Below, piece after piece: positions 1 through 64,000 of a DNA stretch of 64,000 bases. Positions within the stretch are counted from its first letter, which is position 1, and the number at the start of each line of letters is the position of its first letter. A program made the position numbers and the translations under genes. Origin of the DNA: Kineosporia babensis (GTDB lineage Bacteria; Actinomycetota; Actinomycetes; Actinomycetales; Kineosporiaceae); NCBI RefSeq assembly GCF_021129305.1, contig NZ_JAJOMB010000001.1:558001-622000 (forward strand), given 5' to 3'. Under the pieces are notes generated by a model that worked only from the letters and a program-made list of their open reading frames with translations, was not told where the DNA came from and did not search any database.

Positions 1-79
1 GTTTGGCGGCCGGATTGGCCCGGCCGATCGGCGCGGTCGAGGCCTCCCGTTGATCCAGGCCGGTCAGCAGCACGGTCAC
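1..79 (-). CDS. ykoC: ECF transporter transmembrane (T) component, YkoC/EcfT-like, partial
   Basis: The window starts inside this gene, so only about the first 26 codons are visible. The GTG start overlaps the stop of the upstream ATPase gene by four bases (GTGA), which indicates translational coupling. The visible peptide contains PIGRANPAAK, the kind of short leader that precedes the first membrane segment in EcfT proteins. Family knowledge: the T component is a membrane protein that couples the paired ATPase domains to the substrate-binding S component. Its place after the S component and a double ATPase matches the ykoEDC order. The assignment rests mostly on this context. Confidence 0.7.
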   Translation of the reverse strand, partial: MTVLLTGLDQREASTAPIGRANPAAK

Positions 80-1602
80 AGCTTCACCACCTCTCCGTGC
101 GCGGCCAGCAGCTCGACCAGCTCGGCGTCGTGGGTGGCGGCCACCACGGCCTTGCCCTCACCGAGCAGTTCCACCAGCAGGGCGGCCAGTTCGGCCCAGG
201 TGCGAGCGTCCTGACCGAAAGTCGGCTCGTCGAGCACGAGTACGTCAGGCGCAGTGGCCAGCACGGTCGCCACCGACAGCCGGCGCTGTTCGCCGCCGGA
301 GAGGGTGTACGGGTTGGCCCGGGCCAGATGGTCCAGCCGGAGCCGTTCGAGCAAACCCCCAATTTGAGACGTTGTTGCTGGGTTTGCCTTTCCGAAGAGA
401 CGTTTCTTCTGGCTGGCCACCCGTTCCGGCCCGACCGCGAGCTCTTGTTCCACGGTGGGAGCGACGAACTGGTGCTGCGGGTCCTGGAACACGGTGCCGA
501 TCCGGCTGACCAGTTGTCCGGCTCGCCACTTGTGCGGGTCCGGGCCGGCGCCCTTGGCCAGGGCATCCGAGGCGGTCAGCTTGCCCGCGGCCGGTGCGGT
601 CAGACCGGCCAGAGCCAAAGCAAGCGTGGATTTGCCAGCCCCGTTCGCACCGGTGATGGCCAAGGCCCGACCGGCTCGCACCACCAGGTCGACGTCCCGC
701 ACCGGGGGCTGCTCCTGGCCCGGCCGCCGAGCAGCCAATCCCTGCGCCGTAAGCAGGGGCGACCTACCCACAGCAACCACCTGTTTACCCACACCTACAC
801 GCCCCGCCGCGCCGCTACGTCCCCCATTACCCGGAACCCAAACCCCCGCCGCGGCCAGCGAATCCGTCTGCTCCGCAAACACGCGTCCCGGAGGCCCGTC
901 GGCGTACACCCCACCGCCCGGCTCCAGCACCACCACCCGATCGATCAGCGGCAGCCAGGGCTCCACCCGGTGCTCGATCAGAATGCAGCCCGCGCCAGTC
1001 ATCTCCAGCACCGTGGCAATCGTCTGCCGAACCTGATCGGCGCCCTCCGGGTCGAGCATTGCCGTGGGCTCGTCGAGCAGCAGCAACCCCGGGCCGAGCG
1101 CCAGCACCCCGGCCAGAGCCAGCCGCTGCCGCTCCCCGCCCGAGAGCTGCCCGGTCGAATGCTCGACGGGGTACGGAAATCCCACCCCGTCGAGCGCCTT
1201 GTGCACCTTGGGCCAGATCTCGGTCTCCGGCACGGCGTGGTTCTCCAGGCCGAACGCCACGTCGTCGCCGCACCGGGCCAGCACGGTCTGCGCCTGCGGA
1301 TCCTGCAGCAACAGCCCGGTCACGGCGTGCCCGTCGCGTACTGCCTCCTGCCGCGCCCGGCGCGTCTGCACACCGTCGATCAGTAGTACGCCCTCCTCGT
1401 CGCCGCCCGACTCGTCCGGATCCAGCAGCCCGGCCAGCCCCGCCAGCAGCGTCGACTTACCCGCCCCACTGGCGCCGAGCAGCAGCACTCGCTCGCCCGG
1501 CTCGATCCGCAGATCCAGCCCGCGCACCGCCCAGGCCTTGCGCGTGGAGTGGCGCCAGCCCCAGCCGCGCGCCTCGACCAGGGGCGGCCCGGGTTCAGAC
1601 AC
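76..1602 (-). CDS. ykoD: ECF transporter ATPase with two fused nucleotide-binding domains (YkoD-like)
   Basis: The 508-residue protein holds two complete ABC ATPase domains. Domain 1 has Walker A GASGAGKST near residue 43, signature LSGGERQR and Walker B LLLLDEPTA. Domain 2 has Walker A GANGAGKST near residue 320, signature LSGGEQRR and VLVLDEPTF. The two halves correspond to EcfA1 and EcfA2 on one chain, as in YkoD. It should energise uptake on the cytoplasmic face of the membrane together with the flanking S and T components. The GTG start overlaps the end of the S-component gene by 8 bases and the stop overlaps the T-component start by 4, so the three genes form one operon behind the TPP riboswitch. 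Confidence 0.93.
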   Translation of the reverse strand: MSEPGPPLVEARGWGWRHSTRKAWAVRGLDLRIEPGERVLLLGASGAGKSTLLAGLAGLLDPDESGGDEEGVLLIDGVQTRRARQEAVRDGHAVTGLLLQDPQAQTVLARCGDDVAFGLENHAVPETEIWPKVHKALDGVGFPYPVEHSTGQLSGGERQRLALAGVLALGPGLLLLDEPTAMLDPEGADQVRQTIATVLEMTGAGCILIEHRVEPWLPLIDRVVVLEPGGGVYADGPPGRVFAEQTDSLAAAGVWVPGNGGRSGAAGRVGVGKQVVAVGRSPLLTAQGLAARRPGQEQPPVRDVDLVVRAGRALAITGANGAGKSTLALALAGLTAPAAGKLTASDALAKGAGPDPHKWRAGQLVSRIGTVFQDPQHQFVAPTVEQELAVGPERVASQKKRLFGKANPATTSQIGGLLERLRLDHLARANPYTLSGGEQRRLSVATVLATAPDVLVLDEPTFGQDARTWAELAALLVELLGEGKAVVAATHDAELVELLAAHGEVVKL

Positions 1603-2365
1603 GTTCTGCGGTCCGGCCCGAAGCCAACGGCGCGAGTGCTCCGGTGCGCGCCAGTGCCTGGGTGAGCAGCCATGACCCCAGCCCGGCGATCACCACGCCG
1701 GAAGCCATCGCGACCACTACGTAGACCAACTTGGTACCGGCGGCGAGCTCGGGGTAATAGATCACCGTGTCCAGGAGGCCGACCGCCACGCCCGCCCCGG
1801 CACCCGCCAGCAGGGAAGTAACGAGGCCGTAGCTGCGGTAGAGCAGCAGAGCGAACACCACTTCGGCACCCATACCCTCGACGATGCCGTACCAGACCGT
1901 GCTGAAGCCCCACTCGTTACCGACCAGCGCGGACAACGACGCCGCCACCAGCTCGGTGTACACCGCTGCTCCCGGACGCCGTACCACCAGCGCACCGAGC
2001 ACCGCGGGGAACAGCCAGACGCCCACCACCAGCGCAGACACTGGCGGGACCATGGCCTCGCGCAGCGGGGTAGAGGCGACGTTCCACGCGGCGAAGATCA
2101 GGCCGCCGGCCACACCGAGCACGCTGGCCACCACGATGTCGACCACCCGCCAGCGTCCGGCCTTGGCCGTCGAGGCAGTGATCGCTACCCCCGCGGTGCC
2201 GACAAACAGGGCGATCGGCACGGTCAGGTCGGCCAGCGGGGTACCGAACAGGCTGACGCTGCCAGGTAGGCCGATCAGGTAGATCAACACGCCCAGGGCC
2301 ACCGCGCCGACCGCTACGTACAAGCGGGGGCCGTTCCAGGGCTTTTCCGGTTCCTTCTGGTTCAT
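1595..2365 (-). CDS. ykoE: ECF transporter substrate-binding (S) component, YkoE family
   Basis: This 256-residue protein is very hydrophobic, with about six predicted membrane segments starting near residue 15. It has the polytopic, soluble-domain-free shape of ECF S components. The following double ATPase and T component, plus the TPP riboswitch in the leader, point to YkoE, which imports the thiamine precursor hydroxymethylpyrimidine in Bacillus. That substrate is inferred from context. The ATG at 2365 is preceded by GGAGG at 9 bases spacing, and this Shine-Dalgarno sits inside a hairpin. No ykoF-like gene is seen beside it. Confidence 0.88.
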   Translation of the reverse strand: MNQKEPEKPWNGPRLYVAVGAVALGVLIYLIGLPGSVSLFGTPLADLTVPIALFVGTAGVAITASTAKAGRWRVVDIVVASVLGVAGGLIFAAWNVASTPLREAMVPPVSALVVGVWLFPAVLGALVVRRPGAAVYTELVAASLSALVGNEWGFSTVWYGIVEGMGAEVVFALLLYRSYGLVTSLLAGAGAGVAVGLLDTVIYYPELAAGTKLVYVVVAMASGVVIAGLGSWLLTQALARTGALAPLASGRTAERV

Positions 2366-2374
2366 CGTGGCGCT

Positions 2375-2390
2375 CCTCCGGTATCGGAGG
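2375..2390 (-). promoter_or_regulatory. Shine-Dalgarno sequestering hairpin upstream of ykoE
   Basis: A perfect 6-bp stem (CCTCCG and CGGAGG, loop of 4) includes the GGAGG ribosome binding site of the S-component gene. A second hairpin (2394-2417, arms GCCGT and ACGGC around TGCCC/GGGCA) lies between it and the TPP aptamer. This arrangement suggests that ligand binding blocks translation initiation rather than ending transcription. No U-tract is visible after either hairpin. Confidence 0.7.
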
Positions 2391-2429
2391 GGTGCCGTCT
2401 GCCCGTGGGCAAACGGCCGAGGACGGCTC

Positions 2430-2511
2430 GACTCCCTTCGCCGGCATGACCCGGATCAGGTTCGAGGGTCTGCGGTCACCCGCACTCTCAGCGCCCCTTT
2501 GGCGCTCCCCT
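2430..2511 (-). ncRNA. TPP riboswitch (thi-box aptamer)
   Basis: Read on the minus strand, the segment carries the hallmark thi-box blocks in order: GGGGAGC near the 5' end, GCTGAGAGTGCGGGT, the GACCCT block followed by GAACCTGATCCGGGT, then ATGCCGGCGAAGGGAGTC. These are the conserved pyrimidine- and pyrophosphate-binding segments of the thiamine pyrophosphate aptamer. It starts about 65 bases upstream of the YkoE-like gene, so high TPP should switch off the thiamine-precursor transporter. Confidence 0.97.
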
Positions 2512-2601
2512 GTCGCACCTGTGACGTTACACCTACTTAGCGCTCGGCGCCGAGACCACTTCTGCGCTGACAGTGCGCTCAGCATCTGTCACCCTGTTGC
2601 G

Positions 2602-2754
2602 ATGATCCTCAGGATGCTGCGCAGCACCACTGAGTCCGGCACCGGGCCCAGCCCGCTGGCCCGGCTGCTCGCTCTACTGTGCCTGATCGGCATGCTCGGG
2701 ATCACCGCCCCGGTTCTCATCCCCATGCTGCGCTGGGTCTTCGATCTGCTCTGA
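2602..2754 (+). CDS. small single-pass membrane protein, unknown function
   Basis: This is a 50-codon frame starting ATG at 2602. Residues 1-15 are polar and contain arginines, and residues 18-45 form one strongly hydrophobic segment (LARLLALLCLIGMLGI). It is divergent from the thiamine-precursor transporter. No clear Shine-Dalgarno precedes the start, and I recognise no family. It could be a real small membrane protein or a chance frame in GC-rich DNA. Confidence 0.4.
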   Translation: MILRMLRSTTESGTGPSPLARLLALLCLIGMLGITAPVLIPMLRWVFDLL

Positions 2755-2841
2755 GGGCCCTTTGACGATGCTCGGCCGCGGCATTTACGACAGGATTGAT
2801 CCACAGTCCGGACGTATGTGGCGCGGTGAAGGAGAGCAGGC

Positions 2842-3117
2842 ATGAACTCGGTGATGTGGAAGGTCCTGTCCGCAGTCTCCGCGATCGCGGCGGCGCAGGC
2901 GGCCAACCAGACGCTCAACCTGATTTGGAAGGGCGCCACCGGCAACCAGCCGCCGACCGTCCCGGAGGACCCGGAGACCACCTGGAAGGAAGCCATCGCC
3001 TGGGCCGCGCTGTCCGGCGCGATCATGGGGGTGGCCCGGATGTTCGCCACCCGCAAGGCGGCGGCGTACTACGTGAAGTCCACCGGCAAGATGCCGAAGG
3101 CCCTGATCCGGGACTGA
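2842..3117 (+). CDS. DUF4235 family membrane-associated protein
   Basis: The 91-residue protein begins MNSVMWKVLSAVSA and has two hydrophobic segments (about residues 8-24 and 50-68). They flank a polar linker with PEDPETTWKEAIAWAALSGA, the recognisable core of DUF4235, a small actinobacterial family of unknown function. The start is supported by GAAGGAGAG a few bases upstream. The next gene starts two bases after the stop, so the two are probably cotranscribed, although no functional link is known. Confidence 0.85.
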   Translation: MNSVMWKVLSAVSAIAAAQAANQTLNLIWKGATGNQPPTVPEDPETTWKEAIAWAALSGAIMGVARMFATRKAAAYYVKSTGKMPKALIRD

Positions 3118-3119
3118 TC

Positions 3120-4019
3120 GTGCTGCCGTTGGGTGACAGGCCTCTGCTCCTGGACGGAGGCCTGTCCACCGAACTCGAATATCGCGGGTACGACATCTCC
3201 GGGCAGCTCTGGTCCGCCCAGTTGCTGCTCGATGCGCCCTCCGCCGTGGTCGCGGCGCACCGGGCTTTTCTCGACGCCGGCGCCGACATCATCACCACCG
3301 CCAGCTACCAGGCCTCCCTGGAGGGCTTCGCCCGCGCCGGGTACTCATCCGCCACGGCCCAGCAGCTCATCCGCCGCTCGGTCGAGCTGGCCCGACAGGC
3401 CATCGACGAGTCCGGCCGCCAGGCTTTCATCGCCGGCTCGGTCGGACCCTACGGCGCCATGCTGGCCGACGGCTCCGAATACACCGGGCAGTACGGGGAT
3501 ATCAGCCTGTCCTCGTTGCGCGACTTTCATCGCCCCCGGCTAGAACTGCTGGCCGAGGCCGGAATTGACGTCCTGGCGGTCGAAACCGTGCCCTCGCTGC
3601 TCGAGGTCGAGGCTCTTCTCTTGGAACTGGACCGCCTCGGTCACCCAGCCTGGCTCTCCCTGACCACCCAAACGTCCCCAGTTGGTGTTCTTACTCGACG
3701 CGATGAACCAGCCGCAAAAGCCTTCGCAATGGCCGGTTCTGCCGCTTCGCTGATCGCGGTGGGCATCAACTGCACCGATCCCGTGGGCGCCGGGGCTGCC
3801 GTAGCACTGGCCGCTGACACCAGCGGCAAGCCCGGCGTGGTTTATCCGAACAGCGGGGAGGGTTGGGACACGGTCCGCCGAGTTTGGACGCCCGCCTCCA
3901 GCTCTCAGGGTTTGCTTGGAGACGTAGACGGCTGGGTTGCGTCGGGAGCGCGCATCATCGGTGGTTGTTGCCGGGTAGGACCGGCCCAGACCAGAGCCCT
4001 GGCTGAGAATCTCGCCTGA
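3120..4019 (+). CDS. mmuM: homocysteine S-methyltransferase (MmuM-like)
   Basis: The 299-residue protein spans one homocysteine-binding barrel domain. It has LLLDGGLSTELE near the N-terminus, GINCTDP around residue 220, and GGCCRVGP near the C-terminus. The cysteines of the last two motifs are the family's zinc ligands. It should methylate homocysteine to methionine from S-methylmethionine or S-adenosylmethionine in the cytoplasm. The frame is open further upstream, but the GTG at 3120 follows the DUF4235 stop by two bases and gives the normal family length and N-terminus. No S-methylmethionine permease lies beside it. Confidence 0.92.
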   Translation: MLPLGDRPLLLDGGLSTELEYRGYDISGQLWSAQLLLDAPSAVVAAHRAFLDAGADIITTASYQASLEGFARAGYSSATAQQLIRRSVELARQAIDESGRQAFIAGSVGPYGAMLADGSEYTGQYGDISLSSLRDFHRPRLELLAEAGIDVLAVETVPSLLEVEALLLELDRLGHPAWLSLTTQTSPVGVLTRRDEPAAKAFAMAGSAASLIAVGINCTDPVGAGAAVALAADTSGKPGVVYPNSGEGWDTVRRVWTPASSSQGLLGDVDGWVASGARIIGGCCRVGPAQTRALAENLA

Positions 4020-4128
4020 GTTTCTTGCAGATCGCTGCGCCGGACGAGTGAGTCGGCGAGCACGGGGCGTGCGGCGTTCACTCATTCGGTGGTTCACGTT
4101 GAGCTAGCCCTGAATCACTATCTGTCAC

Positions 4129-5892
4129 ATGAGCTTGAACAACGTCACCGCCCACGAAACTGCCACGGACTCGGCGAACCGGAAGTGCCTGACGCGCAAC
4201 CGGGTCGTGGGCTCGCTGATCGCCACCGCCCTTGGCGTCAGCCTGTTCGCCCCCTCGGCGAGTGCCGCCGCTCCCGGCTCCGCGTTCCAGGCGGCCTCGG
4301 CCGGCAACAACGTTCTGGTCAACGCCGCGCCGGTGGCCGCCCCCGCCACGTACACCCCCGCCACCGTGCACAACCCCGCCGCCGGTAACGGCAAGCTCGA
4401 GATCACCGCGACGACCGACACTTTCGAGGCCAGCCTGGCCGACTTCCGGGCCGCCAAGTGGACGGCCGTCGTCAACTCCCGCACCATCCCGGTGACCTGG
4501 GTCTCCGCCACCAAGGTCACGGTCGCGCTGCCCGCCGGTGAGGCCGGCACCGCGGCGACCATCACGTTCAAGAAGGACGGGGTGGACACCGGCGAGGCCG
4601 AGATCAAGTACGAAGGCAAGATCACCAGCGTGATGTGGAAGCTGGACGGCGCCGACGGATCCCGGATCGGCACGATCCGCGGCGTCGGACTGGACAAGAT
4701 CACCGGGCTGAAGCTGGCCACCACCGTCGCCGGTGACGCGTCGGCGCAGGAACTCACGCTGACCTCCCGCGCCGACCTCGCTGCGCTGACCGCGGCCGCC
4801 GAGGGCTACACCAAGACCGCCACCGAGGTACGGGTCAAGCTCCCGGCCAACGTGACCGGCCAGGAAGGTGCCTGGCGCCTGGCCACCACCTACACCACCG
4901 GCTTCCAGCTCGCCGCGATCTCCCCGGCCACCAAGCTCGACACCAAGTTCGTGGCCCCGAAGCTCACCCGGCTCTCCGCGGCCGCGTTCAACACCGCAAC
5001 CACCAGCGACGTAACGGTTTACGGAACCAACCTGGGCGCCGTCGCCGAAGCCGCCACCACGACGCCTGCCTCCTACGGTGTCTTCCTGCGCCCGGTCGCC
5101 GCCGTCGACGCCAGCACCGACATCAAGGCCACGATCAAGAGCAGCAAGCAGACCCAGATCGTCATCGCCACGCCGGTGACCAGCGTGCCGAGCCCGATCG
5201 CGACCGGCGCCTACCGCGTGGTGCTCAAGAGCGGCCTGGGCGAGACCGTCGCCAGCAGCAAGCCCACCGAGCGCATCGAGGCCGTGGCCTCCGCCGACGT
5301 CACCGGCCTGGCCAACATCGGCGGCAACGGCGGCGGGGCCCGGCTCACCGTGGCCGGCAGCATCCTCGGGGCCGACGTCAAGACCTTCAACTCGCTGAGG
5401 TTCAGCGCCAAGAGCAAGGTCACGGTCAACGGCAAGGACAGCTTCAAGACGATCGCCCTGAAGTACATCGACAAGGACACCGTCGAGGCCGCGATCCCGA
5501 CCGGCACCCCCGGCGAAACCGTCCCGATCACCGTGTACCGCAACGGCGTCGAGATCGACTCGTTCAACCTGAAGTACGACGCCGCAATCACCGGCCTGAC
5601 CAAGAACGTGCTGACCACGGCCGGCGGCGACGTCAAGATCAACGGCGTGGGCCTGTCCGGCACCTTCACCCTGAAGAACATCGCCAAGGCCGACGGCAGC
5701 GCATTGTCGGCCGACGCGGCCCTCGCCGCCGACAAGGTCAAGCTGGACACCAAGGGCAAGTCCGGCACCCTGACCATCCCGGCCCTGGCCGAAGGTGTCT
5801 ACCAGATCACCTTCGCCCCGGCCTCCCCGTTCGCCGGCGCCAACCAGGTGTTCACCAGCAAGTCGGTGCTGACGGTCAGCAACAACGGCTGA
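4129..5892 (+). CDS. secreted multi-domain protein with TIG/IPT-like repeats
   Basis: The 587-residue protein has a Sec signal peptide: basic MSLNN...RKCLTRNRVVG, a hydrophobic stretch, and cleavage around ASA at residues 44-47. The mature part contains several immunoglobulin-like units, recognisable by phrases such as ITSVMWKLDGADG, VTVYGTNLG, ARLTVAGSILG and VKINGVGLSG, which are typical of TIG/IPT strands. No catalytic motif or cell-wall sorting signal is visible. A surface-layer, adhesin or matrix role is possible but unproven. It ends at a terminator shared with the convergent TIG protein downstream. Confidence 0.75.
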   Translation: MSLNNVTAHETATDSANRKCLTRNRVVGSLIATALGVSLFAPSASAAAPGSAFQAASAGNNVLVNAAPVAAPATYTPATVHNPAAGNGKLEITATTDTFEASLADFRAAKWTAVVNSRTIPVTWVSATKVTVALPAGEAGTAATITFKKDGVDTGEAEIKYEGKITSVMWKLDGADGSRIGTIRGVGLDKITGLKLATTVAGDASAQELTLTSRADLAALTAAAEGYTKTATEVRVKLPANVTGQEGAWRLATTYTTGFQLAAISPATKLDTKFVAPKLTRLSAAAFNTATTSDVTVYGTNLGAVAEAATTTPASYGVFLRPVAAVDASTDIKATIKSSKQTQIVIATPVTSVPSPIATGAYRVVLKSGLGETVASSKPTERIEAVASADVTGLANIGGNGGGARLTVAGSILGADVKTFNSLRFSAKSKVTVNGKDSFKTIALKYIDKDTVEAAIPTGTPGETVPITVYRNGVEIDSFNLKYDAAITGLTKNVLTTAGGDVKINGVGLSGTFTLKNIAKADGSALSADAALAADKVKLDTKGKSGTLTIPALAEGVYQITFAPASPFAGANQVFTSKSVLTVSNNG

Positions 5893-5915
5893 CCCCCTCA
5901 GCCGCAAAAGGCCGG

Positions 5916-5943
5916 AGCCCGGTCCCCTCGCGGGGGCCGGGCT
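5916..5943. terminator. bidirectional terminator between convergent TIG-protein genes
   Basis: AGCCCGG and CCGGGCT pair around an inner TCCCC/GGGGG stem with a TCGC loop, giving a 12-bp hairpin 23 bases after the rightward gene. It lies between two convergent genes and can serve both. Confidence 0.75.
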
Positions 5944-5985
5944 TCGGTGCGTTTCAGAAGAAGCGGTGTGTGCTGCCTTTCTGGA

Positions 5986-7014
5986 TCAGAACATGGCAGC
6001 CGTGTAGGTCGCAGTCTTCGACACCGGGGTTACCTCCGAGGTGTAGAGGCCAGCAGCTGTTGCGTTCAGCAACTGGACCGAAAATGCGCCGCTCAATGCA
6101 GCCGTCTTACAGGTCAACGATGTGTCGCTCTCGACGATGACCCCGGTGCAGGGGAAGAGATCAGCCGTGTCAGTGGTGTTCGCAGTCAAGGTTGTACCGC
6201 CGGGAACGAAAGCCACGACCACCTTTGCACCAGCGCCCCCGAACGTGAGCTTGTCGAAGCCCGCACCGGTCACGGTGACAACACGGTTTGCCGTACCGTC
6301 CCCGACGGCCGGCTTCACACTAACAACGGGGACGTATGTCAGGGTATCGGTCGTAGTGTTGGCAGATCCGTACTCGCTCGTGACTCGGACGGGGAAACCT
6401 GCACCCGGTGCGTGCGCAGGCAACTTGACGGAGAGCCTATTCGCATCGACATATGTGGCCGTTGCCTTCACACCGTCCACGGTGGCGGTTGTCTTGGCCG
6501 TGAATCCGGTTCCAGTTACGGTGACCGTATTTCCGCCCTTAACTGGAGCCTTCGCGATACCGCCCGTACCACCAGAGATGGTTGTCGCGGTGGGCGCTGC
6601 TGCGGTCTTAAAAGCGCCTGATCCTAGAGATGCTGCCGCAGCGGTAGTGCCGTCGAAGACACAGAGTGTCCAGGAACCACCGGTGAGCGCATCCGTCGTC
6701 AAAGTAATTTTCGTGGCGCTCACCACGTTGAACGCCGCTGCATCAACTCCGGTCGCCGCATCTGCGGCGAGACATGCGGCACCGGGGAAGAAGACGGCGG
6801 CTTTGGCGATATCTTCACCCAGCTTATCCTGGAAGCCCTTGCCAGTGACGCTTATCTGAGTTCCACCAGCGGCGTTGCCAGTGACCTTGTTGAGCTTTAG
6901 CGGCGTTGCGGCAGCCTCTGACGTGCCTGCAATGGTCAGGGTGCCCGCCACCGCGAGCGCGGCAGCAGCAGTCAGGCCGAGGGCTCGCTTGGCCGTGAAT
7001 TTAGGGGTGCGCAT
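5986..7014 (-). CDS. secreted TIG/IPT domain protein
   Basis: The 342-residue protein starts MRTPKFTAKRALGLTAAA with a Sec signal peptide cut after about TSEAAA. Three TIG-like units follow: one with TQISVTGKGFQD, one with NTVTVTGTGFTAKTTATVDG, and one with VVTVTGAGFDKLTFGG. Upstream codons stay open, but the ATG at 7014 has GGAGG at good spacing and begins directly with the signal peptide. Third-position A and T are more frequent than in neighbouring genes, so it may be a later acquisition. Its function is unknown; extracellular binding or a cell-surface structure is plausible. Confidence 0.8.
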   Translation of the reverse strand: MRTPKFTAKRALGLTAAAALAVAGTLTIAGTSEAAATPLKLNKVTGNAAGGTQISVTGKGFQDKLGEDIAKAAVFFPGAACLAADAATGVDAAAFNVVSATKITLTTDALTGGSWTLCVFDGTTAAAASLGSGAFKTAAAPTATTISGGTGGIAKAPVKGGNTVTVTGTGFTAKTTATVDGVKATATYVDANRLSVKLPAHAPGAGFPVRVTSEYGSANTTTDTLTYVPVVSVKPAVGDGTANRVVTVTGAGFDKLTFGGAGAKVVVAFVPGGTTLTANTTDTADLFPCTGVIVESDTSLTCKTAALSGAFSVQLLNATAAGLYTSEVTPVSKTATYTAAMF

Positions 7015-7073
7015 TGCGTTTCCTCCGCGTGAGAGCTCCCGGGGCCCCATCTGTGAAGCCCCACCGAGATGCC

Positions 7074-7100
7074 TTATCGACGCCCTCCCCGTCGGATGAA
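7074..7100 (-). promoter_or_regulatory. possible sigma-28-like promoter upstream of the TIG protein
   Basis: On the minus strand TTCA is followed by 15 bases and then GTCGATAA, close to the sigma-28 consensus (TAAA, N15, GCCGATAA). It sits about 60 bases upstream of the ATG at 7014. One match of this quality can occur by chance in GC-rich DNA. Confidence 0.25.
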
Positions 7101-7110
7101 CGTCCAGCAC

Positions 7111-7142
7111 GTAGCCTCACCCCTACGCGGGCGTAAGGCTAC
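7111..7142. repeat. inverted repeat in the TIG-protein leader
   Basis: GTAGCCT and AGGCTAC form 7-bp arms around an 18-base spacer that itself contains TACGC/GCGTA. It lies about 100 bases upstream of the start at 7014 and could be an operator or a leader hairpin. Confidence 0.4.
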
Positions 7143-7565
7143 GAACCGCGACGGTTTCCCCGGGGAAATTGCCGATTGCGCAACCCCTTTCGGGGGACAG
7201 GGTGCGGCAATACCCGGGAAATGTTGCACGCCGTGACGGTTGGCGTGCGGACGGGCGAATCCAGTGATCTTTAGCGGGTTCTATGTAACGCGGACGTAGC
7301 CCAGTCGGGGGACGGTTTGGCCTGTCTCGAGGTCGGATGTCGCCCCAAAAGCACTCAGTGGGTGCACTTCTGGCGCGGGTCGGGATCGTCGGCGGCCTGG
7401 CGCTCGAGAGGCGAAGTTCAAGGATTTTGCCAGGTGGGGTCTGGGGTTTCGCAGATGGTTGCGCGTGCCTTGAGGGTTTGTCGGGCGGCGGCGTTTCAGA
7501 GATGGGCCATGGCTGCGGATTGGCCTTCGCCGTCGGAGCCCGGGCAATGGAGCAAGGGCGTGAAT

Positions 7566-7609
7566 GTGTACATCGTGTACGTCTGGTACCGGGTGGACTC
7601 GATGTACAC
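7566..7609. repeat. perfect 10-bp inverted repeat with 24-base spacer
   Basis: GTGTACATCG (7566-7575) and CGATGTACAC (7600-7609) are exact reverse complements. A further GTGTAC follows the left arm directly. The size and spacing suit a regulator site or a hairpin, but no gene of known kind is adjacent. Confidence 0.55.
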
Positions 7610-8060
7610 GTTGTCAGTGCTTCCTTGGCAGGGTGCACTGTTAAACGGACCGGGCGTGAGGGCTCGAAGTCTTAACGGTCGGGCGCCGGGTCCCGAGGGA
7701 TGTCGGCGGCGGGGCGAGGCAGTGCTGGCGACCATGGCAGGGACCGTGGCGAACCGATAGCGATCCGGCAACGTTCCAGTGGCGCTGCGGCTGGTCTGGT
7801 GCCGATCGGCTGCAGTGTCCAAATCTGGGCACCGTGGGTGGCGCGGCAACCTCGGTGCGCTGAATCGACTCCGCCAGAGCTCTGACCTCAACGAGCTGGA
7901 CTCTGCCCTTGCGGCGGGTGCGGTTCTGCCCGGACGTACCTAGGCGCAGGCGTCATGCAGTGCGAGTGCGTTGCGCGGGCCGAAGGGGAGTTCGCCAGTG
8001 GCTTTCCCCGCTCCCCGAAGCCCGTGCCACGATCCGCGATCCAAGGGGGCGGTTCGCTAC

Positions 8061-8105
8061 ATCGGGGCAATAAAATCTGGATATAGCAAACTTTATTGCC
8101 CCGAT
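8061..8105. repeat. perfect 14-bp inverted repeat with AT-rich loop
   Basis: ATCGGGGCAATAAA (8061-8074) and TTTATTGCCCCGAT (8092-8105) pair without mismatch around a 17-base AT-rich loop. The loop is far more AT-rich than the surroundings. It may be a factor-independent terminator, a regulator site or a relic of a mobile element end; no coding frame is close. Confidence 0.7.
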
Positions 8106-8210
8106 CCTGGGATGCGCCCACCGTCACCGGGCAAGGAAAACAAATCCCGGATTGCGCGGCCTAGTCCGCCGCCGACGGTGAACTACATCAGCGGCACCAC
8201 TAGTCATGAG

Positions 8211-8368
8211 AGCCCGCGTGCTGCCAGCCCGGTGCTGCCAGCCTCGTGCTGCCGAACCAGAGCTGTCGGTCTCGCGCTGCTGACCTTGTCACGAGGGCCC
8301 GGGTGCCGAGGCCCAGGCGCTGAAGGTCCGGGTGCCGAGGCTCTGGTGCTGAGGGCCGGGGTGCTGGA
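8211..8368. repeat. degenerate tandem repeat, about 11 units of 14-16 bp
   Basis: Units such as AGCCCGGTGCTGCC, AGCCTCGTGCTGCC, AGGTCCGGGTGCCG and AGGCTCTGGTGCTG follow one another with a period of about 14-15 bases. The unit has diverged between the left and right halves. The array lies just beyond the end of the DUF2877 gene. Confidence 0.6.
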
Positions 8369-8392
8369 GCCGCGTCTGAGAGCGGCTCCAGC
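8363..8392 (-). terminator. hairpin downstream of the DUF2877 gene
   Basis: GCTGGAGCCGC and GCGGCTCCAGC form an 11-bp perfect stem with an 8-base loop, 26 bases past the stop of the leftward gene. No long U-run follows, so termination is inferred from position and stability. Confidence 0.6.
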
Positions 8393-8418
8393 GGGGCGAA
8401 CGGCTGGATCAGGAAAGG

Positions 8419-9297
8419 TCAGGAGACCGCGATGGCGCCGATCGGGCCGGTGGCGTCGATTGCGGCGCGGCGCCGGGTGGGGCCCTGCATCAGGCAGGTG
8501 AGCTGGGCGACCGCCCCGGCGGCCATGGCGGCGCCGGAGCTGGCGCCGACCGGGAGCACCTGGTCCAGGGCGGGGCGGATGGCGGCCGGGTCTCCGGTGC
8601 TCAGGGCGCCGACGAAGCGGATGAGCTGGGGCACGACCGCGCCCTTGACCGCGGAGCGCAGCAGGGCGGCGCTGATGGCGGTGGTGCGGCCGTCGGCACC
8701 CGCCACGCCGTCGGCCAGGAGGCGGTGGGTGGTGGAGCGGGGGGCCCAGGCGGCGAGGGCGGCGAGGGCGCCGATGAGGGCGTCGTCGCCGGCCGGGGTG
8801 AGGCCGGGGCCTACGCCCAGCAGGGCCTTGAAGGCGGCCTCGGCCTCGCCCTGGCGCAGCAGGTCCAGGCCTTCGTCGAGCGGGCCCGCGGCCTCGGCCA
8901 GCAGGCTGTCCAGCAGCGTGGTCGGCAGCAGCTCGGGGGCCGGCGGGGGCAGCACCTGCTTGGGCTGGGTGGGGTTCCACCAGCGCAGCACCGGCAGCCG
9001 GGTACCGGCCATGGAGACCGCGCCGTAGCCGAACTCGATCGGGCCCGGGGAGACCGGCGTGCCGTTGACCATCACCGGGACCAGATCGGCCACGCCGGGC
9101 GGCAGGGTCAGGCCGATCGGCAGCTGCACCGCGGCCGGGTCCAGCAGGGCCACCACGGCACCGGGCAGCTGTTTACCGTCCTCCCCGGTCACCGGATCCA
9201 ACTCCAGGTAGACAGCCCCTGACACGATCGCGCTCACCCGCGCCGGCCGGATCGGACCGGAGAGGAGAGGGAACAGGGTCAGGCTCGCGGCCGTCAT
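8419..9297 (-). CDS. DUF2877 domain protein (AllH/YlbF-like)
   Basis: The 292-residue protein carries the DUF2877 core GVGPGLTPAGDDALIGAL around residues 158-175. The N-terminal half is beta-rich, with LPIGLTLP and GPIEFGYGAVSM. Escherichia coli YlbF (AllH) belongs to this family and takes part in oxamate carbamoyltransferase at the end of anaerobic allantoin breakdown. The divergent purine/pyrimidine permease supports a role in nitrogenous-base catabolism, but partner subunits (FdrA, YlbE) are absent here, so the reaction is uncertain. The ATG at 9297 follows CGGAGGTAAGAAA, a strong ribosome binding site. Confidence 0.8.
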   Translation of the reverse strand: MTAASLTLFPLLSGPIRPARVSAIVSGAVYLELDPVTGEDGKQLPGAVVALLDPAAVQLPIGLTLPPGVADLVPVMVNGTPVSPGPIEFGYGAVSMAGTRLPVLRWWNPTQPKQVLPPPAPELLPTTLLDSLLAEAAGPLDEGLDLLRQGEAEAAFKALLGVGPGLTPAGDDALIGALAALAAWAPRSTTHRLLADGVAGADGRTTAISAALLRSAVKGAVVPQLIRFVGALSTGDPAAIRPALDQVLPVGASSGAAMAAGAVAQLTCLMQGPTRRRAAIDATGPIGAIAVS

Positions 9298-9642
9298 TTT
9301 CTTACCTCCGAACGTCCGCGAAGTGACTCAGCGGACAACAGCACGTCTGAGGAACCCGACTGAAACTACCGGACGGGGGCGACAGATCGGGCATCCGCAT
9401 CGTCAGACTCGCGGAGGGCCTCCGATCGGTCCACGGAAGGCGACGGCTCGCTACTGAGCGGTCACAAAGCGGCCCGCCGGTGCCTCCGGCAACCAGTGTG
9501 ATCAAGGTGCGCACCGCGTCCTCAAGCAAGGTGTCTGTGAGGATCGGGTTAAAAGGATCTACAGCCGAGTGACGCGCTGTACCACCCCCTCCTACGCTTC
9601 GGCGTCGGAGAGCACCACCCCGTCAAGAGGAGAAACACCGCA
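9298..9642. promoter_or_regulatory. divergent intergenic region, DUF2877 gene and NCS2 permease
   Basis: These 345 bases must hold both promoters. The one structure seen is an inverted repeat at 9314-9336 (GTCCGC and GCGGAC, 11-base spacer) directly upstream of the DUF2877 ribosome binding site. GTCAAGAGGAGAAAC before 9643 gives the permease its ribosome binding site. I see no known riboswitch consensus. Confidence 0.5.
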
Positions 9643-11028
9643 ATGGCCATCGGCTGGAAGCTGCACGGAGACGGCAAGACGCTGGCTCCGGGCGATGTCG
9701 TAGCACCGCACGAGCGGCTCAGCTGGGACCGCACGATCGGGCTCGGCGCCCAGCACGTGGTGGCGATGTTCGGCGCCACCTTCGTCTTCCCGGTCCTGAT
9801 GGGCCTGAACCCGCAGCTGGCGATCATGATGAGCGGGATCGCGACGATCGTGTTCCTGCTGATCGTGCAGAACAAGGTGCCCTCGTACCTGGGCACCAGC
9901 GTCTCGTTCATCGGCGGGGTGGCCGCGATCCGGGCCCAGGGCGGTGACTCCGCCGACGTCACCGGGGCGATCCTGGTGGCCGGCCTGGTGCTGATCGCGG
10001 TGGGCCTGGTGATCCATTTCGCCGGCGCCCGGGTGGTCAACGAGATCCTGCCGCCGGCCGTGACCGGTGCGGTGGTGATGCTGATCGGCTTCAACCTGGC
10101 GCCGGTGGTGGCCGACACCTACTGGCCGCAGGACCAGTGGGTGGCCCTGCTGGTGATGCTGTTCGTGATCGTGCTGAGCGTGGCCGTGGGCGGCTTCATC
10201 GGCCGGATCGCGATCTTCCTGGGCCTGGTCTTCGGCTACGTCCTGTCCTGGGTGTTCGACCAGACCTTCGGCCAGATCACCGCTTTCAACGCGGGCACCG
10301 GCGAGGTGGACACGCACTGGCGGGTGGTCTGGGACGGCGTCGAGAGCGCGGCCTGGTTCGGCTTCCCGGAGAAGACCGTGATCGGCCCGGACGGCCTGGA
10401 GATCGCTGGCTGGCACACCCCGACCTTCTCGGGCACCTTCATCCTGCTGGTCCTGCCCGCGGTGATCGCCCTGGTCGCGGAGAACGCCGGGCACGTGAAG
10501 GCGGTCGGCGAGATGACCCGCGAGGACCTGGACCCGTACATGGGCCGGGCGATCGCCGGTGACGGTGTGGGCACGGTGCTGGCCAGCGCGGTCGGCGGTT
10601 CCCCGACCACCACCTACGCCGAGAACATCGGCGTGATGGCGGCGACCCGGGTGTACTCCACCGCGGCGTACTACGTGGCCGCGATCGTGGCGATCCTGTT
10701 CGGCCTCTGCCCCAAGTTCGGCGCCCTGGTGGCGGCCACCCCGGGCGGTGTGCTGGGCGGGATCACGGTGGTGCTCTACGGCATGATCGGCCTGCTCGGC
10801 GCCAAGATCTGGGTGCAGAACAGGGTGGACTTCGGCAACCCGGTCAACCTGGTGCCGCTGGCCGCGGGCATCGTGATCGCGATCGGCGACACCTCGCTGG
10901 TGGTCACCGACGACTTCTCGTTGTCCGGCATCTCGCTGGGCACGATCGTCGCGGTGGTCGGCTGGCACCTGGCCCGCGCGGTGGCCCCGGCACACCTGAA
11001 GCAGCAGCTCCGGGCCGAACGCCGTTGA
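9643..11028 (+). CDS. NCS2 family uracil/xanthine permease (UraA-like)
   Basis: The 461-residue protein has about 12-14 membrane segments and the NCS2 signature VGGSPTTTYAENIGVMAATRVYS around residues 318-340. The conserved glutamate in VALVAENAGH lies near residue 285. The N-terminus LGAQHVVAMFGATFVFP is characteristic of UraA/PyrP-type members. It should import uracil or a related base by proton symport across the plasma membrane. Uracil versus xanthine cannot be decided by eye, though the UraA-like N-terminus favours uracil. It is divergent from the DUF2877 gene, suggesting joint control of base uptake and breakdown. Confidence 0.9.
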   Translation: MAIGWKLHGDGKTLAPGDVVAPHERLSWDRTIGLGAQHVVAMFGATFVFPVLMGLNPQLAIMMSGIATIVFLLIVQNKVPSYLGTSVSFIGGVAAIRAQGGDSADVTGAILVAGLVLIAVGLVIHFAGARVVNEILPPAVTGAVVMLIGFNLAPVVADTYWPQDQWVALLVMLFVIVLSVAVGGFIGRIAIFLGLVFGYVLSWVFDQTFGQITAFNAGTGEVDTHWRVVWDGVESAAWFGFPEKTVIGPDGLEIAGWHTPTFSGTFILLVLPAVIALVAENAGHVKAVGEMTREDLDPYMGRAIAGDGVGTVLASAVGGSPTTTYAENIGVMAATRVYSTAAYYVAAIVAILFGLCPKFGALVAATPGGVLGGITVVLYGMIGLLGAKIWVQNRVDFGNPVNLVPLAAGIVIAIGDTSLVVTDDFSLSGISLGTIVAVVGWHLARAVAPAHLKQQLRAERR

Positions 11029-11039
11029 GAACGACCAGT

Positions 11040-11873
11040 TCAGAGAAGTAGCGCGTAGCGGTCCAGGGCCCGCAGAGTCTCCGAGCGGCCCTGAACCGGC
11101 CACAGTGCCAGCAGTACCCGGTGCACACCCAGTTCCCGGGCCCTCTCCAGATCGTGCTGAGAGGGCCCGTGGAAGGTGGCCAGCACCGGCGGCACCGCGG
11201 CCTCGCTGCGCGCCGCCACCGTGGCGAGTTCCTTCATCCCACGCTCCAGTTCGTCCAGCGGAAGGCCCACCGGCGCCATCCAGCCGTTCTCCGAGGCCAC
11301 CACGCGGGCGAAGGTACTCGGCCCCCAGCCCGCCACCCAGATCGGCGGATGCGGACTCTGGACCGGCTTCGGCCACATCCTCAGCTGATCGAAATCGACG
11401 AACCGGCCATGGAACTCGGCGTCCTCCTGAGTCCAGATCGTCTTCACCGCGGCCAGCCGTTCCATCAGCAGAGTGACCCGCCGGCCCGGATCGGTACCGT
11501 GATTGAGCATCTCCTCACGCAGCCAGCCCGCTCCCGCCCCGAGCTCCACCCGGCCTCCTGAGACCAGATCCAGGCTGGCCAACTCCTTGGCCAGATGAAT
11601 CGGATCGCGCTGCACCACCAGGGCCACCGCCGTGCCCAGCCGCAGCCGGGTGGTGGCCACCGCCGCCGCGGTCAGGCTGATGAACGGGTCGAGGTTGCGG
11701 TAGTAGTCGCGCGGCAGCGGATTGCCGTCCGGCGTGGGGGTGGCGAAACGGGTTGGGATGTGCGTGTGCTCAGGCACGAACAACGACTCGAAGCCCAGGC
11801 TCTCGATCTGGCGGCCCAGTTCGGCCGGGTGCATCTGCTCATCGGTGATGGCCGTGAAAATGCCGGTCTGCAT
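11040..11873 (-). CDS. F420-dependent LLM-class oxidoreductase
   Basis: The 277-residue protein has a luciferase-like monooxygenase barrel. It shows LGFESLFVPEHTHIPT near residue 25, the LRLGTAVALVVQRDPIHLAKELASLD segment and ELGAGAGWLREEM. These match the mycobacterial Rv2161c-type F420-linked subgroup. The substrate is unknown. The frame is open to 11999, but MQTGIFTAITDEQ at 11873 is the family N-terminus. The start at 11873 also lies downstream of a MerR-type promoter centred near 11934, whereas the longer start would overlap it. It is divergent from a MerR regulator. Confidence 0.85.
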   Translation of the reverse strand: MQTGIFTAITDEQMHPAELGRQIESLGFESLFVPEHTHIPTRFATPTPDGNPLPRDYYRNLDPFISLTAAAVATTRLRLGTAVALVVQRDPIHLAKELASLDLVSGGRVELGAGAGWLREEMLNHGTDPGRRVTLLMERLAAVKTIWTQEDAEFHGRFVDFDQLRMWPKPVQSPHPPIWVAGWGPSTFARVVASENGWMAPVGLPLDELERGMKELATVAARSEAAVPPVLATFHGPSQHDLERARELGVHRVLLALWPVQGRSETLRALDRYALLL

Positions 11874-11915
11874 CGCGCCACTCACCAGGGAAGCAATTCC
11901 GCTCGGACGGCCGTT

Positions 11916-11947
11916 ACGGTAAACACTGACACCTGCGTCAGGGTCAA
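11916..11947 (-). promoter_or_regulatory. MerR-type promoter/operator for the F420 oxidoreductase gene
   Basis: On the minus strand TTGACC (11947-11942) is separated from a TACCGT/TTACCG element by 19-20 bases, longer than the usual 17. The dyad CTGAC-GCAGGT-GTCAG (11941-11926) fills the spacer. A long spacer with a central dyad is the hallmark of promoters activated by MerR proteins, and a MerR gene begins 24 bases beyond the -35 element. Confidence 0.75.
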
Positions 11948-11970
11948 GCAGCGGACCTCTGGGGGCGACG

Positions 11971-12315
11971 ATGCGGATCGGCGAACTGGCGCAACGCACG
12001 GGGGCAAGTGTCCGCTCGCTGCGCCATTACGAGGCGAACGGCCTGCTCAGCGCGGAGCGGCGGAGCAACGGCTACCGCGAGTTCCCGGACTGTGCGGTCG
12101 AGACGGTGGCCCGGATCCGGGCGCTGCTGGCCGCCGGTCTGCCTTTGGCCGCCATCGAGCAGGTGCTGCCTTGTGTGCTGAACCAGAAGCTCGAGGTTCA
12201 GACCTGCGATTCGGTGGTGGCCGTGCTGCAGAAGGAACTGTGCAAGCTCGACGCCCAGGCCGCACAGGTGCACCGGGCCCGTACGGCGATCAGCGCAATG
12301 CTGTCCGGAGCCTGA
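11971..12315 (+). CDS. MerR family transcriptional regulator
   Basis: The 114-residue protein opens MRIGELAQRTGASVRSLRHYEANGLL, the MerR winged helix-turn-helix, followed by the second helix-turn-helix region RSNGYREF and a coiled C-terminal dimer helix from about residue 75. Cysteines occur near residues 31, 67 and 76 of the mid-to-C-terminal part, but no metal-binding cluster like those of known metal sensors is evident, so the effector is unknown. Its divergent neighbour is preceded by a typical MerR promoter. The 3' end overlaps the convergent pxpC gene by 26 bases. Confidence 0.92.
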   Translation: MRIGELAQRTGASVRSLRHYEANGLLSAERRSNGYREFPDCAVETVARIRALLAAGLPLAAIEQVLPCVLNQKLEVQTCDSVVAVLQKELCKLDAQAAQVHRARTAISAMLSGA

Positions 12316-13177
12316 ACCGCAGGGTGGTGCCCGGCGCCGCCTGCGCGGCCCGGTCGAGCGAAGCCCGGGTGACCACCCCGATCACCGGATAGCCGCCGGT
12401 GACCGGGTGGTCGTTCAGGAACAGCACCGGCCGGCCGTTGCCCGGGACCTGCACACTGCCGGTCATCATGCCTTCGGAAGGTAGTTCGCCGAACCGGACC
12501 CGTTCCAGGGCAGGGCCTTCCAGGCGCAGGCCCACCCGGTTGCTGGTCGGCGAGACCTGCCACGCGGTCCGGGCGAGGAGCATCAGCGCCTCCGGGGTGA
12601 ACCAGTCGGCCCGCGGTCCGGGAATCAGATCGAGAACCGGTTGATGGAAGACGCCGGTGGGCACGACGAATTCGATGCTCGGTATCGGGGCGGCCGGCCC
12701 GACCGGCAACTCGTGCCCGACCGCGAGCGCCGGGGGCCCCAGCCCGCTGAGAACGTCGGTGGAACCGCTCCTCAGCGGGCTCTTGTTCACGAACCCACCC
12801 GAAACCGCAACGTAGCTGCGCAACCCGGCCACTGCGGTACCGATCTCGAGCACCTCACCAGGCAGCAACCGGACCGCAGCAGCGAAGGCGGCCGGACGTC
12901 CGTTGATCCGAACCGGCACCGGCGCTCCGGTGACCGCGACCCAAACCGGCTCGGAAACGTCCTCAAATTGCTGTGCGTCCCAAAGCAACCTGGGGCCACG
13001 CATGGTGGTCTCGAGAGCGGTTGCCCCAGAGCGGTTCCCGACCAGACGATTGGCCAGGCGGTACGACTCCTGGTCCAGGGCGCCGGACCGGGGCACACCG
13101 AGATGCGCATGGCCCGGCCGCCCCTCGTCCTGCATCGTGGTGAACACGCCAGGGTCCAGCACCCGGAAGAAGACCAT
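12290..13177 (-). CDS. pxpC: 5-oxoprolinase subunit C (biotin-dependent carboxyltransferase-like family)
   Basis: The 295-residue protein has KipA/PxpC signatures: LDPGVFTTMQDEGRPGHAHLGVPRSGALD near the N-terminus and TGGYPVIGVVTRASLDRAAQ near the C-terminus. With PxpB and PxpA it hydrolyses 5-oxoproline to glutamate using ATP. The ATG at 13177 overlaps the pxpB stop by one base (TGATG), so the genes are translationally coupled. The longer open frame is ignored because MVFFRVLDPG is the family start. No pxpA (LamB/YcsF) is visible in the window. Confidence 0.92.
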   Translation of the reverse strand: MVFFRVLDPGVFTTMQDEGRPGHAHLGVPRSGALDQESYRLANRLVGNRSGATALETTMRGPRLLWDAQQFEDVSEPVWVAVTGAPVPVRINGRPAAFAAAVRLLPGEVLEIGTAVAGLRSYVAVSGGFVNKSPLRSGSTDVLSGLGPPALAVGHELPVGPAAPIPSIEFVVPTGVFHQPVLDLIPGPRADWFTPEALMLLARTAWQVSPTSNRVGLRLEGPALERVRFGELPSEGMMTGSVQVPGNGRPVLFLNDHPVTGGYPVIGVVTRASLDRAAQAAPGTTLRFRLRTALR

Positions 13178-13803
13178 CAGCCGACCTGCCGGAACCGGAC
13201 CGTCATCCCCGGGCGGATCACAGCCGGCGGATTCCGGCGCATGATCCAAAGCGGCTGCTGCGTGGTCCCGATCAGCTGCCATCCGCCCGGCAGCCGCTTC
13301 GGGTAGACCGCGGTGAACTCATCGGCCAGGGCCACCGAACCGGCCGGCACCACCGGCCGGGGGTCGGGCCGGCGCGGCACCCGCAACTGCTGCGGCACCC
13401 CGGTGAGATAGGCGAAGCCGGGAGCGAACCCACTGAAAGCGGCCCGGAACTCGGTCTGGGTGTGCAGATCGATCACCTGCTGCTCGGCCAGACCGGTCAG
13501 CGCCGCCACCTCGGCCAGATCCGGTCCGTCGTACTGCACGTCGATGGTGAGCGTGCCGACCTCACCGCTGGCCGGGGCGGCATCGACCTCGGCCAGCAGC
13601 GTCTCGATCTGAACCGCACGAGGGTCCTGGAAGACGATCAGGACGGTGCTCATCCCCGGGACCACCTCGACCAGACCGATGCCCCGCTCCTGGCACAGCC
13701 CTCGCACCCCGTCGGCGAGCTGGGCCGGATCCGCGTCCGGCACGTCGACCAGGTAACCGTTCTCCCCCGCCCGGCGGGCCGTCCAGCGTGCCATGACCAC
13801 CAT
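13177..13803 (-). CDS. pxpB: 5-oxoprolinase subunit B (KipI/allophanate hydrolase subunit 1 family)
   Basis: The 208-residue protein shows the PxpB core: EVVPGMSTVLIVF, then FSGFAPGFAYLTGVP and VPRRPDPRPVVPAGSVALADEFTAVYP. It is the partner of PxpC encoded immediately downstream. An alternative ATG three codons later (13794) is possible, since GGTGG precedes it closely. The pair starts 138 bases from the divergent secreted 5'-nucleotidase. Confidence 0.92.
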   Translation of the reverse strand: MVVMARWTARRAGENGYLVDVPDADPAQLADGVRGLCQERGIGLVEVVPGMSTVLIVFQDPRAVQIETLLAEVDAAPASGEVGTLTIDVQYDGPDLAEVAALTGLAEQQVIDLHTQTEFRAAFSGFAPGFAYLTGVPQQLRVPRRPDPRPVVPAGSVALADEFTAVYPKRLPGGWQLIGTTQQPLWIMRRNPPAVIRPGMTVRFRQVG

Positions 13804-13940
13804 TCAACTCGGTGCCGGCCACTCAGCCCAGAAGGCTCTTCGGGTGGCCTTTTGTGAACGATAGGTCAATGTTTGCGTTCGGGGCGCCTTCTATCGCTTT
13901 AGTCCTGGATCGCCCGCGCGGTCACGGATAGTTTTCGCTC

Positions 13941-15785
13941 ATGACGTCCTCCCCCTTGCGTAGAGGCGGAATCACCGCGGCCGTGGCCGCGGGCACCGTT
14001 GCCGCCCTGTTCGCCCTGCCTGCCACGCCCGCTCAGGCCGCCGACGGCAGCCCCTCGGCCCAGGCCAAGAAGAAGCCCGCCAAGACCGTGGACCTGCAGA
14101 TCCTCGGGTTCAACGACTTCCACGGCTACCTCGAGTCCGACAGCGCCGGCACCGTGCTGACCAAGACGGGCGAGGTCGAGGCCGGCGGCGCCGAGTACCT
14201 GGCGACCAAGCTGAGCACCCTGCGCAAGGGCGAGAAGAACAGCCTGACGCTGGCCACCGGCGACCAGATCGGTGGCTCGCCGTTCCTGTCCGGCCTGTTC
14301 AAGGACGAGCCGAGCATCGACGCGCTGAACAAGATGAAGGTCGACGCGGCCGTCGTGGGCAACCACGAGTTCGACGAGGGCGTCCCCGAGCTGCTGCGCA
14401 TGCAGTACGGCGGCAACCACCCCACCGAGGGCAAGTTCGGCAAGACGAACTACCCGGGCGCGAACTTCAAGATGCTGGCCGGCAACGTCAAGTACAAGAA
14501 GAACGCCAAGGTCACCAAGCCGAAGAACGCCAAGAAGTACGGCAGCTGGTTCAGCAGCTCGACCGGTAGGACGGTGCTGCCGCCCACCACGGTAAAGGTC
14601 GTGAACGGCGTCAAGGTCGGCATCATCGGCGTGGTCACCAAGGAGTCCCCCGAGCTGGTCGCCCAGGCCGGGATCAAGGACGTCACCTTCACGGACGAGG
14701 TCAAGGCCGCCAACCTGGCCGCCAAGGACCTGCGCAAGCGTGGGGTAAAGACGATCGTCGCGCTGGTGCACGAGGGCGGTACCCCCACCACCGAGGGCGC
14801 CCCCTTCGACTACAAGTGCAACACCGGCGGCAAGACCAACCTGTCCGGCCCGATCGTGGACATCGCGCAGAATCTCAGCCCGAGCATCGACGTGATCCTG
14901 AGCGGCCACACGCACAACTCCTACGTGTGCGACATCAAGGACCCGAACGGCAACCCCCGCCTGGTCACCAGCAACCTCTCGTACGGCCGCACGGTCACCG
15001 AGATCGACCTGAAGATCGACAAGAAGACCGGTGACGTGATCCGGTCGAAGTCGAAGGCCAAGAACGTGGTGGTCGGGCACAAGCAGAAGAAGGACGCAGC
15101 GCAGACCAAGCTGATCGCGAAGTGGAAGGAGCTGGCCGGCCCGATCGCCAACGAGGTCGTGGGTGACATCACCGCCGACATCAAGCGCAGCGAGAGCCGC
15201 GACAGTGAGTCCAGCCTGGGCGACCTGATCGCCGACGCCCAGCTCGATGCCACCAAGGCCGCCGGCGACGGCGGGGCGCAGATGGCGTTCATGAACCCCG
15301 GTGGCGTGCGGGCCGACCTCAGCTTCGCCGGCTCGGACGCCGGTGAGGGCGACGGCAAGGTCACCTACGGCGAGTCGTTCACGGTGCAGCCGTTCGGCAA
15401 TCTGCTGGTCTCGATCGACCTGACCGGCCAGCAGATCGACACCATGCTCGAGCAGCAGTGGTCCGCGCAGGCCGACGGCTCCACCAAGTTCCTGCACCTG
15501 GGCGTCTCCGAGGGCTTCACCTACAGCTACTCGAAGTCGGCGGCGATCGGCAGCAAGGTGGACGCGAGCTCGATCAAGCTGAACGGCGAGACGATCCAGG
15601 CGGACACCACCTACCGGGTCACGGTGAACTCGTTCCTGGCCGACGGCGGCGACGGCTTCACGGTGCTGGCCGAGGGCACGAACCGCGCCGGTGGCGGCGA
15701 GGACCTGGAGGCGTTCAACGCCTACCTGAAGGCGAACTCCCCGGTCACCGGCCCGACCCCGAACCGGGTGACGGTGCTGGACTGA
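13941..15785 (+). CDS. secreted bifunctional metallophosphatase/5'-nucleotidase (UshA family)
   Basis: The 614-residue protein begins with a Sec signal peptide ending near AQAAD (residue 35). The metallophosphoesterase domain shows GFNDFHGYLES, TGDQIGGSPF, VVGNHEFDEG and LSGHTHNSYVC, which are the dinuclear-metal ligands. The C-terminal nucleotidase domain has NPGGVRADL and the QPFGNLLVSIDLTGQQI segment. It should release phosphate and nucleosides from extracellular nucleotides. Lysine-rich stretches (KKKPAK, KYKKNAKVTKPKNAKK) are unusual additions. A strong hairpin terminator follows. Confidence 0.93.
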   Translation: MTSSPLRRGGITAAVAAGTVAALFALPATPAQAADGSPSAQAKKKPAKTVDLQILGFNDFHGYLESDSAGTVLTKTGEVEAGGAEYLATKLSTLRKGEKNSLTLATGDQIGGSPFLSGLFKDEPSIDALNKMKVDAAVVGNHEFDEGVPELLRMQYGGNHPTEGKFGKTNYPGANFKMLAGNVKYKKNAKVTKPKNAKKYGSWFSSSTGRTVLPPTTVKVVNGVKVGIIGVVTKESPELVAQAGIKDVTFTDEVKAANLAAKDLRKRGVKTIVALVHEGGTPTTEGAPFDYKCNTGGKTNLSGPIVDIAQNLSPSIDVILSGHTHNSYVCDIKDPNGNPRLVTSNLSYGRTVTEIDLKIDKKTGDVIRSKSKAKNVVVGHKQKKDAAQTKLIAKWKELAGPIANEVVGDITADIKRSESRDSESSLGDLIADAQLDATKAAGDGGAQMAFMNPGGVRADLSFAGSDAGEGDGKVTYGESFTVQPFGNLLVSIDLTGQQIDTMLEQQWSAQADGSTKFLHLGVSEGFTYSYSKSAAIGSKVDASSIKLNGETIQADTTYRVTVNSFLADGGDGFTVLAEGTNRAGGGEDLEAFNAYLKANSPVTGPTPNRVTVLD

Positions 15786-15804
15786 TCTGAACTGCACCAG
15801 CAAC

Positions 15805-15843
15805 GGACGTCTCTGGTCGCCTTCGCGGTGACCAGAGACGTCC
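15805..15843. terminator. bidirectional terminator
   Basis: GGACGTCTCTGGTC and GACCAGAGACGTCC form a 14-bp perfect stem enclosing GCC-TTCG-CGGT. It separates the rightward nucleotidase gene and the leftward acetyltransferase gene. Confidence 0.85.
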
Positions 15844-15859
15844 TCAGTTTGTAAGGGCT

Positions 15860-16402
15860 TTACTGCTTGAGGACGCTGGTGGGCACGCTGTCGGCTCCCT
15901 CACCGAGGGAGCGCTGCAGGTAGACGATGGTGAGCCACTTCCCGTGCTTGAAGCCAACGTTCTCGTGCCGCCCCACCTGGTGAAAGCCCAGCCGCTCGTG
16001 CAGCGCGATGCTGGCCTCGTTCGGCACCGAGACCAGGGCCAGCGCCTGCCGGAAGCCGAGCTCCTCGAGCTGCACCAGCAGTTCCTGGTACAACGCCCGC
16101 CCACCGCCCTTACCCCGGCGATCCTGATCCAGGTACACGCTGACCTCGCAGGACCAGCGGTAGGCGGCCCGTTTGCCCAGCGGCCCCCCGTAGGCGTACC
16201 CGATCACCCGGCCCCACTCGTCCTCCAGGACCAGCCAGGCGTGCTTCTCCAGCGCCGCGGCCATCCGGGAGGCCATCTCCTGCGGGGTCGGCGGGACCTC
16301 CTCGAAGCTGATCGTGGTGTCCAGGACGTACGGCGCGTAGATCGCGGCGCAGGCGGCCGCATCCTCAGGGGTCGCCGAACGAATCAGGTGCTCGGTGCTC
16401 AT
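15860..16402 (-). CDS. GNAT N-acetyltransferase, phosphinothricin acetyltransferase-like
   Basis: The 180-residue protein shows the PAT subgroup phrases ATPEDAAACAAIYAPYV at the N-terminus, TTISFEE, AYRWSCEVSVYLDQDRRGKGGGRALY (acetyl-CoA binding loop) and the final strand HERLGFHQVGRHENVGFKHGKW. Such enzymes acetylate amino groups of small molecules such as phosphinothricin or methionine derivatives; the substrate here is not known. The gene stands alone, with a shared terminator behind it. Confidence 0.88.
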   Translation of the reverse strand: MSTEHLIRSATPEDAAACAAIYAPYVLDTTISFEEVPPTPQEMASRMAAALEKHAWLVLEDEWGRVIGYAYGGPLGKRAAYRWSCEVSVYLDQDRRGKGGGRALYQELLVQLEELGFRQALALVSVPNEASIALHERLGFHQVGRHENVGFKHGKWLTIVYLQRSLGEGADSVPTSVLKQ

Positions 16403-16449
16403 ACTCCTAGATACTGTCGCACCGATATTGCAGATGATCGGAGCCGCTC

Positions 16450-17661
16450 GTGACTACCGCACCGGGCCGCACAGCCTGGCTAGCTCTTCCCGTTGCTCTG
16501 CTGATCGGCCTGACCGGCTGTTCTGCGGAGCCGACCGCCACCGTGGCCCCCGACCTGCCCACCGCCGAGCAGGTCGCCCAGGCGTCCCCGCTGACCGTGG
16601 CCCAGGCCATCGACCTGAACAACGGCAGCAGCGAGAGCGTGCGCGGCTACGTGGTGGGCCAGCCGACCAACGCCGACAAGGTGCTGACCGGCAACTTCAC
16701 CGCCGACACGGCCATCGCCCTGGCCGACTCGGCCGCCGAGACCGATCCCGCGGCGATGCTCTTCGTGCAGCTCACCGGCGCCTACCGCAGCGAGTTCGGG
16801 CTGCAGTCGAACCCGGCCGGGCTCGGCACCCAGCTGGACGTGACCGGCACTCTCACGGCCTATTTCGCGCATCCGGGCCTGAAGTCGCCCACTGCCCTGG
16901 CTCTCGCCGGCGCCGGTGGTGGCGCTGGGGAGACCACCCCGACCACCCCGACCACCTCCGCCACCAGCAACCCGGGCGACTACTACGCCGCGGCCGAGGG
17001 AAAAACCGGCAACGACCTGCACCAGGCGCTGCACCAGATCATCTCCACCGACGCGCAGGCGCTGTCGTACAACGCGGTCTGGGACGCCCTGAAGGTCACC
17101 GACGAGGACCCGAAGAACTCCGGCAACGTGATTCTGCTGTACAGCGGCACCAGCCGGTCGAAGAGCCTGAACGGCGGCGATCCGGACGACTGGAACCGCG
17201 AGCACGTCTGGGCCAAGTCGCACGGGGACTTCGGCACCGCCACCGGCCCGGGCACCGACCTGCACCACCTGCGCCCGGAAGACGTCACGGTGAACGCCGA
17301 CCGCAGCAACAAGGACTTCGACGACGGCGGCAGTGAATCCGGCGAGGCCCCGGGCAATTTCACCGACAACGACTCCTGGGAACCGCGCGACGCGGTGAAG
17401 GGCGACGTGGCCCGGATGATCTTCTACATGGCCGTGCGCTACGACGGCAACGACGGTTTCGCCGACCTGACCCTGGACGAGAACACCACCGGTGGCAAGG
17501 CCCCGCGCTTCGGCAAGCTGTCCACCCTGCTGGAATGGCACGCCGAGGACCCGCCGGACAGCTTCGAGCAGCGCCGGAACGACCTGATCCACCAGCGTTT
17601 CCAGAACAACCGTAACCCGTTCATCGATCACCCGGAATGGGCCGCGGAGGTCTTCGGCTGA
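16450..17661 (+). CDS. secreted endonuclease I family lipoprotein with OB-fold domain
   Basis: The 403-residue protein has a lipoprotein signal peptide (lipobox LTGC, cysteine near residue 25). Next is a region resembling the DUF6359 OB-fold (VRGYVVGQPTNADKV to LDVTGTLTAYF). A TTPTTPTTSATS linker precedes the nuclease domain. That domain carries WNREHVWAKSHGDFG and DLHHLRPEDVTVNADRSNKDFD, the beta-beta-alpha metal active site of endonuclease I and Bacillus extracellular nucleases. It should degrade DNA or RNA outside the cell, perhaps with the nearby secreted 5'-nucleotidase for phosphate scavenging. Confidence 0.88.
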   Translation: MTTAPGRTAWLALPVALLIGLTGCSAEPTATVAPDLPTAEQVAQASPLTVAQAIDLNNGSSESVRGYVVGQPTNADKVLTGNFTADTAIALADSAAETDPAAMLFVQLTGAYRSEFGLQSNPAGLGTQLDVTGTLTAYFAHPGLKSPTALALAGAGGGAGETTPTTPTTSATSNPGDYYAAAEGKTGNDLHQALHQIISTDAQALSYNAVWDALKVTDEDPKNSGNVILLYSGTSRSKSLNGGDPDDWNREHVWAKSHGDFGTATGPGTDLHHLRPEDVTVNADRSNKDFDDGGSESGEAPGNFTDNDSWEPRDAVKGDVARMIFYMAVRYDGNDGFADLTLDENTTGGKAPRFGKLSTLLEWHAEDPPDSFEQRRNDLIHQRFQNNRNPFIDHPEWAAEVFG

Positions 17662-17709
17662 GCGCAGAAACTCTGCGTTTCGGTCGGACCCGTGGGCTAG
17701 CCTCGTTCC

Positions 17710-18411
17710 ATGACAACCATTTTCACCACTTCTGGCGGCGTCGGGATCAGCTACTCCGACACCGGCACGCCGGAGGGCCCGGTGCTCGTACTGCTGCACG
17801 CCCTGGGCGACAGCCAGGCCAACTGGCAGCCCGTGCTGCCGGCGTTCGAGGCCGGGCACCGGGTGGTGAACGTGACGCTGCGGGGGCATGCGCCCAGCGC
17901 CTATCCCGGTGATTACAGCTACCAGACCATGTTTGCCGATGTGGTCGAACTGCTCGATGCGCTGAAGCTGCAGAAAGCCACCGTGCTCGGGCACTCGCTC
18001 GGCGGCATGGTGGCCTATCAGCTCGCGGTGGAGCGGCCCGATCTGGTGGCCCGGCTGATCACCGAGGACGTGGCGCCGGGCGACCCGACGCCGCCGCGTG
18101 AGCTGCCCGAGCGGCCGGAGGGCGAGCTGCCGTTCGACTGGGAGATGCTCAAGGCGATCCGCCCGCAGGTCGATGCGGGGGCGCTGGAGCTGCGCGAACA
18201 GCTGAGCACCGTGGCCGCGCCGACCCTGCTGATCGGCGGGGGCGCCAGCAGCACCGTGCCCCAGGCCTGGCTGGCCGAGGCGGCGGCCCGAATCCCCGAG
18301 GCCGAACTGGTCACCGTGGGCGGTGGGCACTTCGTGCATCAGGAGCTCCCGCAGGAGTTCACCGCCGCAGTCCTGGCCTGGCTGGAGCGACACCCGGTTC
18401 TTTTGACATGA
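17710..18411 (+). CDS. alpha/beta hydrolase
   Basis: The 233-residue protein is a standard alpha/beta hydrolase: LVLLHALGDSQANW (oxyanion region), nucleophile elbow GHSLGGMVA near residue 98, and catalytic histidine in GGGHFVHQE near the C-terminus. An aspartate lies in the ITEDVAPGD stretch. The substrate is unknown. Its stop codon lies inside the operator of the downstream Fur-family gene, so the two are closely packed on the same strand. Confidence 0.88.
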   Translation: MTTIFTTSGGVGISYSDTGTPEGPVLVLLHALGDSQANWQPVLPAFEAGHRVVNVTLRGHAPSAYPGDYSYQTMFADVVELLDALKLQKATVLGHSLGGMVAYQLAVERPDLVARLITEDVAPGDPTPPRELPERPEGELPFDWEMLKAIRPQVDAGALELREQLSTVAAPTLLIGGGASSTVPQAWLAEAAARIPEAELVTVGGGHFVHQELPQEFTAAVLAWLERHPVLLT

Positions 18412-18420
18412 TCAAAAGAA
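18398..18420. promoter_or_regulatory. Fur-family operator and promoter upstream of the furA-like gene
   Basis: TTCTTTTGA and TCAAAAGAA form 9-bp perfect arms around CATGA. TTGACA inside the dyad is a good -35 element, and CATAGT at 18427-18432 (18-base spacing) a fair -10. The expected transcription start then falls at or next to the ATG at 18439, implying a leaderless mRNA. A dyad over the -35 element suggests autorepression. Confidence 0.75.
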
Positions 18421-18438
18421 CTTGCGCATAGTGGAGGC

Positions 18439-18852
18439 ATGACGGATCCCACGGCCCTGCTGCGCGGCGCCGGCCTGCGCAGCACTGCGCCGCGCCGCGC
18501 CGTCCTCGAGGCTTTGCTCACCCGGCCGCACTCCACCGCCGCCGATCTGTCGCAGGCGGTCGGTGGCCAGCTGTCCAGCCAGACCATCTACAACGCGCTG
18601 GACGATCTGACCAGCTCAGGCCTGGTGCGCCGGATCGAGCCGGCCGGGTCGCCGACCCGCTACGAGACCCGGGTCGGCGACAACCACCACCACGTGGTGT
18701 GCCGGTCCTGCGGCACGGTGGCCGACGTGGACTGCCACACCGGGCAGGCGCCCTGCCTGTCGCCCGCGGCCGCGCCGGGTTTCGCCCGGGTCGACGAGGC
18801 CGAGCTGATCTGGTGGGGCACCTGCACCGATTGCGCCCTCAGCCAGGCTTAA
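18439..18852 (+). CDS. Fur family transcriptional regulator (FurA/CatR-like)
   Basis: The 137-residue protein has the winged helix LRSTAPRRAVLEALL...SSQTIYNALDDL and the metal-sensing part RYETRVGDNHHHVVCRSCGTVADVD. Two CxxC motifs (CRSC, CTDC) provide a structural zinc site. This pattern is that of actinobacterial FurA/CatR peroxide regulators, which usually precede katG. No catalase gene follows here. A perfect operator lies directly upstream, and GGAGG is only one base from the ATG, which fits leaderless rather than Shine-Dalgarno initiation. Confidence 0.92.
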   Translation: MTDPTALLRGAGLRSTAPRRAVLEALLTRPHSTAADLSQAVGGQLSSQTIYNALDDLTSSGLVRRIEPAGSPTRYETRVGDNHHHVVCRSCGTVADVDCHTGQAPCLSPAAAPGFARVDEAELIWWGTCTDCALSQA

Positions 18853-19424
18853 ATCGTGATGCCGGCCGCGATCGCGACCTCGCGGAACTTCTCGGCCAGC
18901 TCAGGTAGTTGCACACTCGCGTTCAGCCCGCTGGGGTTGGGCAGTACCCAGACCTCGGCGCCGCGCAGATTTCCCTCCTGCCGACCGGCTTTCGCCTTGG
19001 GTTTCGCGAAGGCCGTTCGGTAGGCGGTGATTCCAAGAAAAGCCACTACCTTGGGACGCTCGCGAGCCACGAGTTCGTCCAGTCGCCGGGCGCCTTCGAG
19101 GAGTTCCTCCGGCGCGAGTTCATCGGCGCGGGCCGTGGCCCGGTGGGCCATGTTGCTGACTCCGAGCCCGCGCTCCAGCAGATGCTGCAGGTCTTCCGGG
19201 CGGTAGCCGGACGAGGCATCAATCAGCCGGTCGGTCAGGCCGGAGCGGTACAGGGCGGGATAGAACCGATTGCCCCGCCGGGCGAAGTGCGCCTGCACCG
19301 CTGCCGTCCACAGACCCGGATTGATGCCCACGAAAAGCAGTTTCAGGTCCGGGGCGAGCAGATCGGCAACCGTGGCGTCGCGATAGGACTCCAACTGCTC
19401 CCGAGTGAATTTCGCATCTGCCAC
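18849..19424 (-). CDS. mug: mismatch-specific DNA glycosylase (MUG/TDG family)
   Basis: The 191-residue protein shows the family motifs LLFVGINPGLWTAAV near residue 29 and VWVLPNPSGLNAS near residue 158. It should remove uracil or thymine from G:U and G:T mispairs, a base excision repair step useful in high-GC genomes. The 3' end overlaps the convergent Fur gene by four bases. Confidence 0.9.
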   Translation of the reverse strand: MADAKFTREQLESYRDATVADLLAPDLKLLFVGINPGLWTAAVQAHFARRGNRFYPALYRSGLTDRLIDASSGYRPEDLQHLLERGLGVSNMAHRATARADELAPEELLEGARRLDELVARERPKVVAFLGITAYRTAFAKPKAKAGRQEGNLRGAEVWVLPNPSGLNASVQLPELAEKFREVAIAAGITI

Positions 19425-19433
19425 CCCAGAAGG

Positions 19434-19811
19434 TTAGAACGCGTTCGGGCCGAACCGCATGATCGCGACGAACAGGGACAGCAGGCCGAGCACCAGCGCG
19501 GGGGCTGCGGCGCCGATTCCTTCACCGCGACGCAGGTGCACCACGACCGCCCCGGCCATCGCCAGGAACAGGCCAGCCGCGGCCAGCGGGGTCAGGATCG
19601 GGGCAATGCCGAACGCGGCGGGCAGGATCAGGCCGAGTGCGCCGAGCACCTCGATCGCACCGATCGCCCGGACCTGCCCCTGGGTGAAGTCCTCGGTCCA
19701 GGCCATGCCGCTGGCCTGGAGTTGCTCCTTGCTCTTGGCCAGCTTCATCGAGCCGGCCATCGCGAACGCTCCGGCGAGCACGGCCGCCAGCACCCACAGC
19801 ACTACGTTCAT
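19434..19811 (-). CDS. DoxX family membrane protein
   Basis: The 125-residue protein has four hydrophobic segments and begins VLWVLAAVLAGAFAMAGSMKLAKS, followed by GAIEVLGALGLILPAAFG, the DoxX-family pattern. The family's biochemical role is poorly defined. It is divergent from a MarR regulator with two operator-like inverted repeats between them, so it is probably the regulator's target. The downstream glycosylase gene is on the same strand nine bases away and may be cotranscribed. Confidence 0.85.
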   Translation of the reverse strand: MNVVLWVLAAVLAGAFAMAGSMKLAKSKEQLQASGMAWTEDFTQGQVRAIGAIEVLGALGLILPAAFGIAPILTPLAAAGLFLAMAGAVVVHLRRGEGIGAAAPALVLGLLSLFVAIMRFGPNAF

Positions 19812-19841
19812 ATCTCTTCTCCCATTCGATGACGACTTGAT

Positions 19842-19886
19842 GCTTCAACTGAAAGGTAGGGCTCATGAGTTGAAGCGTCAACTCAT
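19842..19886. promoter_or_regulatory. MarR operator region between doxX-like and marR-like genes
   Basis: ATGAGTTGA-AGCG-TCAACTCAT (19865-19886) is a perfect 9-bp dyad. A further copy of its half site, GCTTCAACT (19842-19850), is the exact reverse complement of AGTTGAAGC (19868-19876). TAGTCT at 19909-19914 could be the -10 element of the regulator gene, six bases before its ATG. Confidence 0.75.
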
Positions 19887-19920
19887 TACTGCCCTCTGAG
19901 CTGTGGTTTAGTCTGGCCGA

Positions 19921-20403
19921 ATGACAAGCACGGCAGAACCCCGCTGGCTGAACGACGAGGAACGGCAGGCCTGGATGGCGATGGCCGGGATCGTCTTCGC
20001 GCTTCCGGCCGCCCTGGACGCGCAGCTGCAGCGGGACGCGGGGATCACGCACTTCGAGTACACGGTGCTGGCGGCGCTGTCCGAGGCTCCGGACCGGAGG
20101 CTGCGGATGAGCTACCTGGCACAGCTGGCGAACGGCTCGCTGTCGCGACTGTCGCACGTGGTGAAACGGCTGGAGCGGCAGGGCTGGGTCGAACGGACGC
20201 CCGATCCGCAGGACGGGCGTTTCACCGTCGCCCAGCTCACCGAGGCGGGTTGGGACAAGATCGTCGCCACCGCCCCGGGGCACGTCGAAGCGGTACGTGA
20301 ACTGGTGCTGGACCCGCTCACCCGGGCCCAGGTGAAGCAGCTACGCGAGATCGGGCTCCGGATCACCGGCGGTCTGGGACTGGACATCCCCCGCCGGAGC
20401 TAG
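19921..20403 (+). CDS. MarR family transcriptional regulator
   Basis: The 160-residue protein has a winged helix-turn-helix: FEYTVLAALSEAPDRRLRMSYLAQLANGSLSRLSHVVKRLERQGWVERTP, with wing residues DPQDGRFTVAQLTEAG. The ligand is unknown. Its divergent partner is a DoxX protein, and dyads between the two genes suit autoregulation plus control of doxX. The -10-like TAGTCT lies six bases before the ATG and no Shine-Dalgarno is visible, which suggests a leaderless transcript. The stop codon shares CTAG with the stop of the convergent phosphatase gene. Confidence 0.92.
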   Translation: MTSTAEPRWLNDEERQAWMAMAGIVFALPAALDAQLQRDAGITHFEYTVLAALSEAPDRRLRMSYLAQLANGSLSRLSHVVKRLERQGWVERTPDPQDGRFTVAQLTEAGWDKIVATAPGHVEAVRELVLDPLTRAQVKQLREIGLRITGGLGLDIPRRS

Positions 20404-21245
20404 GCCGTCTTGAGGTACCCGGCGGCCTTGGCCTCGGCAACCTTCTGCTCGGCCGCCTCGATGGCGCCCTCGCCGAGCTCCTGGGCCGAGCCGACGAACT
20501 CCCCGTCCCCCGGTCGTTCGTCGTCGTCCACCACGTCGCCCACCACGCAGGTCACGTTGTCCGGAGCACCGGCCTTCAGCGCCAGCGCGATCAGCTTGTC
20601 GATCGCCTTGCCCGCATGCTTGGTGCCGGCCAGGACCTTGTGGATCGCATCGCCGGCCACGTAGTCACTCAGGCCGTCGCTGCACAGCAGGTAGCGGTCG
20701 CCCGGCTCGGCGTGGTGCAGGGACACCTCGGCGGTGGTGCCGTCGTCCCCGCCGCGCAGCACCCGCAGCAGCACGCTGCGCTGGGGGTGCTGGGGAATCA
20801 GCTTGGGGTCGAGCCAGCCCTTGTCGGCCAGCATCTGCACGTACGTGTCGTCGTGGGTGAGCTGGATCATCTCGCGGTCGCGCAGCACGTACGCCCGGGA
20901 GTCGCCGACGTTGGTCAGGGCGATCGTGTCGTGGTGGATCAGCATCGCGGTGAGCGTGGTGCCCATCCCGGACAGGCTGGGGTTGTTCTCGATCGCCCGG
21001 GCCAGGCGCTGGTCGGCGAACTCGACCGCGCCGCAGATGTCCCGCTCGGGCCCGAACATCGAGAGGTGATCGTCCAGGTAGGCGACCGTGCGGGCGACGA
21101 TGGCGCTGGCGACCTCACCGAAGTCGTGCCCGCCCATGCCGTCGGCGACCAGGAAGAGCCGGCGGCCGATGAACCCCGAGTCCTCGTTGTTGGTACGGCG
21201 CAAGCCGGGATGCGTCTTGACGCACGCACGAATCCGCAGCGCCAT
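20400..21245 (-). CDS. PP2C family serine/threonine protein phosphatase
   Basis: The 281-residue protein carries the PP2C metal-binding motifs in order: THPGLRRTNNEDSGF, LFLVADGMGGHDFGEVAS, TALTNVGDSRAYVLR-like ALTNVGDSRAYV, LLCSDGLSDYV and GAPDNVTCVVGDV. It should dephosphorylate proteins modified by Hanks-type kinases. The frame opens further upstream, but the ATG at 21245 has GGAGGCGCA before it and gives the family N-terminus. A C-terminal tail of about 45 residues (ERPGDGEFVGSAQEL...) extends beyond the catalytic core. Confidence 0.93.
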   Translation of the reverse strand: MALRIRACVKTHPGLRRTNNEDSGFIGRRLFLVADGMGGHDFGEVASAIVARTVAYLDDHLSMFGPERDICGAVEFADQRLARAIENNPSLSGMGTTLTAMLIHHDTIALTNVGDSRAYVLRDREMIQLTHDDTYVQMLADKGWLDPKLIPQHPQRSVLLRVLRGGDDGTTAEVSLHHAEPGDRYLLCSDGLSDYVAGDAIHKVLAGTKHAGKAIDKLIALALKAGAPDNVTCVVGDVVDDDERPGDGEFVGSAQELGEGAIEAAEQKVAEAKAAGYLKTA

Positions 21246-21447
21246 TGCGCCTCCGCTCACTCTGCGATCTTGCCGACGAAGATTACTGTTCAACTCCTTT
21301 TTGGGCTAGAGCCCAGAAGTGAGCTAAAGGTGTGCAATCGTGACAAGTTGCGACACCTGAACGTTCACTTCGTGCTCCGATCAGGCGTCATCCGACACGC
21401 CCGCCACATCGGCCGAACACCGAATGCAACAATTTCGGCGGTTTCAC
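21246..21447. promoter_or_regulatory. intergenic region with hairpins upstream of the PP2C gene
   Basis: The region holds two dyads: TGGGCT-AG-AGCCCA (21302-21315), and a longer imperfect hairpin at 21328-21358 with arms AGGTGT-GCAA and TTGC-G-ACACCT. They sit in the leader of the leftward phosphatase gene. No promoter consensus is certain. Confidence 0.4.
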
Positions 21448-21723
21448 TCAGGCCGAGGCGGCGTCGAGTTCCTCAGCTGCGGCCAGCTCGACCTCGGTCA
21501 CCAGCGCCGCCAAGTCCAGACTTAGCGCCCCGGCCAGCGCCACCACGGTGAAGAAGGCGGGGGTGGGCACCCGGCCGCTCTCGATCTTGCGCAGCGTCTC
21601 CACCGGCACCCCGGCAGCCGCCGCGACCTCGACCATGCTGCGCGCCCCGCGGGCCTCACGCAGCAGGGCGCCCAGCCGGCGGCCGCGTTCACGCTCTTGC
21701 GGGGTAAGCATCGGTCGCACCAT
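21448..21723 (-). CDS. XRE-type helix-turn-helix regulator
   Basis: The 91-residue protein has one helix-turn-helix domain: RRLGALLREARGARSMVEVAAAAGVPVETLRKIESGRVPTPAFFTVVALAGAL. A short acidic-alanine tail follows. The frame is open to 21801, but ATG 21723 lies nine bases after TAGTAT, a likely -10 element, suggesting a leaderless message. It is divergent from methionine aminopeptidase, with about 60 bases between, so it may act on that gene or itself; this is inference. Confidence 0.8.
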   Translation of the reverse strand: MVRPMLTPQERERGRRLGALLREARGARSMVEVAAAAGVPVETLRKIESGRVPTPAFFTVVALAGALSLDLAALVTEVELAAAEELDAASA

Positions 21724-21782
21724 GACCGTGATACTAATACCGGGATAACAATCACGCTTGCAGTAGGTTCGGAGGCACCACC

Positions 21783-22559
21783 GTGGTCGAGTACAAGACA
21801 CCCGGCGAGATCGAGGCGATGCGCGCGGCCGGGGCCGTGGTCGGCGCCGCCCTGACGGCCGTGCGGGCCGAGGCCGCCGTCGGAGTCACCCTGAAGCACC
21901 TCGACGAGGTCGCCCACACCGTGATCAAGGAGGCCGGGGCCACCTCCCCGTTCCTCGGCTACACCCCCACCTTCGCCGACACCCCGTTCCCCGGCGTGAT
22001 CTGCGCATCGGTGAACGACGCGGTGCTGCACGGCTTCCCCACCAAGTACAAGCTGCGCGACGGCGACCTGCTGGCGGTGGACTGCGGCGCCACCCTGGAC
22101 GGCTGGACCGGTGACTCGGCCATCTCGTTCTGCCTGGGCACCACCTCCGCGGCCGACGCCAAGCTGCTCGAGGTCACCGAGAAGGCGCTGTACGCCGCGA
22201 TCGAGGCCTCGGTGGTCGGCGCCAAGCTGGGCGACATCTGCGCGCTGATCGGCTCGCACGCCCGCGAGGCCGGGTTCGGCCTGCACACCGACTTCGGCGG
22301 GCACGGCGTCGGGCGCACCATGCACGAGGACGGCCCGCACGTGCCCAACGACGGCCGGCCCGGCCGGGGCCTGCGGCTGCGCCCCGGGCTGACGATGGCG
22401 ATCGAGCCCTGGTTCATGGCCGGCGGGGTGGACGAGTACAAGATCGACGACGACGGCTGGACCATCCGCAGCACCGACGGCTCGAACGGCGCGCACTTCG
22501 AGCACACCATCGCGGTCACCGAGGACGGGCCGATCATCCTCACCGCCCGCGACCAGTGA
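21783..22559 (+). CDS. map: type I methionine aminopeptidase
   Basis: The 258-residue protein shows VEYKTPGEIEAMRAAGAVVG, then the metal ligands in LLAVDCGATLDGWTGDSA (aspartates), HTDFGGHGVGRTMHEDGPHVPN (histidine), TMAIEPWF (glutamate) and EHTIAVTEDGP (glutamate). It removes the initiator methionine from nascent proteins. The start is GTG, with CGGAGGCACCACC just upstream. No long SH3-like N-terminal extension is present. It may be one of several paralogues, as actinobacteria often have two or three. Confidence 0.94.
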   Translation: MVEYKTPGEIEAMRAAGAVVGAALTAVRAEAAVGVTLKHLDEVAHTVIKEAGATSPFLGYTPTFADTPFPGVICASVNDAVLHGFPTKYKLRDGDLLAVDCGATLDGWTGDSAISFCLGTTSAADAKLLEVTEKALYAAIEASVVGAKLGDICALIGSHAREAGFGLHTDFGGHGVGRTMHEDGPHVPNDGRPGRGLRLRPGLTMAIEPWFMAGGVDEYKIDDDGWTIRSTDGSNGAHFEHTIAVTEDGPIILTARDQ

Positions 22560-22751
22560 CCGTTCAGGAGTACTTCGTGCGGCGCCCGAGTTAGGATCGA
22601 CGGGTCGCCATAAGCGACCGTCCCCCAGCACCGGGCGCAGACGCGCGTGGCCGACCCGGGCCGCACCGTGCGTCGACCAGACACCTGGCCGCCCTCTTCG
22701 GTCCTGCCCCGGGCCGCGGCGGCCTGAAGACGCAGGAAGAAGATCTCCAGG
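22560..22751 (+). promoter_or_regulatory. ilvD leader and promoter region
   Basis: About 190 bases separate map from ilvD. TTAGGAT near 22590 could be part of a -10 element. The rest is very GC-rich, with hairpin potential but no attenuator peptide, T-box or known riboswitch that I can recognise. AGGAAGAAGATCTCCAGG precedes the ilvD ATG. Confidence 0.4.
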
Positions 22752-24599
22752 ATGAAACAGCTTCGGTCCGCCACCTCGACCATGGGTCGCAACATGGCCG
22801 GGGCCCGGGCGCTCTGGCGAGCGACCGGGATGACAGACGGCGACTTCGGCAAGCCGATCGTGGCCATCGCCAACTCGTTCACCGAGTTCGTGCCCGGTCA
22901 CGTGCACCTTCGCAACGTGGGCCAGATCGTGGCCGAGTCGATCCAGGAGGCCGGGGCGGTCTCCAAGGAGTTCAACACCATCGCGGTGGACGACGGCATC
23001 GCGATGGGCCACGGCGGCATGCTCTACTCCCTGCCCAGCCGGGAGCTGATCGCCGACGCGGTCGAGTACATGGTCAACGCGCACTGCGCCGACGCCCTGG
23101 TCTGCATCTCCAACTGCGACAAGATCACCCCGGGCATGCTGCTGGCGGCGCTGCGGCTGAACATCCCCACGGTGTTCGTCTCCGGCGGCCCGATGGAGGC
23201 CGGCAAGACCACCGCGATCGAGGGCATCGTGCACTCCAAGCTCGACCTGGTGGACGCGATGGTGGCGGCCGCGGACGAGCGGATCAGCGACGAACTGCTG
23301 GACACGATCGAGCGCTCGGCCTGCCCGACCTGCGGTTCCTGCTCGGGCATGTTCACCGCCAACTCGATGAACTGCCTGACCGAGGCGATCGGCCTGTCGC
23401 TGCCCGGCAACGGCTCCACGCTGGCCACCCACGAGGCCCGGCGTCAGCTGTTCAAGGACGCCGGCACCACGGTCGTGGACATCGCCAAGCGGTACTACGA
23501 GAAGGACGACGAGTCGGTCCTGCCGCGCAACGTGGCCAACCGCTCGGCCTTCGAGAACGCCGTGGCCCTGGACGTGGCGATGGGCGGCTCCACCAACACG
23601 GTGCTGCACCTGCTGGCCGCCGCCCGCGAGGCCGAGCTGGACTTCACCGTCTCGGACATCGACGCGATCTCGCGCCGGGTGCCCTGCCTGTCCAAGGTGG
23701 CTCCCAACTCGCCGAAGTTCCACATGGAAGACGTCCACCGGGCCGGCGGCATCCCGGCCATCCTGGGTGAGCTGAACCGCGGCGGCCTGCTGCACACCGA
23801 CGTCAAGCCGGTGCACGCCCCGGACATGGAGACCTGGCTGAACGAGTGGGACATCCGCTCCGGCACGGCCAGTGAGACCGCGCTGGCCCTGTTCAAGGCC
23901 GCGCCCGGCGGCGTGCGCACCACCGAGCCGTTCTCCACCGAGAACGTTTGGGCCTCGCTGGACACGGACGCGGCCGAGGGCTGCATCCGCGACATCGAGC
24001 ACGCGTACACGAAGGACGGTGGCCTGGCCATCCTGTTCGGCAACCTGGCCCCGGACGGCTGCGTGGTCAAGACCGCCGGTGTGCCCGAGGCGGTCTGGAA
24101 CTTCACCGGCACCGCGATCGTGTTCGAGAGCCAGGACGACGCGGTGGCCGGCATCCTCGGCAAGAAGGTCACCGAGGGCATGGTCGTGGTGATCCGCTAC
24201 GAGGGCCCGAAGGGCGGCCCGGGGATGCAGGAGATGCTGTACCCCACCTCGTTCCTGAAAGGCCGGGGCCTGGGCCAGAAGTGTGCCCTGATCACCGACG
24301 GCCGGTTCTCCGGCGGGACCAGCGGCCTGTCGATCGGCCACGTCTCCCCCGAGGCGGCCGGCGGCGGCCTGATCGCCCTGGTGGAGGACGGCGACCAGAT
24401 CACCATCGACATCCCCAACCGCGGGATCTCGCTGGATGTCGACGAACTCGTCCTGGACGAGCGCCGGGCCGCCCAGGAGAAGCGGGACAAGCCCTACTCC
24501 CCGCTCGACCGCCAGCGCCCGGTCTCGGCCGCCCTGCGGGCCTACGCCTCGATGGCCACCGCGGCCAGTGACGGCGCCTACCGCCGCGTGCCGGAGTAG
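22752..24599 (+). CDS. ilvD: dihydroxy-acid dehydratase
   Basis: The 615-residue protein is full length for the long IlvD form. It shows [17 protein letters not shown], the iron-sulfur cysteine motifs [12 protein letters not shown] and [16 protein letters not shown], and [20 protein letters not shown] near the C-terminus. It converts 2,3-dihydroxy-3-methylbutanoate and its valerate homologue to the 2-oxoacids in valine, isoleucine and leucine synthesis. It is transcribed alone, ending at a strong intrinsic terminator. Confidence 0.97.
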
Positions 24600-24615
24600 A
24601 ACCGAGCAAAAAACG

Positions 24616-24654
24616 AACGCGACGTCCCGGGCCGGGACGTCGCGTTTTGTTTTG
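24616..24654 (+). terminator. intrinsic terminator of ilvD
   Basis: AACGCGACGTCCC and GGGACGTCGCGTT pair perfectly (13 bp, GGGCC loop) and are followed by TTTTGTTTT. It begins 17 bases after the ilvD stop. Confidence 0.93.
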
Positions 24655-24748
24655 CCATCCCATCGTCCCTGACTTACTCGCCGGAATCGCGGCTTTCGGG
24701 ATTCTTGTCCCTGGTGGCCGGGACATGCCCTTGCGGAGAGTTGTCCCG

Positions 24749-24765
24749 CCGGCCGAATCGGCCGG
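24749..24765. repeat. short palindrome upstream of the secreted protease
   Basis: CCGGCCGA-A-TCGGCCGG is an 8-bp perfect dyad about 40 bases upstream of the protease start. It could be an operator, but GC-rich palindromes are common in this genome. Confidence 0.35.
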
Positions 24766-24803
24766 TGCAGGGGGAAGCGTGTTCGAGATGATGGGAGAAG
24801 CCT

Positions 24804-25988
24804 GTGTTCTCGTTCCGACACGGCCGACGCCAGGGCCTGGCCCTGACCGTCGCCGCATTCATGGTGGCCGGCCTGGGGGCGTCGGCTCAAGGCGCGGTTT
24901 CGGCACCGGGCGAAAGCCCGCGGCCGTTGCTGCCCGAGGCCACCAGCTCCAGTGCCGACCTGACCAAGACGGCAGCGAAGTTCCGCAAGGGCAAGGGTGA
25001 AGAGGCCACCGAACGGGCGCTGAAGAAGTTCTGGAGCTCCGAGCGGATGCGCTCAGCCCTCCCGGCCGACCAGCTGCCCGGCCTGGCCGAGGCCGGCTCT
25101 ACCCAGGAGGGCCTGTCGAAGGCTCAACTGGACGCCGTGGAGCAGGGGCGCAAACCGGCCAACCCGCAGCCCGGCATGCACAACAAGGCCAAGTCGCTGC
25201 GGGTGGACAAGGGCCGCTCCGCACCACCTCAGGCGCCGGCCGCCGGTTCCAAGCTGGCCGCGGACAGCGGTACCGGCACCGCTCAGGACCGGCAGCCCCG
25301 GGCCTGGGAGCCGGCCAACGCGCAGCTGGCCGCGACCTCCGGGAAGGTCTTCTTCACCGACACCACCAACAACCTCAACTACGTGTGCTCGGGCACCGTG
25401 GTGAACAGCGAAGGCCGCAACATCGTCTGGACCGCCGGGCACTGCGTGCACGGCGGTGCTGGCCAGAACTGGCATGCCAACTGGGTTTTCGTTCCCGCCT
25501 ACTACTACGGAACGGCACCCTACGGTTTCTGGAGCGCCCGGGAACTGTGGTCGCTGGAGGCCTGGACCAACTCGACCGACTTCAGCAATGACCTGGGCGC
25601 CGCGGTGCTGTTCCAGAACGACGGGCTGTCGATCGTCGATCGGGTCGGCGCTCAGGGCATCGCCTGGGGCTACTCGAAGGACTACGAGGCCAATGCCTTC
25701 GGCTACCCGGCCGCTCCGCCCTTCGACGGTGGCAAGCTCCTCGGCTGCTCCGGGGTCACCGCGCCGGAGTGGGTCTTCGGGCCCTGGTCGGCGAACACCC
25801 TGAAGTTGCCGTGCGACATGACCGGTGGGTCGAGCGGCGGAGCCTGGCTACGCTGGTTCGACGGCAACACCGGCCTGGGGTGGATCAACGGCCTGAACAG
25901 CTACGGCTACGAAGGAGATCCGCACATGTACTCGCCCTACTTCAGCAGCAACGCCGAGGCTCTCTACAACGCGGTCCGGTACCTCTGA
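24804..25988 (+). CDS. secreted trypsin-like serine protease
   Basis: The 394-residue preproprotein begins with a signal peptide ending near AQGAVSA. A charged propeptide-like region of about 130 residues follows (KKFWSSERMRS, SKAQLDAVEQGRK). The protease domain shows the catalytic triad in order: histidine in IVWTAGHCVHGG, aspartate in STDFSNDLGAAVL and serine in DMTGGSSGGAW. The fold is S1/glutamyl-endopeptidase-like. It starts at GTG with GGGAGAAG before it. It should be an extracellular enzyme activated by loss of the propeptide; the cleavage specificity is unknown. Confidence 0.88.
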   Translation: MFSFRHGRRQGLALTVAAFMVAGLGASAQGAVSAPGESPRPLLPEATSSSADLTKTAAKFRKGKGEEATERALKKFWSSERMRSALPADQLPGLAEAGSTQEGLSKAQLDAVEQGRKPANPQPGMHNKAKSLRVDKGRSAPPQAPAAGSKLAADSGTGTAQDRQPRAWEPANAQLAATSGKVFFTDTTNNLNYVCSGTVVNSEGRNIVWTAGHCVHGGAGQNWHANWVFVPAYYYGTAPYGFWSARELWSLEAWTNSTDFSNDLGAAVLFQNDGLSIVDRVGAQGIAWGYSKDYEANAFGYPAAPPFDGGKLLGCSGVTAPEWVFGPWSANTLKLPCDMTGGSSGGAWLRWFDGNTGLGWINGLNSYGYEGDPHMYSPYFSSNAEALYNAVRYL

Positions 25989-26009
25989 GCCTCGACACCA
26001 GGATGAGGA

Positions 26010-26519
26010 ATGAAAACCACCGGTCCAGTTGATGATCCGACTGGCCGGGCGCGCAGCCGGCACCGGGTTCACCGGTGTCGGCTGCAGCGGGTCGCCACCA
26101 CCGCCCTGATCTGCGCGCTGACCGCCTGCGGGGCCGCGGCACCGCCGGATCGTCCGACCGACCCACCCAGCGTAGGAGCAGAAGTGGAGCCGAACCCCTC
26201 GCACCCGGCCCTGGCCCGGAACAAGGCCGTTCCCGACCCGCAGGTAACTGAATTGACACCGCACCCGTGGACACGGGCGATCCCAGCCGCGGACGGCCGT
26301 TCGGTGCGACTGGAGTTCACCTCGGCCGGACCGCCCTGCCAGCAGCTCGGCCGGGCCCAGGTCGAAGAGGAAGCATCCACCGTCACCGTGACCCTGCTGG
26401 TCGGCCCGCTCCCGGGAGCCGACTGCAGCGGCCGCAGAGCCATGATCGCAGCGCCTTTCGAGATCGTCGTCCCGCTGGAATCACCGTTGGCGGAACGCGA
26501 GATCCGCGACGGCAGCTGA
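26010..26519 (+). CDS. putative lipoprotein, unknown function
   Basis: The 169-residue protein has a basic N-region rich in arginine and histidine, a hydrophobic stretch ATTALICALTACG and a lipobox LTAC (cysteine near residue 40). The mature part is proline-rich, then beta-like with two cysteines (PPCQQLGR, GADCSGRR) that may form a disulfide. It follows the protease gene by 21 bases and may be cotranscribed, so it could be a partner or inhibitor; this is only positional inference. No family is recognised. Confidence 0.65.
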   Translation: MKTTGPVDDPTGRARSRHRVHRCRLQRVATTALICALTACGAAAPPDRPTDPPSVGAEVEPNPSHPALARNKAVPDPQVTELTPHPWTRAIPAADGRSVRLEFTSAGPPCQQLGRAQVEEEASTVTVTLLVGPLPGADCSGRRAMIAAPFEIVVPLESPLAEREIRDGS

Positions 26520-26523
26520 CTGG

Positions 26524-27540
26524 CTACTGCGCCAGCGTGCTCTGCCGGGCGATCAGCCGGTGCCCGGCGCGCAGGTCCACGCCGGCCACCGGCTCCTTGC
26601 TCTTGATCCGCATCACCAGCCGCTCCACCGCCAGGCGGGCGATCTCCTGCTTGTCGGGAGCGATCGTGCTGATCGTGGGTAGGCCGTAGCGGCCGTCCTC
26701 GATGTCGTCGTAGCCGATCACGGCGACATCCTCAGGAACGCGAAACCCTCGGCGCACCAGCGTGTGCACGGCGCCGAGGGCCACCAGGTCGCTGTAGCAG
26801 AACACCGCGTCCGGCGGATTCTCCAGCGCCAGAAGTCGTTCCATCGCCTGGGCGCCGTCCACCCGATTGAAGCGGGGAGTTCCGATCACCAGGGATTCGT
26901 CGACCGCGAGGCCGGCGGCGGCGTGCGCTGCGCGAAAACCCTTGGTGCGGCGCTGGGCTGCTTCGCCGGTGGGATAGGGCTGGTCACCGATGGCGGCGAT
27001 CCGGCAGCGGCCCAGCCCGATCAGATGCTGCACGGCCTCGGTCGAGGCGGCAACGTCGTCGATCCCGACGTGGTCGAAATTGGCTTCAGAGGTGCGTTCT
27101 CCGAGGACGACCAGGGGCAGGGCGGGGTCCCGGCCGGAGAGGTCCTCCTGGGAAAGGCCGAGCGGGCTGTAGATCATGCCGTCGAAAAGTGCGTGATGCG
27201 AGGCCTGACCGATCAGCTGGCCCTCGTGCTCGCGGTCACCGTCGGACTGGTCGATCAGCACGTTGTAACCCTCGCGCCGGGCCACCGGGATGATCGCCTG
27301 CAGCAGCTCGGCGAAGTACGGGGTGTCAAGGTAGGGCACCATCACCACGATCTGCCCGGAGCGGCCGGTGGCCAGGTGCCGGGCCAGCACGTTGGGCCGG
27401 TAGCCGAGCTGGGCGATCGCCCGCTCCACCTTCTCGCGGGTGAGCTCGGTGACCTTCGCGTAGCCGTTGACCACGTTCGAGACGGTGCGCGGAGATACGC
27501 CGGCCAACTCGGCGACGTCACGCAACGTAGCTTCCCTCAT
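26524..27540 (-). CDS. LacI family transcriptional regulator of the arabinose-oligosaccharide operon
   Basis: The 338-residue protein begins with the LacI headpiece ATLRDVAELAGVSPRTVSNVVNGYAKVTELTREKVERAI. The periplasmic-binding-like effector domain follows, with IVVMVPYLDTPYFAELLQAI, VGIDDVAAS and PEDVAVIGYDDIEDGRY. ATG 27540 is preferred to the GTG two codons upstream because GAGGGG lies at proper spacing. It is divergent from a sugar transporter operon whose promoter contains a perfect palindrome of LacI type, so it most likely represses that operon until an arabinoside or derived sugar binds. Confidence 0.93.
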   Translation of the reverse strand: MREATLRDVAELAGVSPRTVSNVVNGYAKVTELTREKVERAIAQLGYRPNVLARHLATGRSGQIVVMVPYLDTPYFAELLQAIIPVARREGYNVLIDQSDGDREHEGQLIGQASHHALFDGMIYSPLGLSQEDLSGRDPALPLVVLGERTSEANFDHVGIDDVAASTEAVQHLIGLGRCRIAAIGDQPYPTGEAAQRRTKGFRAAHAAAGLAVDESLVIGTPRFNRVDGAQAMERLLALENPPDAVFCYSDLVALGAVHTLVRRGFRVPEDVAVIGYDDIEDGRYGLPTISTIAPDKQEIARLAVERLVMRIKSKEPVAGVDLRAGHRLIARQSTLAQ

Positions 27541-27607
27541 GGGCACCCCTCAGTCAGCGCGGCGCCCGTGCGCCTGCCCGTCCATCGTATTTCGGGCAAG
27601 TGACCTC

Positions 27608-27654
27608 TTGTCACCCACCAGAAACTCTAGGCATACTCCTTTGCAGCGCTGCAA
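27608..27654 (+). promoter_or_regulatory. promoter and LacI operator of the arabinoside operon
   Basis: TTGCAGCGCTGCAA (27641-27654) is a perfect 14-bp palindrome with the central GCGC typical of LacI-family sites. TTGTCA (27608-27613) and CATACT (27632-27637) make a plausible -35/-10 pair with 18-base spacing, putting the operator on the transcription start. Repressor binding would block initiation. Confidence 0.85.
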
Positions 27655-27771
27655 TCGGCCTCAAACTCGCATACTGCCCGACCAGGCCCGCTAGGGGCCC
27701 CACTGTCCATGCGTCACCATGCGTAGTTGCCGACGGCGGCCAGACATGTCATGACCAAAGGAGGCATCGAC

Positions 27772-29154
27772 ATGCCCGCGCGTAAAGCCCTGAAAGCAAG
27801 CACACCCCTGGTCCTGTTCGCGGCGATCGCCCTGGCGGCCTGCGGAGGCGGCAGCGACGACGGTGGGGGCGGCGGATCCGAGGGCGGGACCGCCGCCGAG
27901 GCCACCAACTGCACCAACAAGATCCTGCAGCCGGACGCCAAAAAGGTCCTGGTCTGGGCCTGGTACCCGAACATGGCCAAGGTCGTCGACAACTTCAACA
28001 AGGCCAACACCGACGTGCAGGTCTGCTGGACCAACGCCGGTCAGGGCCAGCCGCAGTACGCCAAGTTCCAGACCGCGATCTCGGCCGGCAAGGGTGCGCC
28101 GGACGTGATCATGCTGGAGACCGAGCAGCTGGTGGGCTTCGAGATCCAGGATGCACTGGTCGATCTCGCCCCGTTCGGCGCCGACCAGGTCAAGGCGAAC
28201 TTCAGCGAGGGGGCCTGGAAGGATGTCTCCCAGGGTGATGCGGTCTACGCGATCCCGGTCGACGGCGGCCCGATGGCGATGATCTACCGCAAGGACGTCT
28301 TCGACAAGTACGGCATCGAGAAGATCCCCACGACCTGGGACGAGTACGCCGAGGCGGCCCAGCAGATGAAGGACGCCGGCGGCCCGGCCTTCGGCGACTT
28401 CGGCAGCAACGTGCCCTCGGCGGTGACCGCGCTGATGATCCAGAAGGGCGCCCAGCCGTTCCAGTACGACCTCTCGGACAAGCAGAACATCACGATCAAG
28501 CTGGACGACCAGGCGACCAAGGACGTCCTCACCTACTGGGGCGACCTGGTCGCCAAGGGTCTGATCGGCAAAGAGGACCAGTTCAACACCGACTACATCA
28601 CCGGCATGGTCGGCGGTAAGTACGCCACCTACGTCTCGGCCGCCTGGGCGCCGGGCTACCTGACCGGTCAGGGCGTGGGCCAGGGCAAGGACAGCGGCAA
28701 CTTCGCCGTCGCCCCACTGCCGCAGTGGGATCCGGCCAACCCGGTCTCGGTGAACTGGGGCGGCTCGACCTTCGCGGTGACCAGCCAGACCGGCGACAAG
28801 GAGGCCGCGGCCAAGGTGGCGATGGAACTGTACGCCGACGACGCCTCGCTGGAGGACGGCTGGAAGACCCAGACCATCTTCCCGCTGAACCAGAACGTGC
28901 TGAAGTCGGACGAGTTCGTCAACGCCGAGGTCGAGTTCTTCGACGGCCAGACCGCGAACAAGGACATTTACGTCCCGGCCGAGAACGCCTACGCCGGAGC
29001 CGTCTACAGCCCGTTCACGGTCTACTACTACGCCCAACTGCAGGCCCAGATCGCGAAGATCAACGCCGGGCAGGTCACCGGTGAACAGGCGGCCACCGAT
29101 CTGCACGCCGAGATCGTGAAGTACGCCAAAGGCCAAGGCTTCAACGTGAAATGA
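27772..29154 (+). CDS. ABC transporter sugar-binding lipoprotein (family 1)
   Basis: The 460-residue protein has a lipoprotein signal peptide with lipobox LAAC (cysteine near residue 24) and a glycine/serine linker. A family 1 extracellular solute-binding fold follows: ISAGKGAPDVIMLETEQL, YAIPVDGGPMAMIYRKDVF, TWDEYAEAA and WGGSTFAVTSQTGDKEAAAK. It should capture arabinose-containing oligosaccharides outside the membrane and deliver them to the two permeases encoded next. ATG 27772 has AAAGGAGG at ideal spacing. The stop overlaps the next start (ATGA). Confidence 0.92.
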   Translation: MPARKALKASTPLVLFAAIALAACGGGSDDGGGGGSEGGTAAEATNCTNKILQPDAKKVLVWAWYPNMAKVVDNFNKANTDVQVCWTNAGQGQPQYAKFQTAISAGKGAPDVIMLETEQLVGFEIQDALVDLAPFGADQVKANFSEGAWKDVSQGDAVYAIPVDGGPMAMIYRKDVFDKYGIEKIPTTWDEYAEAAQQMKDAGGPAFGDFGSNVPSAVTALMIQKGAQPFQYDLSDKQNITIKLDDQATKDVLTYWGDLVAKGLIGKEDQFNTDYITGMVGGKYATYVSAAWAPGYLTGQGVGQGKDSGNFAVAPLPQWDPANPVSVNWGGSTFAVTSQTGDKEAAAKVAMELYADDASLEDGWKTQTIFPLNQNVLKSDEFVNAEVEFFDGQTANKDIYVPAENAYAGAVYSPFTVYYYAQLQAQIAKINAGQVTGEQAATDLHAEIVKYAKGQGFNVK

Positions 29155-30095
29155 CCGATCTCCAGACCACCACCCCGGTAACCCCCGCCCGAAAGACCCG
29201 GCTGCCGCGAGCGTCCCAAATCAGGAAGCGTGACCAGATCGGCTGGCTGTTCACCCTGCCGTTCCTGGTCGTGTTCATCGCCTTCCTGGTGGCGCCGCTG
29301 CTGTACGCCGGGTACCTCAGCCTCTACACCAAGGGCCTGGCCACCGGCACCACCTTCGCCGGGATCGACAACTACACCCGCGCGTTCGGCGACCCGTCGT
29401 TCCGCAAAGGCCTGTGGTTCGTCCTCAAGTTCAGCCTGGTGGTGATCCCGCTGCAGATGCTGGTGGCGCTCTTGGCCGCCCTGCTGCTGGACGAGATCAC
29501 CGGACGGCTGGCCGGTTTCAGCCGTCTGATGATCTTCCTGCCCTACGCCGTCCCGGCCGTGATCGGCGCGCTGATGTGGGGCTTCCTCTACAGCCCGAGC
29601 TTCGGCCCGCTGGAGCAGATCGCCTCGTTGTTCAACGTGCAGGCACCGTTCCTGCTCAGTCAGGGCAACGTGTTCTACGGCCTGCTCAACGTGGTCACCT
29701 GGCAGTGGTCGGGCTACTACATGATCATTATCTACGCCGCACTGAAGGGCATCGATCACACCCTGTTCGAGGCGGCCCGGATCGACGGCGCCAGTTCCCC
29801 GCAGATCGCCCTGCGGATCAAGGTGCCGCTGGTCTGGCCCGCCCTGGGGGTGATCCTGATCTTCTCGCTGATCGGGACCCTGCAGTTCTTCGCCGAGCCG
29901 CAGATCCTGCGCAACATCGCCAACGGCTCGATCACGCCGGACTTCACCCCGAACATCTACGCCTACGAAACCGCTTTCAACTACGCCCAGTTCAACTACG
30001 CCTCGGCCATCTCGTTCACGCTCGGCTTCGTGGTGTTCCTGGCGGTCGGCCTCTTCATGTTCGCCACCCGTAAGCGAGGAGGCCTGTTCTCATGA
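29151..30095 (+). CDS. ABC transporter sugar permease (MalF-like)
   Basis: The 314-residue protein has six membrane segments, beginning IGWLFTLPFLVVFIAFLVAPLLYAGYLS. The cytoplasmic EAA loop EAARIDGASSPQIALRIKVPLVWPAL near residue 205 contacts the ATPase. Both its start and its end overlap neighbouring genes by four bases, so the transporter is translated as a coupled unit. No ATPase gene is present in the operon, so a shared MsiK-like ATPase encoded elsewhere is likely, as is common in actinobacteria. Confidence 0.93.
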   Translation: MTDLQTTTPVTPARKTRLPRASQIRKRDQIGWLFTLPFLVVFIAFLVAPLLYAGYLSLYTKGLATGTTFAGIDNYTRAFGDPSFRKGLWFVLKFSLVVIPLQMLVALLAALLLDEITGRLAGFSRLMIFLPYAVPAVIGALMWGFLYSPSFGPLEQIASLFNVQAPFLLSQGNVFYGLLNVVTWQWSGYYMIIIYAALKGIDHTLFEAARIDGASSPQIALRIKVPLVWPALGVILIFSLIGTLQFFAEPQILRNIANGSITPDFTPNIYAYETAFNYAQFNYASAISFTLGFVVFLAVGLFMFATRKRGGLFS

Positions 30096-30931
30096 ATCGC
30101 GTCGGGGTAAAGCTGGGTCTGCTCGCCCTGGTCTGCTACTTCCTGCTGCCGGTCTGGTGGCTGGTGGTGGCCAGTACCAAGAACGGTCAGGGCCTGTTCT
30201 CCGGGTCCAGCGCGCTGTGGTTCGACGGTTTCCACCTGTTCGAGAACCTGAAGAACCTGTTCAGCTTCAACAACGGCGAATACCTGCGCTGGCTCGGCAA
30301 TTCGGTGCTCTACGCGGGGGTCGGCGGGCTGGGCTGCACGGTGATCTCGGTGCTGGCCGGCTACGGCTTCGCGCTGTACCGGTTCACCGGTCGCTCGGTG
30401 TTCTTCGCCGCGGTACTGGGCTCGGTCATGGTGCCGCTGACCGCCCTGGTGATCCCCACGTTCGTGATGTTCTCGAACGCCGGGCTCACCGACACCATCT
30501 GGGCGGTGATCCTGCCCTCGCTGCTCAGCCCGTTCGCGGTGTACCTGATGCGGGTCTACGCGGCGAACTCGATCCCCGACGAGCTGATCGATGCGGCCCG
30601 CATCGACGGCGCCGGTGAGCTGCGGATCTTCTGGCAGGTGGGGTTCCCTCTGATGCGGCCCGGGGTGATCACCGTGCTGCTGCTGTCGGTGGTCTCCACC
30701 TGGAACAACTACTTCCTGCCGCTGATCATGCTCTCCAGCTCCAAGCTCTACTCGCTCCCGGTCGGCATCGGCCTGTGGTCGCAACTGGCCACCGCGAACA
30801 ACAACAGCGGGCAGTCGCTCTGGACCCTGATCATCGTCGGTTCGCTGGTCTCGGTCGTCCCCCTCGTCATCGCCTTCCTCACCCTGCAGCGGTACTGGCA
30901 AGGCGGCCTGACGATGGGCAGTCTCAAGTAG
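30092..30931 (+). CDS. ABC transporter sugar permease (MalG-like)
   Basis: The 279-residue protein has six membrane segments and the EAA loop DAARIDGAGELRIFWQVGFPLMRPG near residue 167. It is the partner of the preceding permease, overlapping it by four bases. It ends 17 bases before the arabinofuranosidase start. Confidence 0.93.
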   Translation: MNRVGVKLGLLALVCYFLLPVWWLVVASTKNGQGLFSGSSALWFDGFHLFENLKNLFSFNNGEYLRWLGNSVLYAGVGGLGCTVISVLAGYGFALYRFTGRSVFFAAVLGSVMVPLTALVIPTFVMFSNAGLTDTIWAVILPSLLSPFAVYLMRVYAANSIPDELIDAARIDGAGELRIFWQVGFPLMRPGVITVLLLSVVSTWNNYFLPLIMLSSSKLYSLPVGIGLWSQLATANNNSGQSLWTLIIVGSLVSVVPLVIAFLTLQRYWQGGLTMGSLK

Positions 30932-30948
30932 CTCTTGAAGGAGAAACC

Positions 30949-32472
30949 TTGCTCAAGGCGTCTTTCCGGCTCGATCCCGCTTTCACCGTGGCACCGGTCT
31001 CGCGCCGCACCTTCGGCTCGTTCGTCGAGCACATGGGCCGCTGCGTGTACACCGGCATCTACGAACCCGGTCACCCGACCGCCGACGAGGACGGCTTTCG
31101 CCAGGACGTCCTGGAACTGACCCGGGAGATGGGCGTTTCGGTCGTCCGTTATCCCGGAGGCAATTTCGTCTCCGGCTACCGCTGGGAGGACGGCATCGGC
31201 CCGGTCGCCGACCGTCCGGTCCGGCGCGATGCCGCCTGGCACAGCCTGGAGACGAATGAGGTCGGCATCGACGAGTTCATGCGCTGGGCGGGCAAGGCGG
31301 GAGTGGAGGTGATGTACGCGCTGAACCTCGGCACCCGCGGCGTCCAGGAAGCGCTCGACGTGCATGAGTACCTAAATCAGCCTGACCGTACCCATTTCGC
31401 TGAACTCCGCCGCAAGAACGGGGCAGACGAACCGTACGGTCTGAAAATGTTCTGCCTGGGTAATGAATTGGACGGCCCGTGGCAGACCGGGCACAAGACG
31501 GCCTACGAGTACGGACGGCTCGCGGCCGAGACGGCGCGGGCCCTGCGTTCGGTGGACACCGACCTGGAGCTCGTCGCGGTCGGCAGTTCGCACTCCGGGA
31601 TGCCCACCTTCGCCGCCTGGGAGGCAGAGGTGCTGGAACTAGCCTACGAAGCGGTGGACTACATTTCGGCCCATACCTACTACGAACCGCTGAATGGTGA
31701 CGTCGCCAGCTTCCTGGCGTCGGCCGTCGACATGGATCACTTCATCAACAGCGTGGTCGCCACCGCCGACAGTGTGGGGGCCAAGCTGAAAAGCAAGAAG
31801 AAGATCATGGTCTCGGTGGACGAGTGGAATGTCTGGCGGCAGAGCAAGTTCGCTGCCTCCGCCAAGGCGGCCGACCCCCAGGAATGGCCGATTGCGCCCC
31901 GGGTGATCGAGGACGAGTACGACGTCACCGATGCGGTGGTGGTGGGCAACCTGCTGATCTCGTTGCTGCGGCACAGCGATCGGGTGACGGCGGCGTGCCA
32001 GGCACAGCTGGTGAACGTGATCGCGCCGATCCGCAGCGAGGCGAACGGGCCGGCCTGGCGGCAGACGATCTTCCACCCGTTCGCGATCACCTCCCGGCTG
32101 GCCCGGGGTGAGGTGCTGCGGGTGGAGCCGCAAGGGCCGACCTACGACACGGAGCGTTTCGGCGAGGTGCCGGTGGTGGATGCGGTTGCCACCCACGACC
32201 CGGAGTCCGGCGAGGTCAGCGTGTTCGCGGTGAACCGGCACCAGACAGAGTCGGTCACCCTGCGTATCGAGCTGGGTGGTTTCGAGCAACGGACGTTCGC
32301 GGTCGCCGAGGCGTGGACGCTCACCGACGAGGACCGCTCGGCCTCCAACACGGCCGAGCAGCCGGACCGGGTGGTACCGGTGGAGTCGCACGAGGCCTCG
32401 GTGACCGAAGGGGTGCTGAAGATCGAACTTCCGGCGGTGTCCTGGAACGCCGTCCGGCTCGTCGCGCAATAG
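30949..32472 (+). CDS. abfA: alpha-L-arabinofuranosidase, GH51
   Basis: The 507-residue protein spans a complete GH51 enzyme. It has FGSFVEHMGRCVYTGIYEP at the N-terminus, RYPGGNFVSGY, the acid/base glutamate in CLGNELDGPWQ near residue 173, the nucleophile glutamate in VSVDEWNVW near residue 290, and a C-terminal beta domain. No signal peptide is present, so it works on imported arabino-oligosaccharides in the cytoplasm. The start is TTG at 30949 with GAAGGAG five bases before; longer upstream frames overlap the permease gene and lack family similarity. Confidence 0.94.
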   Translation: MLKASFRLDPAFTVAPVSRRTFGSFVEHMGRCVYTGIYEPGHPTADEDGFRQDVLELTREMGVSVVRYPGGNFVSGYRWEDGIGPVADRPVRRDAAWHSLETNEVGIDEFMRWAGKAGVEVMYALNLGTRGVQEALDVHEYLNQPDRTHFAELRRKNGADEPYGLKMFCLGNELDGPWQTGHKTAYEYGRLAAETARALRSVDTDLELVAVGSSHSGMPTFAAWEAEVLELAYEAVDYISAHTYYEPLNGDVASFLASAVDMDHFINSVVATADSVGAKLKSKKKIMVSVDEWNVWRQSKFAASAKAADPQEWPIAPRVIEDEYDVTDAVVVGNLLISLLRHSDRVTAACQAQLVNVIAPIRSEANGPAWRQTIFHPFAITSRLARGEVLRVEPQGPTYDTERFGEVPVVDAVATHDPESGEVSVFAVNRHQTESVTLRIELGGFEQRTFAVAEAWTLTDEDRSASNTAEQPDRVVPVESHEASVTEGVLKIELPAVSWNAVRLVAQ

Positions 32473-32655
32473 TTCTTCCGAGCAACCGAATACAGAATCT
32501 TCCGATTTGCGGTGTGATTTGAGTCGCGTCGGGCCCTGACTCCGGAACTTTGACGTGTCCGGACACCGTTGAGGTTCCGGCTGGGTGGGACGCTACGCCT
32601 ACCCGGCCATCTCAGCTTTGGCTGCCTGACCACCCGCAAATCGGAAGGCCTGTGC

Positions 32656-33660
32656 ATGGACGTCTCCACCACGACCTGGGCGATCACGGTCATCGTCACG
32701 ATCGCCGTCATCGCGCTGGACGTGTTCGTCATCGGGCGCAACGTCCACGAACCGTCGATGAAGGAAGCCGGCATCTGGACGGCGATCTACATCGGCTTGG
32801 CCGTCGTCTTCGGCATCGGCGTCTGGATGACCTCCGGCGCCACGTACGGCGGCGAGTTCTTCGCCGGTTTCCTGACCGAGAAGAGCCTCTCGGTCGACAA
32901 CCTGTTCATCTTCCTGATCATCATGGGCAAGCTGGCGGTGCCCCGGCACCTGCAGCAGTACGCCCTGACCATCGGGATCATCCTGGCGCTGATCTTCCGC
33001 ACGGTGTTCATCGCGCTCGGTGCCGCGGTGATCGAGCAGTTCGCCTGGGTGTTCTTCTTCTTCGGCGCCTTCTTGATCTACACCGCCGTCAACCTCTTCC
33101 GTGAGTACCGCGCTCACGAGGAGAAGGACGAGATGGTCGACAACGCGCTGATGCGTTTCGTGAAGCGCCGCTACCCCTCGACCGACGACTACCACGGCCG
33201 GGCGATGACGATCCGTCAGGGCGGCAAGAAGCTGATCACCCCGATGCTCTTCGTGATCATCGCCCTGGGTAGCACCGACCTGCTGTTCGCGCTGGACTCG
33301 ATCCCGGCCATCTACGGCCTGACCGAGGAGCCGTACCTGGTCTTCACCGCGAACGTCTTCGCGCTGATGGGCCTGCGCCAGCTGTACTTCCTGATCGGCG
33401 GCCTGCTGCAGAAGCTGGTCTACCTCTCGCTGGGCCTGTCGTTCCTCCTGGCCTTCATCGGCGTCAAGCTGGTGTTCCACGCCCTGCACGAGTACCACTG
33501 GGCCGACTGGGCCCCGTTCGGCGGCGAGATCCCGATCTGGCTCTCGCTCAGCGTCATCGTCGGCACCCTGGTCATCACCACCGTGGCCAGCCTCGTGGCG
33601 GCCCGCCGCAAGGGCGCCGAGGACGACGCGGTGGACAACGCCGACCGCCGGGCTGTCTGA
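32656..33660 (+). CDS. TerC family integral membrane protein
   Basis: The 334-residue protein has about eight or nine membrane segments and the family motifs FFAGFLTEKSLSVDNLFIF and LIALGSTDLLFALDSIPAI-like IALGSTDLLFALDSIPAIYG, with intramembrane aspartates. A cytoplasmic loop (REYRAHEEKDEMVDNALMRFVKRRYP) separates the halves. TerC/Alx proteins are linked to tellurite resistance and manganese export. ATG 32656 has GGAAGG upstream; the longer frame is less likely. No manganese riboswitch consensus is visible in the 180-base leader. Confidence 0.92.
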   Translation: MDVSTTTWAITVIVTIAVIALDVFVIGRNVHEPSMKEAGIWTAIYIGLAVVFGIGVWMTSGATYGGEFFAGFLTEKSLSVDNLFIFLIIMGKLAVPRHLQQYALTIGIILALIFRTVFIALGAAVIEQFAWVFFFFGAFLIYTAVNLFREYRAHEEKDEMVDNALMRFVKRRYPSTDDYHGRAMTIRQGGKKLITPMLFVIIALGSTDLLFALDSIPAIYGLTEEPYLVFTANVFALMGLRQLYFLIGGLLQKLVYLSLGLSFLLAFIGVKLVFHALHEYHWADWAPFGGEIPIWLSLSVIVGTLVITTVASLVAARRKGAEDDAVDNADRRAV

Positions 33661-33720
33661 CCGCATCCAGCTTGCCCTAGGCAACCTGAATGCAGCCTGA
33701 AGCGAGCTGAACAGACCAAA

Positions 33721-33761
33721 GGCGCCCACACCGTCCTCCAATCAAGGACGGTGTGGGCGCC
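33721..33761. terminator. bidirectional intrinsic terminator
   Basis: GGCGCCCACACCGTCCT and AGGACGGTGTGGGCGCC form a 17-bp perfect stem with loop CCAATCA, then CTCGGTTTTG. It separates terC from the convergent secreted-protein gene. Confidence 0.93.
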
Positions 33762-33790
33762 TCGGTTTTGCCGGTTCCGTACGCTCGTGG

Positions 33791-35233
33791 TCAGCTCATC
33801 GGGAGAACCCGGGCGATCTTGATGTGCGAGGTCGAACTGCCCGCGGCCGGGTAGGCCACGCTGCCGTCCTTGTACTCCTTGAACGCCGTGTAGTTGTGGT
33901 CCTTGACCTTGATCGTCAGGGTCGAGCCGATGCTCGCGCCGGTGGAGCGGTTGAGAATCTTGGCCTTGGTGTTCGCACCGGAGCCCCAGCTCAGCAGCAT
34001 CCGGTTCTTGCCGTACTTGACCAGGTGCGGGTGCTGGCTGCTGACGCCCGGGCTGACCGTCTTGTTCGCCTTGCCGGTGGTGAAGCGGGACAGCTTCACC
34101 GAGTTGCCCTGGCTCCAGGCGTTCCAGTAGCCGGCCTTGGCCAGCACCAGGTCGCCGCCGAACAGGGTGCCGTCACACTTGCTCGCCGCGACCGTGCGGT
34201 ACGGGTTGGGCTGGGCGATCCGGCACTCGTTGTCGGTGGCGCAGGTCATCACGAACTTCTTCTTGGCCGGGTCGTAGACGATCCGCGAGTTCCAGGCGTG
34301 GCTGCAGCCCACGTCCACGCTCTTGGCCTTGACGATCTTGCCGGTGGAGGCGTTGACCACCTGCATCCGGTCGCCCTGGTGGATGTCCACGCAGTTGCCG
34401 TTCTTCACGGTGATCGCGGTGCCGAAGTAGGCCGCGTAGTTCTTGCCGTCGAAGGCCAGCCGACCGTGGTGCTGGTACCACCAGACGAAGCGGGCGCCGT
34501 TGCTGTAGCCCTTGCGCGAGCTGGTGAGGTTGGTGACCTGCTTGTCGAAGACGAGCTTGCCGCTGGTGTTGAACCGGATCAGGTGCATGGTGTTGCACGG
34601 GCTGGAGGTGCCGCCGCACAGCGGGCCGGTCCCGCACTGGCCCTTCTTGGTGATCAGCAGGGCGCCGCCCTTGGCGTCGGCCGCCACGTCCTGCAGGTCG
34701 ATCCCCTTGAAGCTGGTGGGCTTGCCGACCAGCTTGTCGTTGCAGCCCAGCTTGCCCAGGTAGACCTTCTCGTCGGTGCCGACCCAGGCCAGCCAGGACT
34801 GGCCGTTGGGGGCCGCCGCGATGGCCATCGGCAGCACCTCGGTGTCGCCCTCGGAGCCGTAGCCCTTGACCTTGGTCGGCAGCTTGACGTTGGTGACCTT
34901 GGTCTTGGCGGTCTTGGACGCCGTGCGTGAGCACTTGGCCGCGGCGGTGGCGACCGTGGTGGAGCTTTCGGAGCTCTCGACCACCTTGGCGCTCTGGACC
35001 TTCTCAGCCGCCCCGGAAGCCGCGTCGGCAGCGCTCGGTGCTTGATTGGCGGCGGAGTTCTGACTGGCGCTCGAGGCGGCCTTGACCTCGGCGGAGGTGC
35101 TGGAGCCGGCCGGCTGGCCGGAGGCCGACTGCAGCGCCACGGTGGTGCCGGCCACGGCCAGCGCCACCGCGCTGAGCCCGATGGTCAGCCGGCGCCAGGG
35201 CTTACCGCCGCCTGCGGTGGAGGGAGTACGCAT
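33791..35233 (-). CDS. secreted protein of unknown function, possible beta-propeller
   Basis: The 480-residue protein has a Sec signal peptide (basic KPWRR, hydrophobic LTIGLSAVALAVAGTTVAL). A low-complexity serine/alanine region follows to about residue 95, then a region rich in tryptophan, tyrosine and repeated beta-strand phrases (AIAAAPNGQSWLAWVG, HGRLAFDGKNYAAYF, HNYTAFKEYKDGSVAY). Ten or so cysteines suggest disulfides. The repeats look like propeller blades, but I do not recognise the family. It lies next to a secreted chitosanase gene with a similar upstream motif, so a role in polymer binding or use is possible. Confidence 0.75.
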   Translation of the reverse strand: MRTPSTAGGGKPWRRLTIGLSAVALAVAGTTVALQSASGQPAGSSTSAEVKAASSASQNSAANQAPSAADAASGAAEKVQSAKVVESSESSTTVATAAAKCSRTASKTAKTKVTNVKLPTKVKGYGSEGDTEVLPMAIAAAPNGQSWLAWVGTDEKVYLGKLGCNDKLVGKPTSFKGIDLQDVAADAKGGALLITKKGQCGTGPLCGGTSSPCNTMHLIRFNTSGKLVFDKQVTNLTSSRKGYSNGARFVWWYQHHGRLAFDGKNYAAYFGTAITVKNGNCVDIHQGDRMQVVNASTGKIVKAKSVDVGCSHAWNSRIVYDPAKKKFVMTCATDNECRIAQPNPYRTVAASKCDGTLFGGDLVLAKAGYWNAWSQGNSVKLSRFTTGKANKTVSPGVSSQHPHLVKYGKNRMLLSWGSGANTKAKILNRSTGASIGSTLTIKVKDHNYTAFKEYKDGSVAYPAAGSSTSHIKIARVLPMS

Positions 35234-35250
35234 GGCGGCATGATCTTGAG

Positions 35251-35290
35251 AGCAGCATTAAGCGCGGCTAGGCCCCTGCCTAAATCGGGG
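35251..35290 (-). promoter_or_regulatory. upstream element shared with the chitosanase gene
   Basis: TTAAGCG, 16 bases, then TAAATCGGGG (plus-strand reading) lies just upstream of the 480-residue secreted-protein gene. The same layout, TTAAGCG, 16 bases, TTAAGTCCGG, precedes the chitosanase gene. It could be a shared promoter class or regulator site. Confidence 0.4.
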
Positions 35291-35345
35291 CACTAACCCC
35301 AATCCAGACAGGAGCCTGACCGTAATCGATTGACTACCCGGCGCT

Positions 35346-36209
35346 TTAGAGGATTTCCCAGACCGGGTCGCCCTCGTACACCGTCCAGCGCAGCGGCGGA
35401 TCCAGGTCGAGGTTGCCCTCACGCAGGAACTTGCGCTGCTGGGTGTCCACCCGGCCGGTCTCGGAGTGCGCTTCCTCGGTCAGCATCGCGGCCTTGCGGG
35501 CGTCCAGAAACGCGTCCAGATAGGCGGTTTCGTCGCCGCCCTGCGACGGCGGGGTGGCGTTACGCAGGGCCGTGGCCCGGATGCCGCCGAAACTCACCGG
35601 ATCATCGCCCGGCCCGTGCATGACCATGGCGTCGTAGTAGGCGAACTGCCCCAGCGCCCGCAGCCCGTCCTCCTTGGCCTGCGCAACCGCCGGATCGAAG
35701 TACACCCGATCGCGCTCCGAATCCTGCGCCGCCTGGAACTGCGGTTTGGCGGCCTCCGCCTTCCAGGCCCGGATGTAGGCGTCGCCCAGGCCTTCCGTGG
35801 AGTCCGAACCGTTGACCGCCCGCAGCGCCGGCAGGAACGGCTCCAGGCCGTTGCCCGGGTGCTCGTCGGTGTAGCGCTCGACCAGCTCGAGCATGTCGTA
35901 CGTGCCCGAGGTGAACCCGATGATGCCGCCGGTGAAGCCGCGGCCGTCGTCGATGTCCTCGATGTAGCCGTACTGCGCCCGCCAGTCCAGCGAAGAGTTC
36001 TCCGCCGTCGAGACGAGCTGCATCGCAATGTCCTTCTTCGCCGGCGAGTCCAGGTCTGCTGCAGCCTGGCTGCTCTCGCTCGGGGAGGCGGACGTCTTGG
36101 CGGGGTTGGCCTGGGCAGGGTTCACCACGGCGATGGCGACACCTGCGGCGAGCGCTGTTGCCGCCACACCACCGACCAGGACCCCGGCTTTTGCTCTCAG
36201 GGTGAGCAT
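35346..36209 (-). CDS. csn: secreted chitosanase, GH46
   Basis: The 287-residue protein has a signal peptide ending near PAQANPA and a short serine-rich linker. The GH46 domain begins KDIAMQLVSTAENSSLDWRAQYGYIEDIDDGRGFTGG, containing the catalytic glutamate (in STAENS) and aspartate (in EDIDDGRG) as in Streptomyces CsnN174. The rest, with GFTSGTYDML and the C-terminal PLRWTVYEGDPVWEIL, is complete. It hydrolyses chitosan outside the cell. It stands as its own transcription unit with a dyad in its promoter. Confidence 0.93.
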   Translation of the reverse strand: MLTLRAKAGVLVGGVAATALAAGVAIAVVNPAQANPAKTSASPSESSQAAADLDSPAKKDIAMQLVSTAENSSLDWRAQYGYIEDIDDGRGFTGGIIGFTSGTYDMLELVERYTDEHPGNGLEPFLPALRAVNGSDSTEGLGDAYIRAWKAEAAKPQFQAAQDSERDRVYFDPAVAQAKEDGLRALGQFAYYDAMVMHGPGDDPVSFGGIRATALRNATPPSQGGDETAYLDAFLDARKAAMLTEEAHSETGRVDTQQRKFLREGNLDLDPPLRWTVYEGDPVWEIL

Positions 36210-36269
36210 GCTTGGGTCTTCTCCTTCCGTTCCTTCAGGGGGAACGAAGGCCTCACGCTAGGCAGAGCT

Positions 36270-36302
36270 GACTTAAGCGGGGATGACTTTGCCCTTTAAG
36301 TC
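36270..36302 (-). promoter_or_regulatory. dyad in the chitosanase promoter
   Basis: GACTTAA and TTAAGTC are perfect 7-bp arms separated by 19 bases, about 60 bases upstream of the chitosanase start. The spacing could hold a regulator dimer across two turns, or the arms may be parts of -35 and -10 elements. Confidence 0.45.
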
Positions 36303-36366
36303 CGGTACATCCGGCTGAGGCGGGGCACCTGCCGTGGCCAAGACCTTCCTACCCCGCACCCTGGCA

Positions 36367-37194
36367 TCAGTTCAGCTCGACGTCGACCCCGCCGCTGAAT
36401 AGCGAATCGTGCAGTTCCAGCCGCGCCGGGGCAACCCCCTTGGGCAGGTCGAAGGCCACGACCCCCTTGACCTGATTGCCGGGATTGATCTCGGTGTAGA
36501 AGCTGTTCGAGTCGTCCAGGTACAGGGACGCCGTGTCGTCAGCGCTGAACTCCCGATCCTTGGCGTCGTACAGAGTCTGGGCCATCGACGAGAACGCCCG
36601 AGGTTCGTCCCCGACGTTCTCGACAGTGATGTTGATCAGCACGAACTGCCCTTGGGCCTCGACACTCAGGAACTCCCCGCCGACCTTCTTGACCCCTTTG
36701 CGGACCTTGGTCACGGTGAACTCGAACTTGCCGTCGCGGACCGGGTCGCCGATGCCTGGAGCGGAAGTGTCAGCAGCGCCCGAGCCACCGACCTTCTCTA
36801 CGCCGGCCTTCGCGCCTTCCTCGGCCTTCCTGTCTGCGCCAGCCTTCTTGTCTACGGCTGCTTCGGACGGGTTGCCAGCGGCGGATGCGGTGCCCGCGTC
36901 GTCCTCAACAGGCTCGTTCGCTACCGAAACACCAACGATGACAACCAGAACCGCTGCTCCAGCCAGAAGCCAGCCTCGCCTACGACGCCGCTTGGGCGGC
37001 GGTCCCCAATACTGCTGCCCTTGAGGCGGACCTTGCGGCGGGCCCCACTGTCCTTGCGCTGGCGGGCTTTGCGGTGGCCCCCACTGGCCTTGCACCGGCG
37101 GAGCTTGCTGCGGAACCCACTGCTGCGGCGCTCCTTGCTGGTCGTGCGCTCCTTGCGGTGGGCCCCACTGACCCGACTGCTGTTGATTCGACAT
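36367..37194 (-). CDS. DUF4352 membrane-anchored protein with a Q/P/W-rich cytoplasmic tail
   Basis: The 275-residue protein starts MSNQQQSGQWGPPQG. Its first 75 residues are a repeat region of WGPPQ-type units, followed by a basic stop-transfer KRRRRRG and one membrane helix (WLLAGAAVLVVIVGVSV). An acidic/alanine linker leads to a DUF4352 beta domain (FEFTVTKVRKGVKKVGG, QGQFVLINITVENVGDEPRAF, GVVAFDLPKGVAPARLELHD). DUF4352 domains are extracellular and often act as chaperone-like or lipoprotein partners; the function here is unknown. Codon bias is weaker than in neighbours. Confidence 0.82.
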   Translation of the reverse strand: MSNQQQSGQWGPPQGAHDQQGAPQQWVPQQAPPVQGQWGPPQSPPAQGQWGPPQGPPQGQQYWGPPPKRRRRRGWLLAGAAVLVVIVGVSVANEPVEDDAGTASAAGNPSEAAVDKKAGADRKAEEGAKAGVEKVGGSGAADTSAPGIGDPVRDGKFEFTVTKVRKGVKKVGGEFLSVEAQGQFVLINITVENVGDEPRAFSSMAQTLYDAKDREFSADDTASLYLDDSNSFYTEINPGNQVKGVVAFDLPKGVAPARLELHDSLFSGGVDVELN

Positions 37195-37497
37195 GCGCCA
37201 ACCCCCTGCTGTGCCGACGAGTTGGCTAACCATCGGGGACGTTCCAAAGATGTTGAAGCATGGAAGATCCAGCCCTCCCATCGGACGCGCGCGAAACGTT
37301 CATCGCGGCTCACCGATCAGCGCTGTGTCACGTCGCCAGTCCGCGGCCCGCCGAACGCAGGAACCTTGTAACGCCGATCGACACTGCCAGCTATCTACTT
37401 CGTTGCCTTACTGGCCGCTGGGCCAGACATCGATCTCGACCTCGTAGAAGGATCGCGTTCTGGGAGCGGCTCGACGAGCCCGAGATTCCATGAGTCC
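37195..37497. other. intergenic stretch without a supported gene
   Basis: Two overlapping frames exist (one 77 codons rightward from 37260, one leftward ending at 37408), but neither has a ribosome binding site, family motifs or the local codon bias. The base composition is less GC-extreme than in flanking genes, in line with foreign or decayed DNA next to the recombinase remnant. Confidence 0.5.
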
Positions 37498-37728
37498 AGA
37501 GCCAGGAAAAGCGATTGGCGTTATCGCGGTAGCCCACGAACGACTTCGGGTCAGCACGTAGCTGGCGGCCTGACCGAGCGCGAGATGGTCGACCAGTTCG
37601 GACGCAGGCGGATCAGCATCGCCCAGGACACGTACTTTCGGCGGCACCAGGCAAGACCCAAGGCCGCCAGCGCCCTGGGCCCGATCACCGATAAGCCCGA
37701 GATGCGCTCCTCTGCCCGGTGGGCATGA
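37498..37728 (+). pseudogene. C-terminal remnant of a tyrosine recombinase/integrase
   Basis: The frame ending TGA at 37726-37728 encodes GGLTEREMVDQFGRRRISIAQDTYFRR...RPKAASALG. This matches the last catalytic block of phage-type integrases, where a Gly-Leu-Thr-x-Arg-Glu helix precedes a (G)H-x-x-x-I-S-I-x-Q-D-x-Y segment holding the tyrosine nucleophile. The normally conserved Gly-His before it reads Phe-Gly-Arg, and no catalytic arginine or N-terminal domain is present upstream, so this is a decayed fragment. A tRNA gene, the usual integration target, lies 340 bases away. The left limit is approximate. Confidence 0.55.
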
Positions 37729-37735
37729 TGCCTGG

Positions 37736-37891
37736 ATGGAGATCGATTGGTGGGGCGTAGCCCTCGGTGTAGCCGGAATCGTTGCCGCACTGGTCCTCAT
37801 GCGCGTCGCACCCCGCAAGTACTGGGACGACAGTCGACCGAGGAAGGGTGACCCGGATCCCTACGACGATGTGAAGCGACGCCGCTACTAA
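37736..37891 (+). CDS. small membrane protein, unknown function
   Basis: This is a 51-residue frame: MEIDWWGVALGVAG, a hydrophobic helix to about residue 22, then a basic and tyrosine-rich cytoplasmic tail (APRKYWDDSRPRKGDPDPYDDVKRRRY). The inside-positive tail after one helix is the usual topology for a small membrane peptide. There is no strong Shine-Dalgarno. It starts eight bases after the recombinase remnant, so it may be part of the same old element. Confidence 0.5.
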   Translation: MEIDWWGVALGVAGIVAALVLMRVAPRKYWDDSRPRKGDPDPYDDVKRRRY

Positions 37892-38071
37892 CCCCAACAC
37901 TGGTCACACGGAGCAACAACCCAACTGGCGTAATCCTCAAAGAGGTTCGCCGAACTATCTGGGTCCAATATGGCTCGGTCCGACTCCAGGTCCTCGCACC
38001 CGCCAAACGCAACCGGCCCCGATCGATGCGTTTCCGCAGATCAGGGCCGGTGGCGTCGCTGTCTCAACGAG

Positions 38072-38144
38072 TGCGCCCGAAGGGATTCGAACCCCTAACC
38101 TTTTGATCCGTAGTCAAATGCTCTATCCGTTGAGCTACGGGCGC
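38072..38144 (-). tRNA. tRNA-Arg (anticodon ACG)
   Basis: The minus strand folds into a complete cloverleaf: acceptor GCGCCCG/CGGGCGC, D-arm GCTC...GAGC, anticodon stem TTTGA/TCAAA with loop CTACGGA (anticodon ACG), variable AGGTT, and T-arm with TTCGAAT. The discriminator base is A, and CCA is not encoded. It reads CGU and, as inosine-34, CGC and CGA arginine codons. Its 3' half is a typical integrase attachment site, of interest because of the recombinase remnant nearby. Confidence 0.97.
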
Positions 38145-38274
38145 TTGCTCTTCCCTGTACCGAGGCGAGCGATGACTACCTTAGCGGTTCCGGCGCCCAA
38201 GTACGAAATCGTTGAACGCCGGGTGGACGGATGGGTCCATATCGCCTTGGCCGTCACTCTGTGCTGGGCAGGCA

Positions 38275-39705
38275 TCACCGGTTCTGCCAGGACTCGCAGG
38301 CCCAGCCGTCGCCGTCGGAGTCCAGGTTGTAGATGTCGCGGCCCACCACCCGGGCCGGCACGGCGAGGTAGGCCGGGCCGTCGCCGCCGCTGGAGAGGCA
38401 GTCGACGTCGGAGGCGATGGGCACGCAGCTGCCGGCGTAGTTGGGGTCGCACTGCCAGGGGGTATTGCGGTTGGGGCGGGGGTCGGGCTTGCGGTGGCGG
38501 CCTCGGCGGTCGTACTCGCCGTCGTCCTTGGTGGACTTGGACGACTTCGAGTCCCTGGCCGACGAAGACGAGGAGGACTCCTTGCTGGCCTTGGACCACA
38601 CCGGGTTGGGGCTGGCCAGGGTTGAGGTGGTGATGGTGGTTCGGGGGCGCTCGGCGCCTGCCTTGGGCTCGGTCGGCTTGGCGGTGGATTCGGCCTGGGC
38701 CTTGAGTTCGGCCTTGGTGGCTTCGGGGGACGGGGTTTCGGCCTTGTGCTTCCCAGCGGGGGTTTTAGAAGCAGAGGACGTGGGGGGCGCCTTGGGCTTT
38801 GGGGCGGCGGTTACGAGGGTGCCGCTGGGGCCCTTCTGGCCCACCAGGAGGGGCGGGTCGGCGAGGGTGACTTGGGCGTTTGAGGGGTCTACGGCTTGCA
38901 GGGCGGAGCGGCCTACGCCGAACCCGGCCACGCCGAGCAGGACGACCATGGGTAGGACGATCCGCTTCCGGGGCCAGTTGCGGCGCTCGGGGGTGCTGGG
39001 GATCGCACCGGTGTCGGTGGCGGGGAGGTCTGCCTCGATGAGGTCGCGGAACCGGCCGGGGTCGTTGGCGGCATGAGCGGGGATGCCTGCGCGGCGCGGT
39101 GGGCGACTCAGGGAGCCTAGATCGTGTTCTGCCACCTCCGGGCTGGCGGTAGGCCCGTAGAGCCGGTCCAGCCAGTCGGAGACGTCGGCGGGGGCCAGGG
39201 GTGCAGGTGGGGTGTTCGGCGGTGCGATGAGTGGCTCGCCGTGACGTCCCCCTGCGGGCAGGACGCCGGCGGGGAGGGAGTTCACGCCTACCCACGACTC
39301 GGAGGGCTCAGGGCGGGAGAGGTGCAGTCCGGCGTCGGGGGTGTCACCCTCCCCTGCCCAGCGGACGGCGCCGAACTCGTGGGCCGGGGGTTTGTCGTCC
39401 AACCCTGCCCACTGCCGCGCTACCTGTGCGGCCCGGGCTGCCTGGACCGCCGGGGGTTCTCCAACCACAACGTCAGCCGCACCCGACGGCGATCGGTGAC
39501 CCCGCACGTCCTTAAGCCACTCGGAGCCCTCAACGGCGCCGGCGACCTCGGAAGCCTCTGGGACGTCCCCCATTTGATCTTCGACGAAGTACCGCCACCC
39601 GAACGGCGCCGGGGGCCATTCCGGGTCTGGCTGCCACCCCCGTGGCGGCAGCCAGCCCTCCGGTGGCCGGGGCCATCCGGGCGGCGGGTTGAAACGTCGT
39701 TCCAC
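38275..39705 (-). CDS. membrane protein with N-terminal Pro/Trp repeat and C-terminal Excalibur-like domain
   Basis: The 476-residue protein begins VERRFNPPPGWPRPPEGWLPPRGWQPDPEWPP, a tryptophan-proline repeat typical of actinobacterial membrane proteins. A long acidic/proline cytoplasmic part follows. One membrane helix occurs near residue 255 (RIVLPMVVLLGVAGFGVG). The extracellular part is serine/lysine/threonine-rich and ends in a cysteine-containing module with IYNLDSDGDGWACESWQ, an Excalibur-type calcium-binding loop. GTG 39705 is preferred because it begins the repeat; ATG 39768 is an alternative. The function is unknown, perhaps at the cell wall. Confidence 0.78.
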   Translation of the reverse strand: MERRFNPPPGWPRPPEGWLPPRGWQPDPEWPPAPFGWRYFVEDQMGDVPEASEVAGAVEGSEWLKDVRGHRSPSGAADVVVGEPPAVQAARAAQVARQWAGLDDKPPAHEFGAVRWAGEGDTPDAGLHLSRPEPSESWVGVNSLPAGVLPAGGRHGEPLIAPPNTPPAPLAPADVSDWLDRLYGPTASPEVAEHDLGSLSRPPRRAGIPAHAANDPGRFRDLIEADLPATDTGAIPSTPERRNWPRKRIVLPMVVLLGVAGFGVGRSALQAVDPSNAQVTLADPPLLVGQKGPSGTLVTAAPKPKAPPTSSASKTPAGKHKAETPSPEATKAELKAQAESTAKPTEPKAGAERPRTTITTSTLASPNPVWSKASKESSSSSSARDSKSSKSTKDDGEYDRRGRHRKPDPRPNRNTPWQCDPNYAGSCVPIASDVDCLSSGGDGPAYLAVPARVVGRDIYNLDSDGDGWACESWQNR

Positions 39706-39819
39706 AAAAGAAAGGTACGAACTGGACACGCCGGGCGCAGTGCTCCATCGGGAAGAGCAACCTTTCACCTAGGGCTACACCGGGCCGTTCGACCCATGCA
39801 CCCCTGAAGGCCCGGCAAA

Positions 39820-39859
39820 CGACGAACGGCCCGGGGAAGCGTCCCCAGGCCGTTCGTCG
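39820..39859 (-). terminator. terminator of dctA
   Basis: CGACGAACGGCC and GGCCGTTCGTCG form a 12-bp stem around an inner GGGGA/TCCCC hairpin, 20 bases past the dctA stop. Confidence 0.8.
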
Positions 39860-39879
39860 CCGGAAAATCAGACCGAAAA

Positions 39880-41262
39880 TCAGACCGCCGCGGGCGACTT
39901 CTCCTGATCGCCACTGGCCACCGCGGGAGCCGGGGCGTGGTCGTCAACCAGCGTGGTCTCGTCGAACGGGCTCTCGCCGCGGAAGGTGCGCAGCGCCTGC
40001 TCCTTGTCGAACTCGCCGACCCAGTGCCCGATCAGCACGGTGGCCACCGCGTTGCCGGCGAAGTTGGTGACCGCGCGAGCCTCGGACATGAACCGGTCGA
40101 TGCCGACGATCAGGCCGACACCGTCCAGCAGGTCAGGCCGGTGCGACTGCAGGCCACCGGCCAGCGTGGCCAGACCCGCACCGGTGACCCCCGCGGCGCC
40201 CTTCGAGGCGATGATCATGAAGCCCAGCAGCGAGACCTGCTCGCCGATGCTCAGCGGGTCGCCCAGCGCCTCGGCGATGAACAGCGAGGCCATGGTCAGG
40301 TAGATGGCCGTGCCGTCCAGGTTGAACGAGTAACCGGTGGGCACCGTGATGCCGACGACCGGCTTGGACACCCCGACGTGCTCCATCTTGGCGATCAGGC
40401 GGGGCAGCGCCGACTCGGACGAGGAGGTGCCGACGATCAGCAGGAACTCCCGGCCCAGGTACTTCAGCAGCGAGAAGATGTTCAGGCCGGTGACGCCCTT
40501 GAGCAGCGCACCCATGATCACGAACACGAACAGCGCACAGGTCACGTAGAACGCGATCATGATCCGGGCCAGGCTGACCAGGGCGTCCACCCCGGTCGCG
40601 CCGACCACCGCGGCGATCGCACCGAAGGCGCCGATCGGGGCCAGCCACATGATCATCGCCAGGATCCGGAAGACCAGCTTCTGGATCACGCTGATCGCGC
40701 CGAGCACCTTCTGCCCGGTCTCACCCATCTGCTGCACCGCGAAGCCGACCAGCAGGGCGACCAGCAGCGCCTGCAGGACCTGGCCCTCGGTCAGCGAGGA
40801 GACGATCGTGGTCGGGATGATCCCGAGGATGAAGTCGGTGGTGCTGGTGTGCTCGTCACCGGCCTGCTCGGCGCCGGAGCCCTCCAGGCCGGTCATGTCC
40901 AGACCGCTGCCCGGGTGCAGGAAGTTGCCGACCGCCAGGCCGATCGCCAGGGCCAGGGTGGACATCGCCAGGAAGTAGCCCAGGGCCAGCCCCCCGACCT
41001 TGCCGACCTTGGCGGCCTCCCGGATCGAGCCGACGCCCAGGACGATGGTGCAGAAGATGATCGGGCCGATCATCATCTTGATCAGCGCGACGAAGCCGGT
41101 TCCGAGCGGCTTCAGTTCCTTGCCGAGGTCGGGGGCGACCAGGCCGACGATCGCACCGAGGATCACGGCGGCGATGACCGACAGATAGAGGAAGTGCGTC
41201 CGGTCCTTGCGCTGCTTGGGAGCTGCTGGGCCGGGTGGCTGGGGGGTGTCGGTCTGGGACAT
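39880..41262 (-). CDS. dctA: C4-dicarboxylate/cation symporter
   Basis: The 460-residue protein is of the DAACS (glutamate/dicarboxylate) family. It has GTSSSESALPRLIAKME (first hairpin serine motif) and GYSFNLDGTAIYLTMASLFIAEA (second half signature), about eight membrane segments, and FAGNAVATVLIGHW near the end. It should import succinate, fumarate or malate with protons or sodium. The ATG follows CAGGAGGCGGCC. It is divergent from a CitA/DcuS-type sensor kinase and its response regulator, the usual control pair for dicarboxylate uptake. Confidence 0.93.
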   Translation of the reverse strand: MSQTDTPQPPGPAAPKQRKDRTHFLYLSVIAAVILGAIVGLVAPDLGKELKPLGTGFVALIKMMIGPIIFCTIVLGVGSIREAAKVGKVGGLALGYFLAMSTLALAIGLAVGNFLHPGSGLDMTGLEGSGAEQAGDEHTSTTDFILGIIPTTIVSSLTEGQVLQALLVALLVGFAVQQMGETGQKVLGAISVIQKLVFRILAMIMWLAPIGAFGAIAAVVGATGVDALVSLARIMIAFYVTCALFVFVIMGALLKGVTGLNIFSLLKYLGREFLLIVGTSSSESALPRLIAKMEHVGVSKPVVGITVPTGYSFNLDGTAIYLTMASLFIAEALGDPLSIGEQVSLLGFMIIASKGAAGVTGAGLATLAGGLQSHRPDLLDGVGLIVGIDRFMSEARAVTNFAGNAVATVLIGHWVGEFDKEQALRTFRGESPFDETTLVDDHAPAPAVASGDQEKSPAAV

Positions 41263-41427
41263 GGCCGCCTCCTGCGTCGTCGAGTGAGGTGTCTTTCACC
41301 TGCGCACGTCCACCTGCGGATCTGCGATCAGACCGTTGTGAACTGCGCCACTAGCGATGAGGGTGCCCGCCCATCGGGCGATGGTCGCGCTTTCGTTCAT
41401 TGAGTAAGGCGATGACATCGGCAGACT
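41263..41427. promoter_or_regulatory. divergent promoter region of dctA and the dicarboxylate two-component system
   Basis: About 165 bases separate the divergent starts. Short direct elements (CACCTGCG near 41297 and CCACCTGCGG near 41310) and a small dyad CATCG-GG-CGATG near 41374 could be response-regulator sites. None is long enough to be certain. Confidence 0.35.
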
Positions 41428-43062
41428 GTGCCTATGGACCCTCGGCACTGGAGCGTGGCCCGGCAGGCCTTCGGGCTGGTCGCCGCCGCCGTCGTGCTGC
41501 TGGTCGGATCGACCGTGGTGGCCGCCTACCTGCAGACGCACGACCGGGCTCGGGACGCGACCGCGCACGAGGTGCTGGCGCTGGCCGAGACGATCGCGCT
41601 GGAGCCGACCGTGCTGCAGGCCCTGGACGAGGAGGACCCCTCGGTTCCGCTGCAGCCCTACGTGGAAGAGATCCGCAATGCCACCGAGGTCGACTTCATC
41701 ACGGTGATGAGCCCCGACGGCACCCGCTACACGCACACCAATCCGGCGCTGATCGGGAAGAAGTTCCTGGGACACACCGAGCCGGCGATCGCCGGCCAGG
41801 CGTTCAGCGAGACCTATACCGGCACCCTCGGCCCCTCGGTCAGGGCAGTGGCGCCAATTGAGGACGATCGCGGCCAGGTGGTTGCGCTGGTCTCGGTGGG
41901 CATCACGATCGACAACGTCGGAGAACTGGTCAAGGAGCAGCTGCCGCCCTTGTTCGGCGTGGGCGCCGGGGTCCTGGCCGCGGGTGGCGTGGTGGCCTAC
42001 GCCCTGGGCCGGCGCCTGAAACGGCAGACCCTGGGCATGGGCCAGGCCGAGCTGACCAGGATGTTCGAGTTCTACGAGGGCGTGCTGCACGCGGTGCGCG
42101 AGGGCCTGCTGATCGTCGACCGGCAGGGCCGGCTGCAGCTGATCAACGACGAGGCGATGCGCCTGCTGGAGCTGGACCACAGCGCGATCGGGCGACGCCT
42201 GGACGAGCTGCCGCTGCCCGACGGCCTGAGCGAGGCGATCGGCCGGGGTGACACGCAGGTCGACGAATTGCAGCTGACCCGCGAAGGTGTGCTGGTGGTC
42301 AGCCAGTCGCCCGCCCGGTGGAACGGCCGCACCCTGGGCAGCGTAGTCACGCTGCGCGACCACACAGATCTGGTTGCGTTGTCGGACGAGCTGAGCCAGA
42401 CCCGCAGCCTGACCGAGTCGCTGCGCTCGCAGGCCCACGAGTCCGCGAACCGGCTGCACTCGGTGATCACCATGATCGAGCTCGGCGAGACCGACCGGGC
42501 CCTGGAGTTCGCCACCGCCGAGCTGGCCGGCGTGCAGGAGCTCACCGACCTGGTGATCAGCCAGGCTCAGGAGCCGGTGGTGGCCGCGCTGCTGCTGGGC
42601 AAGGCCGCCGAGGCCGCGGAGCGGGGCATCCGGCTGGAGTTCCCCACCGATCTCGAGGTGCCCGACGGCGTCCTTCCTTCCCGGGACCTGCTCACCGTGC
42701 TGGGCAACCTGATCGACAATGCCTTCGAGGCAACGCTTTCGACGCCGGGCGAGCGGCGGGTCTCGGTCGGCGCCCGGGTCTGCGACGCGCCTTCCGAACT
42801 GCGGCTGCGCGTGAGCAATTCCGGCCCTCCGATCACCGACCCGGACCGGATCTTCGAGCGCGGCTGGAGCACGAAGTCGGCCGAGGGCTTCGGCCTGAAC
42901 GGGGTGGCGGAGAAGTCCGGCGCCGGAAGAGGACTGGGCCTGGCTCTGGTCCGGCAGGCCGTGGAACGCAACCGCGGCTCGATCTCCCTGTATCGCGACG
43001 AGGACTTGGACGAGACCGTTTTCGAAGTTTCCCTGCCCCTGCCCCCGGTGGCCCCGGCATGA
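41428..43062 (+). CDS. sensor histidine kinase, CitA/DcuS family
   Basis: The 544-residue protein has two membrane helices (about residues 13-35 and 175-195) bracketing an extracytoplasmic sCache/PAS sensor with YTHTNPALIGKKFLGHTEPAIAGQ. A cytoplasmic PAS domain (EFYEGVLHAVREGLLIVD) and a SPOB-type dimerisation helix with the phospho-accepting histidine in SQAHESANRLHSVI follow. The ATP-binding domain (LGNLIDNAFEA, GRGLGLALVRQAVE) is complete. It likely senses C4-dicarboxylates or citrate for the adjacent dctA. The start is GTG 41428, or ATG 41434. The stop overlaps the regulator gene by four bases. Confidence 0.93.
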   Translation: MPMDPRHWSVARQAFGLVAAAVVLLVGSTVVAAYLQTHDRARDATAHEVLALAETIALEPTVLQALDEEDPSVPLQPYVEEIRNATEVDFITVMSPDGTRYTHTNPALIGKKFLGHTEPAIAGQAFSETYTGTLGPSVRAVAPIEDDRGQVVALVSVGITIDNVGELVKEQLPPLFGVGAGVLAAGGVVAYALGRRLKRQTLGMGQAELTRMFEFYEGVLHAVREGLLIVDRQGRLQLINDEAMRLLELDHSAIGRRLDELPLPDGLSEAIGRGDTQVDELQLTREGVLVVSQSPARWNGRTLGSVVTLRDHTDLVALSDELSQTRSLTESLRSQAHESANRLHSVITMIELGETDRALEFATAELAGVQELTDLVISQAQEPVVAALLLGKAAEAAERGIRLEFPTDLEVPDGVLPSRDLLTVLGNLIDNAFEATLSTPGERRVSVGARVCDAPSELRLRVSNSGPPITDPDRIFERGWSTKSAEGFGLNGVAEKSGAGRGLGLALVRQAVERNRGSISLYRDEDLDETVFEVSLPLPPVAPA

Positions 43063-43751
43063 TCAGAACCCTCGTGGTCGAGGACGACGAGCTCGCCGCC
43101 CGCGCCCACGCCGAATACGTGCGCCGCCTGCCGCAGTTCACCGTGGTGGGCCTGGCCCGCTCCGGCGCCGCAGCCCTGCACGAGGTCACCCATCAACCGG
43201 TCGACCTGGTGCTGCTCGACATGAACCTGCCCGACCTGCACGGCCTCGAGGTGCACCGGATCATGCGGGCCCGCGGGGTGGAGGCCGACGTCATCGCCGT
43301 CACCTCGGCCCGCGACCTGGCCATCGTGCGCGGCGCGGTGGCCAACGGCGTGGCCCAGTACCTGCTCAAGCCCTTCACCTTCGCCACCCTCCGCGACCGC
43401 CTGACCAGCTACGCCGAGTTCCGCGCCCAGGTCAGCCGGGCCGGGGGCTCGGGCGAGGAGATCGATCAGCGTGAGGTGGACCGGATGCTCGGCGATCTGC
43501 GCGGTGGCGCTACCGAGCAGCAGTTGCCCAAGGGGATGAGCGCGGATTCGCTGGAGCGGGTGATCGGGGCGCTGCGGACGGCCGCGGCTGCGTTGACCGC
43601 TACTGGGGCGGCCGAGGCGATCGGGATGTCACGAGTCGGGGTTCGGCGATATCTCGAGTATCTGGTCGAAACCGGTCTGGCCACGCGAGGTTCGCGGTAC
43701 GGAGGTACGGGGCGGCCGGAGATCGAGTACCGCTGGCGGGGCGCTCCCTGA
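43059..43751 (+). CDS. response regulator, CitB/DcuR family
   Basis: The 230-residue protein has a receiver domain (LVVEDDELAARAHAEYV, phospho-aspartate in LVLLDMNLPDLHG near residue 54, conserved lysine in YLLKPFTF) and a CitB/DcuR-type helix-turn-helix near the C-terminus (GAAEAIGMSRVGVRRYLEYLVETGLATR). The four-base ATGA overlap with the kinase makes them a coupled pair. It probably activates dctA. Confidence 0.93.
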   Translation: MIRTLVVEDDELAARAHAEYVRRLPQFTVVGLARSGAAALHEVTHQPVDLVLLDMNLPDLHGLEVHRIMRARGVEADVIAVTSARDLAIVRGAVANGVAQYLLKPFTFATLRDRLTSYAEFRAQVSRAGGSGEEIDQREVDRMLGDLRGGATEQQLPKGMSADSLERVIGALRTAAAALTATGAAEAIGMSRVGVRRYLEYLVETGLATRGSRYGGTGRPEIEYRWRGAP

Positions 43752-43825
43752 GCCTCCGCGCTTCGAACGCCGTTCAGTTCGAGCGCGCATGCCCCCGGCG
43801 TCACCTTCCACCATTCTTCGAATAA

Positions 43826-43857
43826 AGTCCCCCTAGATTGATTGATCTAGGGGGACT
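43826..43857. promoter_or_regulatory. palindromic operator of hicAB
   Basis: AGTCCCCCTAGA and TCTAGGGGGACT are exact 12-bp complements with spacer TTGATTGA, ending five bases before the hicA ATG. The site is placed for repression by the HicB antitoxin, whose C-terminus is a helix-turn-helix. The hairpin could also limit hicA translation, since no separate Shine-Dalgarno is visible. Confidence 0.8.
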
Positions 43858-43862
43858 AGACT

Positions 43863-44075
43863 ATGACGGCGTCGATGAAGAGGCGGGCGGTCGAGCGAGC
43901 CTTACGCGCAATTGGCTGCGCGGTACTCCGCGAAGGGGGCAAACACACAGTCTGGGTGTGCAGCTGCGGCGGCAGTCATCAGACGGCGGTACCGCGGCAC
44001 CGGGAAATATCACCCGGCGTCGTGGACAACATCAGGGCCGACATCGCTTGTGGATCAAAGGGGTGGTTGCGATGA
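43863..44075 (+). CDS. hicA: HicA-type mRNA interferase toxin
   Basis: The 70-residue protein follows the HicA pattern: basic helix MKRRAVERALRAIGCAVLREGG, catalytic histidine in GGKHTVWV, then SHQTAVPRHREISPGVVDNI. HicA toxins are double-stranded-RNA-binding-fold enzymes that cleave mRNA. A CSC motif (VCSCGGSH) is an unusual insertion. The gene starts five bases after a long palindrome and overlaps the antitoxin gene by four bases. Confidence 0.9.
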   Translation: MTASMKRRAVERALRAIGCAVLREGGKHTVWVCSCGGSHQTAVPRHREISPGVVDNIRADIACGSKGWLR

Positions 44076-44461
44076 CCAGCGTGGACGTCACCGTTGAGGT
44101 GAGCGCTCAGCGCGAAGGCAAGTGGTGGGTACTGCGCATGGCCGATGGCGTAACCCAGGCGAAGTCGCTTGGCGATGTCGATGAGATGGTCAGGGACTAC
44201 GTGTCACTGATGCGAGATGTTCCCGCCGAGCGCGTCCGCGTAGACCTGGTCAGCATCGACCCCGGCTCAGGGATGGCCGTTCAGGTAGAAGGCGCCAAGC
44301 GAGCGCAGGAGGAAGCGGAACAGGCGCAGAAGGTCGCTGCCCGCGCCATCCGCGACACAGCGAAAGCCTTGAAGCAATCCGGCCTTGCGGGCCTCGAGGT
44401 TGCTCGCGTGCTCGGGGTATCCCCCCAGCGCGTTTCGCAACTGATCAAGAAAGACGCCTAG
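44072..44461 (+). CDS. hicB: HicB-type antitoxin with helix-turn-helix
   Basis: The 129-residue protein has a degenerate RNase-H-like HicB fold (VDVTVEVSAQREGKWWVLRMADGVTQAKSLGDVDEMVRDYV), a helical linker (AKRAQEEAEQAQKVAARAI) and a C-terminal helix-turn-helix (LAGLEVARVLGVSPQRVSQLIKKD). It should bind and silence HicA and repress the operon through the palindrome. The ATG overlaps the hicA stop (ATGA). The true start is 44072; longer frames overlap hicA. Confidence 0.88.
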   Translation: MTSVDVTVEVSAQREGKWWVLRMADGVTQAKSLGDVDEMVRDYVSLMRDVPAERVRVDLVSIDPGSGMAVQVEGAKRAQEEAEQAQKVAARAIRDTAKALKQSGLAGLEVARVLGVSPQRVSQLIKKDA

Positions 44462-44465
44462 GCTG

Positions 44466-44504
44466 CGAAAGGGTGGGAGACGCACAATGTCTCCCACCCT
44501 TTCG
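44466..44504. terminator. bidirectional terminator behind hicAB
   Basis: CGAAAGGGTGGGAGAC and GTCTCCCACCCTTTCG form a 16-bp perfect stem with loop GCACAAT, directly after the hicB stop and before the end of the convergent ABC permease gene. Confidence 0.92.
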
Positions 44505-44515
44505 TTGCTCGCCGG

Positions 44516-45370
44516 TCAGGCCACATCCCGGCGCCGGATCAGCAGCATCGTCCCGAGCGCGAGAACGACCAGGTAAATGCCCACCGAGACCGCAGCCGTA
44601 GGTCCGGAGAGCACATTGAGGACGCCCGGGGTGTCCATTGCGGACGGGTCGCCGCTGGCGATGGCGCCGACGAGAGAACCGGCTGCGGTGCCCGGGAGCA
44701 CCTGGGTGAAGGTTTCGACGGGGCCGAGCAGACCGCCCACGCCGCGCAGCAGCATCTCGAGCACCAAGGTCCACACCAGGCCCAGGCCGACGGACAAGGC
44801 CGGGCCTCGGGCGACGGTGCCGAGGAAGTAGCCGGCGAGCATCCACATCTCGAGAACGAGGAATCCGGCACCGAAGGACTTGGCCACCTCGGAGAAGGCT
44901 GGCCAGACAATGGTGTTGGCTTCGGTGGCGGCGATCAGTCCGGTGTAGGTGGCGAAGAGGGCGAGGGTGGCGAGCAGGACGCCGAGCACGAAGAGGGTCA
45001 GAGCGAGCAGTGAGCCGGCGGTGACCGCGGAGCGGGAAGGACCCTGGGTGTAGACGGTTTTCCAGCTGCCGTAGGCATAACCGTTGCCGGCGGCGATGGC
45101 GCCGAGCACCATCATCAGCGCTCCGCCGAACATCGGCATGCCCTGGACCAGCACAGCGGGAAGGTTCTCGGGCAGCAGCGCAGCGAATATCTGCGCGTTG
45201 CCGAGCTCTTCACTGGCGAAGTTACTGCCGCCCGTCTTGTAGGCGACGTAATTGAAAACGTAGCCGAACAAGGAGGCGAGGAGAAGCCAGGCGACCAGGG
45301 TCACCCACACCGCAGGCCACTTGCGCAGCCGCAGGAGTTCGGCCCGGGCGCTGTTCAGGATCGCGTTCAT
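44516..45370 (-). CDS. ABC-2 type transporter permease
   Basis: The 284-residue protein has six hydrophobic segments. It begins AELLRLRKWPAVWVTLVAWLLLASLFG and ends in a helix followed by IRRRDVA. It pairs with the ATPase gene 28 bases upstream. The pair resembles exporters for peptides or drugs that are often linked to NarL-type two-component systems, one of which lies divergently beyond the palindrome. Confidence 0.88.
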   Translation of the reverse strand: MNAILNSARAELLRLRKWPAVWVTLVAWLLLASLFGYVFNYVAYKTGGSNFASEELGNAQIFAALLPENLPAVLVQGMPMFGGALMMVLGAIAAGNGYAYGSWKTVYTQGPSRSAVTAGSLLALTLFVLGVLLATLALFATYTGLIAATEANTIVWPAFSEVAKSFGAGFLVLEMWMLAGYFLGTVARGPALSVGLGLVWTLVLEMLLRGVGGLLGPVETFTQVLPGTAAGSLVGAIASGDPSAMDTPGVLNVLSGPTAAVSVGIYLVVLALGTMLLIRRRDVA

Positions 45371-45398
45371 TGTTGTAATTCCTTATCCACAGGTTTAT

Positions 45399-46388
45399 TC
45401 ACAGATTGGGGACGCTTGCGGGCACCGTCGGCGTCGCGGCCACCGGGGTGGTCATCTCGAAGAACACTTCTTCGAGACTGCGCTCCAGAAGCGCGATCTC
45501 GTGAATGTCGGCGCCCTCGGCGATCAGGACACGCGCGACCTCGGGGGCCATGGCGGGCGGCAGGCTGAGGACCAGGGTTTCCACATCGTCCACCGGGCCG
45601 CGGCCGTTTTCCACAGGGCCGATGCGGCGTACGCCGTCATCGCCGGCGATCCGCATCGCCACGGCCAGTGCCTTGTCCGGCGGGGTGGCGCGGACTCGGA
45701 GAAGCGTTCCCCCGCGAAGTTCAGTGACAGTGGATTCGCGCAACAAACGTCCCCCATTGATCACCCCTACCCGGTCGCAGATCTCCTGGACCTCGGCGAG
45801 CAGGTGGCTGGAGAGGACGATCGTGGTGCCGCTCTCGGCCAGCGAGACGATGAGGCGGCGCATGTCCTGCATCCCGGCCGGGTCCAGGCCGTTCGTGGGC
45901 TCGTCCAGCACGATCAGCTCCGGGTCACCCATCAGGGCCGAGGCCACGCCCAGCCGTTGCTTCATGCCCAGGGAGTAGGACCTGAACTTGTCGTTGCCGC
46001 GTTTGGCCAGGTCAACACGTTCCAGCGCGATCTCGGCGGCGTCGCTGGACAGGCCTCGGTAGCGCGCCATCACCCGCAGGTTGTCGCGGCCGGACAGGTA
46101 GGGGTAGAAGCCCGGGCCTTCGATCAGGGCGCCCACCCGCTCGGTGACTTCAGGACCGCCGGCTGGACGTCCGAGCACGGTTGCGGTGCCGGATGTGGGC
46201 CTGATCAGGCCGAGCACCATGCGCAGCGTTGTCGTCTTGCCTGCGCCGTTGGGGCCGAGGAACCCGTACACCTCGCCGCGGCGCACCGTCAGGCTGACGG
46301 CGTCCACCGCGAGCCGGGTTCCCTCACCCTTGCCATAGCGTTTGGTCAGCCGGTCGGTGGCTACGACCACATCACCCGAATTCGTCAT
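45399..46388 (-). CDS. ABC transporter ATP-binding protein
   Basis: The 329-residue protein shows Walker A GPNGAGKTTTLRMVLGL, Q-loop region near ALIEGPGFYPYLSG, signature YSLGMKQRLGVASAL, Walker B LIVLDEPTNGLDPAGM and switch SSHLLAEVQEI. The drug/bacitracin-exporter type C-terminal extension (about 90 residues) follows. It energises the permease encoded downstream. It is divergent from a histidine kinase and response regulator pair, with a 40-bp palindrome between them. Confidence 0.93.
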   Translation of the reverse strand: MTNSGDVVVATDRLTKRYGKGEGTRLAVDAVSLTVRRGEVYGFLGPNGAGKTTTLRMVLGLIRPTSGTATVLGRPAGGPEVTERVGALIEGPGFYPYLSGRDNLRVMARYRGLSSDAAEIALERVDLAKRGNDKFRSYSLGMKQRLGVASALMGDPELIVLDEPTNGLDPAGMQDMRRLIVSLAESGTTIVLSSHLLAEVQEICDRVGVINGGRLLRESTVTELRGGTLLRVRATPPDKALAVAMRIAGDDGVRRIGPVENGRGPVDDVETLVLSLPPAMAPEVARVLIAEGADIHEIALLERSLEEVFFEMTTPVAATPTVPASVPNL

Positions 46389-46434
46389 GGCCCCAACGTT
46401 CTCGTTGCTGATCTCTCGCAGCGTCCGACCAGCA

Positions 46435-46474
46435 GCGGCCTCCGTGTACGCAGATCTGCGTACACGGAGGCCGC
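46435..46474. promoter_or_regulatory. 40-bp perfect palindrome between ABC exporter and two-component system
   Basis: The left arm GCGGCCTCCGTGTACGCAGA is followed with no spacer by its exact reverse complement. It lies between two divergent operons, 47 bases from one start codon and 46 from the other, so it is not a terminator. It is most simply a regulator site serving both promoters, possibly for the encoded NarL-type regulator. Confidence 0.8.
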
Positions 46475-46519
46475 GCTCGGGCGTACAAGTTTGTCGGTGG
46501 CCACACCTAGTCTCGCTTC

Positions 46520-47638
46520 ATGACCGAATCCGGCCCTGCACGCGGCTCCTGGTACACGCCATTGGTTGCCGCGCTGCTGTTCATCGGGTCCATCGGTTCC
46601 ACCCACGAAGAGGGCGACAAGGTCCTTCCGGTGCTGGTCCTGGCCGGCATCGCCACGGTGTGCCTGCCGGCGGCGTGGTGGCATCCCCGCCAGGCCATGC
46701 TCACGGCCGGGGTGGCGGTGGGTTCCTACTTCGCGCTGGGCCTGCCGAACGGGCCGCTCTTCGTGGTCATCCCGATGGCCGCGCTGATCGCCGCCCAACG
46801 GCTGCGCTGGCACACCCTCTGGCCCGCGGTCATCCCCGCGCTGATCATGACCATTGTCGGGCTGGCGCTGCGGGCGATCCTGCACGACGCGCCAGGCCAC
46901 ATAACGGCCTGGCAGGCGCTCGGTGTGACGGCACTGACGCTGGGGGCCAGTCTGGCCGGGCTGCGCCTGAGCGAACGGCAGGAACTGCGGGCTGAACAGG
47001 CCAAACGCTCGGCTACCGAAGAACAGCTGCGGATGGCCCAAGGGCTGCATGACGGGGTGGGGCACGGTCTGGCGGTGATCGCGATGCACGCTCAGGTCGC
47101 CATGCACGTGCTGGACAAGACCTCGCTGCCGGAGCAGGACGCGCAGCGGCTACGGCAGAGTCTGGACGCGATCCGTTCCTCCAGCCAGGACTCGCTGGAC
47201 GCGTTACGCCGCGAGTTGGCCCTGATGAGCTCGGGTGAGGCCGCGCGCACGCCTGGTCCGGGGCTGGCCGAGATCCGGGGCCTGCTTGATCGGGTGCGCT
47301 CGGGTGGGCTGGTGGTTGAGCTCCCTTCGGACATTCCGTCGGCCTCGGAGGTTCCTGACGATGTGGGGCAGGTGGTGTACGGCGTGATCCAGGAGTCGCT
47401 GACCAACGTGCTGCGGCATGCTTGCGCGCAGCGGGCGGTGGTCACCTTCCGGCTTTCGAGTGGGCGGCTTACGGTCACCATTGCCGACGATGGCGTGGGC
47501 CGTGCAGGCGCGCAACCTTTGGCGGGGATGGGGATTGCGGGGATGCGAAAACGGGTGGAGAACCTTGCCGGCCATCTCGAGACGCCCGAGGTGGCATCGG
47601 GTTTCGTGGTGAGTGCGACGATTCCGGTGCCAAGTTGA
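46520..47638 (+). CDS. sensor histidine kinase, NarL-partner (HisKA_3) type
   Basis: The 372-residue protein has four or five membrane helices in its first 150 residues and almost no extracytoplasmic domain. The dimerisation domain is LRMAQGLHDGVGHGLAVIAMHAQVA, with the phospho-accepting histidine near residue 178. The ATPase domain (VIQESLTNVLRHA, IADDGVGRAG, GMGIAGMRKRVENLAG) is compact. Such intramembrane-sensing kinases often respond to cell-envelope stress and sit by ABC exporters, as here. Confidence 0.93.
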   Translation: MTESGPARGSWYTPLVAALLFIGSIGSTHEEGDKVLPVLVLAGIATVCLPAAWWHPRQAMLTAGVAVGSYFALGLPNGPLFVVIPMAALIAAQRLRWHTLWPAVIPALIMTIVGLALRAILHDAPGHITAWQALGVTALTLGASLAGLRLSERQELRAEQAKRSATEEQLRMAQGLHDGVGHGLAVIAMHAQVAMHVLDKTSLPEQDAQRLRQSLDAIRSSSQDSLDALRRELALMSSGEAARTPGPGLAEIRGLLDRVRSGGLVVELPSDIPSASEVPDDVGQVVYGVIQESLTNVLRHACAQRAVVTFRLSSGRLTVTIADDGVGRAGAQPLAGMGIAGMRKRVENLAGHLETPEVASGFVVSATIPVPS

Positions 47639-47709
47639 TCGAGCACGGCGCTGCCCGAACCGAGTCGATCGAGCGGGATGATTGCGGTGCCGAGTTGATG
47701 GGGTGGCGT
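47620..47709 (+). repeat. three tandem 30-bp repeats at the kinase/regulator gene junction
   Basis: Three consecutive 30-base units start at 47620, 47650 and 47680 and share the core GGTGCC-AGTTGAT or close variants. Units 1 and 3 agree at about 21 of 30 positions, and units 1 and 2 at about 20. Unit 1 covers the last codons and stop of the kinase gene; unit 3 reaches the regulator's ribosome binding site. Confidence 0.6.
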
Positions 47710-47711
47710 TC

Positions 47712-48362
47712 TTGATCCGGGTGGCGCTGGTGGACGATCAGCCGCTGGTCAGGATGGGTTTGTCCACGCTGATCGCGACTGAGGACGATCTGGAGCTGGC
47801 CGGTGAGGCGGGTGACGGGCGCGAAGGCATGGCGCTGATTCGCCGGGTCAAGCCAGACGTGGTGCTGTGCGACATCCGGATGCCGGTGCTGGACGGGCTG
47901 GGGCTGCTGGCCGAGGTCACGGCGGATCCCTCGTTGTCCGGGGTGCGCGTGGTCATGCTGACCACCTTCGAGCTGGACGAGTACGTCTTCGAGGCCCTGC
48001 GACACGGGGCGAGTGGGTTCCTGCTGAAAGATGCTTCTCCGGCGCGGCTTCTCGAGGCCGTTCGGGTGGTGGCGGACGGCGGGTCGTTGCTGGCTCCTTC
48101 GGTGACCCGGCGGGTGATTGCGGAGTTCGGGGCCGGGTCAAGGCCGAAGCAGGTGCATCCGCGGCTGAAGGATCTCACAGAGCGCGAGCGGGAGATCGTG
48201 TCCTGGGTCGCCACCGGTCGTTCCAACGCCGAGATCGCCGAGGAGCTCTTCGTTTCGGCCGATACCGTGCGCACCCACGTGAGCCGGGCCATGGTCAAAC
48301 TGCAGGCGCGCGACCGGGCTCAGCTGGTGGTGTTCGCGATCCAGTCCGGGCTGGAACGGTGA
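47712..48362 (+). CDS. response regulator, NarL/LuxR family
   Basis: The 216-residue protein has a receiver domain (IRVALVDDQPLVRMGLSTLI, aspartate in VVLCDIRMPVLDG near residue 53, lysine in FLLKDASPARLLEAV) and a LuxR-type helix-turn-helix (LTEREREIVSWVATGRSNAEIAEELFVSADTVRTHVSRAMVKL). TTG 47712 is chosen because GGGGTGG lies six bases before and it gives the family N-terminus; GTG 47703 is possible. It should control the divergent ABC exporter genes. Confidence 0.92.
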   Translation: MIRVALVDDQPLVRMGLSTLIATEDDLELAGEAGDGREGMALIRRVKPDVVLCDIRMPVLDGLGLLAEVTADPSLSGVRVVMLTTFELDEYVFEALRHGASGFLLKDASPARLLEAVRVVADGGSLLAPSVTRRVIAEFGAGSRPKQVHPRLKDLTEREREIVSWVATGRSNAEIAEELFVSADTVRTHVSRAMVKLQARDRAQLVVFAIQSGLER

Positions 48363-48385
48363 GGACGGCAAGGCTGCTGACCCGC

Positions 48386-49558
48386 TCAGTTCATCTGGAT
48401 GACCGCGTAGTGTCCGCTGGTACGCCAATTCGCCTCACCAGCATCCAGTTCGGCGAGCCGGGCCTGGTCCACCCCGACCAGCACGTCAGACTTCAGCGTG
48501 CGCAGGGCGGCGACCCGGCCCGGCCAGTAACTGGTCACTTCCTCGAAGGCCGTCGTGGCCGGCCAGGCCACGTCACCGACCAGACGGCGGTAATTCAGAT
48601 CACCCTTGAGCACAGTGAGATCAGCCGCCGCATAGGCCTTCTGAAGGTCGGCCGGGGCTTGGTCGAACGTCAGCGGCGCTACGTAGAACGGGTGCGCGGT
48701 GAGGGTGAGCCGTCCGGCGGACAGGTACTCCCGCAACCGGGTTCCGATGGCTGCCGCCGCGGCCGGACCTTCGACCAAGCGCTGCACGGTCTTCAGCACA
48801 TCGATCGGGGTGGCGTCCGAGGTGAAGTACGGGCTGGGCTTGACGTGGAAATGCACCACCGCATCCGGCCGGAGGGTCAGGAGCTGGTCGGCCAGCACCA
48901 GGTCGGGCAGCAGTTCGCGGCCGATGTTGTCCGTGACCAGAATCAGGTGGTCCACGCCCGACAGCACCGGCAGGAGAGCTGGGCGGTGGTCGCAGATCAG
49001 ATTGGCGTCGGCGGGCCGTTCCTCGCCACCCGCAGGCCTCTGCAGCTGGAAGCCCAGGTCAGCCCGGTTGCCCCAGAGCGCGCCCAGGAGCAGCGAGTCC
49101 AGTAGCTCGGCCGGAGGCACAGAAGCGAGCCCGGCCAGAGCCTCCAGCTCGGCCTGCACCGCAGCACCCGCCAGCTCGGCATCCTTCTGCGGGCCGAAGG
49201 GATCGACGCCCTGCCACGGACCCGGGCCGAACCAGCCGGTGGCCGCCAGCAGCTTCCGGTAGAAGTAGTTCTCGGCCCAGAGGAACGGCACCTCGTACCA
49301 GGACTTGCCCAGGTACGGCTCCGCCCAGACCGCCCACTGCGCCGCATCGCCGTGGGTGTCGGACAGCGGCAGGATCGGGCCCTCGATCTCCTGGGCCAGG
49401 CCGTTCACGGCCAGCCGGATCTCGGGCGGATAGGGGACGCCGCCCAGCACCTTGGCCAGCAGTTCCGGGTGGCGTTCGCGCAGCACGCTGTGCGGGAAGC
49501 CGTCCTCACTGGTGATGACGGGTGCCTTTGCGATCGGGGCGCCGGGTTCCAGGTCCAT
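48386..49558 (-). CDS. ARMT1/DUF89-like damage-control phosphatase
   Basis: The 390-residue protein shows the DUF89/ARMT1 metal-binding motifs in order: WAENYFYRKLLAATGWFGPGPWQGVDPF, LILVTDNIGRELLPDLVLAD and VHFHVKPSPYFTSDAT, then VLKGDLNYRRLVGD. Family members hydrolyse phosphate from damaged or overflow sugar-phosphate metabolites such as fructose 1-phosphate. The substrate is unknown here. It converges on the response regulator gene with 23 bases between. Confidence 0.9.
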   Translation of the reverse strand: MDLEPGAPIAKAPVITSEDGFPHSVLRERHPELLAKVLGGVPYPPEIRLAVNGLAQEIEGPILPLSDTHGDAAQWAVWAEPYLGKSWYEVPFLWAENYFYRKLLAATGWFGPGPWQGVDPFGPQKDAELAGAAVQAELEALAGLASVPPAELLDSLLLGALWGNRADLGFQLQRPAGGEERPADANLICDHRPALLPVLSGVDHLILVTDNIGRELLPDLVLADQLLTLRPDAVVHFHVKPSPYFTSDATPIDVLKTVQRLVEGPAAAAAIGTRLREYLSAGRLTLTAHPFYVAPLTFDQAPADLQKAYAAADLTVLKGDLNYRRLVGDVAWPATTAFEEVTSYWPGRVAALRTLKSDVLVGVDQARLAELDAGEANWRTSGHYAVIQMN

Positions 49559-49736
49559 GCGCCCAGCCTGTCAGCTGTGAGTTTCCTCGGCTCTTCGGCC
49601 CTGGGGAACGAACCACGAAATTGCGACAATGGGGGCGGTGCCATCCGGGCGCACGGCTCGACAGCGCCGGTGCATCCCGGCCGGGCGGGCCGCGTGCGCA
49701 GAATGAGGATCTGGTGATCGACCGGAAGGAGCGGAC

Positions 49737-49967
49737 ATGATCGACGCGACGGGCAGGCTGGTCCGGGACACGTTCTTCGTCTTCGTCGACATGGTCAACT
49801 GGCTCTGGAACAAGCTCTGGCGGTTCAACCGGGCCGCGGCCAAGGCGATGCTGCCCGGTCAGTCGCGCGGCGTGCAGACCACGGTCGCCTTCGTGGCCGT
49901 GTGCGGCGAGATCATCGCGTTGTGGCTGGTGCTGGTGGACTTCGCCGACCAGCACCCACTGCTGTAG
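49737..49967 (+). CDS. small membrane protein, unknown function
   Basis: The 76-residue protein has an amphipathic N-terminal part (LVRDTFFVFVDMVNWLWNKLWRFNRAAAKAM) rich in tryptophan and one C-terminal helix (QTTVAFVAVCGEIIALWLVLVDF). CGGAAGGAGCGGAC precedes the ATG at good spacing, and a strong terminator follows, so a real gene is likely. I recognise no family. Confidence 0.75.
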   Translation: MIDATGRLVRDTFFVFVDMVNWLWNKLWRFNRAAAKAMLPGQSRGVQTTVAFVAVCGEIIALWLVLVDFADQHPLL

Positions 49968-49975
49968 AACGCGAA

Positions 49976-50007
49976 CAGGGCCGCAATCGTCACCGATTGC
50001 GGCCCTG
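49976..50007. terminator. bidirectional terminator
   Basis: CAGGGCCGCAATCG and CGATTGCGGCCCTG form a 14-bp perfect stem with loop TCAC, between the small membrane protein gene and the end of the leftward lipoprotein gene. Confidence 0.9.
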
Positions 50008-50022
50008 CAGCGAGAGATTCGA

Positions 50023-51219
50023 TCAGAGACCGCTACCGAGCCCGGAGGCGAAGGTGTCGGCCGGGATCAGGCCCATGATGCCCTTGATGTCGACCGCGGT
50101 GGCGTCGCCCGGGATCTCGACCGGGGCGGCCTTCGGGTCGACGTCCACGTCGATGGTGAAAGTCGTACCCTCGACCGGCTTCTCCAGCGCCTGGGTCATG
50201 TCGAAGCTGACCCCGCCGAGGCTGCCGTCCTTGACGAACACGTCGAGGTCGACGCTGTCGCTCGCGGAGATCTCCTTGATGCTGTCGCGGATGTCGCCGC
50301 CGGTCTTCTCACCGAAGATCGCGATCAGGTCTTCCTGGGTGGCCTCGGCCACCTTCTTGATCGGGACGGTGACCCGGTAGCCGTCGCCCTTCTCGTTGCC
50401 GTCGATCTCGGTGACCTCGGAGTCGGCCTCGATCGAGGCGTACAGCGCCTCGGCGAAGTCCTGCACCTTGGCCTGGTCGACCGCGGGAGTGGCGGCCTCC
50501 TTCGGCAGCATGTCGCTCAGACCCTGCTCGTCGAGCAGCTTCACCGTCTCGACCAGGTCCAGCGAGACCCACTTGCCCTCGAGCACGGCCTTGGCCGGGG
50601 TGGCCATGACCGGCGGCAGCTGGCCGAGCATCGCCTGCGCCTGGCTGACGTCGCCCAGTTCGCCCAGTTCGGCGACCTTCTCGGCGTCGGCACGCAGGTA
50701 GAGCAGACCGTCCTTGGCCGCCAGGTCGAACAGGTTCGCGTCGTCCTGCGAGAGCGACATGCTGAACGAGCCGGCGTCCTTGAGGGACTTCTCCACCACC
50801 GCCGGGTCGAAGAACTCGGCGACGGTCTGCGGGCCGGCGTTGACCTGGGTCAGGTCACCCAGCGTCTTGCCTTCGGGCAGCGTCTGGGCGAACGTCGCCT
50901 TACCGCCCAGAAGCGACTCCAGCTCCTTGATGTCGGCGCGGGTGAACGCGTCCTCGCCGGTCTTCGGCTGCGCGGCGGCGATCTTCTTCAGGTCTTCGGG
51001 CGTGCTGTTCACCGCGAGCGTGTAGCCGATGCTGTTGCTCTGCTGCAGAGTGTCCAGCGCAGCGACGACCTTTTCCTTGGGCGTGCTCGCGGCGGACGTG
51101 GTCTGGTCGGCACCCGAACCGTTTTCGCCGTCCGCCGAGTCGGAGCCCGAGCCGCACCCGGTGAGGACCAGGGCGGCGGACAGGCCGAGGCCGGCGAAAG
51201 TCGTGAGGGTGGAACGCAT
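50023..51219 (-). CDS. secreted lipoprotein, paralogue 1 of a tandem pair
   Basis: The 398-residue protein has a signal peptide with lipobox LTGC (cysteine near residue 22) and a serine/glycine linker. The long mature domain includes TPKEKVVAALDTLQQSNSIGYTLAV, WVSLDLVETVKLLDEQGL and the C-terminal AVDIKGIMGLIPADT. The next gene upstream encodes a clear paralogue. ATG 51219 is preferred to TTG 51225, because AGGATGAGA lies at suitable spacing. No family is recognised with certainty; a distant LppX/LprG-like lipid-binding fold is conceivable. Confidence 0.8.
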   Translation of the reverse strand: MRSTLTTFAGLGLSAALVLTGCGSGSDSADGENGSGADQTTSAASTPKEKVVAALDTLQQSNSIGYTLAVNSTPEDLKKIAAAQPKTGEDAFTRADIKELESLLGGKATFAQTLPEGKTLGDLTQVNAGPQTVAEFFDPAVVEKSLKDAGSFSMSLSQDDANLFDLAAKDGLLYLRADAEKVAELGELGDVSQAQAMLGQLPPVMATPAKAVLEGKWVSLDLVETVKLLDEQGLSDMLPKEAATPAVDQAKVQDFAEALYASIEADSEVTEIDGNEKGDGYRVTVPIKKVAEATQEDLIAIFGEKTGGDIRDSIKEISASDSVDLDVFVKDGSLGGVSFDMTQALEKPVEGTTFTIDVDVDPKAAPVEIPGDATAVDIKGIMGLIPADTFASGLGSGL

Positions 51220-51366
51220 GGCCAATTCTCATCCTTGCTAGTCGTTTCGATCCTGAATCGGACGCTAGCGAAAATTTTCACAGTTGGCACATAGTTTGCG
51301 TTTTTACCCCAATGCTCCCTGATCACGATTTGACCATGGCCGCGCCAGACCCGGCGCAAAACGCGA

Positions 51367-51398
51367 GCGGACCGGAACCCGTAAGGGTTCCGGTCCGC
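51367..51398 (-). terminator. intrinsic terminator of lipoprotein paralogue 2
   Basis: GCGGACCGGAACCC and GGGTTCCGGTCCGC form a 14-bp stem with loop GTAA, nine bases after the stop. It separates the tandem paralogues into two transcription units. Confidence 0.85.
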
Positions 51399-51406
51399 GA
51401 CAGGCG

Positions 51407-52594
51407 TTACAGACCGGCGCTGCCGCCGGCCAGGCCGGCGAGCGAGTCGGCCGGGATCAGGTTGAAGATGCCCTTGACGTCGACCGCGGTGGCGTTGCCC
51501 GGCACCTGGACGGCGCCGGCGTTCGCGTCCACCCCGAGGTTGACCGCGAAGGTGGCGTCCTCGACCGGCTTGTCCAGGAACTGGATCAGGTCGAGGTTGA
51601 TGCCGCTGAGCTTGTCGTCCTTGACGAAGACCTCGACATTGACGTCCTTGTCCGGCATCTCCTGGATGGAGTCGCGGATGTCGTCGGCCGACTCCTGGCC
51701 GACCACGGCGATCAGGTCGTCCTGCACCGAGGTGGCGATCTTCTTGGCCGGGACGGTGACCTGGTAGCCGTCGCCCTGGTCGCCGCCGTCGATCTCGGTG
51801 ACCGTGGCGTCGGCCTCGAAGGAGGCGCTCAGCGAGTCGATGAAGGCCTGGACCTTGGCCTCGTCGACGGTGGGGCTCACCGTCTCGGTGGGCAGCTGGT
51901 CCAGCACACCCTGCTCGTCGAGGATCTTGACGGTGGCGATCAGGTCGAGCGAGACCCACTCACCGTCGAGCAGCTTCTGCACCGGGGTGGCGATCACCGG
52001 CGGCAGCTGGCCGAGCTGGGACTCCAGTGCGGAGGCGTTCTGCTCGGCCAGTTCGGCGATCTTGTCCACGTCGGCGCGGACGTAGACCACGCCGTCCTTG
52101 GTGACGAACTCGAAGAGGCCGGACTCGTCCAGGACGACCGACATCGCGAACGAGCCCTGACCCTTGAGGGCGGCCTCGAGCGCGGCCGGGTCCTTCAGCA
52201 GGGCCTGCGCGTCCTGGTTGGCCGTGGACTCCTTGGTGAGGTCACCGAACGTCTTGCCGTCCGGCGCGCTCATGTTCATGGTGACCTTGCCGGCCAGGAC
52301 CTTCTCGATGGCCTGCTGGTCACTGGCGTCGATCTTGTCGTCGGCGTCCTGCGCGGCGTTGATCTTCTCGATGTCCGCCACCGAACTGTCCAGCTTCAGG
52401 GTGAAGCCGGCGTTGGACGAGTCGTTCAGGGCCTGGAAGGCCGAGACCACCTTGTCCTTCGGCGTGCCGCCACCGTTGTCCGAACCGGAACCGGAGTCAC
52501 CGGAACCGCCCGAACTCGATCCGCAGCCGCTGATCCCGACCGCGGCCGCCAGGCCGAAGCCTGCGAATGCCATGACTTTGGAACGCGTGGTCAC
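51407..52594 (-). CDS. secreted lipoprotein, paralogue 2 of a tandem pair
   Basis: The 395-residue protein has lipobox ISGC (cysteine near residue 24) and a glycine/serine linker. Its mature domain is collinear with paralogue 1: TPKDKVVSAFQALNDSSNAGFTLKL, GQLPPVIATPVQKLLDGEWVSLDLIATVKILDEQGVLDQLP and AVDVKGIFNLIPADSL. It starts at GTG behind GGGGTGGGGTA. The mature part is acidic, with few aromatic residues and no catalytic motif. The pair arose by duplication; each gene has its own upstream region. Confidence 0.8.
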   Translation of the reverse strand: MTTRSKVMAFAGFGLAAAVGISGCGSSSGGSGDSGSGSDNGGGTPKDKVVSAFQALNDSSNAGFTLKLDSSVADIEKINAAQDADDKIDASDQQAIEKVLAGKVTMNMSAPDGKTFGDLTKESTANQDAQALLKDPAALEAALKGQGSFAMSVVLDESGLFEFVTKDGVVYVRADVDKIAELAEQNASALESQLGQLPPVIATPVQKLLDGEWVSLDLIATVKILDEQGVLDQLPTETVSPTVDEAKVQAFIDSLSASFEADATVTEIDGGDQGDGYQVTVPAKKIATSVQDDLIAVVGQESADDIRDSIQEMPDKDVNVEVFVKDDKLSGINLDLIQFLDKPVEDATFAVNLGVDANAGAVQVPGNATAVDVKGIFNLIPADSLAGLAGGSAGL

Positions 52595-52956
52595 TACCCC
52601 ACCCCTTGTTCTGGATTACTGCTTCGGTTCTTACGTTGCCGATCTGCTGACCACCCCGTTCGGTACCCGACCGTAGCGGACGGATACGACAGCCCGGCAC
52701 AACTACCGCCCAACGGGCAGTTTCCGAGGCCGGTTCGTTTTCCGGACCGCAATCGGTGGTCTCCTTCGCAGGTTTCGGCGCAGCGTGTTGCAGACGCGGA
52801 CGGAAGTACCTGGCGTTGCATCGGATCGCCGGTTCTTTTAGGTGACCCCAGAACTACCGTCCGGTTCGGCGGCCACCCGGATGCCGGACGTCCACTATTC
52901 AGATAGTGGACAATTTGCGCTTTTTCGCAAGTGCAGCGCGGTTGCACACTGGTCGG
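52595..52956. promoter_or_regulatory. divergent intergenic region with a palindromic operator
   Basis: The 362 bases hold the promoters of the leftward lipoprotein gene and the rightward carboxyltransferase gene. GTCCACTAT-TCAG-ATAGTGGAC (52890-52911) is a perfect 9-bp dyad about 45 bases before the carboxyltransferase start. Two smaller hairpins follow (TTGCG/CGCAA near 52914, GTGCA/TGCAC near 52931). No regulator gene is adjacent. Confidence 0.65.
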
Positions 52957-54435
52957 GTGCGAGCTCACGAACTGATTGCGCAGATCCTGGACCCGGGTAG
53001 CTGGACCTCCTGGGACACCCCGGCGCAGCATCACCGGTACACAACGATCGACGATGCGTACGCCGCGGCCCTGGAAGCAGCCCGCGAGCGCAGTGGCCTG
53101 GACGAGTCGCTGGTCACCGGCGAAGGCCGGCTCGACGGACGGCCGGTGGCGCTGGTCGTAGGCGATTTCTCGTTCCTCGGCGGCTCGATCGGGGTGGCTA
53201 CCGCCGAGCGTTTCGTGGCGGCGGCCGACATCGCTCGCGAGCGCCGGCTGCCGTTGATCGCCTCCCCCGCATCGGGCGGTACCCGGATGCAGGAGGGCAC
53301 GGTCGCTTTTCTTCAGATGGTGAAGATTTCGGCGGCAGTAGCGGCACATCGTGCCGCGGGACTGCCCTATCTGGTCTACCTCCGGAATCCGACCATGGGA
53401 GGCGTGCTGGCTTCCTGGGGGATGCTCGGGCACGTGTGCGCGGCGGAACCGGGGGCGCTGATCGGTTTCCTTGGGCCGAAGGTGTTCGAGGCACTGAACG
53501 GGGAGCCGTTTCCCGAGGGGGTGCAGACCGCGGAGAACCTGTTCCGCCACGGCCTGATCGATGCAGTGGTCGGGCCCGAGGAGCTGCGCACCGTGGCCAT
53601 CTCGGCGCTGAGCGTCCTGGCCGCCCCCAAGACCGACAACCCAGGCCGCCAACCAGAACACGTCACGTCCGATCCGGACGAGCTACCGGACGTACCGGCC
53701 TGGGAGTCGATCGTCCGCTCCCGTGATCCGCAACGGCCAGGAGTACGGGAACTGCTGGAGGTCGCGGCCAACACCGTGGTACCGCTGAACGGCACCGGGC
53801 AGGGCGAGGCCGACCCGGCGATGCTGCTGGCCCTGGCCCGGTTCGGCAACGCGGGCTGCGTGGTGCTGGGGCACGATCGTGGCACTGCGATCGGGCCGGC
53901 CGGTCTGCGGGAGGCTCGGCGGGGCATGCGCCTGGCCGCGGAACTGGGCCTGCCGCTGGTCTCGATCGTGGACACGGCCGGGGCCGCGCTCTCCCGGGAG
54001 GCGGAGGAAGGTGGCCTGGCCGGGGAGATCGCTCGGTCCCTGGCCGACCTGACCACCTTGTCCGCGCCCACCGTGTGCCTGGTCCTGGGGCAGGGAGCGG
54101 GCGGAATGGCGCTGGCCCTGCTGCCTGCCGACCGAGTCGTGGCCGCGCAGCACGGCTGGATCTCGCCGCTGCCGCCGGAAGGGGCGGCGCAGATTCTCTA
54201 CCGGGCCCCGGACCGGGCGCCGGAGCTCGCCCACGCCCAGGGGGTGCGCTCGCGTGACCTGCTGCGCAACCGGATCGTGGACACGGTGGTGCGTGAGTTC
54301 TCGGACGACGACCCGGATGCGTTCCTGCGCCGGGTGGGCGGCGTACTGGAACATGAGGTGCTGCGGGTGCGGCAGGCCGATCCGGACGAACGGATGACCC
54401 GCCGGCTGCAGCGCTACCGTCAGATCGGCATGTGA
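52957..54435 (+). CDS. acyl-CoA carboxylase carboxyltransferase, beta and alpha halves fused
   Basis: The 492-residue protein joins an AccD-like N-terminal half and an AccA-like C-terminal half. The first half has ELIAQILDPGSWTSWD, SPASGGTRMQEGTVAFLQM, NPTMGGVLASWGMLG and ALIGFLGPKVFEALNG. The second has REARRGMRLAAELGLPLVSIVDTAGAA, LVLGQGAGGMALALLPADRVV and LPPEGAAQIL. The N-terminal zinc finger of AccD is absent. It should transfer carboxyl from biotin to an acyl-CoA, but no biotin carboxylase or carrier gene is nearby. GTG 52957 is preferred over 52906, which would put the start within the operator. Confidence 0.88.
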   Translation: MRAHELIAQILDPGSWTSWDTPAQHHRYTTIDDAYAAALEAARERSGLDESLVTGEGRLDGRPVALVVGDFSFLGGSIGVATAERFVAAADIARERRLPLIASPASGGTRMQEGTVAFLQMVKISAAVAAHRAAGLPYLVYLRNPTMGGVLASWGMLGHVCAAEPGALIGFLGPKVFEALNGEPFPEGVQTAENLFRHGLIDAVVGPEELRTVAISALSVLAAPKTDNPGRQPEHVTSDPDELPDVPAWESIVRSRDPQRPGVRELLEVAANTVVPLNGTGQGEADPAMLLALARFGNAGCVVLGHDRGTAIGPAGLREARRGMRLAAELGLPLVSIVDTAGAALSREAEEGGLAGEIARSLADLTTLSAPTVCLVLGQGAGGMALALLPADRVVAAQHGWISPLPPEGAAQILYRAPDRAPELAHAQGVRSRDLLRNRIVDTVVREFSDDDPDAFLRRVGGVLEHEVLRVRQADPDERMTRRLQRYRQIGM

Positions 54436-54506
54436 GACTTGGGTCACAGTACGGGTGAATGCCCGCGGTTCCGGCGTCCGTAAGCTGGATCCGCATCACA
54501 CCGACG

Positions 54507-54534
54507 CGCGCCCCCGGCCCGGAAGCCGGGCGCG
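54507..54534. repeat. GC-rich hairpin in the leader of the iron-sulfur protein gene
   Basis: CGCGCC-CCCGGC and GCCGGG-CGCG pair around CCGGAA, ending about 25 bases before the ATG at 54560. It could be a weak terminator after the carboxyltransferase gene or part of the leader. Confidence 0.35.
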
Positions 54535-54559
54535 TATCCCGACAGGAGTACCACCCCGG

Positions 54560-56815
54560 ATGAACACTCCGCTCCAGATCGCGGTCATCGTGGTGAGCCT
54601 TGCCATGACCGTGGCGGGGGTCGCTCTGCTGGCCCGTGCCGTCAACCGCTTCGTGCAGGTGATCCGCCTCGGCGAGCCGGACCGATCACGCACGAACGAG
54701 CCGGTGGCGCGCAGCACCACGCTGGTGCGGGAGTTCCTGGGGCACACCCGGATGGCGCGGCTGCCGGTGGTGGCGATCGCCCACTGGTTCACCATGGTCA
54801 GCTTCGGTTTCCTGTTCCTGACCCTGGTCACCGCGTACGGCCAGATCTTCGACCCGCACTTCCGGCTGCCGCTGCTCGGTTCGTTCCTGCCGTTCGAGTG
54901 GGTCACCGAGCTGATCTCGGTGGCCGGCCTGGCCGGGATCATCCTGCTGATCGCGGTGCGGCAGAAGCAGCACCCGCGCAGCCAGGGGCGCTCCAGCCGG
55001 TTCTTCGGCTCCACCTTCTGGCAGGCCTACTTCGTCGAGCTGGTCATCCTCGGCGTGGTGATCTGCATCCTGCTGCTGCGCGGCCTGGAGTACGCGCTGG
55101 ACCCCAGCGCCCTGCACTTCCCGCTGGGCCAGCTGATCGGGGCGGGTTTCACCGGCCTGTCCGAGAGCACGCTGGAGAACCTGATCGTGCTGATCGCCGG
55201 GATCAAGATCGCGATCTCGATGTCCTGGGCGATCACGATCGGGCTGAACACCACGATGGGGGTGGCCTGGCACCGGTTCCTGGCCTTCCCGAACATCTGG
55301 TTCAAGCGCAATCCCACGCCGACCCGGGTCAACGACAGCACCACGAGCCTGGGCCCGCTGCAGCCGATCTCGATCAACGGCGAGGTGCTCGACTTCGAGA
55401 AGGCCGACGAGCTGGACGAAGACGCGGCGCTCGGGGTCGGCGCGGTGGAGAAGTTCACCTGGAAGGGGCTTCTGGACTTCTCCACCTGCACCGAGTGCGG
55501 GCGCTGCCAGTCGCAGTGCCCGGCCTGGAACACCGACAAGCCACTCTCGCCCAAGCTGCTGATCATGTCGCTGCGCGACCACGCCTACGCCAAGGCGCCC
55601 TGGCTGCTGGCCTCGGAGGAAGCCCGCAAGGAGGCCGAGAACGGCCCGGACCTGCTGAAGGCGGCCCAGAGCATCGCCGAGCGCCCGCTGATCGGGGCCA
55701 CCGGCTACGAGCTGGAGAACCCGCTGGGCGCGTACGACGCCGAAGGCGGCGTGATCGACCCGGACGTGCTGTGGTCGTGCGTGACCTGCGGCGCCTGCGT
55801 GGAGCAGTGCCCGGTGGACATCGAGCACGTGGACCACATCGTGGACATGCGCCGCTACCAGGTGCTGATCGAGTCGGCGTTCCCGAACGAGCTGAACGGC
55901 CTGTTCAAGAACCTCGAGAAGAACGCCAACCCGTGGGGCCTGAAGCCGCGACTGCGGATGGACTGGGCCAAGAAGCTGCCCTTCGAGGTCAAGCAGGTCG
56001 GCACCGACATCGAGGACCTCACCGAGGTCGAGTACCTGTTCTGGGTGGGCTGCGCCGGGGCCTACGAGGACCGGCAGAAGAAGACCACGGTCGCGATCGC
56101 CACCCTGCTGAACGAGGCCGGGGTGGACTTCGCGGTGCTGGGCGACGGTGAGGCCTGCACCGGCGACTCGGCCCGGCGCTCGGGCAACGAGTTCCTGTTC
56201 CAGCAGCTGGCGGCCCAGAACGTCGAGGTGCTGAACGAGTCCAAGGCCAAGAAGATCGTGGTCTCCTGCGCGCACTGCTTCAACACCATCCAGAACGAGT
56301 ACCCGCAGCTGGGTGGGCACTACGAGGTGGTGCACCACACCCAGTTGCTGAACCGCCTGGTCCGGGAGAAGAAGCTGACCCCGGTGGCGCCGGTCGATTC
56401 GCCGGCCGGGGGCAGCACCAGTGCAGCGACTTACCACGACCCCTGCTACATCGGCCGGCACAACGGCATCTACGAACCGCCGCGCGAGCTGATCGGTTCG
56501 CTGCCCGGGATCGAGTTGCGCGAGATGCCGCGCAGTCAGGAACGCTCCTTCTGCTGCGGCGCCGGCGGGGCCCGGATGTGGATGGAGGAGAAGCTCGGCA
56601 AGCGGATCAACACCACCCGCACCGAGGAGGCGGTCGGTACCGGAGCCGACACCATCGCCGTCGGCTGCCCGTTCTGCCACGTGATGCTCTCCGACGGCCT
56701 CACCGCCAAGAAGTCCGAAGGCGCTGCCCGCGATGAGGTTCAGGTTCTCGACGTGGCGCAGATGCTGCTCGCGGCGGTCCAGAGAGGTAAGGCAACGGAC
56801 GAGGTGGCTGGGTAG
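54560..56815 (+). CDS. membrane iron-sulfur oxidoreductase, EtfD/FadF-like (heterodisulfide reductase family)
   Basis: The 751-residue protein has a membrane domain of about six helices (residues 1-260) and a cytoplasmic ferredoxin-like part with two 4Fe-4S motifs (CTECGRCQSQCP and CVTCGACVEQCP). Two CCG-type domains follow (WVGCAGAYEDRQKK, CAHCFNTIQNEY, HDPCYIGRHNGIYEPPRELI, RSFCCGAGGARMW). This is the architecture of Bacillus FadF and mycobacterial EtfD, which pass electrons from acyl-CoA dehydrogenases via ETF to the quinone pool in fatty acid oxidation. ATG 54560 gives the membrane N-terminus; AGGAG lies 11 bases upstream. Confidence 0.92.
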   Translation: MNTPLQIAVIVVSLAMTVAGVALLARAVNRFVQVIRLGEPDRSRTNEPVARSTTLVREFLGHTRMARLPVVAIAHWFTMVSFGFLFLTLVTAYGQIFDPHFRLPLLGSFLPFEWVTELISVAGLAGIILLIAVRQKQHPRSQGRSSRFFGSTFWQAYFVELVILGVVICILLLRGLEYALDPSALHFPLGQLIGAGFTGLSESTLENLIVLIAGIKIAISMSWAITIGLNTTMGVAWHRFLAFPNIWFKRNPTPTRVNDSTTSLGPLQPISINGEVLDFEKADELDEDAALGVGAVEKFTWKGLLDFSTCTECGRCQSQCPAWNTDKPLSPKLLIMSLRDHAYAKAPWLLASEEARKEAENGPDLLKAAQSIAERPLIGATGYELENPLGAYDAEGGVIDPDVLWSCVTCGACVEQCPVDIEHVDHIVDMRRYQVLIESAFPNELNGLFKNLEKNANPWGLKPRLRMDWAKKLPFEVKQVGTDIEDLTEVEYLFWVGCAGAYEDRQKKTTVAIATLLNEAGVDFAVLGDGEACTGDSARRSGNEFLFQQLAAQNVEVLNESKAKKIVVSCAHCFNTIQNEYPQLGGHYEVVHHTQLLNRLVREKKLTPVAPVDSPAGGSTSAATYHDPCYIGRHNGIYEPPRELIGSLPGIELREMPRSQERSFCCGAGGARMWMEEKLGKRINTTRTEEAVGTGADTIAVGCPFCHVMLSDGLTAKKSEGAARDEVQVLDVAQMLLAAVQRGKATDEVAG

Positions 56816-56920
56816 GTCACAGACCCCTGGCTGACGGGGGCCCGGCTTCCAGAACCGGTCCCCCAACGACCGGTGTGCCAAGAGCAACCGGTGCGCACAC
56901 CGTCCAAAAGCAGTGAAAAC

Positions 56921-56958
56921 AAGCCGCCCGGCCCGGGAGAACCCGGACCGGGCGGCTT
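56921..56958. terminator. bidirectional terminator
   Basis: AAGCCGCCCGG and CCGGGCGGCTT bracket an inner CCGGG/CCCGG stem with loop AGAA. It lies between the iron-sulfur protein gene and the csrA stop 25 bases away, and supports the extended csrA end at 56983. Confidence 0.85.
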
Positions 56959-56982
56959 GCTGTTCACGAGAGGTGATGACCT

Positions 56983-57540
56983 TCAGACGCCTTCGGCGTC
57001 GGTCTCCTCGGCGGGTGTGCCGGGCCTCGGGATCGGACCGATCGGCCCGGGTTTGGGTACCCCCGACCGGGGTGGCGCGGGAACGGGCCGTGATGCCCGC
57101 ATGGTCCGGACACCCCGCTGTTCGTGCTGGCTCGTTCCTCGGGCAGGTGGTGTCGGCACCGGGCGCGACGCTGCACCTGATGCCGGCGGCCCGGCCGGGG
57201 CCGCTGACCCCGGCGTGGGCGGCTGGTTCGATGGCGAGCCGGGCGGTGGACCGGGTTTGGGCGTCGACGACCGGCCCGAACCACCGTTACGCCGTTGGGG
57301 AACCACCGGGCGCGCAAGTCTGCGCAACCGTTCGGCGACCTCCTCAAGGCTTTCCCCGGAGGACGCCGCGGCCGCGTTGGCGGCCTGGACCTCGGCGTAG
57401 ACCTCGGCGCGATGCACCTGGATGCTGCGCGGGGCCTCGATCCCGAGGCGCACTGTGTCTCCCCGTACGTCGAGGACCACGACTCGCACGTCGTCCCCGA
57501 TCACGATGCTCTCGCCGGCTCGGCGGGTCAGTACCAGCAC
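56983..57540 (-). CDS. csrA: carbon storage regulator CsrA with a long proline-rich C-terminal tail
   Basis: Residues 1-60 are a full CsrA: MLVLTRRAGESIVIGDDVRV, GDTVRLGIEAPRSIQVHRAEVYAEV. The RNA-contacting strand 1 (Leu4, Arg6/7) and Arg44 are in place. Normal CsrA is 60-80 residues; this one has 185. The tail begins with a helix (SLEEVAERLRRLARPV) and becomes a proline/serine/glycine/arginine-rich disordered region ending PGTPAEETDAEGV. The frame runs without a break to a terminator. GTG 57540 has GGAGGGAG before it. FliW, the CsrA antagonist in Bacillus, is encoded just upstream. The likely target is the flagellin message. Confidence 0.9.
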   Translation of the reverse strand: MLVLTRRAGESIVIGDDVRVVVLDVRGDTVRLGIEAPRSIQVHRAEVYAEVQAANAAAASSGESLEEVAERLRRLARPVVPQRRNGGSGRSSTPKPGPPPGSPSNQPPTPGSAAPAGPPASGAASRPVPTPPARGTSQHEQRGVRTMRASRPVPAPPRSGVPKPGPIGPIPRPGTPAEETDAEGV

Positions 57541-57642
57541 CGCGGCTCCCTCCCTGGACCCCGTTGGGCCGCGAACAGCAAGGGGCCGCGACCACGGCCG
57601 ATTTCGGGCCGTGAGGAGAGGCTAGCGGATAGTAAGCACCGA

Positions 57643-58071
57643 TCAACCCAGTGGCGCGCGCACCGGCCAGTCCGAGCCGGTCAGGATCACCTGAGCCGCG
57701 GCCCGGTTCTTCGCGTTGATCACCATCGGCGCCAGCAGGTTCGCGGTGGTGGTCTTGGCGTCCTCGCCGGGCGTGAGCACGGTGAGGATCAAGGCGTCCG
57801 CGGCCGACTCCAGCCCCAGTTGCTCGCAGTCCTCGTCATCGAGCTCGACCACGTAGTCGCTGAAGAAGATCGCCGGCGTCGTCACAACGAAACGAACATC
57901 CGGACGCTCCAGACTACGCAGCTCCGAGATCAGGCTCTCCCGGTCGTCGATCCGGGCCAGCGCGAAGTGCCGCAAATCGCTGAACCCGGGAATCGGCCGG
58001 ACGAAATTGATCTCTGGGACGTCAGTCCTTGCTGTCCCGGAATTGCTGTTGGTGAGAAGAGCAGGATGCAT
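57643..58071 (-). CDS. fliW: flagellar assembly factor FliW
   Basis: The 142-residue protein matches FliW: INFVRPIPGFSDLRHFALARID, FVVTTPAIFFSDYVVELDDED, ALILTVLTPGEDAKTTTANLLAPMVINAKNRAAAQVIL. In Bacillus FliW binds CsrA allosterically and flagellin competitively, so free flagellin controls its own translation. The start at 58071 is chosen because the N-terminal extension in the longer frame lacks family similarity. It sits between flgL and csrA in the leftward flagellar operon, with an 86-base gap to flgL and 102 to csrA. Confidence 0.93.
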   Translation of the reverse strand: MHPALLTNSNSGTARTDVPEINFVRPIPGFSDLRHFALARIDDRESLISELRSLERPDVRFVVTTPAIFFSDYVVELDDEDCEQLGLESAADALILTVLTPGEDAKTTTANLLAPMVINAKNRAAAQVILTGSDWPVRAPLG

Positions 58072-58157
58072 GGACCTGTCACCCCATCCTGGCGCCCGGG
58101 CGAGCCGGGGCACCTCTCGGCAACGATGCGCGCTTTTGCGCGCACCCTTTCTGGTGG

Positions 58158-59015
58158 TTACTGCAGGAAATCGAGGAGGGACGTCTGGTTGATCCGGGCA
58201 GTCACGCCCAGGGCGGCCTGGTAGGCCACCTGCTGCGAGGAGAACTTGGTGAGGACCTCGGCGAAGTCCACGTCCTCGTTCTGCGCCAGCGACACGGTGA
58301 GGTCGTTGTTCTGCTTGGCGATCGCGCTCACGCTGGAGGTGACGCGGTTCTGCACCGCACCCACCCGGCCGGTGGCGGTGATCACCTGGTCCATCAGGCC
58401 GTCGAGGTCGCCCAGCCGGTCGGCGGCGGTGCCGTCGAGGATGCCGGCCGAGATGTCGTCCAGCAGCGCGCTGAACTCGCCTGCGCCGATGGAGGTTCCG
58501 TCGACGTCCACCCGGACGGTGGAGGAGGCGTTCAGCCGGACCAGGACCGCGTTGCCGTCACCGGTGTAGTTGCCGTCGGCGTCCACCGCCCCGACCGCCG
58601 AGGTGCCGCCGAAGATCGAGCGGCCCTGGTACTGGGTGTTGTACAGGCCCTGCAGCTCGCCCTTGATCTGCTCGACCTGAGCCGAAAGAGCCGATCGGGA
58701 CTGCTGACTGGAGGTGCCCGCGGTGGCCACGACGTTGCTGCGCACCTGATTGAGCCGGGAGAAGATCGACTGCAGGGTGCTGTCGACCGTGCCCAGCTGG
58801 CCGTTGGCGTAGTCGGCGCTGCGGGCGTACTGGACGTTGGCGGCCTGCTGATTGCGCAGCTGCATCGAGATGGCAGCGGCGGTCGGGTCGTCGCTGGGCT
58901 TGTTGACCCGTTTGCCGCTGGCCGCCTGCTCCTGCAGCTTGTTGGTCGCGGTCATGCTCGCCTGGATCTGGGCCAGAGACTGGTTCATCTGGCCGAGCGT
59001 GGTCACCCTAGCCAT
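58158..59015 (-). CDS. flgL: flagellar hook-associated protein 3 (hook-filament junction)
   Basis: The 285-residue protein has flagellin-like ends: MARVTTLGQMNQSLAQIQASMTATNKLQEQAASGKRVNKPSDDPTAAA at the N-terminus and DFAEVLTKFSSQQVAYQAALGVTARINQTSLLDFL at the C-terminus, which pack in the D0/D1 core. The middle is short (RSIFGGTSAVGAVDADGNY). It forms the second junction ring between hook and filament. It starts four bases after the flgK stop. Confidence 0.94.
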   Translation of the reverse strand: MARVTTLGQMNQSLAQIQASMTATNKLQEQAASGKRVNKPSDDPTAAAISMQLRNQQAANVQYARSADYANGQLGTVDSTLQSIFSRLNQVRSNVVATAGTSSQQSRSALSAQVEQIKGELQGLYNTQYQGRSIFGGTSAVGAVDADGNYTGDGNAVLVRLNASSTVRVDVDGTSIGAGEFSALLDDISAGILDGTAADRLGDLDGLMDQVITATGRVGAVQNRVTSSVSAIAKQNNDLTVSLAQNEDVDFAEVLTKFSSQQVAYQAALGVTARINQTSLLDFLQ

Positions 59016-59019
59016 GTCG

Positions 59020-60438
59020 TCACACCATTCCGATCAGAGTCTGGAGCATTTCGTTGGCCGCGCTGATCACCCGGGAGTTCGCCTGGAACGAGCGCTGGAA
59101 CAGGATCATGTTGGTGAGCTCCTCGTTCAGGTCGACCCCGGACTCCGAGTCGACCGCCGCCTGAGCGGTCGCGACCACGCCGGCCTGCGACTCGATCGCA
59201 GTGTTCAGGCTCTGCAACCGGGTACCGATCCCCGTGACCATCCGGGCGTACTGCGACTGCGGTGACTCCGCCCCGCCGAGCGCGGCCGAGGCCTCGCTGT
59301 CGCGCACCAGGTCACCGAGCTTCAGGGCGTTCGACCCGTCCACCGAAGCTCCGGCCTGGGACGAGATGGCTAGTTCTTCGGGCGAAGTGACCGCCACCGT
59401 GAGCCCCTTGGCCCCTTCACCGGCGAAGAACTCCCCACCTGGAGTACCGTCGAACGTGTAACCCGAGCTGTGAACGGAGTTCACCGCGTCGCGGATACCG
59501 TTCGCCACGATGTCCAGCCGACCGCTGATCTCCGGTAGGTCGGTGTTCAGGGCCGAGAGCACGCCGGCCGCCTGGCCCCCGGACGGGGATGCCTTCACCG
59601 TGCCGATCATCAGCGAGGGCGGGTTCGTCCCGGACTCCTCGATGGTGTTCGCCCCGCCCACCGTCATCGTGTTGGTGGCCGGGCCGGAAACCAGGGTGAC
59701 GCCGGAGACCGCCACCTGCACCGAGCCGTTGTCCAGCGGGGTGGCGGTGGCGCCGGTCAGCCGGACGATGTCGGTGACGGCGGAATCCCGCTGGTCCAGC
59801 AGGGCATTGATGTTGTTGCCGCCGGCCGTGCCCTGCATGATCTGCTGGTTCAGCTCGGCGACCTTGGTGGCGGCCGCATTGACCTGCTCGACGATGCCTT
59901 CCAGGTTGGCGTACTGGTTGCCGAACTCCTCGGCCACGCCCTGGGAAAGGCTGTTCAGCTGAGTGGCGATCGAGATCGCGTCCTCGATCACCACCCCGGC
60001 GGCGGCGCCGTTCAGGGCCGCCCCGCCGTTCGAGCTGCCGGTGGTGGGATTGTTCCCGAGAGTGGTCCAGCTCTGGTAGAACTCGGTGATCCCGGCCTGC
60101 AGGCCGGTGTCCCCCGGCTCCTGCAGCAGGCCCTGGATGTTGTCCAGCGGTGCGGCCTGGGCCTCGAGCGCTTCCTGCTTGCCCACCGCGCTGTTCAGCG
60201 CCGCCGTCTTGAAGGTGCTCGAGATCCGTTCCACCCCGGTCACCTTCACGCCCATGAACTGAGCGCTGTTGCCGGTGTAGACGTTGGTCCCCGGCGCCGT
60301 CTGCTGACTCTCCAGAATCGCCCGCTGGCGGACATATCCGGGAGTGGCGGCGTTGGCAATGTTCTGACTGACCACATTCAGGGCCTGCTGGGAGGCCTGC
60401 AACCCGGTCAATCCGTTGCCCAGGATGTTGAAACTCAT
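59020..60438 (-). CDS. flgK: flagellar hook-associated protein 1
   Basis: The 472-residue protein starts MSFNILGNGLTGLQASQQALNVVSQNIANAATPGYVRQRA, the hook-family N-terminus, and ends ELTNMILFQRSFQANSRVISAANEMLQTLIGMV. The central part includes QQIMQGTAGGNNINALLDQRDSAV. It forms the first junction ring at the hook tip. The ATG at 60438 lies four bases after the flgN stop; an upstream extension in the same frame overlaps flgN and is not family-like. Confidence 0.94.
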   Translation of the reverse strand: MSFNILGNGLTGLQASQQALNVVSQNIANAATPGYVRQRAILESQQTAPGTNVYTGNSAQFMGVKVTGVERISSTFKTAALNSAVGKQEALEAQAAPLDNIQGLLQEPGDTGLQAGITEFYQSWTTLGNNPTTGSSNGGAALNGAAAGVVIEDAISIATQLNSLSQGVAEEFGNQYANLEGIVEQVNAAATKVAELNQQIMQGTAGGNNINALLDQRDSAVTDIVRLTGATATPLDNGSVQVAVSGVTLVSGPATNTMTVGGANTIEESGTNPPSLMIGTVKASPSGGQAAGVLSALNTDLPEISGRLDIVANGIRDAVNSVHSSGYTFDGTPGGEFFAGEGAKGLTVAVTSPEELAISSQAGASVDGSNALKLGDLVRDSEASAALGGAESPQSQYARMVTGIGTRLQSLNTAIESQAGVVATAQAAVDSESGVDLNEELTNMILFQRSFQANSRVISAANEMLQTLIGMV

Positions 60439-60442
60439 GTGA

Positions 60443-60940
60443 TCACAGCACCCGATCGATGACAGCGGGCATGCGCCCGGTAACTGGATCGGCATGGCCG
60501 GTCGCGTCGTAGCCCACCGCCTGGTGCGGGGAGAGCGAACCGAGGGAATTCATTGCGGCCTCGACCAGCGCCATGCCGCTGCTGATCATGGTCTTGTTGG
60601 CATCGGCCAGGGCGTGCAACTCGGCGGTGAGCGCGATCAGGGCCGCCCGGTGCTCCAGCAGGACCCCGGTCCACGGCGGCTGGGCCGCCGCGGCCAGGTC
60701 GGACAGCCCGCTGCCGGCCGGCAGACCGAGCTCGGCCGAGGCCCGGTCTGCCGTCTCCCCCCGCTGCAGTTCCAGCACCTGGAGATCCTCGACGACGGTT
60801 TCCACCTCGGACACGGCGAACGCGATGCGGTTCATCCGGCCGGCCGCGAGCAGGAGCTGCTCGCACTCCAGGCGGTAGCACAGCCGTTCGATCAGTTCGC
60901 GCTGGCGCCAGAGCACCGCGGCAAGATCGGGAAGGCTCAT
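60443..60940 (-). CDS. flgN: flagellar export chaperone FlgN family protein
   Basis: The 165-residue protein is mostly helical: SLPDLAAVLWRQRELIERLCYRLECEQLLLAAGRMNRIAFAVSEVETVVEDL at the N-terminus, then a long C-terminal helix with ADANKTMISSGMALVEAAMNSLGSL, the FlgN pattern. FlgN binds FlgK and FlgL in the cytoplasm and delivers them to the export gate. Its position as first gene before flgK and flgL agrees. Confidence 0.9.
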   Translation of the reverse strand: MSLPDLAAVLWRQRELIERLCYRLECEQLLLAAGRMNRIAFAVSEVETVVEDLQVLELQRGETADRASAELGLPAGSGLSDLAAAAQPPWTGVLLEHRAALIALTAELHALADANKTMISSGMALVEAAMNSLGSLSPHQAVGYDATGHADPVTGRMPAVIDRVL

Positions 60941-61282
60941 CGGGAGATCTCCAAAGAAGGCGTCTTCTGCACGGCAGAAAGCGGTTCAGGTATTCGATCG
61001 GCCCCCGGAGCAGGATCCTGACCGCGGCGGTGATCCGGTCACCCGCTTGGCGGCTTCCCTTTCACCGGTGGTGCGGTCCGTTCGTCCGGACGCTTGCAAA
61101 GCCTGTCGGCATCCGGGTGGCGGACCTGAGCCCGGCGGGTCAGCCAATCGCAGCAACCGCCGCACGAGCGTGCTCACAGGCACTGCTCCAGCCGGGTCCG
61201 GCCGGTTGCTCCGAGGGGGTGCAATGCCGGAAAACCCCTGTAGGACAGTCGAGCCGAAGGTCGTGCCGGTCGAAGACCAAGC
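60941..61282. promoter_or_regulatory. divergent region between flgN operon and fliA
   Basis: The 342 bases contain the sigma-28-like promoter of the flgN operon (60995-61021) and a small dyad GGTGA-TCCGG-TCACC (61029-61043). The fliA side has no obvious promoter or Shine-Dalgarno. The GC-rich section 61060-61140 has hairpin potential but does not satisfy a known riboswitch consensus. Confidence 0.5.
60995..61021 (-). promoter_or_regulatory. sigma-28-like promoter of the flgN-flgK-flgL-fliW-csrA operon
   Basis: On the minus strand TCAG is followed by exactly 15 bases and GCCGATCG. The flagellin gene has the same form (TCAA, N15, GCCGATGG). Both fit the FliA consensus TAAA, N15, GCCGATAA. It lies about 55 bases upstream of the flgN start. 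Confidence 0.75.
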
Positions 61283-62179
61283 GTGGCCGAACTTCCTAAC
61301 TCACCCCAGCCGGCCGGCAAACCCGCCTCGCCCCGTACGGCGGCCGAGGTGGAGGCGCTGGTCCGCGAGAACCTGCCCCTGGTCGGATACATCGCCAGGG
61401 AGACCTCGTCCCGCCTGCCGCGGCACCTGGATTCCGACGATCTCACCGGGGCCGGGGCACTGGCACTGGTGCAGGCGGCGCAGTCCTTCGACCCCAGCCT
61501 GGGCGTGCCGTTCGCCCGGTTCGCGAACACCCGGATCCGCGGCGCGATGATCGACCAGATGCGTCAGCGGGACTGGGCCACCCGGTCGCTGCGCAGCCGG
61601 GCCCGGGCTCTGGCAGCCACTTCCGAGGCCCTCACCGTGGCGCTCGGGCGCACGCCGGCCGACAGCGAACTGGCGGCCGCCTCCGGTCTGACCGAGAGCG
61701 AGATCGGCGAGATCCGCGGTGGTCAGGACCGGGCCTCGCTGCTGTCGCTGGACTCGTTCACGCCCGAGGGCGAGGGCCTGGCGGCGACCCTGCGCGACCC
61801 GGCCCCGCAGCCGGAGGACGCTCTGGTGGCGGCCGAGCGGGTCGGGTACCTGCGCGATGCCATCGCCGAGTTGCCGGATCGGCTGCGGATGGTGGTCAGC
61901 GGGTACTACCTCGAGCAGCGGCCGCTCACCGAGCTGGCCACCGAGCTGAACGTGACCCAGTCGCGGGTCTCGCAGCTGCGGGCCGAGGGTCTGGAGCTGC
62001 TGCGCGAGGCCCTTTCGCGGCTGCTGGAGGCCGATGCCAAGGCCGGCCCGGGCGGGGCCAACGGGCAGGGCGCGCGCGGGCGGCGGCGGGACGCCTACGT
62101 GGACGCCGTGGCCCGGCGCTCCACGGTGAACCGGCGAGTTGACGTCGGGCGCTACCTGAGCTCCCTTTCCGACGTCTGA
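61283..62179 (+). CDS. fliA: RNA polymerase sigma factor FliA (sigma-28)
   Basis: The 298-residue protein covers sigma regions 2-4: LVRENLPLVGYIARETSSRLPRHLDSDDLTGAGALALVQAAQSFDP and PFARFANTRIRGAMIDQMRQRDW (region 2), LGRTPADSELAAASGLTESEI (region 3) and ELPDRLRMVVSGYYLEQRPLTELATELNVTQSRVSQLRAEGLELLREAL (region 4). It is of the FliA/WhiG type. A basic C-terminal tail of about 50 residues (GARGRRRDAYVDAVARR) is longer than usual. It starts at GTG with a weak ribosome site. It should drive flagellin and the flgN operon. Confidence 0.94.
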   Translation: MAELPNSPQPAGKPASPRTAAEVEALVRENLPLVGYIARETSSRLPRHLDSDDLTGAGALALVQAAQSFDPSLGVPFARFANTRIRGAMIDQMRQRDWATRSLRSRARALAATSEALTVALGRTPADSELAAASGLTESEIGEIRGGQDRASLLSLDSFTPEGEGLAATLRDPAPQPEDALVAAERVGYLRDAIAELPDRLRMVVSGYYLEQRPLTELATELNVTQSRVSQLRAEGLELLREALSRLLEADAKAGPGGANGQGARGRRRDAYVDAVARRSTVNRRVDVGRYLSSLSDV

Positions 62180-62245
62180 GGTCTCAATACCGCGCGCGCG
62201 GTAACCCGGACGGCCCCGGAATCAGAAATCTTCTCCGGAAACCCT

Positions 62246-62272
62246 TCAAGAGCGCGGCCGGAGCGCCGATGG
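62246..62272 (+). promoter_or_regulatory. sigma-28-like promoter of flagellin
   Basis: TCAA, 15 bases, GCCGATGG matches the FliA consensus (TAAA, N15, GCCGATAA) closely and parallels the flgN operon promoter. It predicts a transcription start near 62280 and a leader of about 50 bases before the flagellin ATG. Confidence 0.8.
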
Positions 62273-62284
62273 AGCTGCTGTACC

Positions 62285-62327
62285 GGTCCACGGATGGATC
62301 GGGATTCGGCCCACACCAAGGAGGATC
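62285..62327 (+). promoter_or_regulatory. candidate CsrA binding sites in the flagellin leader
   Basis: GGTCC (62285-62289) pairs with GGATC (62296-62300), one G-U included, and exposes ACGGAT in a six-base loop, the preferred CsrA display. About 20 bases on, AAGGAGGATC (62319-62328) combines the Shine-Dalgarno with further GGA motifs. Two sites with this spacing could be bridged by one CsrA dimer and block ribosome binding, as in the Bacillus hag message. Confidence 0.65.
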
Positions 62328-62330
62328 ACC

Positions 62331-63146
62331 ATGGGCATGTACGTCACCAGCAACATTGCGGCCCTCAACGCCTACCGTAACCTGAACGCGACCCAGACCA
62401 GCCAGGCCAGCTCACTCGAGAAGCTGTCCAGTGGTTACCGCATCAACCGTGCGGCTGACGACGCGGCCGGCCTGGCGATCTCGCAGGGCATGCAGGCGCA
62501 GATCGGTGGTCTCAATGTCGCCGTGCGTAACGCGCAGGACGCCATCAGCGTTGTCCAGACCGCTGACGGTTCCCTGAACGAGACGCAGGCCATCCTGCAG
62601 CGTATGCGTAACCTGGCCGTCCAGGCGGCCTCCACCGGATCGCAGGGCGCGAACGGTGCGAGCGCATCGCAGACCGAGTTCGACCAGCTGGCGCAGGAGA
62701 TCACCCGTATCTCCGCGACCACGAAGTTCAACGGTCAGAACCTGCTGGATGGCTCCTACACGGGCACGTTCCAGATCGGTGCGAACAGCGGTGAGAACCT
62801 GACCGTCGGAATCAGCACCAACGTCGACGCCGCAACCCTGGGTGTCGACGCGATCGATCTGGCGACCGGCGCCGACGCGGCCATCGCGACCATCGACGAC
62901 GCCCTGAACAGCGTGTCCACCACCCGCGCCACCCTGGGTGCTTACCAGAACCGGTTCCAGCACACGGTGACCAACCTGAACGTTGCGGTGGAGAACATGA
63001 CCGCCTCCAACGCTCGGATCCAGGCCACCGACATGGCCTCGGAGATGGTGAGCTTCACCCAGGCGCAGATCCTGTCGCAGGCGGGTACCGCCATGCTGGC
63101 GCAGGCCAACCAGCAGCCGCAGAACATCCTGAAGCTGCTGCAGTGA
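62331..63146 (+). CDS. flagellin
   Basis: The 271-residue protein is a short flagellin with only the conserved D0/D1 core. The N-terminus is YVTSNIAALNAYRNLNATQTSQASSLEKLSSGYRINRAADDAAGLAISQGMQAQIGGL; the C-terminus is AYQNRFQHTVTNLNVAVENMTASNARIQATDMASEMVSFTQAQILSQAGTAMLAQANQQPQNILKLLQ. The variable surface domain is minimal (GTFQIGANSGENLTVGIS). AAGGAGG lies six bases before the ATG. Two hairpins follow the gene. It forms the filament and is probably controlled by FliA and CsrA/FliW. Confidence 0.97.
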   Translation: MGMYVTSNIAALNAYRNLNATQTSQASSLEKLSSGYRINRAADDAAGLAISQGMQAQIGGLNVAVRNAQDAISVVQTADGSLNETQAILQRMRNLAVQAASTGSQGANGASASQTEFDQLAQEITRISATTKFNGQNLLDGSYTGTFQIGANSGENLTVGISTNVDAATLGVDAIDLATGADAAIATIDDALNSVSTTRATLGAYQNRFQHTVTNLNVAVENMTASNARIQATDMASEMVSFTQAQILSQAGTAMLAQANQQPQNILKLLQ

Positions 63147-63152
63147 TCAGGG

Positions 63153-63184
63153 TCCGGGCAGTGACCTGAAAGGTCTTGCCCGGA
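63153..63184 (+). terminator. first hairpin after flagellin
   Basis: TCCGGGCA and TGCCCGGA pair around an inner GACC/GGTC stem with TGAA loop, beginning six bases after the stop codon. It may end transcription or stabilise the abundant message. Confidence 0.75.
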
Positions 63185-63201
63185 GTCGTTTCACGAACGG
63201 A

Positions 63202-63238
63202 GATGGGCCGGGCGGGCAGAGTTCCTGCCCGGCCCATC
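63202..63238 (+). terminator. second hairpin after flagellin
   Basis: GATGGGCCGGGC and GCCCGGCCCATC form a 12-bp perfect stem with a 13-base loop. With the hairpin just before, it makes a double terminator between flagellin and fliD. Confidence 0.85.
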
Positions 63239-63285
63239 CTCCATCGCCCCCGCCCTAGCACAGTGCACAGGAAGACCACGTTCCC

Positions 63286-64000
63286 ATGGCATCAGCACCC
63301 ACAGTCTCGTTCAGCGGTATCGCCTCCGGGATGGACACCGCCGGCATCATCAAGCAGCTGGTGGCCGTCCAGGGCAACCAGCAGACCCTGCTGAAGGACC
63401 AGCAGGCCACCCGCAACAGCGCCGTCAGTGCCTACAGCTCGATGCTCAGCGGCATCAGCACCACGGTCGGCCAGCTGAAGTCGCTGTCCAACACCAGTGC
63501 CTGGTCCACGACGGCGGCCACCTCTTCTTCCGCCGCGGTCACCGCGACCGCCACCGGGGGCGTCTCCAGCTCGCTCTCCTTCGACGTGAAGGCAGTGGCC
63601 CGGGCGCACACGATGATCTCGGACGGCTCGGTCGCCTCGACCGGGGCCAAGGTCGCCAGCACCGGTGAGATCACCCTCAAGACCGGTGGTTCCACCACCG
63701 GTACCAAGATCAATGTCGGCACCGGCTCACTGGGCGAGGTGGTCTCGGCGATCAACGGTGCGAACGCCGGCGTCACCGCCTCGGCCGTGCAGACCTCCCC
63801 CGGCAACTACCGGCTCCAGGTGGTCTCCAGCAGCACCGGTGAGGCCTCGAAGTTCGAGCTCGACGGCCTGTCCGGCTTCGCCGGCGGCACCGGAGCCACC
63901 ACCGCCGGCAAGATGAAGGACCTCGTGGTCGGGGCCAACGCCACCATCGTGGTCGGCGCGGACCCAGACGACCCGGACGCCGGTTACGAGATCTCCTCCG
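63286..64000 (+). CDS. fliD: flagellar filament cap protein FliD (HAP2), partial
   Basis: The window ends inside the gene after 238 codons. The N-terminus ASAPTVSFSGIASGMDTAGIIKQLVAVQGNQQTLLKDQQATRNSAVSAYSSMLSGISTTVGQLKSL is the FliD_N domain. The next part, with SLSFDVKAVARAHTMIS and STGEITLKTGG...INVGTGSLGEVVSAIN, is typical of the D2/D3 domains. FliD caps the growing filament and folds flagellin. ATG 63286 has AGGAAG 11 bases upstream. Confidence 0.95.
   Translation, partial: MASAPTVSFSGIASGMDTAGIIKQLVAVQGNQQTLLKDQQATRNSAVSAYSSMLSGISTTVGQLKSLSNTSAWSTTAATSSSAAVTATATGGVSSSLSFDVKAVARAHTMISDGSVASTGAKVASTGEITLKTGGSTTGTKINVGTGSLGEVVSAINGANAGVTASAVQTSPGNYRLQVVSSSTGEASKFELDGLSGFAGGTGATTAGKMKDLVVGANATIVVGADPDDPDAGYEISS

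Follow-up and report, generated by a model that had tools for sequence, protein, structure and literature searches.

A predicted two-site CsrA target before the flagellin gene of Kineosporia babensis, with a hairpin that covaries in its order

Known systems

In Bacillus subtilis the leader of the flagellin gene hag carries two CsrA sites, one of them over the Shine-Dalgarno sequence (SD), and FliW relieves the block (excerpts of PMC7652899 and PMC6529632). Flagellin mRNA is likewise under CsrA in Campylobacter jejuni, with FliW in the network (excerpt of PMC4894983). The high-affinity site of CsrA and RsmE has been described as a hexaloop ANGGAX on a stem, and the loop ACGGAU of hcnA RNA as bound by RsmE (excerpts of PMC4005645).

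What is established about the FliW-CsrA switch comes from Bacillus and Campylobacter. A 2015 survey went no further than to state that FliW may act on CsrA in Actinobacteria (PMC4682653), and in two papers on actinobacterial genomes csrA was interpreted as a biofilm gene or a starvation gene (PMC10384088, PMC8602919). In a search of the open-access literature we saw no description of an actinobacterial RNA targeted by CsrA.

The flagellin locus of Kineosporia babensis

The stretch of DNA analyzed here (the window) comprises 64 kb of the genome of K. babensis, an actinobacterium from soil. An earlier note on it had described, in the flagellin leader, a hairpin displaying ACGGAT on a 5-bp stem and a second GGA at the ribosome site, had placed csrA and fliW nearby and had read the whole as a FliW-CsrA-flagellin switch. 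The features are as follows.

56983-57540, minus strand: csrA, GTG start, 185 aa (Pfam CsrA, 88.6 bits; best solved match 5dmb chain D)
57643-58113, minus strand: fliW, predicted CsrA antagonist (Pfam FliW, 122.6 bits; best solved match 5dmb chain A)
58158-59015, minus strand: gene of a flgL-like hook-filament junction protein, flagellin-related (Pfam Flagellin_N and Flagellin_C; named from its position)
59020-60438, minus strand: flgK (Pfam FlgK_D1, 148 bits)
60443-60940, minus strand: flgN (Pfam FlgN, 64 bits)
61283-62179, plus strand: sigma factor with regions 2, 3 and 4 (Pfam); presumed sigma-28/FliA from its position
62244-62249, plus strand: -35-like element CTTCAA of a sigma-28-type promoter (from sequence; the arrangement CTTCAA/CTCAA...CCGAT is visible in leaders of the family)
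62265-62272, plus strand: -10-like element GCCGATGG, 15 nt past the -35 element (from sequence)
62283-62302, plus strand: predicted CsrA site 1, an RNA hairpin with a 7-bp stem (from sequence, folding, covariation in 72 distinct relatives and a CM match)
62283-62289, plus strand: 5' arm of the hairpin, CCGGTCC (from sequence)
62290-62295, plus strand: hexaloop ACGGAU (ACGGAT in DNA) of the ANGGAX type (from sequence; the high-affinity form according to an excerpt of PMC4005645)
62296-62302, plus strand: 3' arm of the hairpin, GGATCGG, pairing with 62283-62289 (from sequence)
62318-62326, plus strand: predicted CsrA site 2, the SD AAGGAGGAT (from sequence and the leader alignment)
62331-63146, plus strand: flagellin, 271 aa (Pfam Flagellin_N, 134.1 bits; Flagellin_C, 90.6 bits)
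63286-64000, plus strand: fliD, 5' part, running off the window (Pfam FliD_N, 52.6 bits)

The nearby csrA and fliW genes of the earlier note are thus borne out by Pfam, both on the minus strand, where the gene order is flgN, flgK, the flgL-like gene, fliW, csrA. The sigma-factor gene is separated from flagellin by a sigma-28-like promoter and a leader some 50 bases long; the resemblance of CTTCAA and GCCGATGG is to what we take to be the sigma-28 consensus. From these promoter-like elements the RNA is predicted to start near 62279-62280.

The leader hairpin is confirmed and is better than had been described: hairpin and loop stand as noted, and the stem has seven pairs, one of them G-U, rather than five. 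The two-site layout is also present, both in the sequence and in the alignment of relatives, the loop GGA (62292) and the SD GGA (62320) being 28 nt apart and the ATG of flagellin following at 62331. With an ANGGAX hexaloop directly on its stem, the leader has the form of a high-affinity CsrA/RsmE site.

The locus resembles B. subtilis hag in having two CsrA-type sites in the flagellin leader, one of them over the SD, and FliW as (here predicted) antagonist. It differs from hag in that the loop is, throughout the order, nearly always A[CT]GGA closed by C-G, in that the Kineosporia CsrA has a long Pro-rich tail, and in that the flbD/swrD leaders of many actinobacterial relatives share the site (see below). 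With the RsmE-hcnA pair of Pseudomonas it has the loop ACGGAU in common, to judge from the excerpt of PMC4005645; the hcnA stem-loop encompasses the ribosome site, however, whereas the hairpin in the window lies upstream with a second GGA at the SD, and in Pseudomonas the protein is released by sRNAs rather than by FliW. C. jejuni shares flagellin mRNA, CsrA and FliW, but its phylum is distant and the likeness, as far as the excerpt of PMC4894983 goes, is one of the circuit.

The minimum-energy RNA structure of the leader contains the hairpin, a pair between A and U of the loop being optional. The folding energy of the whole leader is no better than that of shuffles (z 0.55 and -0.50) and was discarded as evidence, since energy alone says nothing when a leader folds like its shuffles. 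The combination of loop and stem is rare: among 20,000 dinucleotide shuffles of the window leader, 0.26% have an ANGGAN hexaloop with a stem of 5 bp or more, and 0.05% have one with 7 bp or more (1.15 and 0.13%, respectively, for NNGGAN in the same shuffles). The window and the next 39 kb of the contig together contain 11 listed ANGGAN or ANNGGAN hairpins with at least 5 bp, 10 of them distinct owing to a 1 kb overlap of the fetched stretch with the window; among the 10 only the flagellin hairpin directly precedes an SD and a start codon. No Rfam family matched the leader when 56800-64000 was searched, and two matches elsewhere were far below the gathering score.

Conservation and covariation in the order

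Genomes of the order, mostly drafts, were searched for flagellin (198 genomes, 70 with a match), and the 81 leader rows obtained gave, after 5 duplicates had been dropped, 76 distinct leaders from 67 of the 70 genomes. Additional flagellin copies in some genomes were partly left out of this set and are covered by the whole-genome model search described below; genome G064 stands outside the 76, its flagellin start lying at a contig end. (Its leader has the loop AAGGAT.)

The earlier note had named a lack of conservation of the loop GGA as an outcome that would speak against its reading. A[CT]GGA in a hexaloop, at -39 to -57, is present in all 76 distinct leaders, and the stem covaries. At least four uninterrupted stem pairs were found in 63 of the 76 (mean of 0.47 in shuffles), the other 13 having fewer, with a stem mismatch in some members of the order. 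All 76 also have a GGA around the SD, 23-40 nt 3' of the loop GGA; the SD reads ACGGAGG in 38 and AAGGAGG in 16 leaders, so that in half of the leaders the loop motif is repeated at the second site. A CGAT-type box lies 17-19 nt 5' of the loop in 50 of the 76. Leader L023 (genome G001) has a tandem pair of ANGGAX hairpins before a single gene.

Among 72 distinct hairpins the first loop letter is A in 72, the second C in 65 and T in 7, and the next three are G, G and A in 72 each, followed by any letter. In the same hairpins 109 stem cells are changed on both sides, compared with 38.3 ± 4.5 in shuffled and at most 53 in slid versions; these cells count sequences, not independent events, and the slid controls preserve relatedness. 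The covariation score is 0.471 (0.138 in shuffles), and two-sided changes are seen at seven of the eight stem pairs.

These data bear on two explanations that do without CsrA. Hairpins at the 5' end of a transcript protect mRNA, and this one begins within a few bases of the predicted RNA start; it could be a mere stabilizer of an abundant mRNA, its loop letters being irrelevant. A stabilizer, however, needs no fixed loop, yet A, G, G and A are invariant in 72/72 hairpins while the stem letters change, and csrA tracks flagellin across genomes (see below); we consider this explanation very unlikely. The inverted repeat, which spans about +3 to +23 relative to the predicted start, could also serve a transcription factor as a DNA operator close to the promoter. 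What is invariant, however, is an asymmetric core, the loop A[CT]GGA, whereas the letters of the arms change yet stay complementary, which is the reverse of what an operator does; moreover, the hairpin is found with different arm sequences before flbD and a response regulator. An operator is therefore scarcely credible.

Outside the order the hairpin was looked for in 62 actinobacterial leaders and in 78 from Bacillota and other non-actinobacterial phyla, duplicates and rows with fewer than 90 upstream bases being excluded from both sets. The strict hairpin test is passed by 25 of the 62 (0.53 in shuffles), which indicates that the exact form of the hairpin is not phylum-wide; an ANGGAN hairpin of at least 4 bp is present in 40 of the 78 (0.68 in shuffles).

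Model searches

A model built from 64 leaders, with the Kineosporia family excluded, recovered 13 of 13 Kineosporia-family leaders, that of the window with 39.4 bits; the next-best match in 110 kb reached 13.4 bits. By CM match the window leader scores 50.4 bits.

The full model (74 leaders) was run on the 198 whole genomes. Matches of at least 36.3 bits were obtained in 68 of the 70 flagellin-match genomes, every one at a flagellin-type start, one strong match being that at the contig end in G064, a genome outside the training set. The remaining two, G157 and G184, match flagellin only weakly and gave no strong hit with the model. In the 128 flagellin-less genomes the top score was 26.6 bits.

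Other matches were recorded in passing. Genome G125 has, upstream of its full flagellin, a flagellin-like frame of 113 aa with a hairpin leader of its own (L325, 682-733, minus strand; 36.3 bits). Secondary matches, including L330, were inspected and not tallied as targets; those in L326 and L329 fall within long reading frames and were rejected as apparent chance matches in coding sequence. A CCACGGACGG hairpin stands upstream of rsmH (MraW) in two Kineosporia genomes (L327, 976-1011, minus strand; L328, 1009-1042, plus strand) with only about 21-23 bits.

The partners csrA and fliW

In the order csrA is present in 66 of the 70 flagellin genomes and in 2 of the 128 others, and FliW in 69 of 72 genomes tested. 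In the rest of the phylum draw the flagellin genomes have csrA in 54/56 and FliW in 53/56 cases; of the 336 flagellin-less genomes in the whole phylum draw, 15 have a csrA match, which in one case stays under the family cut-off. That csrA occurs only with flagella thus holds in the order (2/128 exceptions) and less well in the phylum draw. Flagellated actinobacteria lacking csrA, a natural negative control, are almost absent, 4 of 70 in the order (all four drafts of at least 570 contigs) and 2 of 56 in the rest of the phylum draw, and the flagellin-less genomes were therefore taken as control.

Two peculiarities of fliW were seen. Genome G172 (99% complete) has the hairpin and csrA, and FliW was not detectable in it. 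Seven genomes of one genus (G032, G048, G078, G106, G120, G162 and G176) have two fliW matches, side by side where positions are listed.

The linkage of csrA to flagellin also bears on the idea that the loop GGA is a ribosome standby site or second SD that aids translation. GGA can pair with the anti-SD, which is in favor of this idea; standby binding needs accessible RNA, however, and does not call for a GGA held within an ANGGAX hexaloop, and it leaves the link to csrA unexplained, which makes it improbable in the extreme.

The best solved matches of the window CsrA and FliW are chains of one entry, 5dmb, which carries CsrA and FliW molecule names and which we take to be the Geobacillus CsrA-FliW complex. 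CsrA aligns with chain D through residue 75, and the three other printed alignments end at residue 57. The window CsrA consists of the CsrA domain, a FliW-binding-like segment and a Pro-rich tail. L4, R6, R44 and N55, the residues presumed to serve RNA binding and the response to FliW, are retained by all 30 CsrA sequences compared. An N55D variant of CsrA appears in the excerpt of PMC6529632. By its C-terminal segment and N55 the window CsrA is, as far as its sequence tells, of the FliW-responsive type. The Pro/Arg-rich tail of the window protein (56983-57540, minus strand) comprises about 110 residues; tails in the family vary widely, up to a protein of 411 aa in L032.

As in a homeostasis switch, csrA and fliW are encoded together with flagellin, in the window and by linkage order-wide. 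The FliW-CsrA-flagellin switch of the earlier note is thus supported by the two GGAs, csrA, fliW and the kept CsrA residues.

Proposed mechanism

Judged from its sequence, the window holds every part of the Bacillus circuit; that the parts act here as they do there we infer. The flagellin leader is very probably a two-site CsrA target with a FliW-relieved block on flagellin translation. One CsrA dimer would hold the loop GGA and the SD GGA 28 nt downstream and so keep the ribosome off the flagellin mRNA; FliW, when free of cytoplasmic flagellin, would bind CsrA and lift the block; and accumulating flagellin would sequester FliW, closing the loop. CsrA binding, repression, FliW antagonism and flagellin-FliW binding are carried over by analogy from Bacillus and Campylobacter, and the alternative binding of FliW to flagellin or to CsrA is predicted here from homology.

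CsrA might also bind the leader and act mainly by protecting or destabilizing the mRNA. In B. subtilis the level of the hag transcript is also lowered by CsrA binding (excerpt of PMC6529632), and conservation of the hairpin would be equally compatible with repression or with another CsrA effect; the second GGA within the SD region in 76/76 leaders fits ribosome occlusion, however, and we regard an effect mainly on mRNA stability as unlikely. With CsrA as translational repressor, flagellum supply in these bacteria is probably under the feedback switch known from Bacillus.

Further candidate CsrA targets

Beyond the earlier finding, the same hairpin was observed before flbD/swrD in many relatives, weakly in K. 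babensis, and before a response regulator in one family. FlbD is present in 70/70 flagellin genomes. An ANGGAN hexaloop on at least four pairs was found in 35 of 67 distinct flbD leaders (0.10 in shuffles), and 23 of the 67 fall short of four pairs even when one mismatch is tolerated and the loop may be a hexa- or heptaloop. The hairpin is missing in 13 of 13 genomes of the family codes f6, f14 and f19, which make up 13 of the 23. Leaders that combine an ANGGAX hairpin with a GGA-bearing SD are among L331, L333-L363 and L365-L403 (e.g., L331, 950-997, minus strand). In 42 flbD hairpins, selected by [CT]A[CT]GGA so that the loop is fixed by choice and the stem is free, 29 stem cells are double-changed, compared with 9.2 ± 2.5 in shuffled versions.

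Across the Kineosporia family the flbD site is degenerate in most cases. The flbD leader of K. babensis itself has, by eye, GGA in an 8-nt loop only and is absent from the model matches; this loose version is not claimed as a strong CsrA site. In this genome flbD is followed by frames that we read as motA- and motB-like, and in Actinosynnema swrD-motA-ompA-fliL was treated as one operon (excerpt of PMC9019756), so that CsrA, from a site before flbD, could extend its control to motor genes.

A LuxR-type response regulator of family f15 is preceded by a hairpin with an ACGGAC loop and by the ribosome site AGGGAAGAGG, which makes it a candidate second CsrA target (L318-L324); 7 of the 11 genomes with such matches were read, and the protein was named from one.

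Significance

Since a covarying hairpin precedes flagellin throughout one order, csrA can be given a definite role in that order. The hairpin leader is a testable RNA, and flbD/swrD is a second candidate target. On balance we incline to the view that actinobacterial CsrA is dedicated to flagellar regulation rather than to carbon storage, and that its regulon is small and marked by covarying ANGGAX hairpins before flagellin (every flagellated order member sampled), before flbD/swrD ahead of motA-/motB-like genes (many families, absent in three) and before a LuxR-type response regulator (one family). If this is true, CsrA and FliW would time filament supply and motor genes together, and the checkpoint would be broader than the Bacillus flagellin switch.
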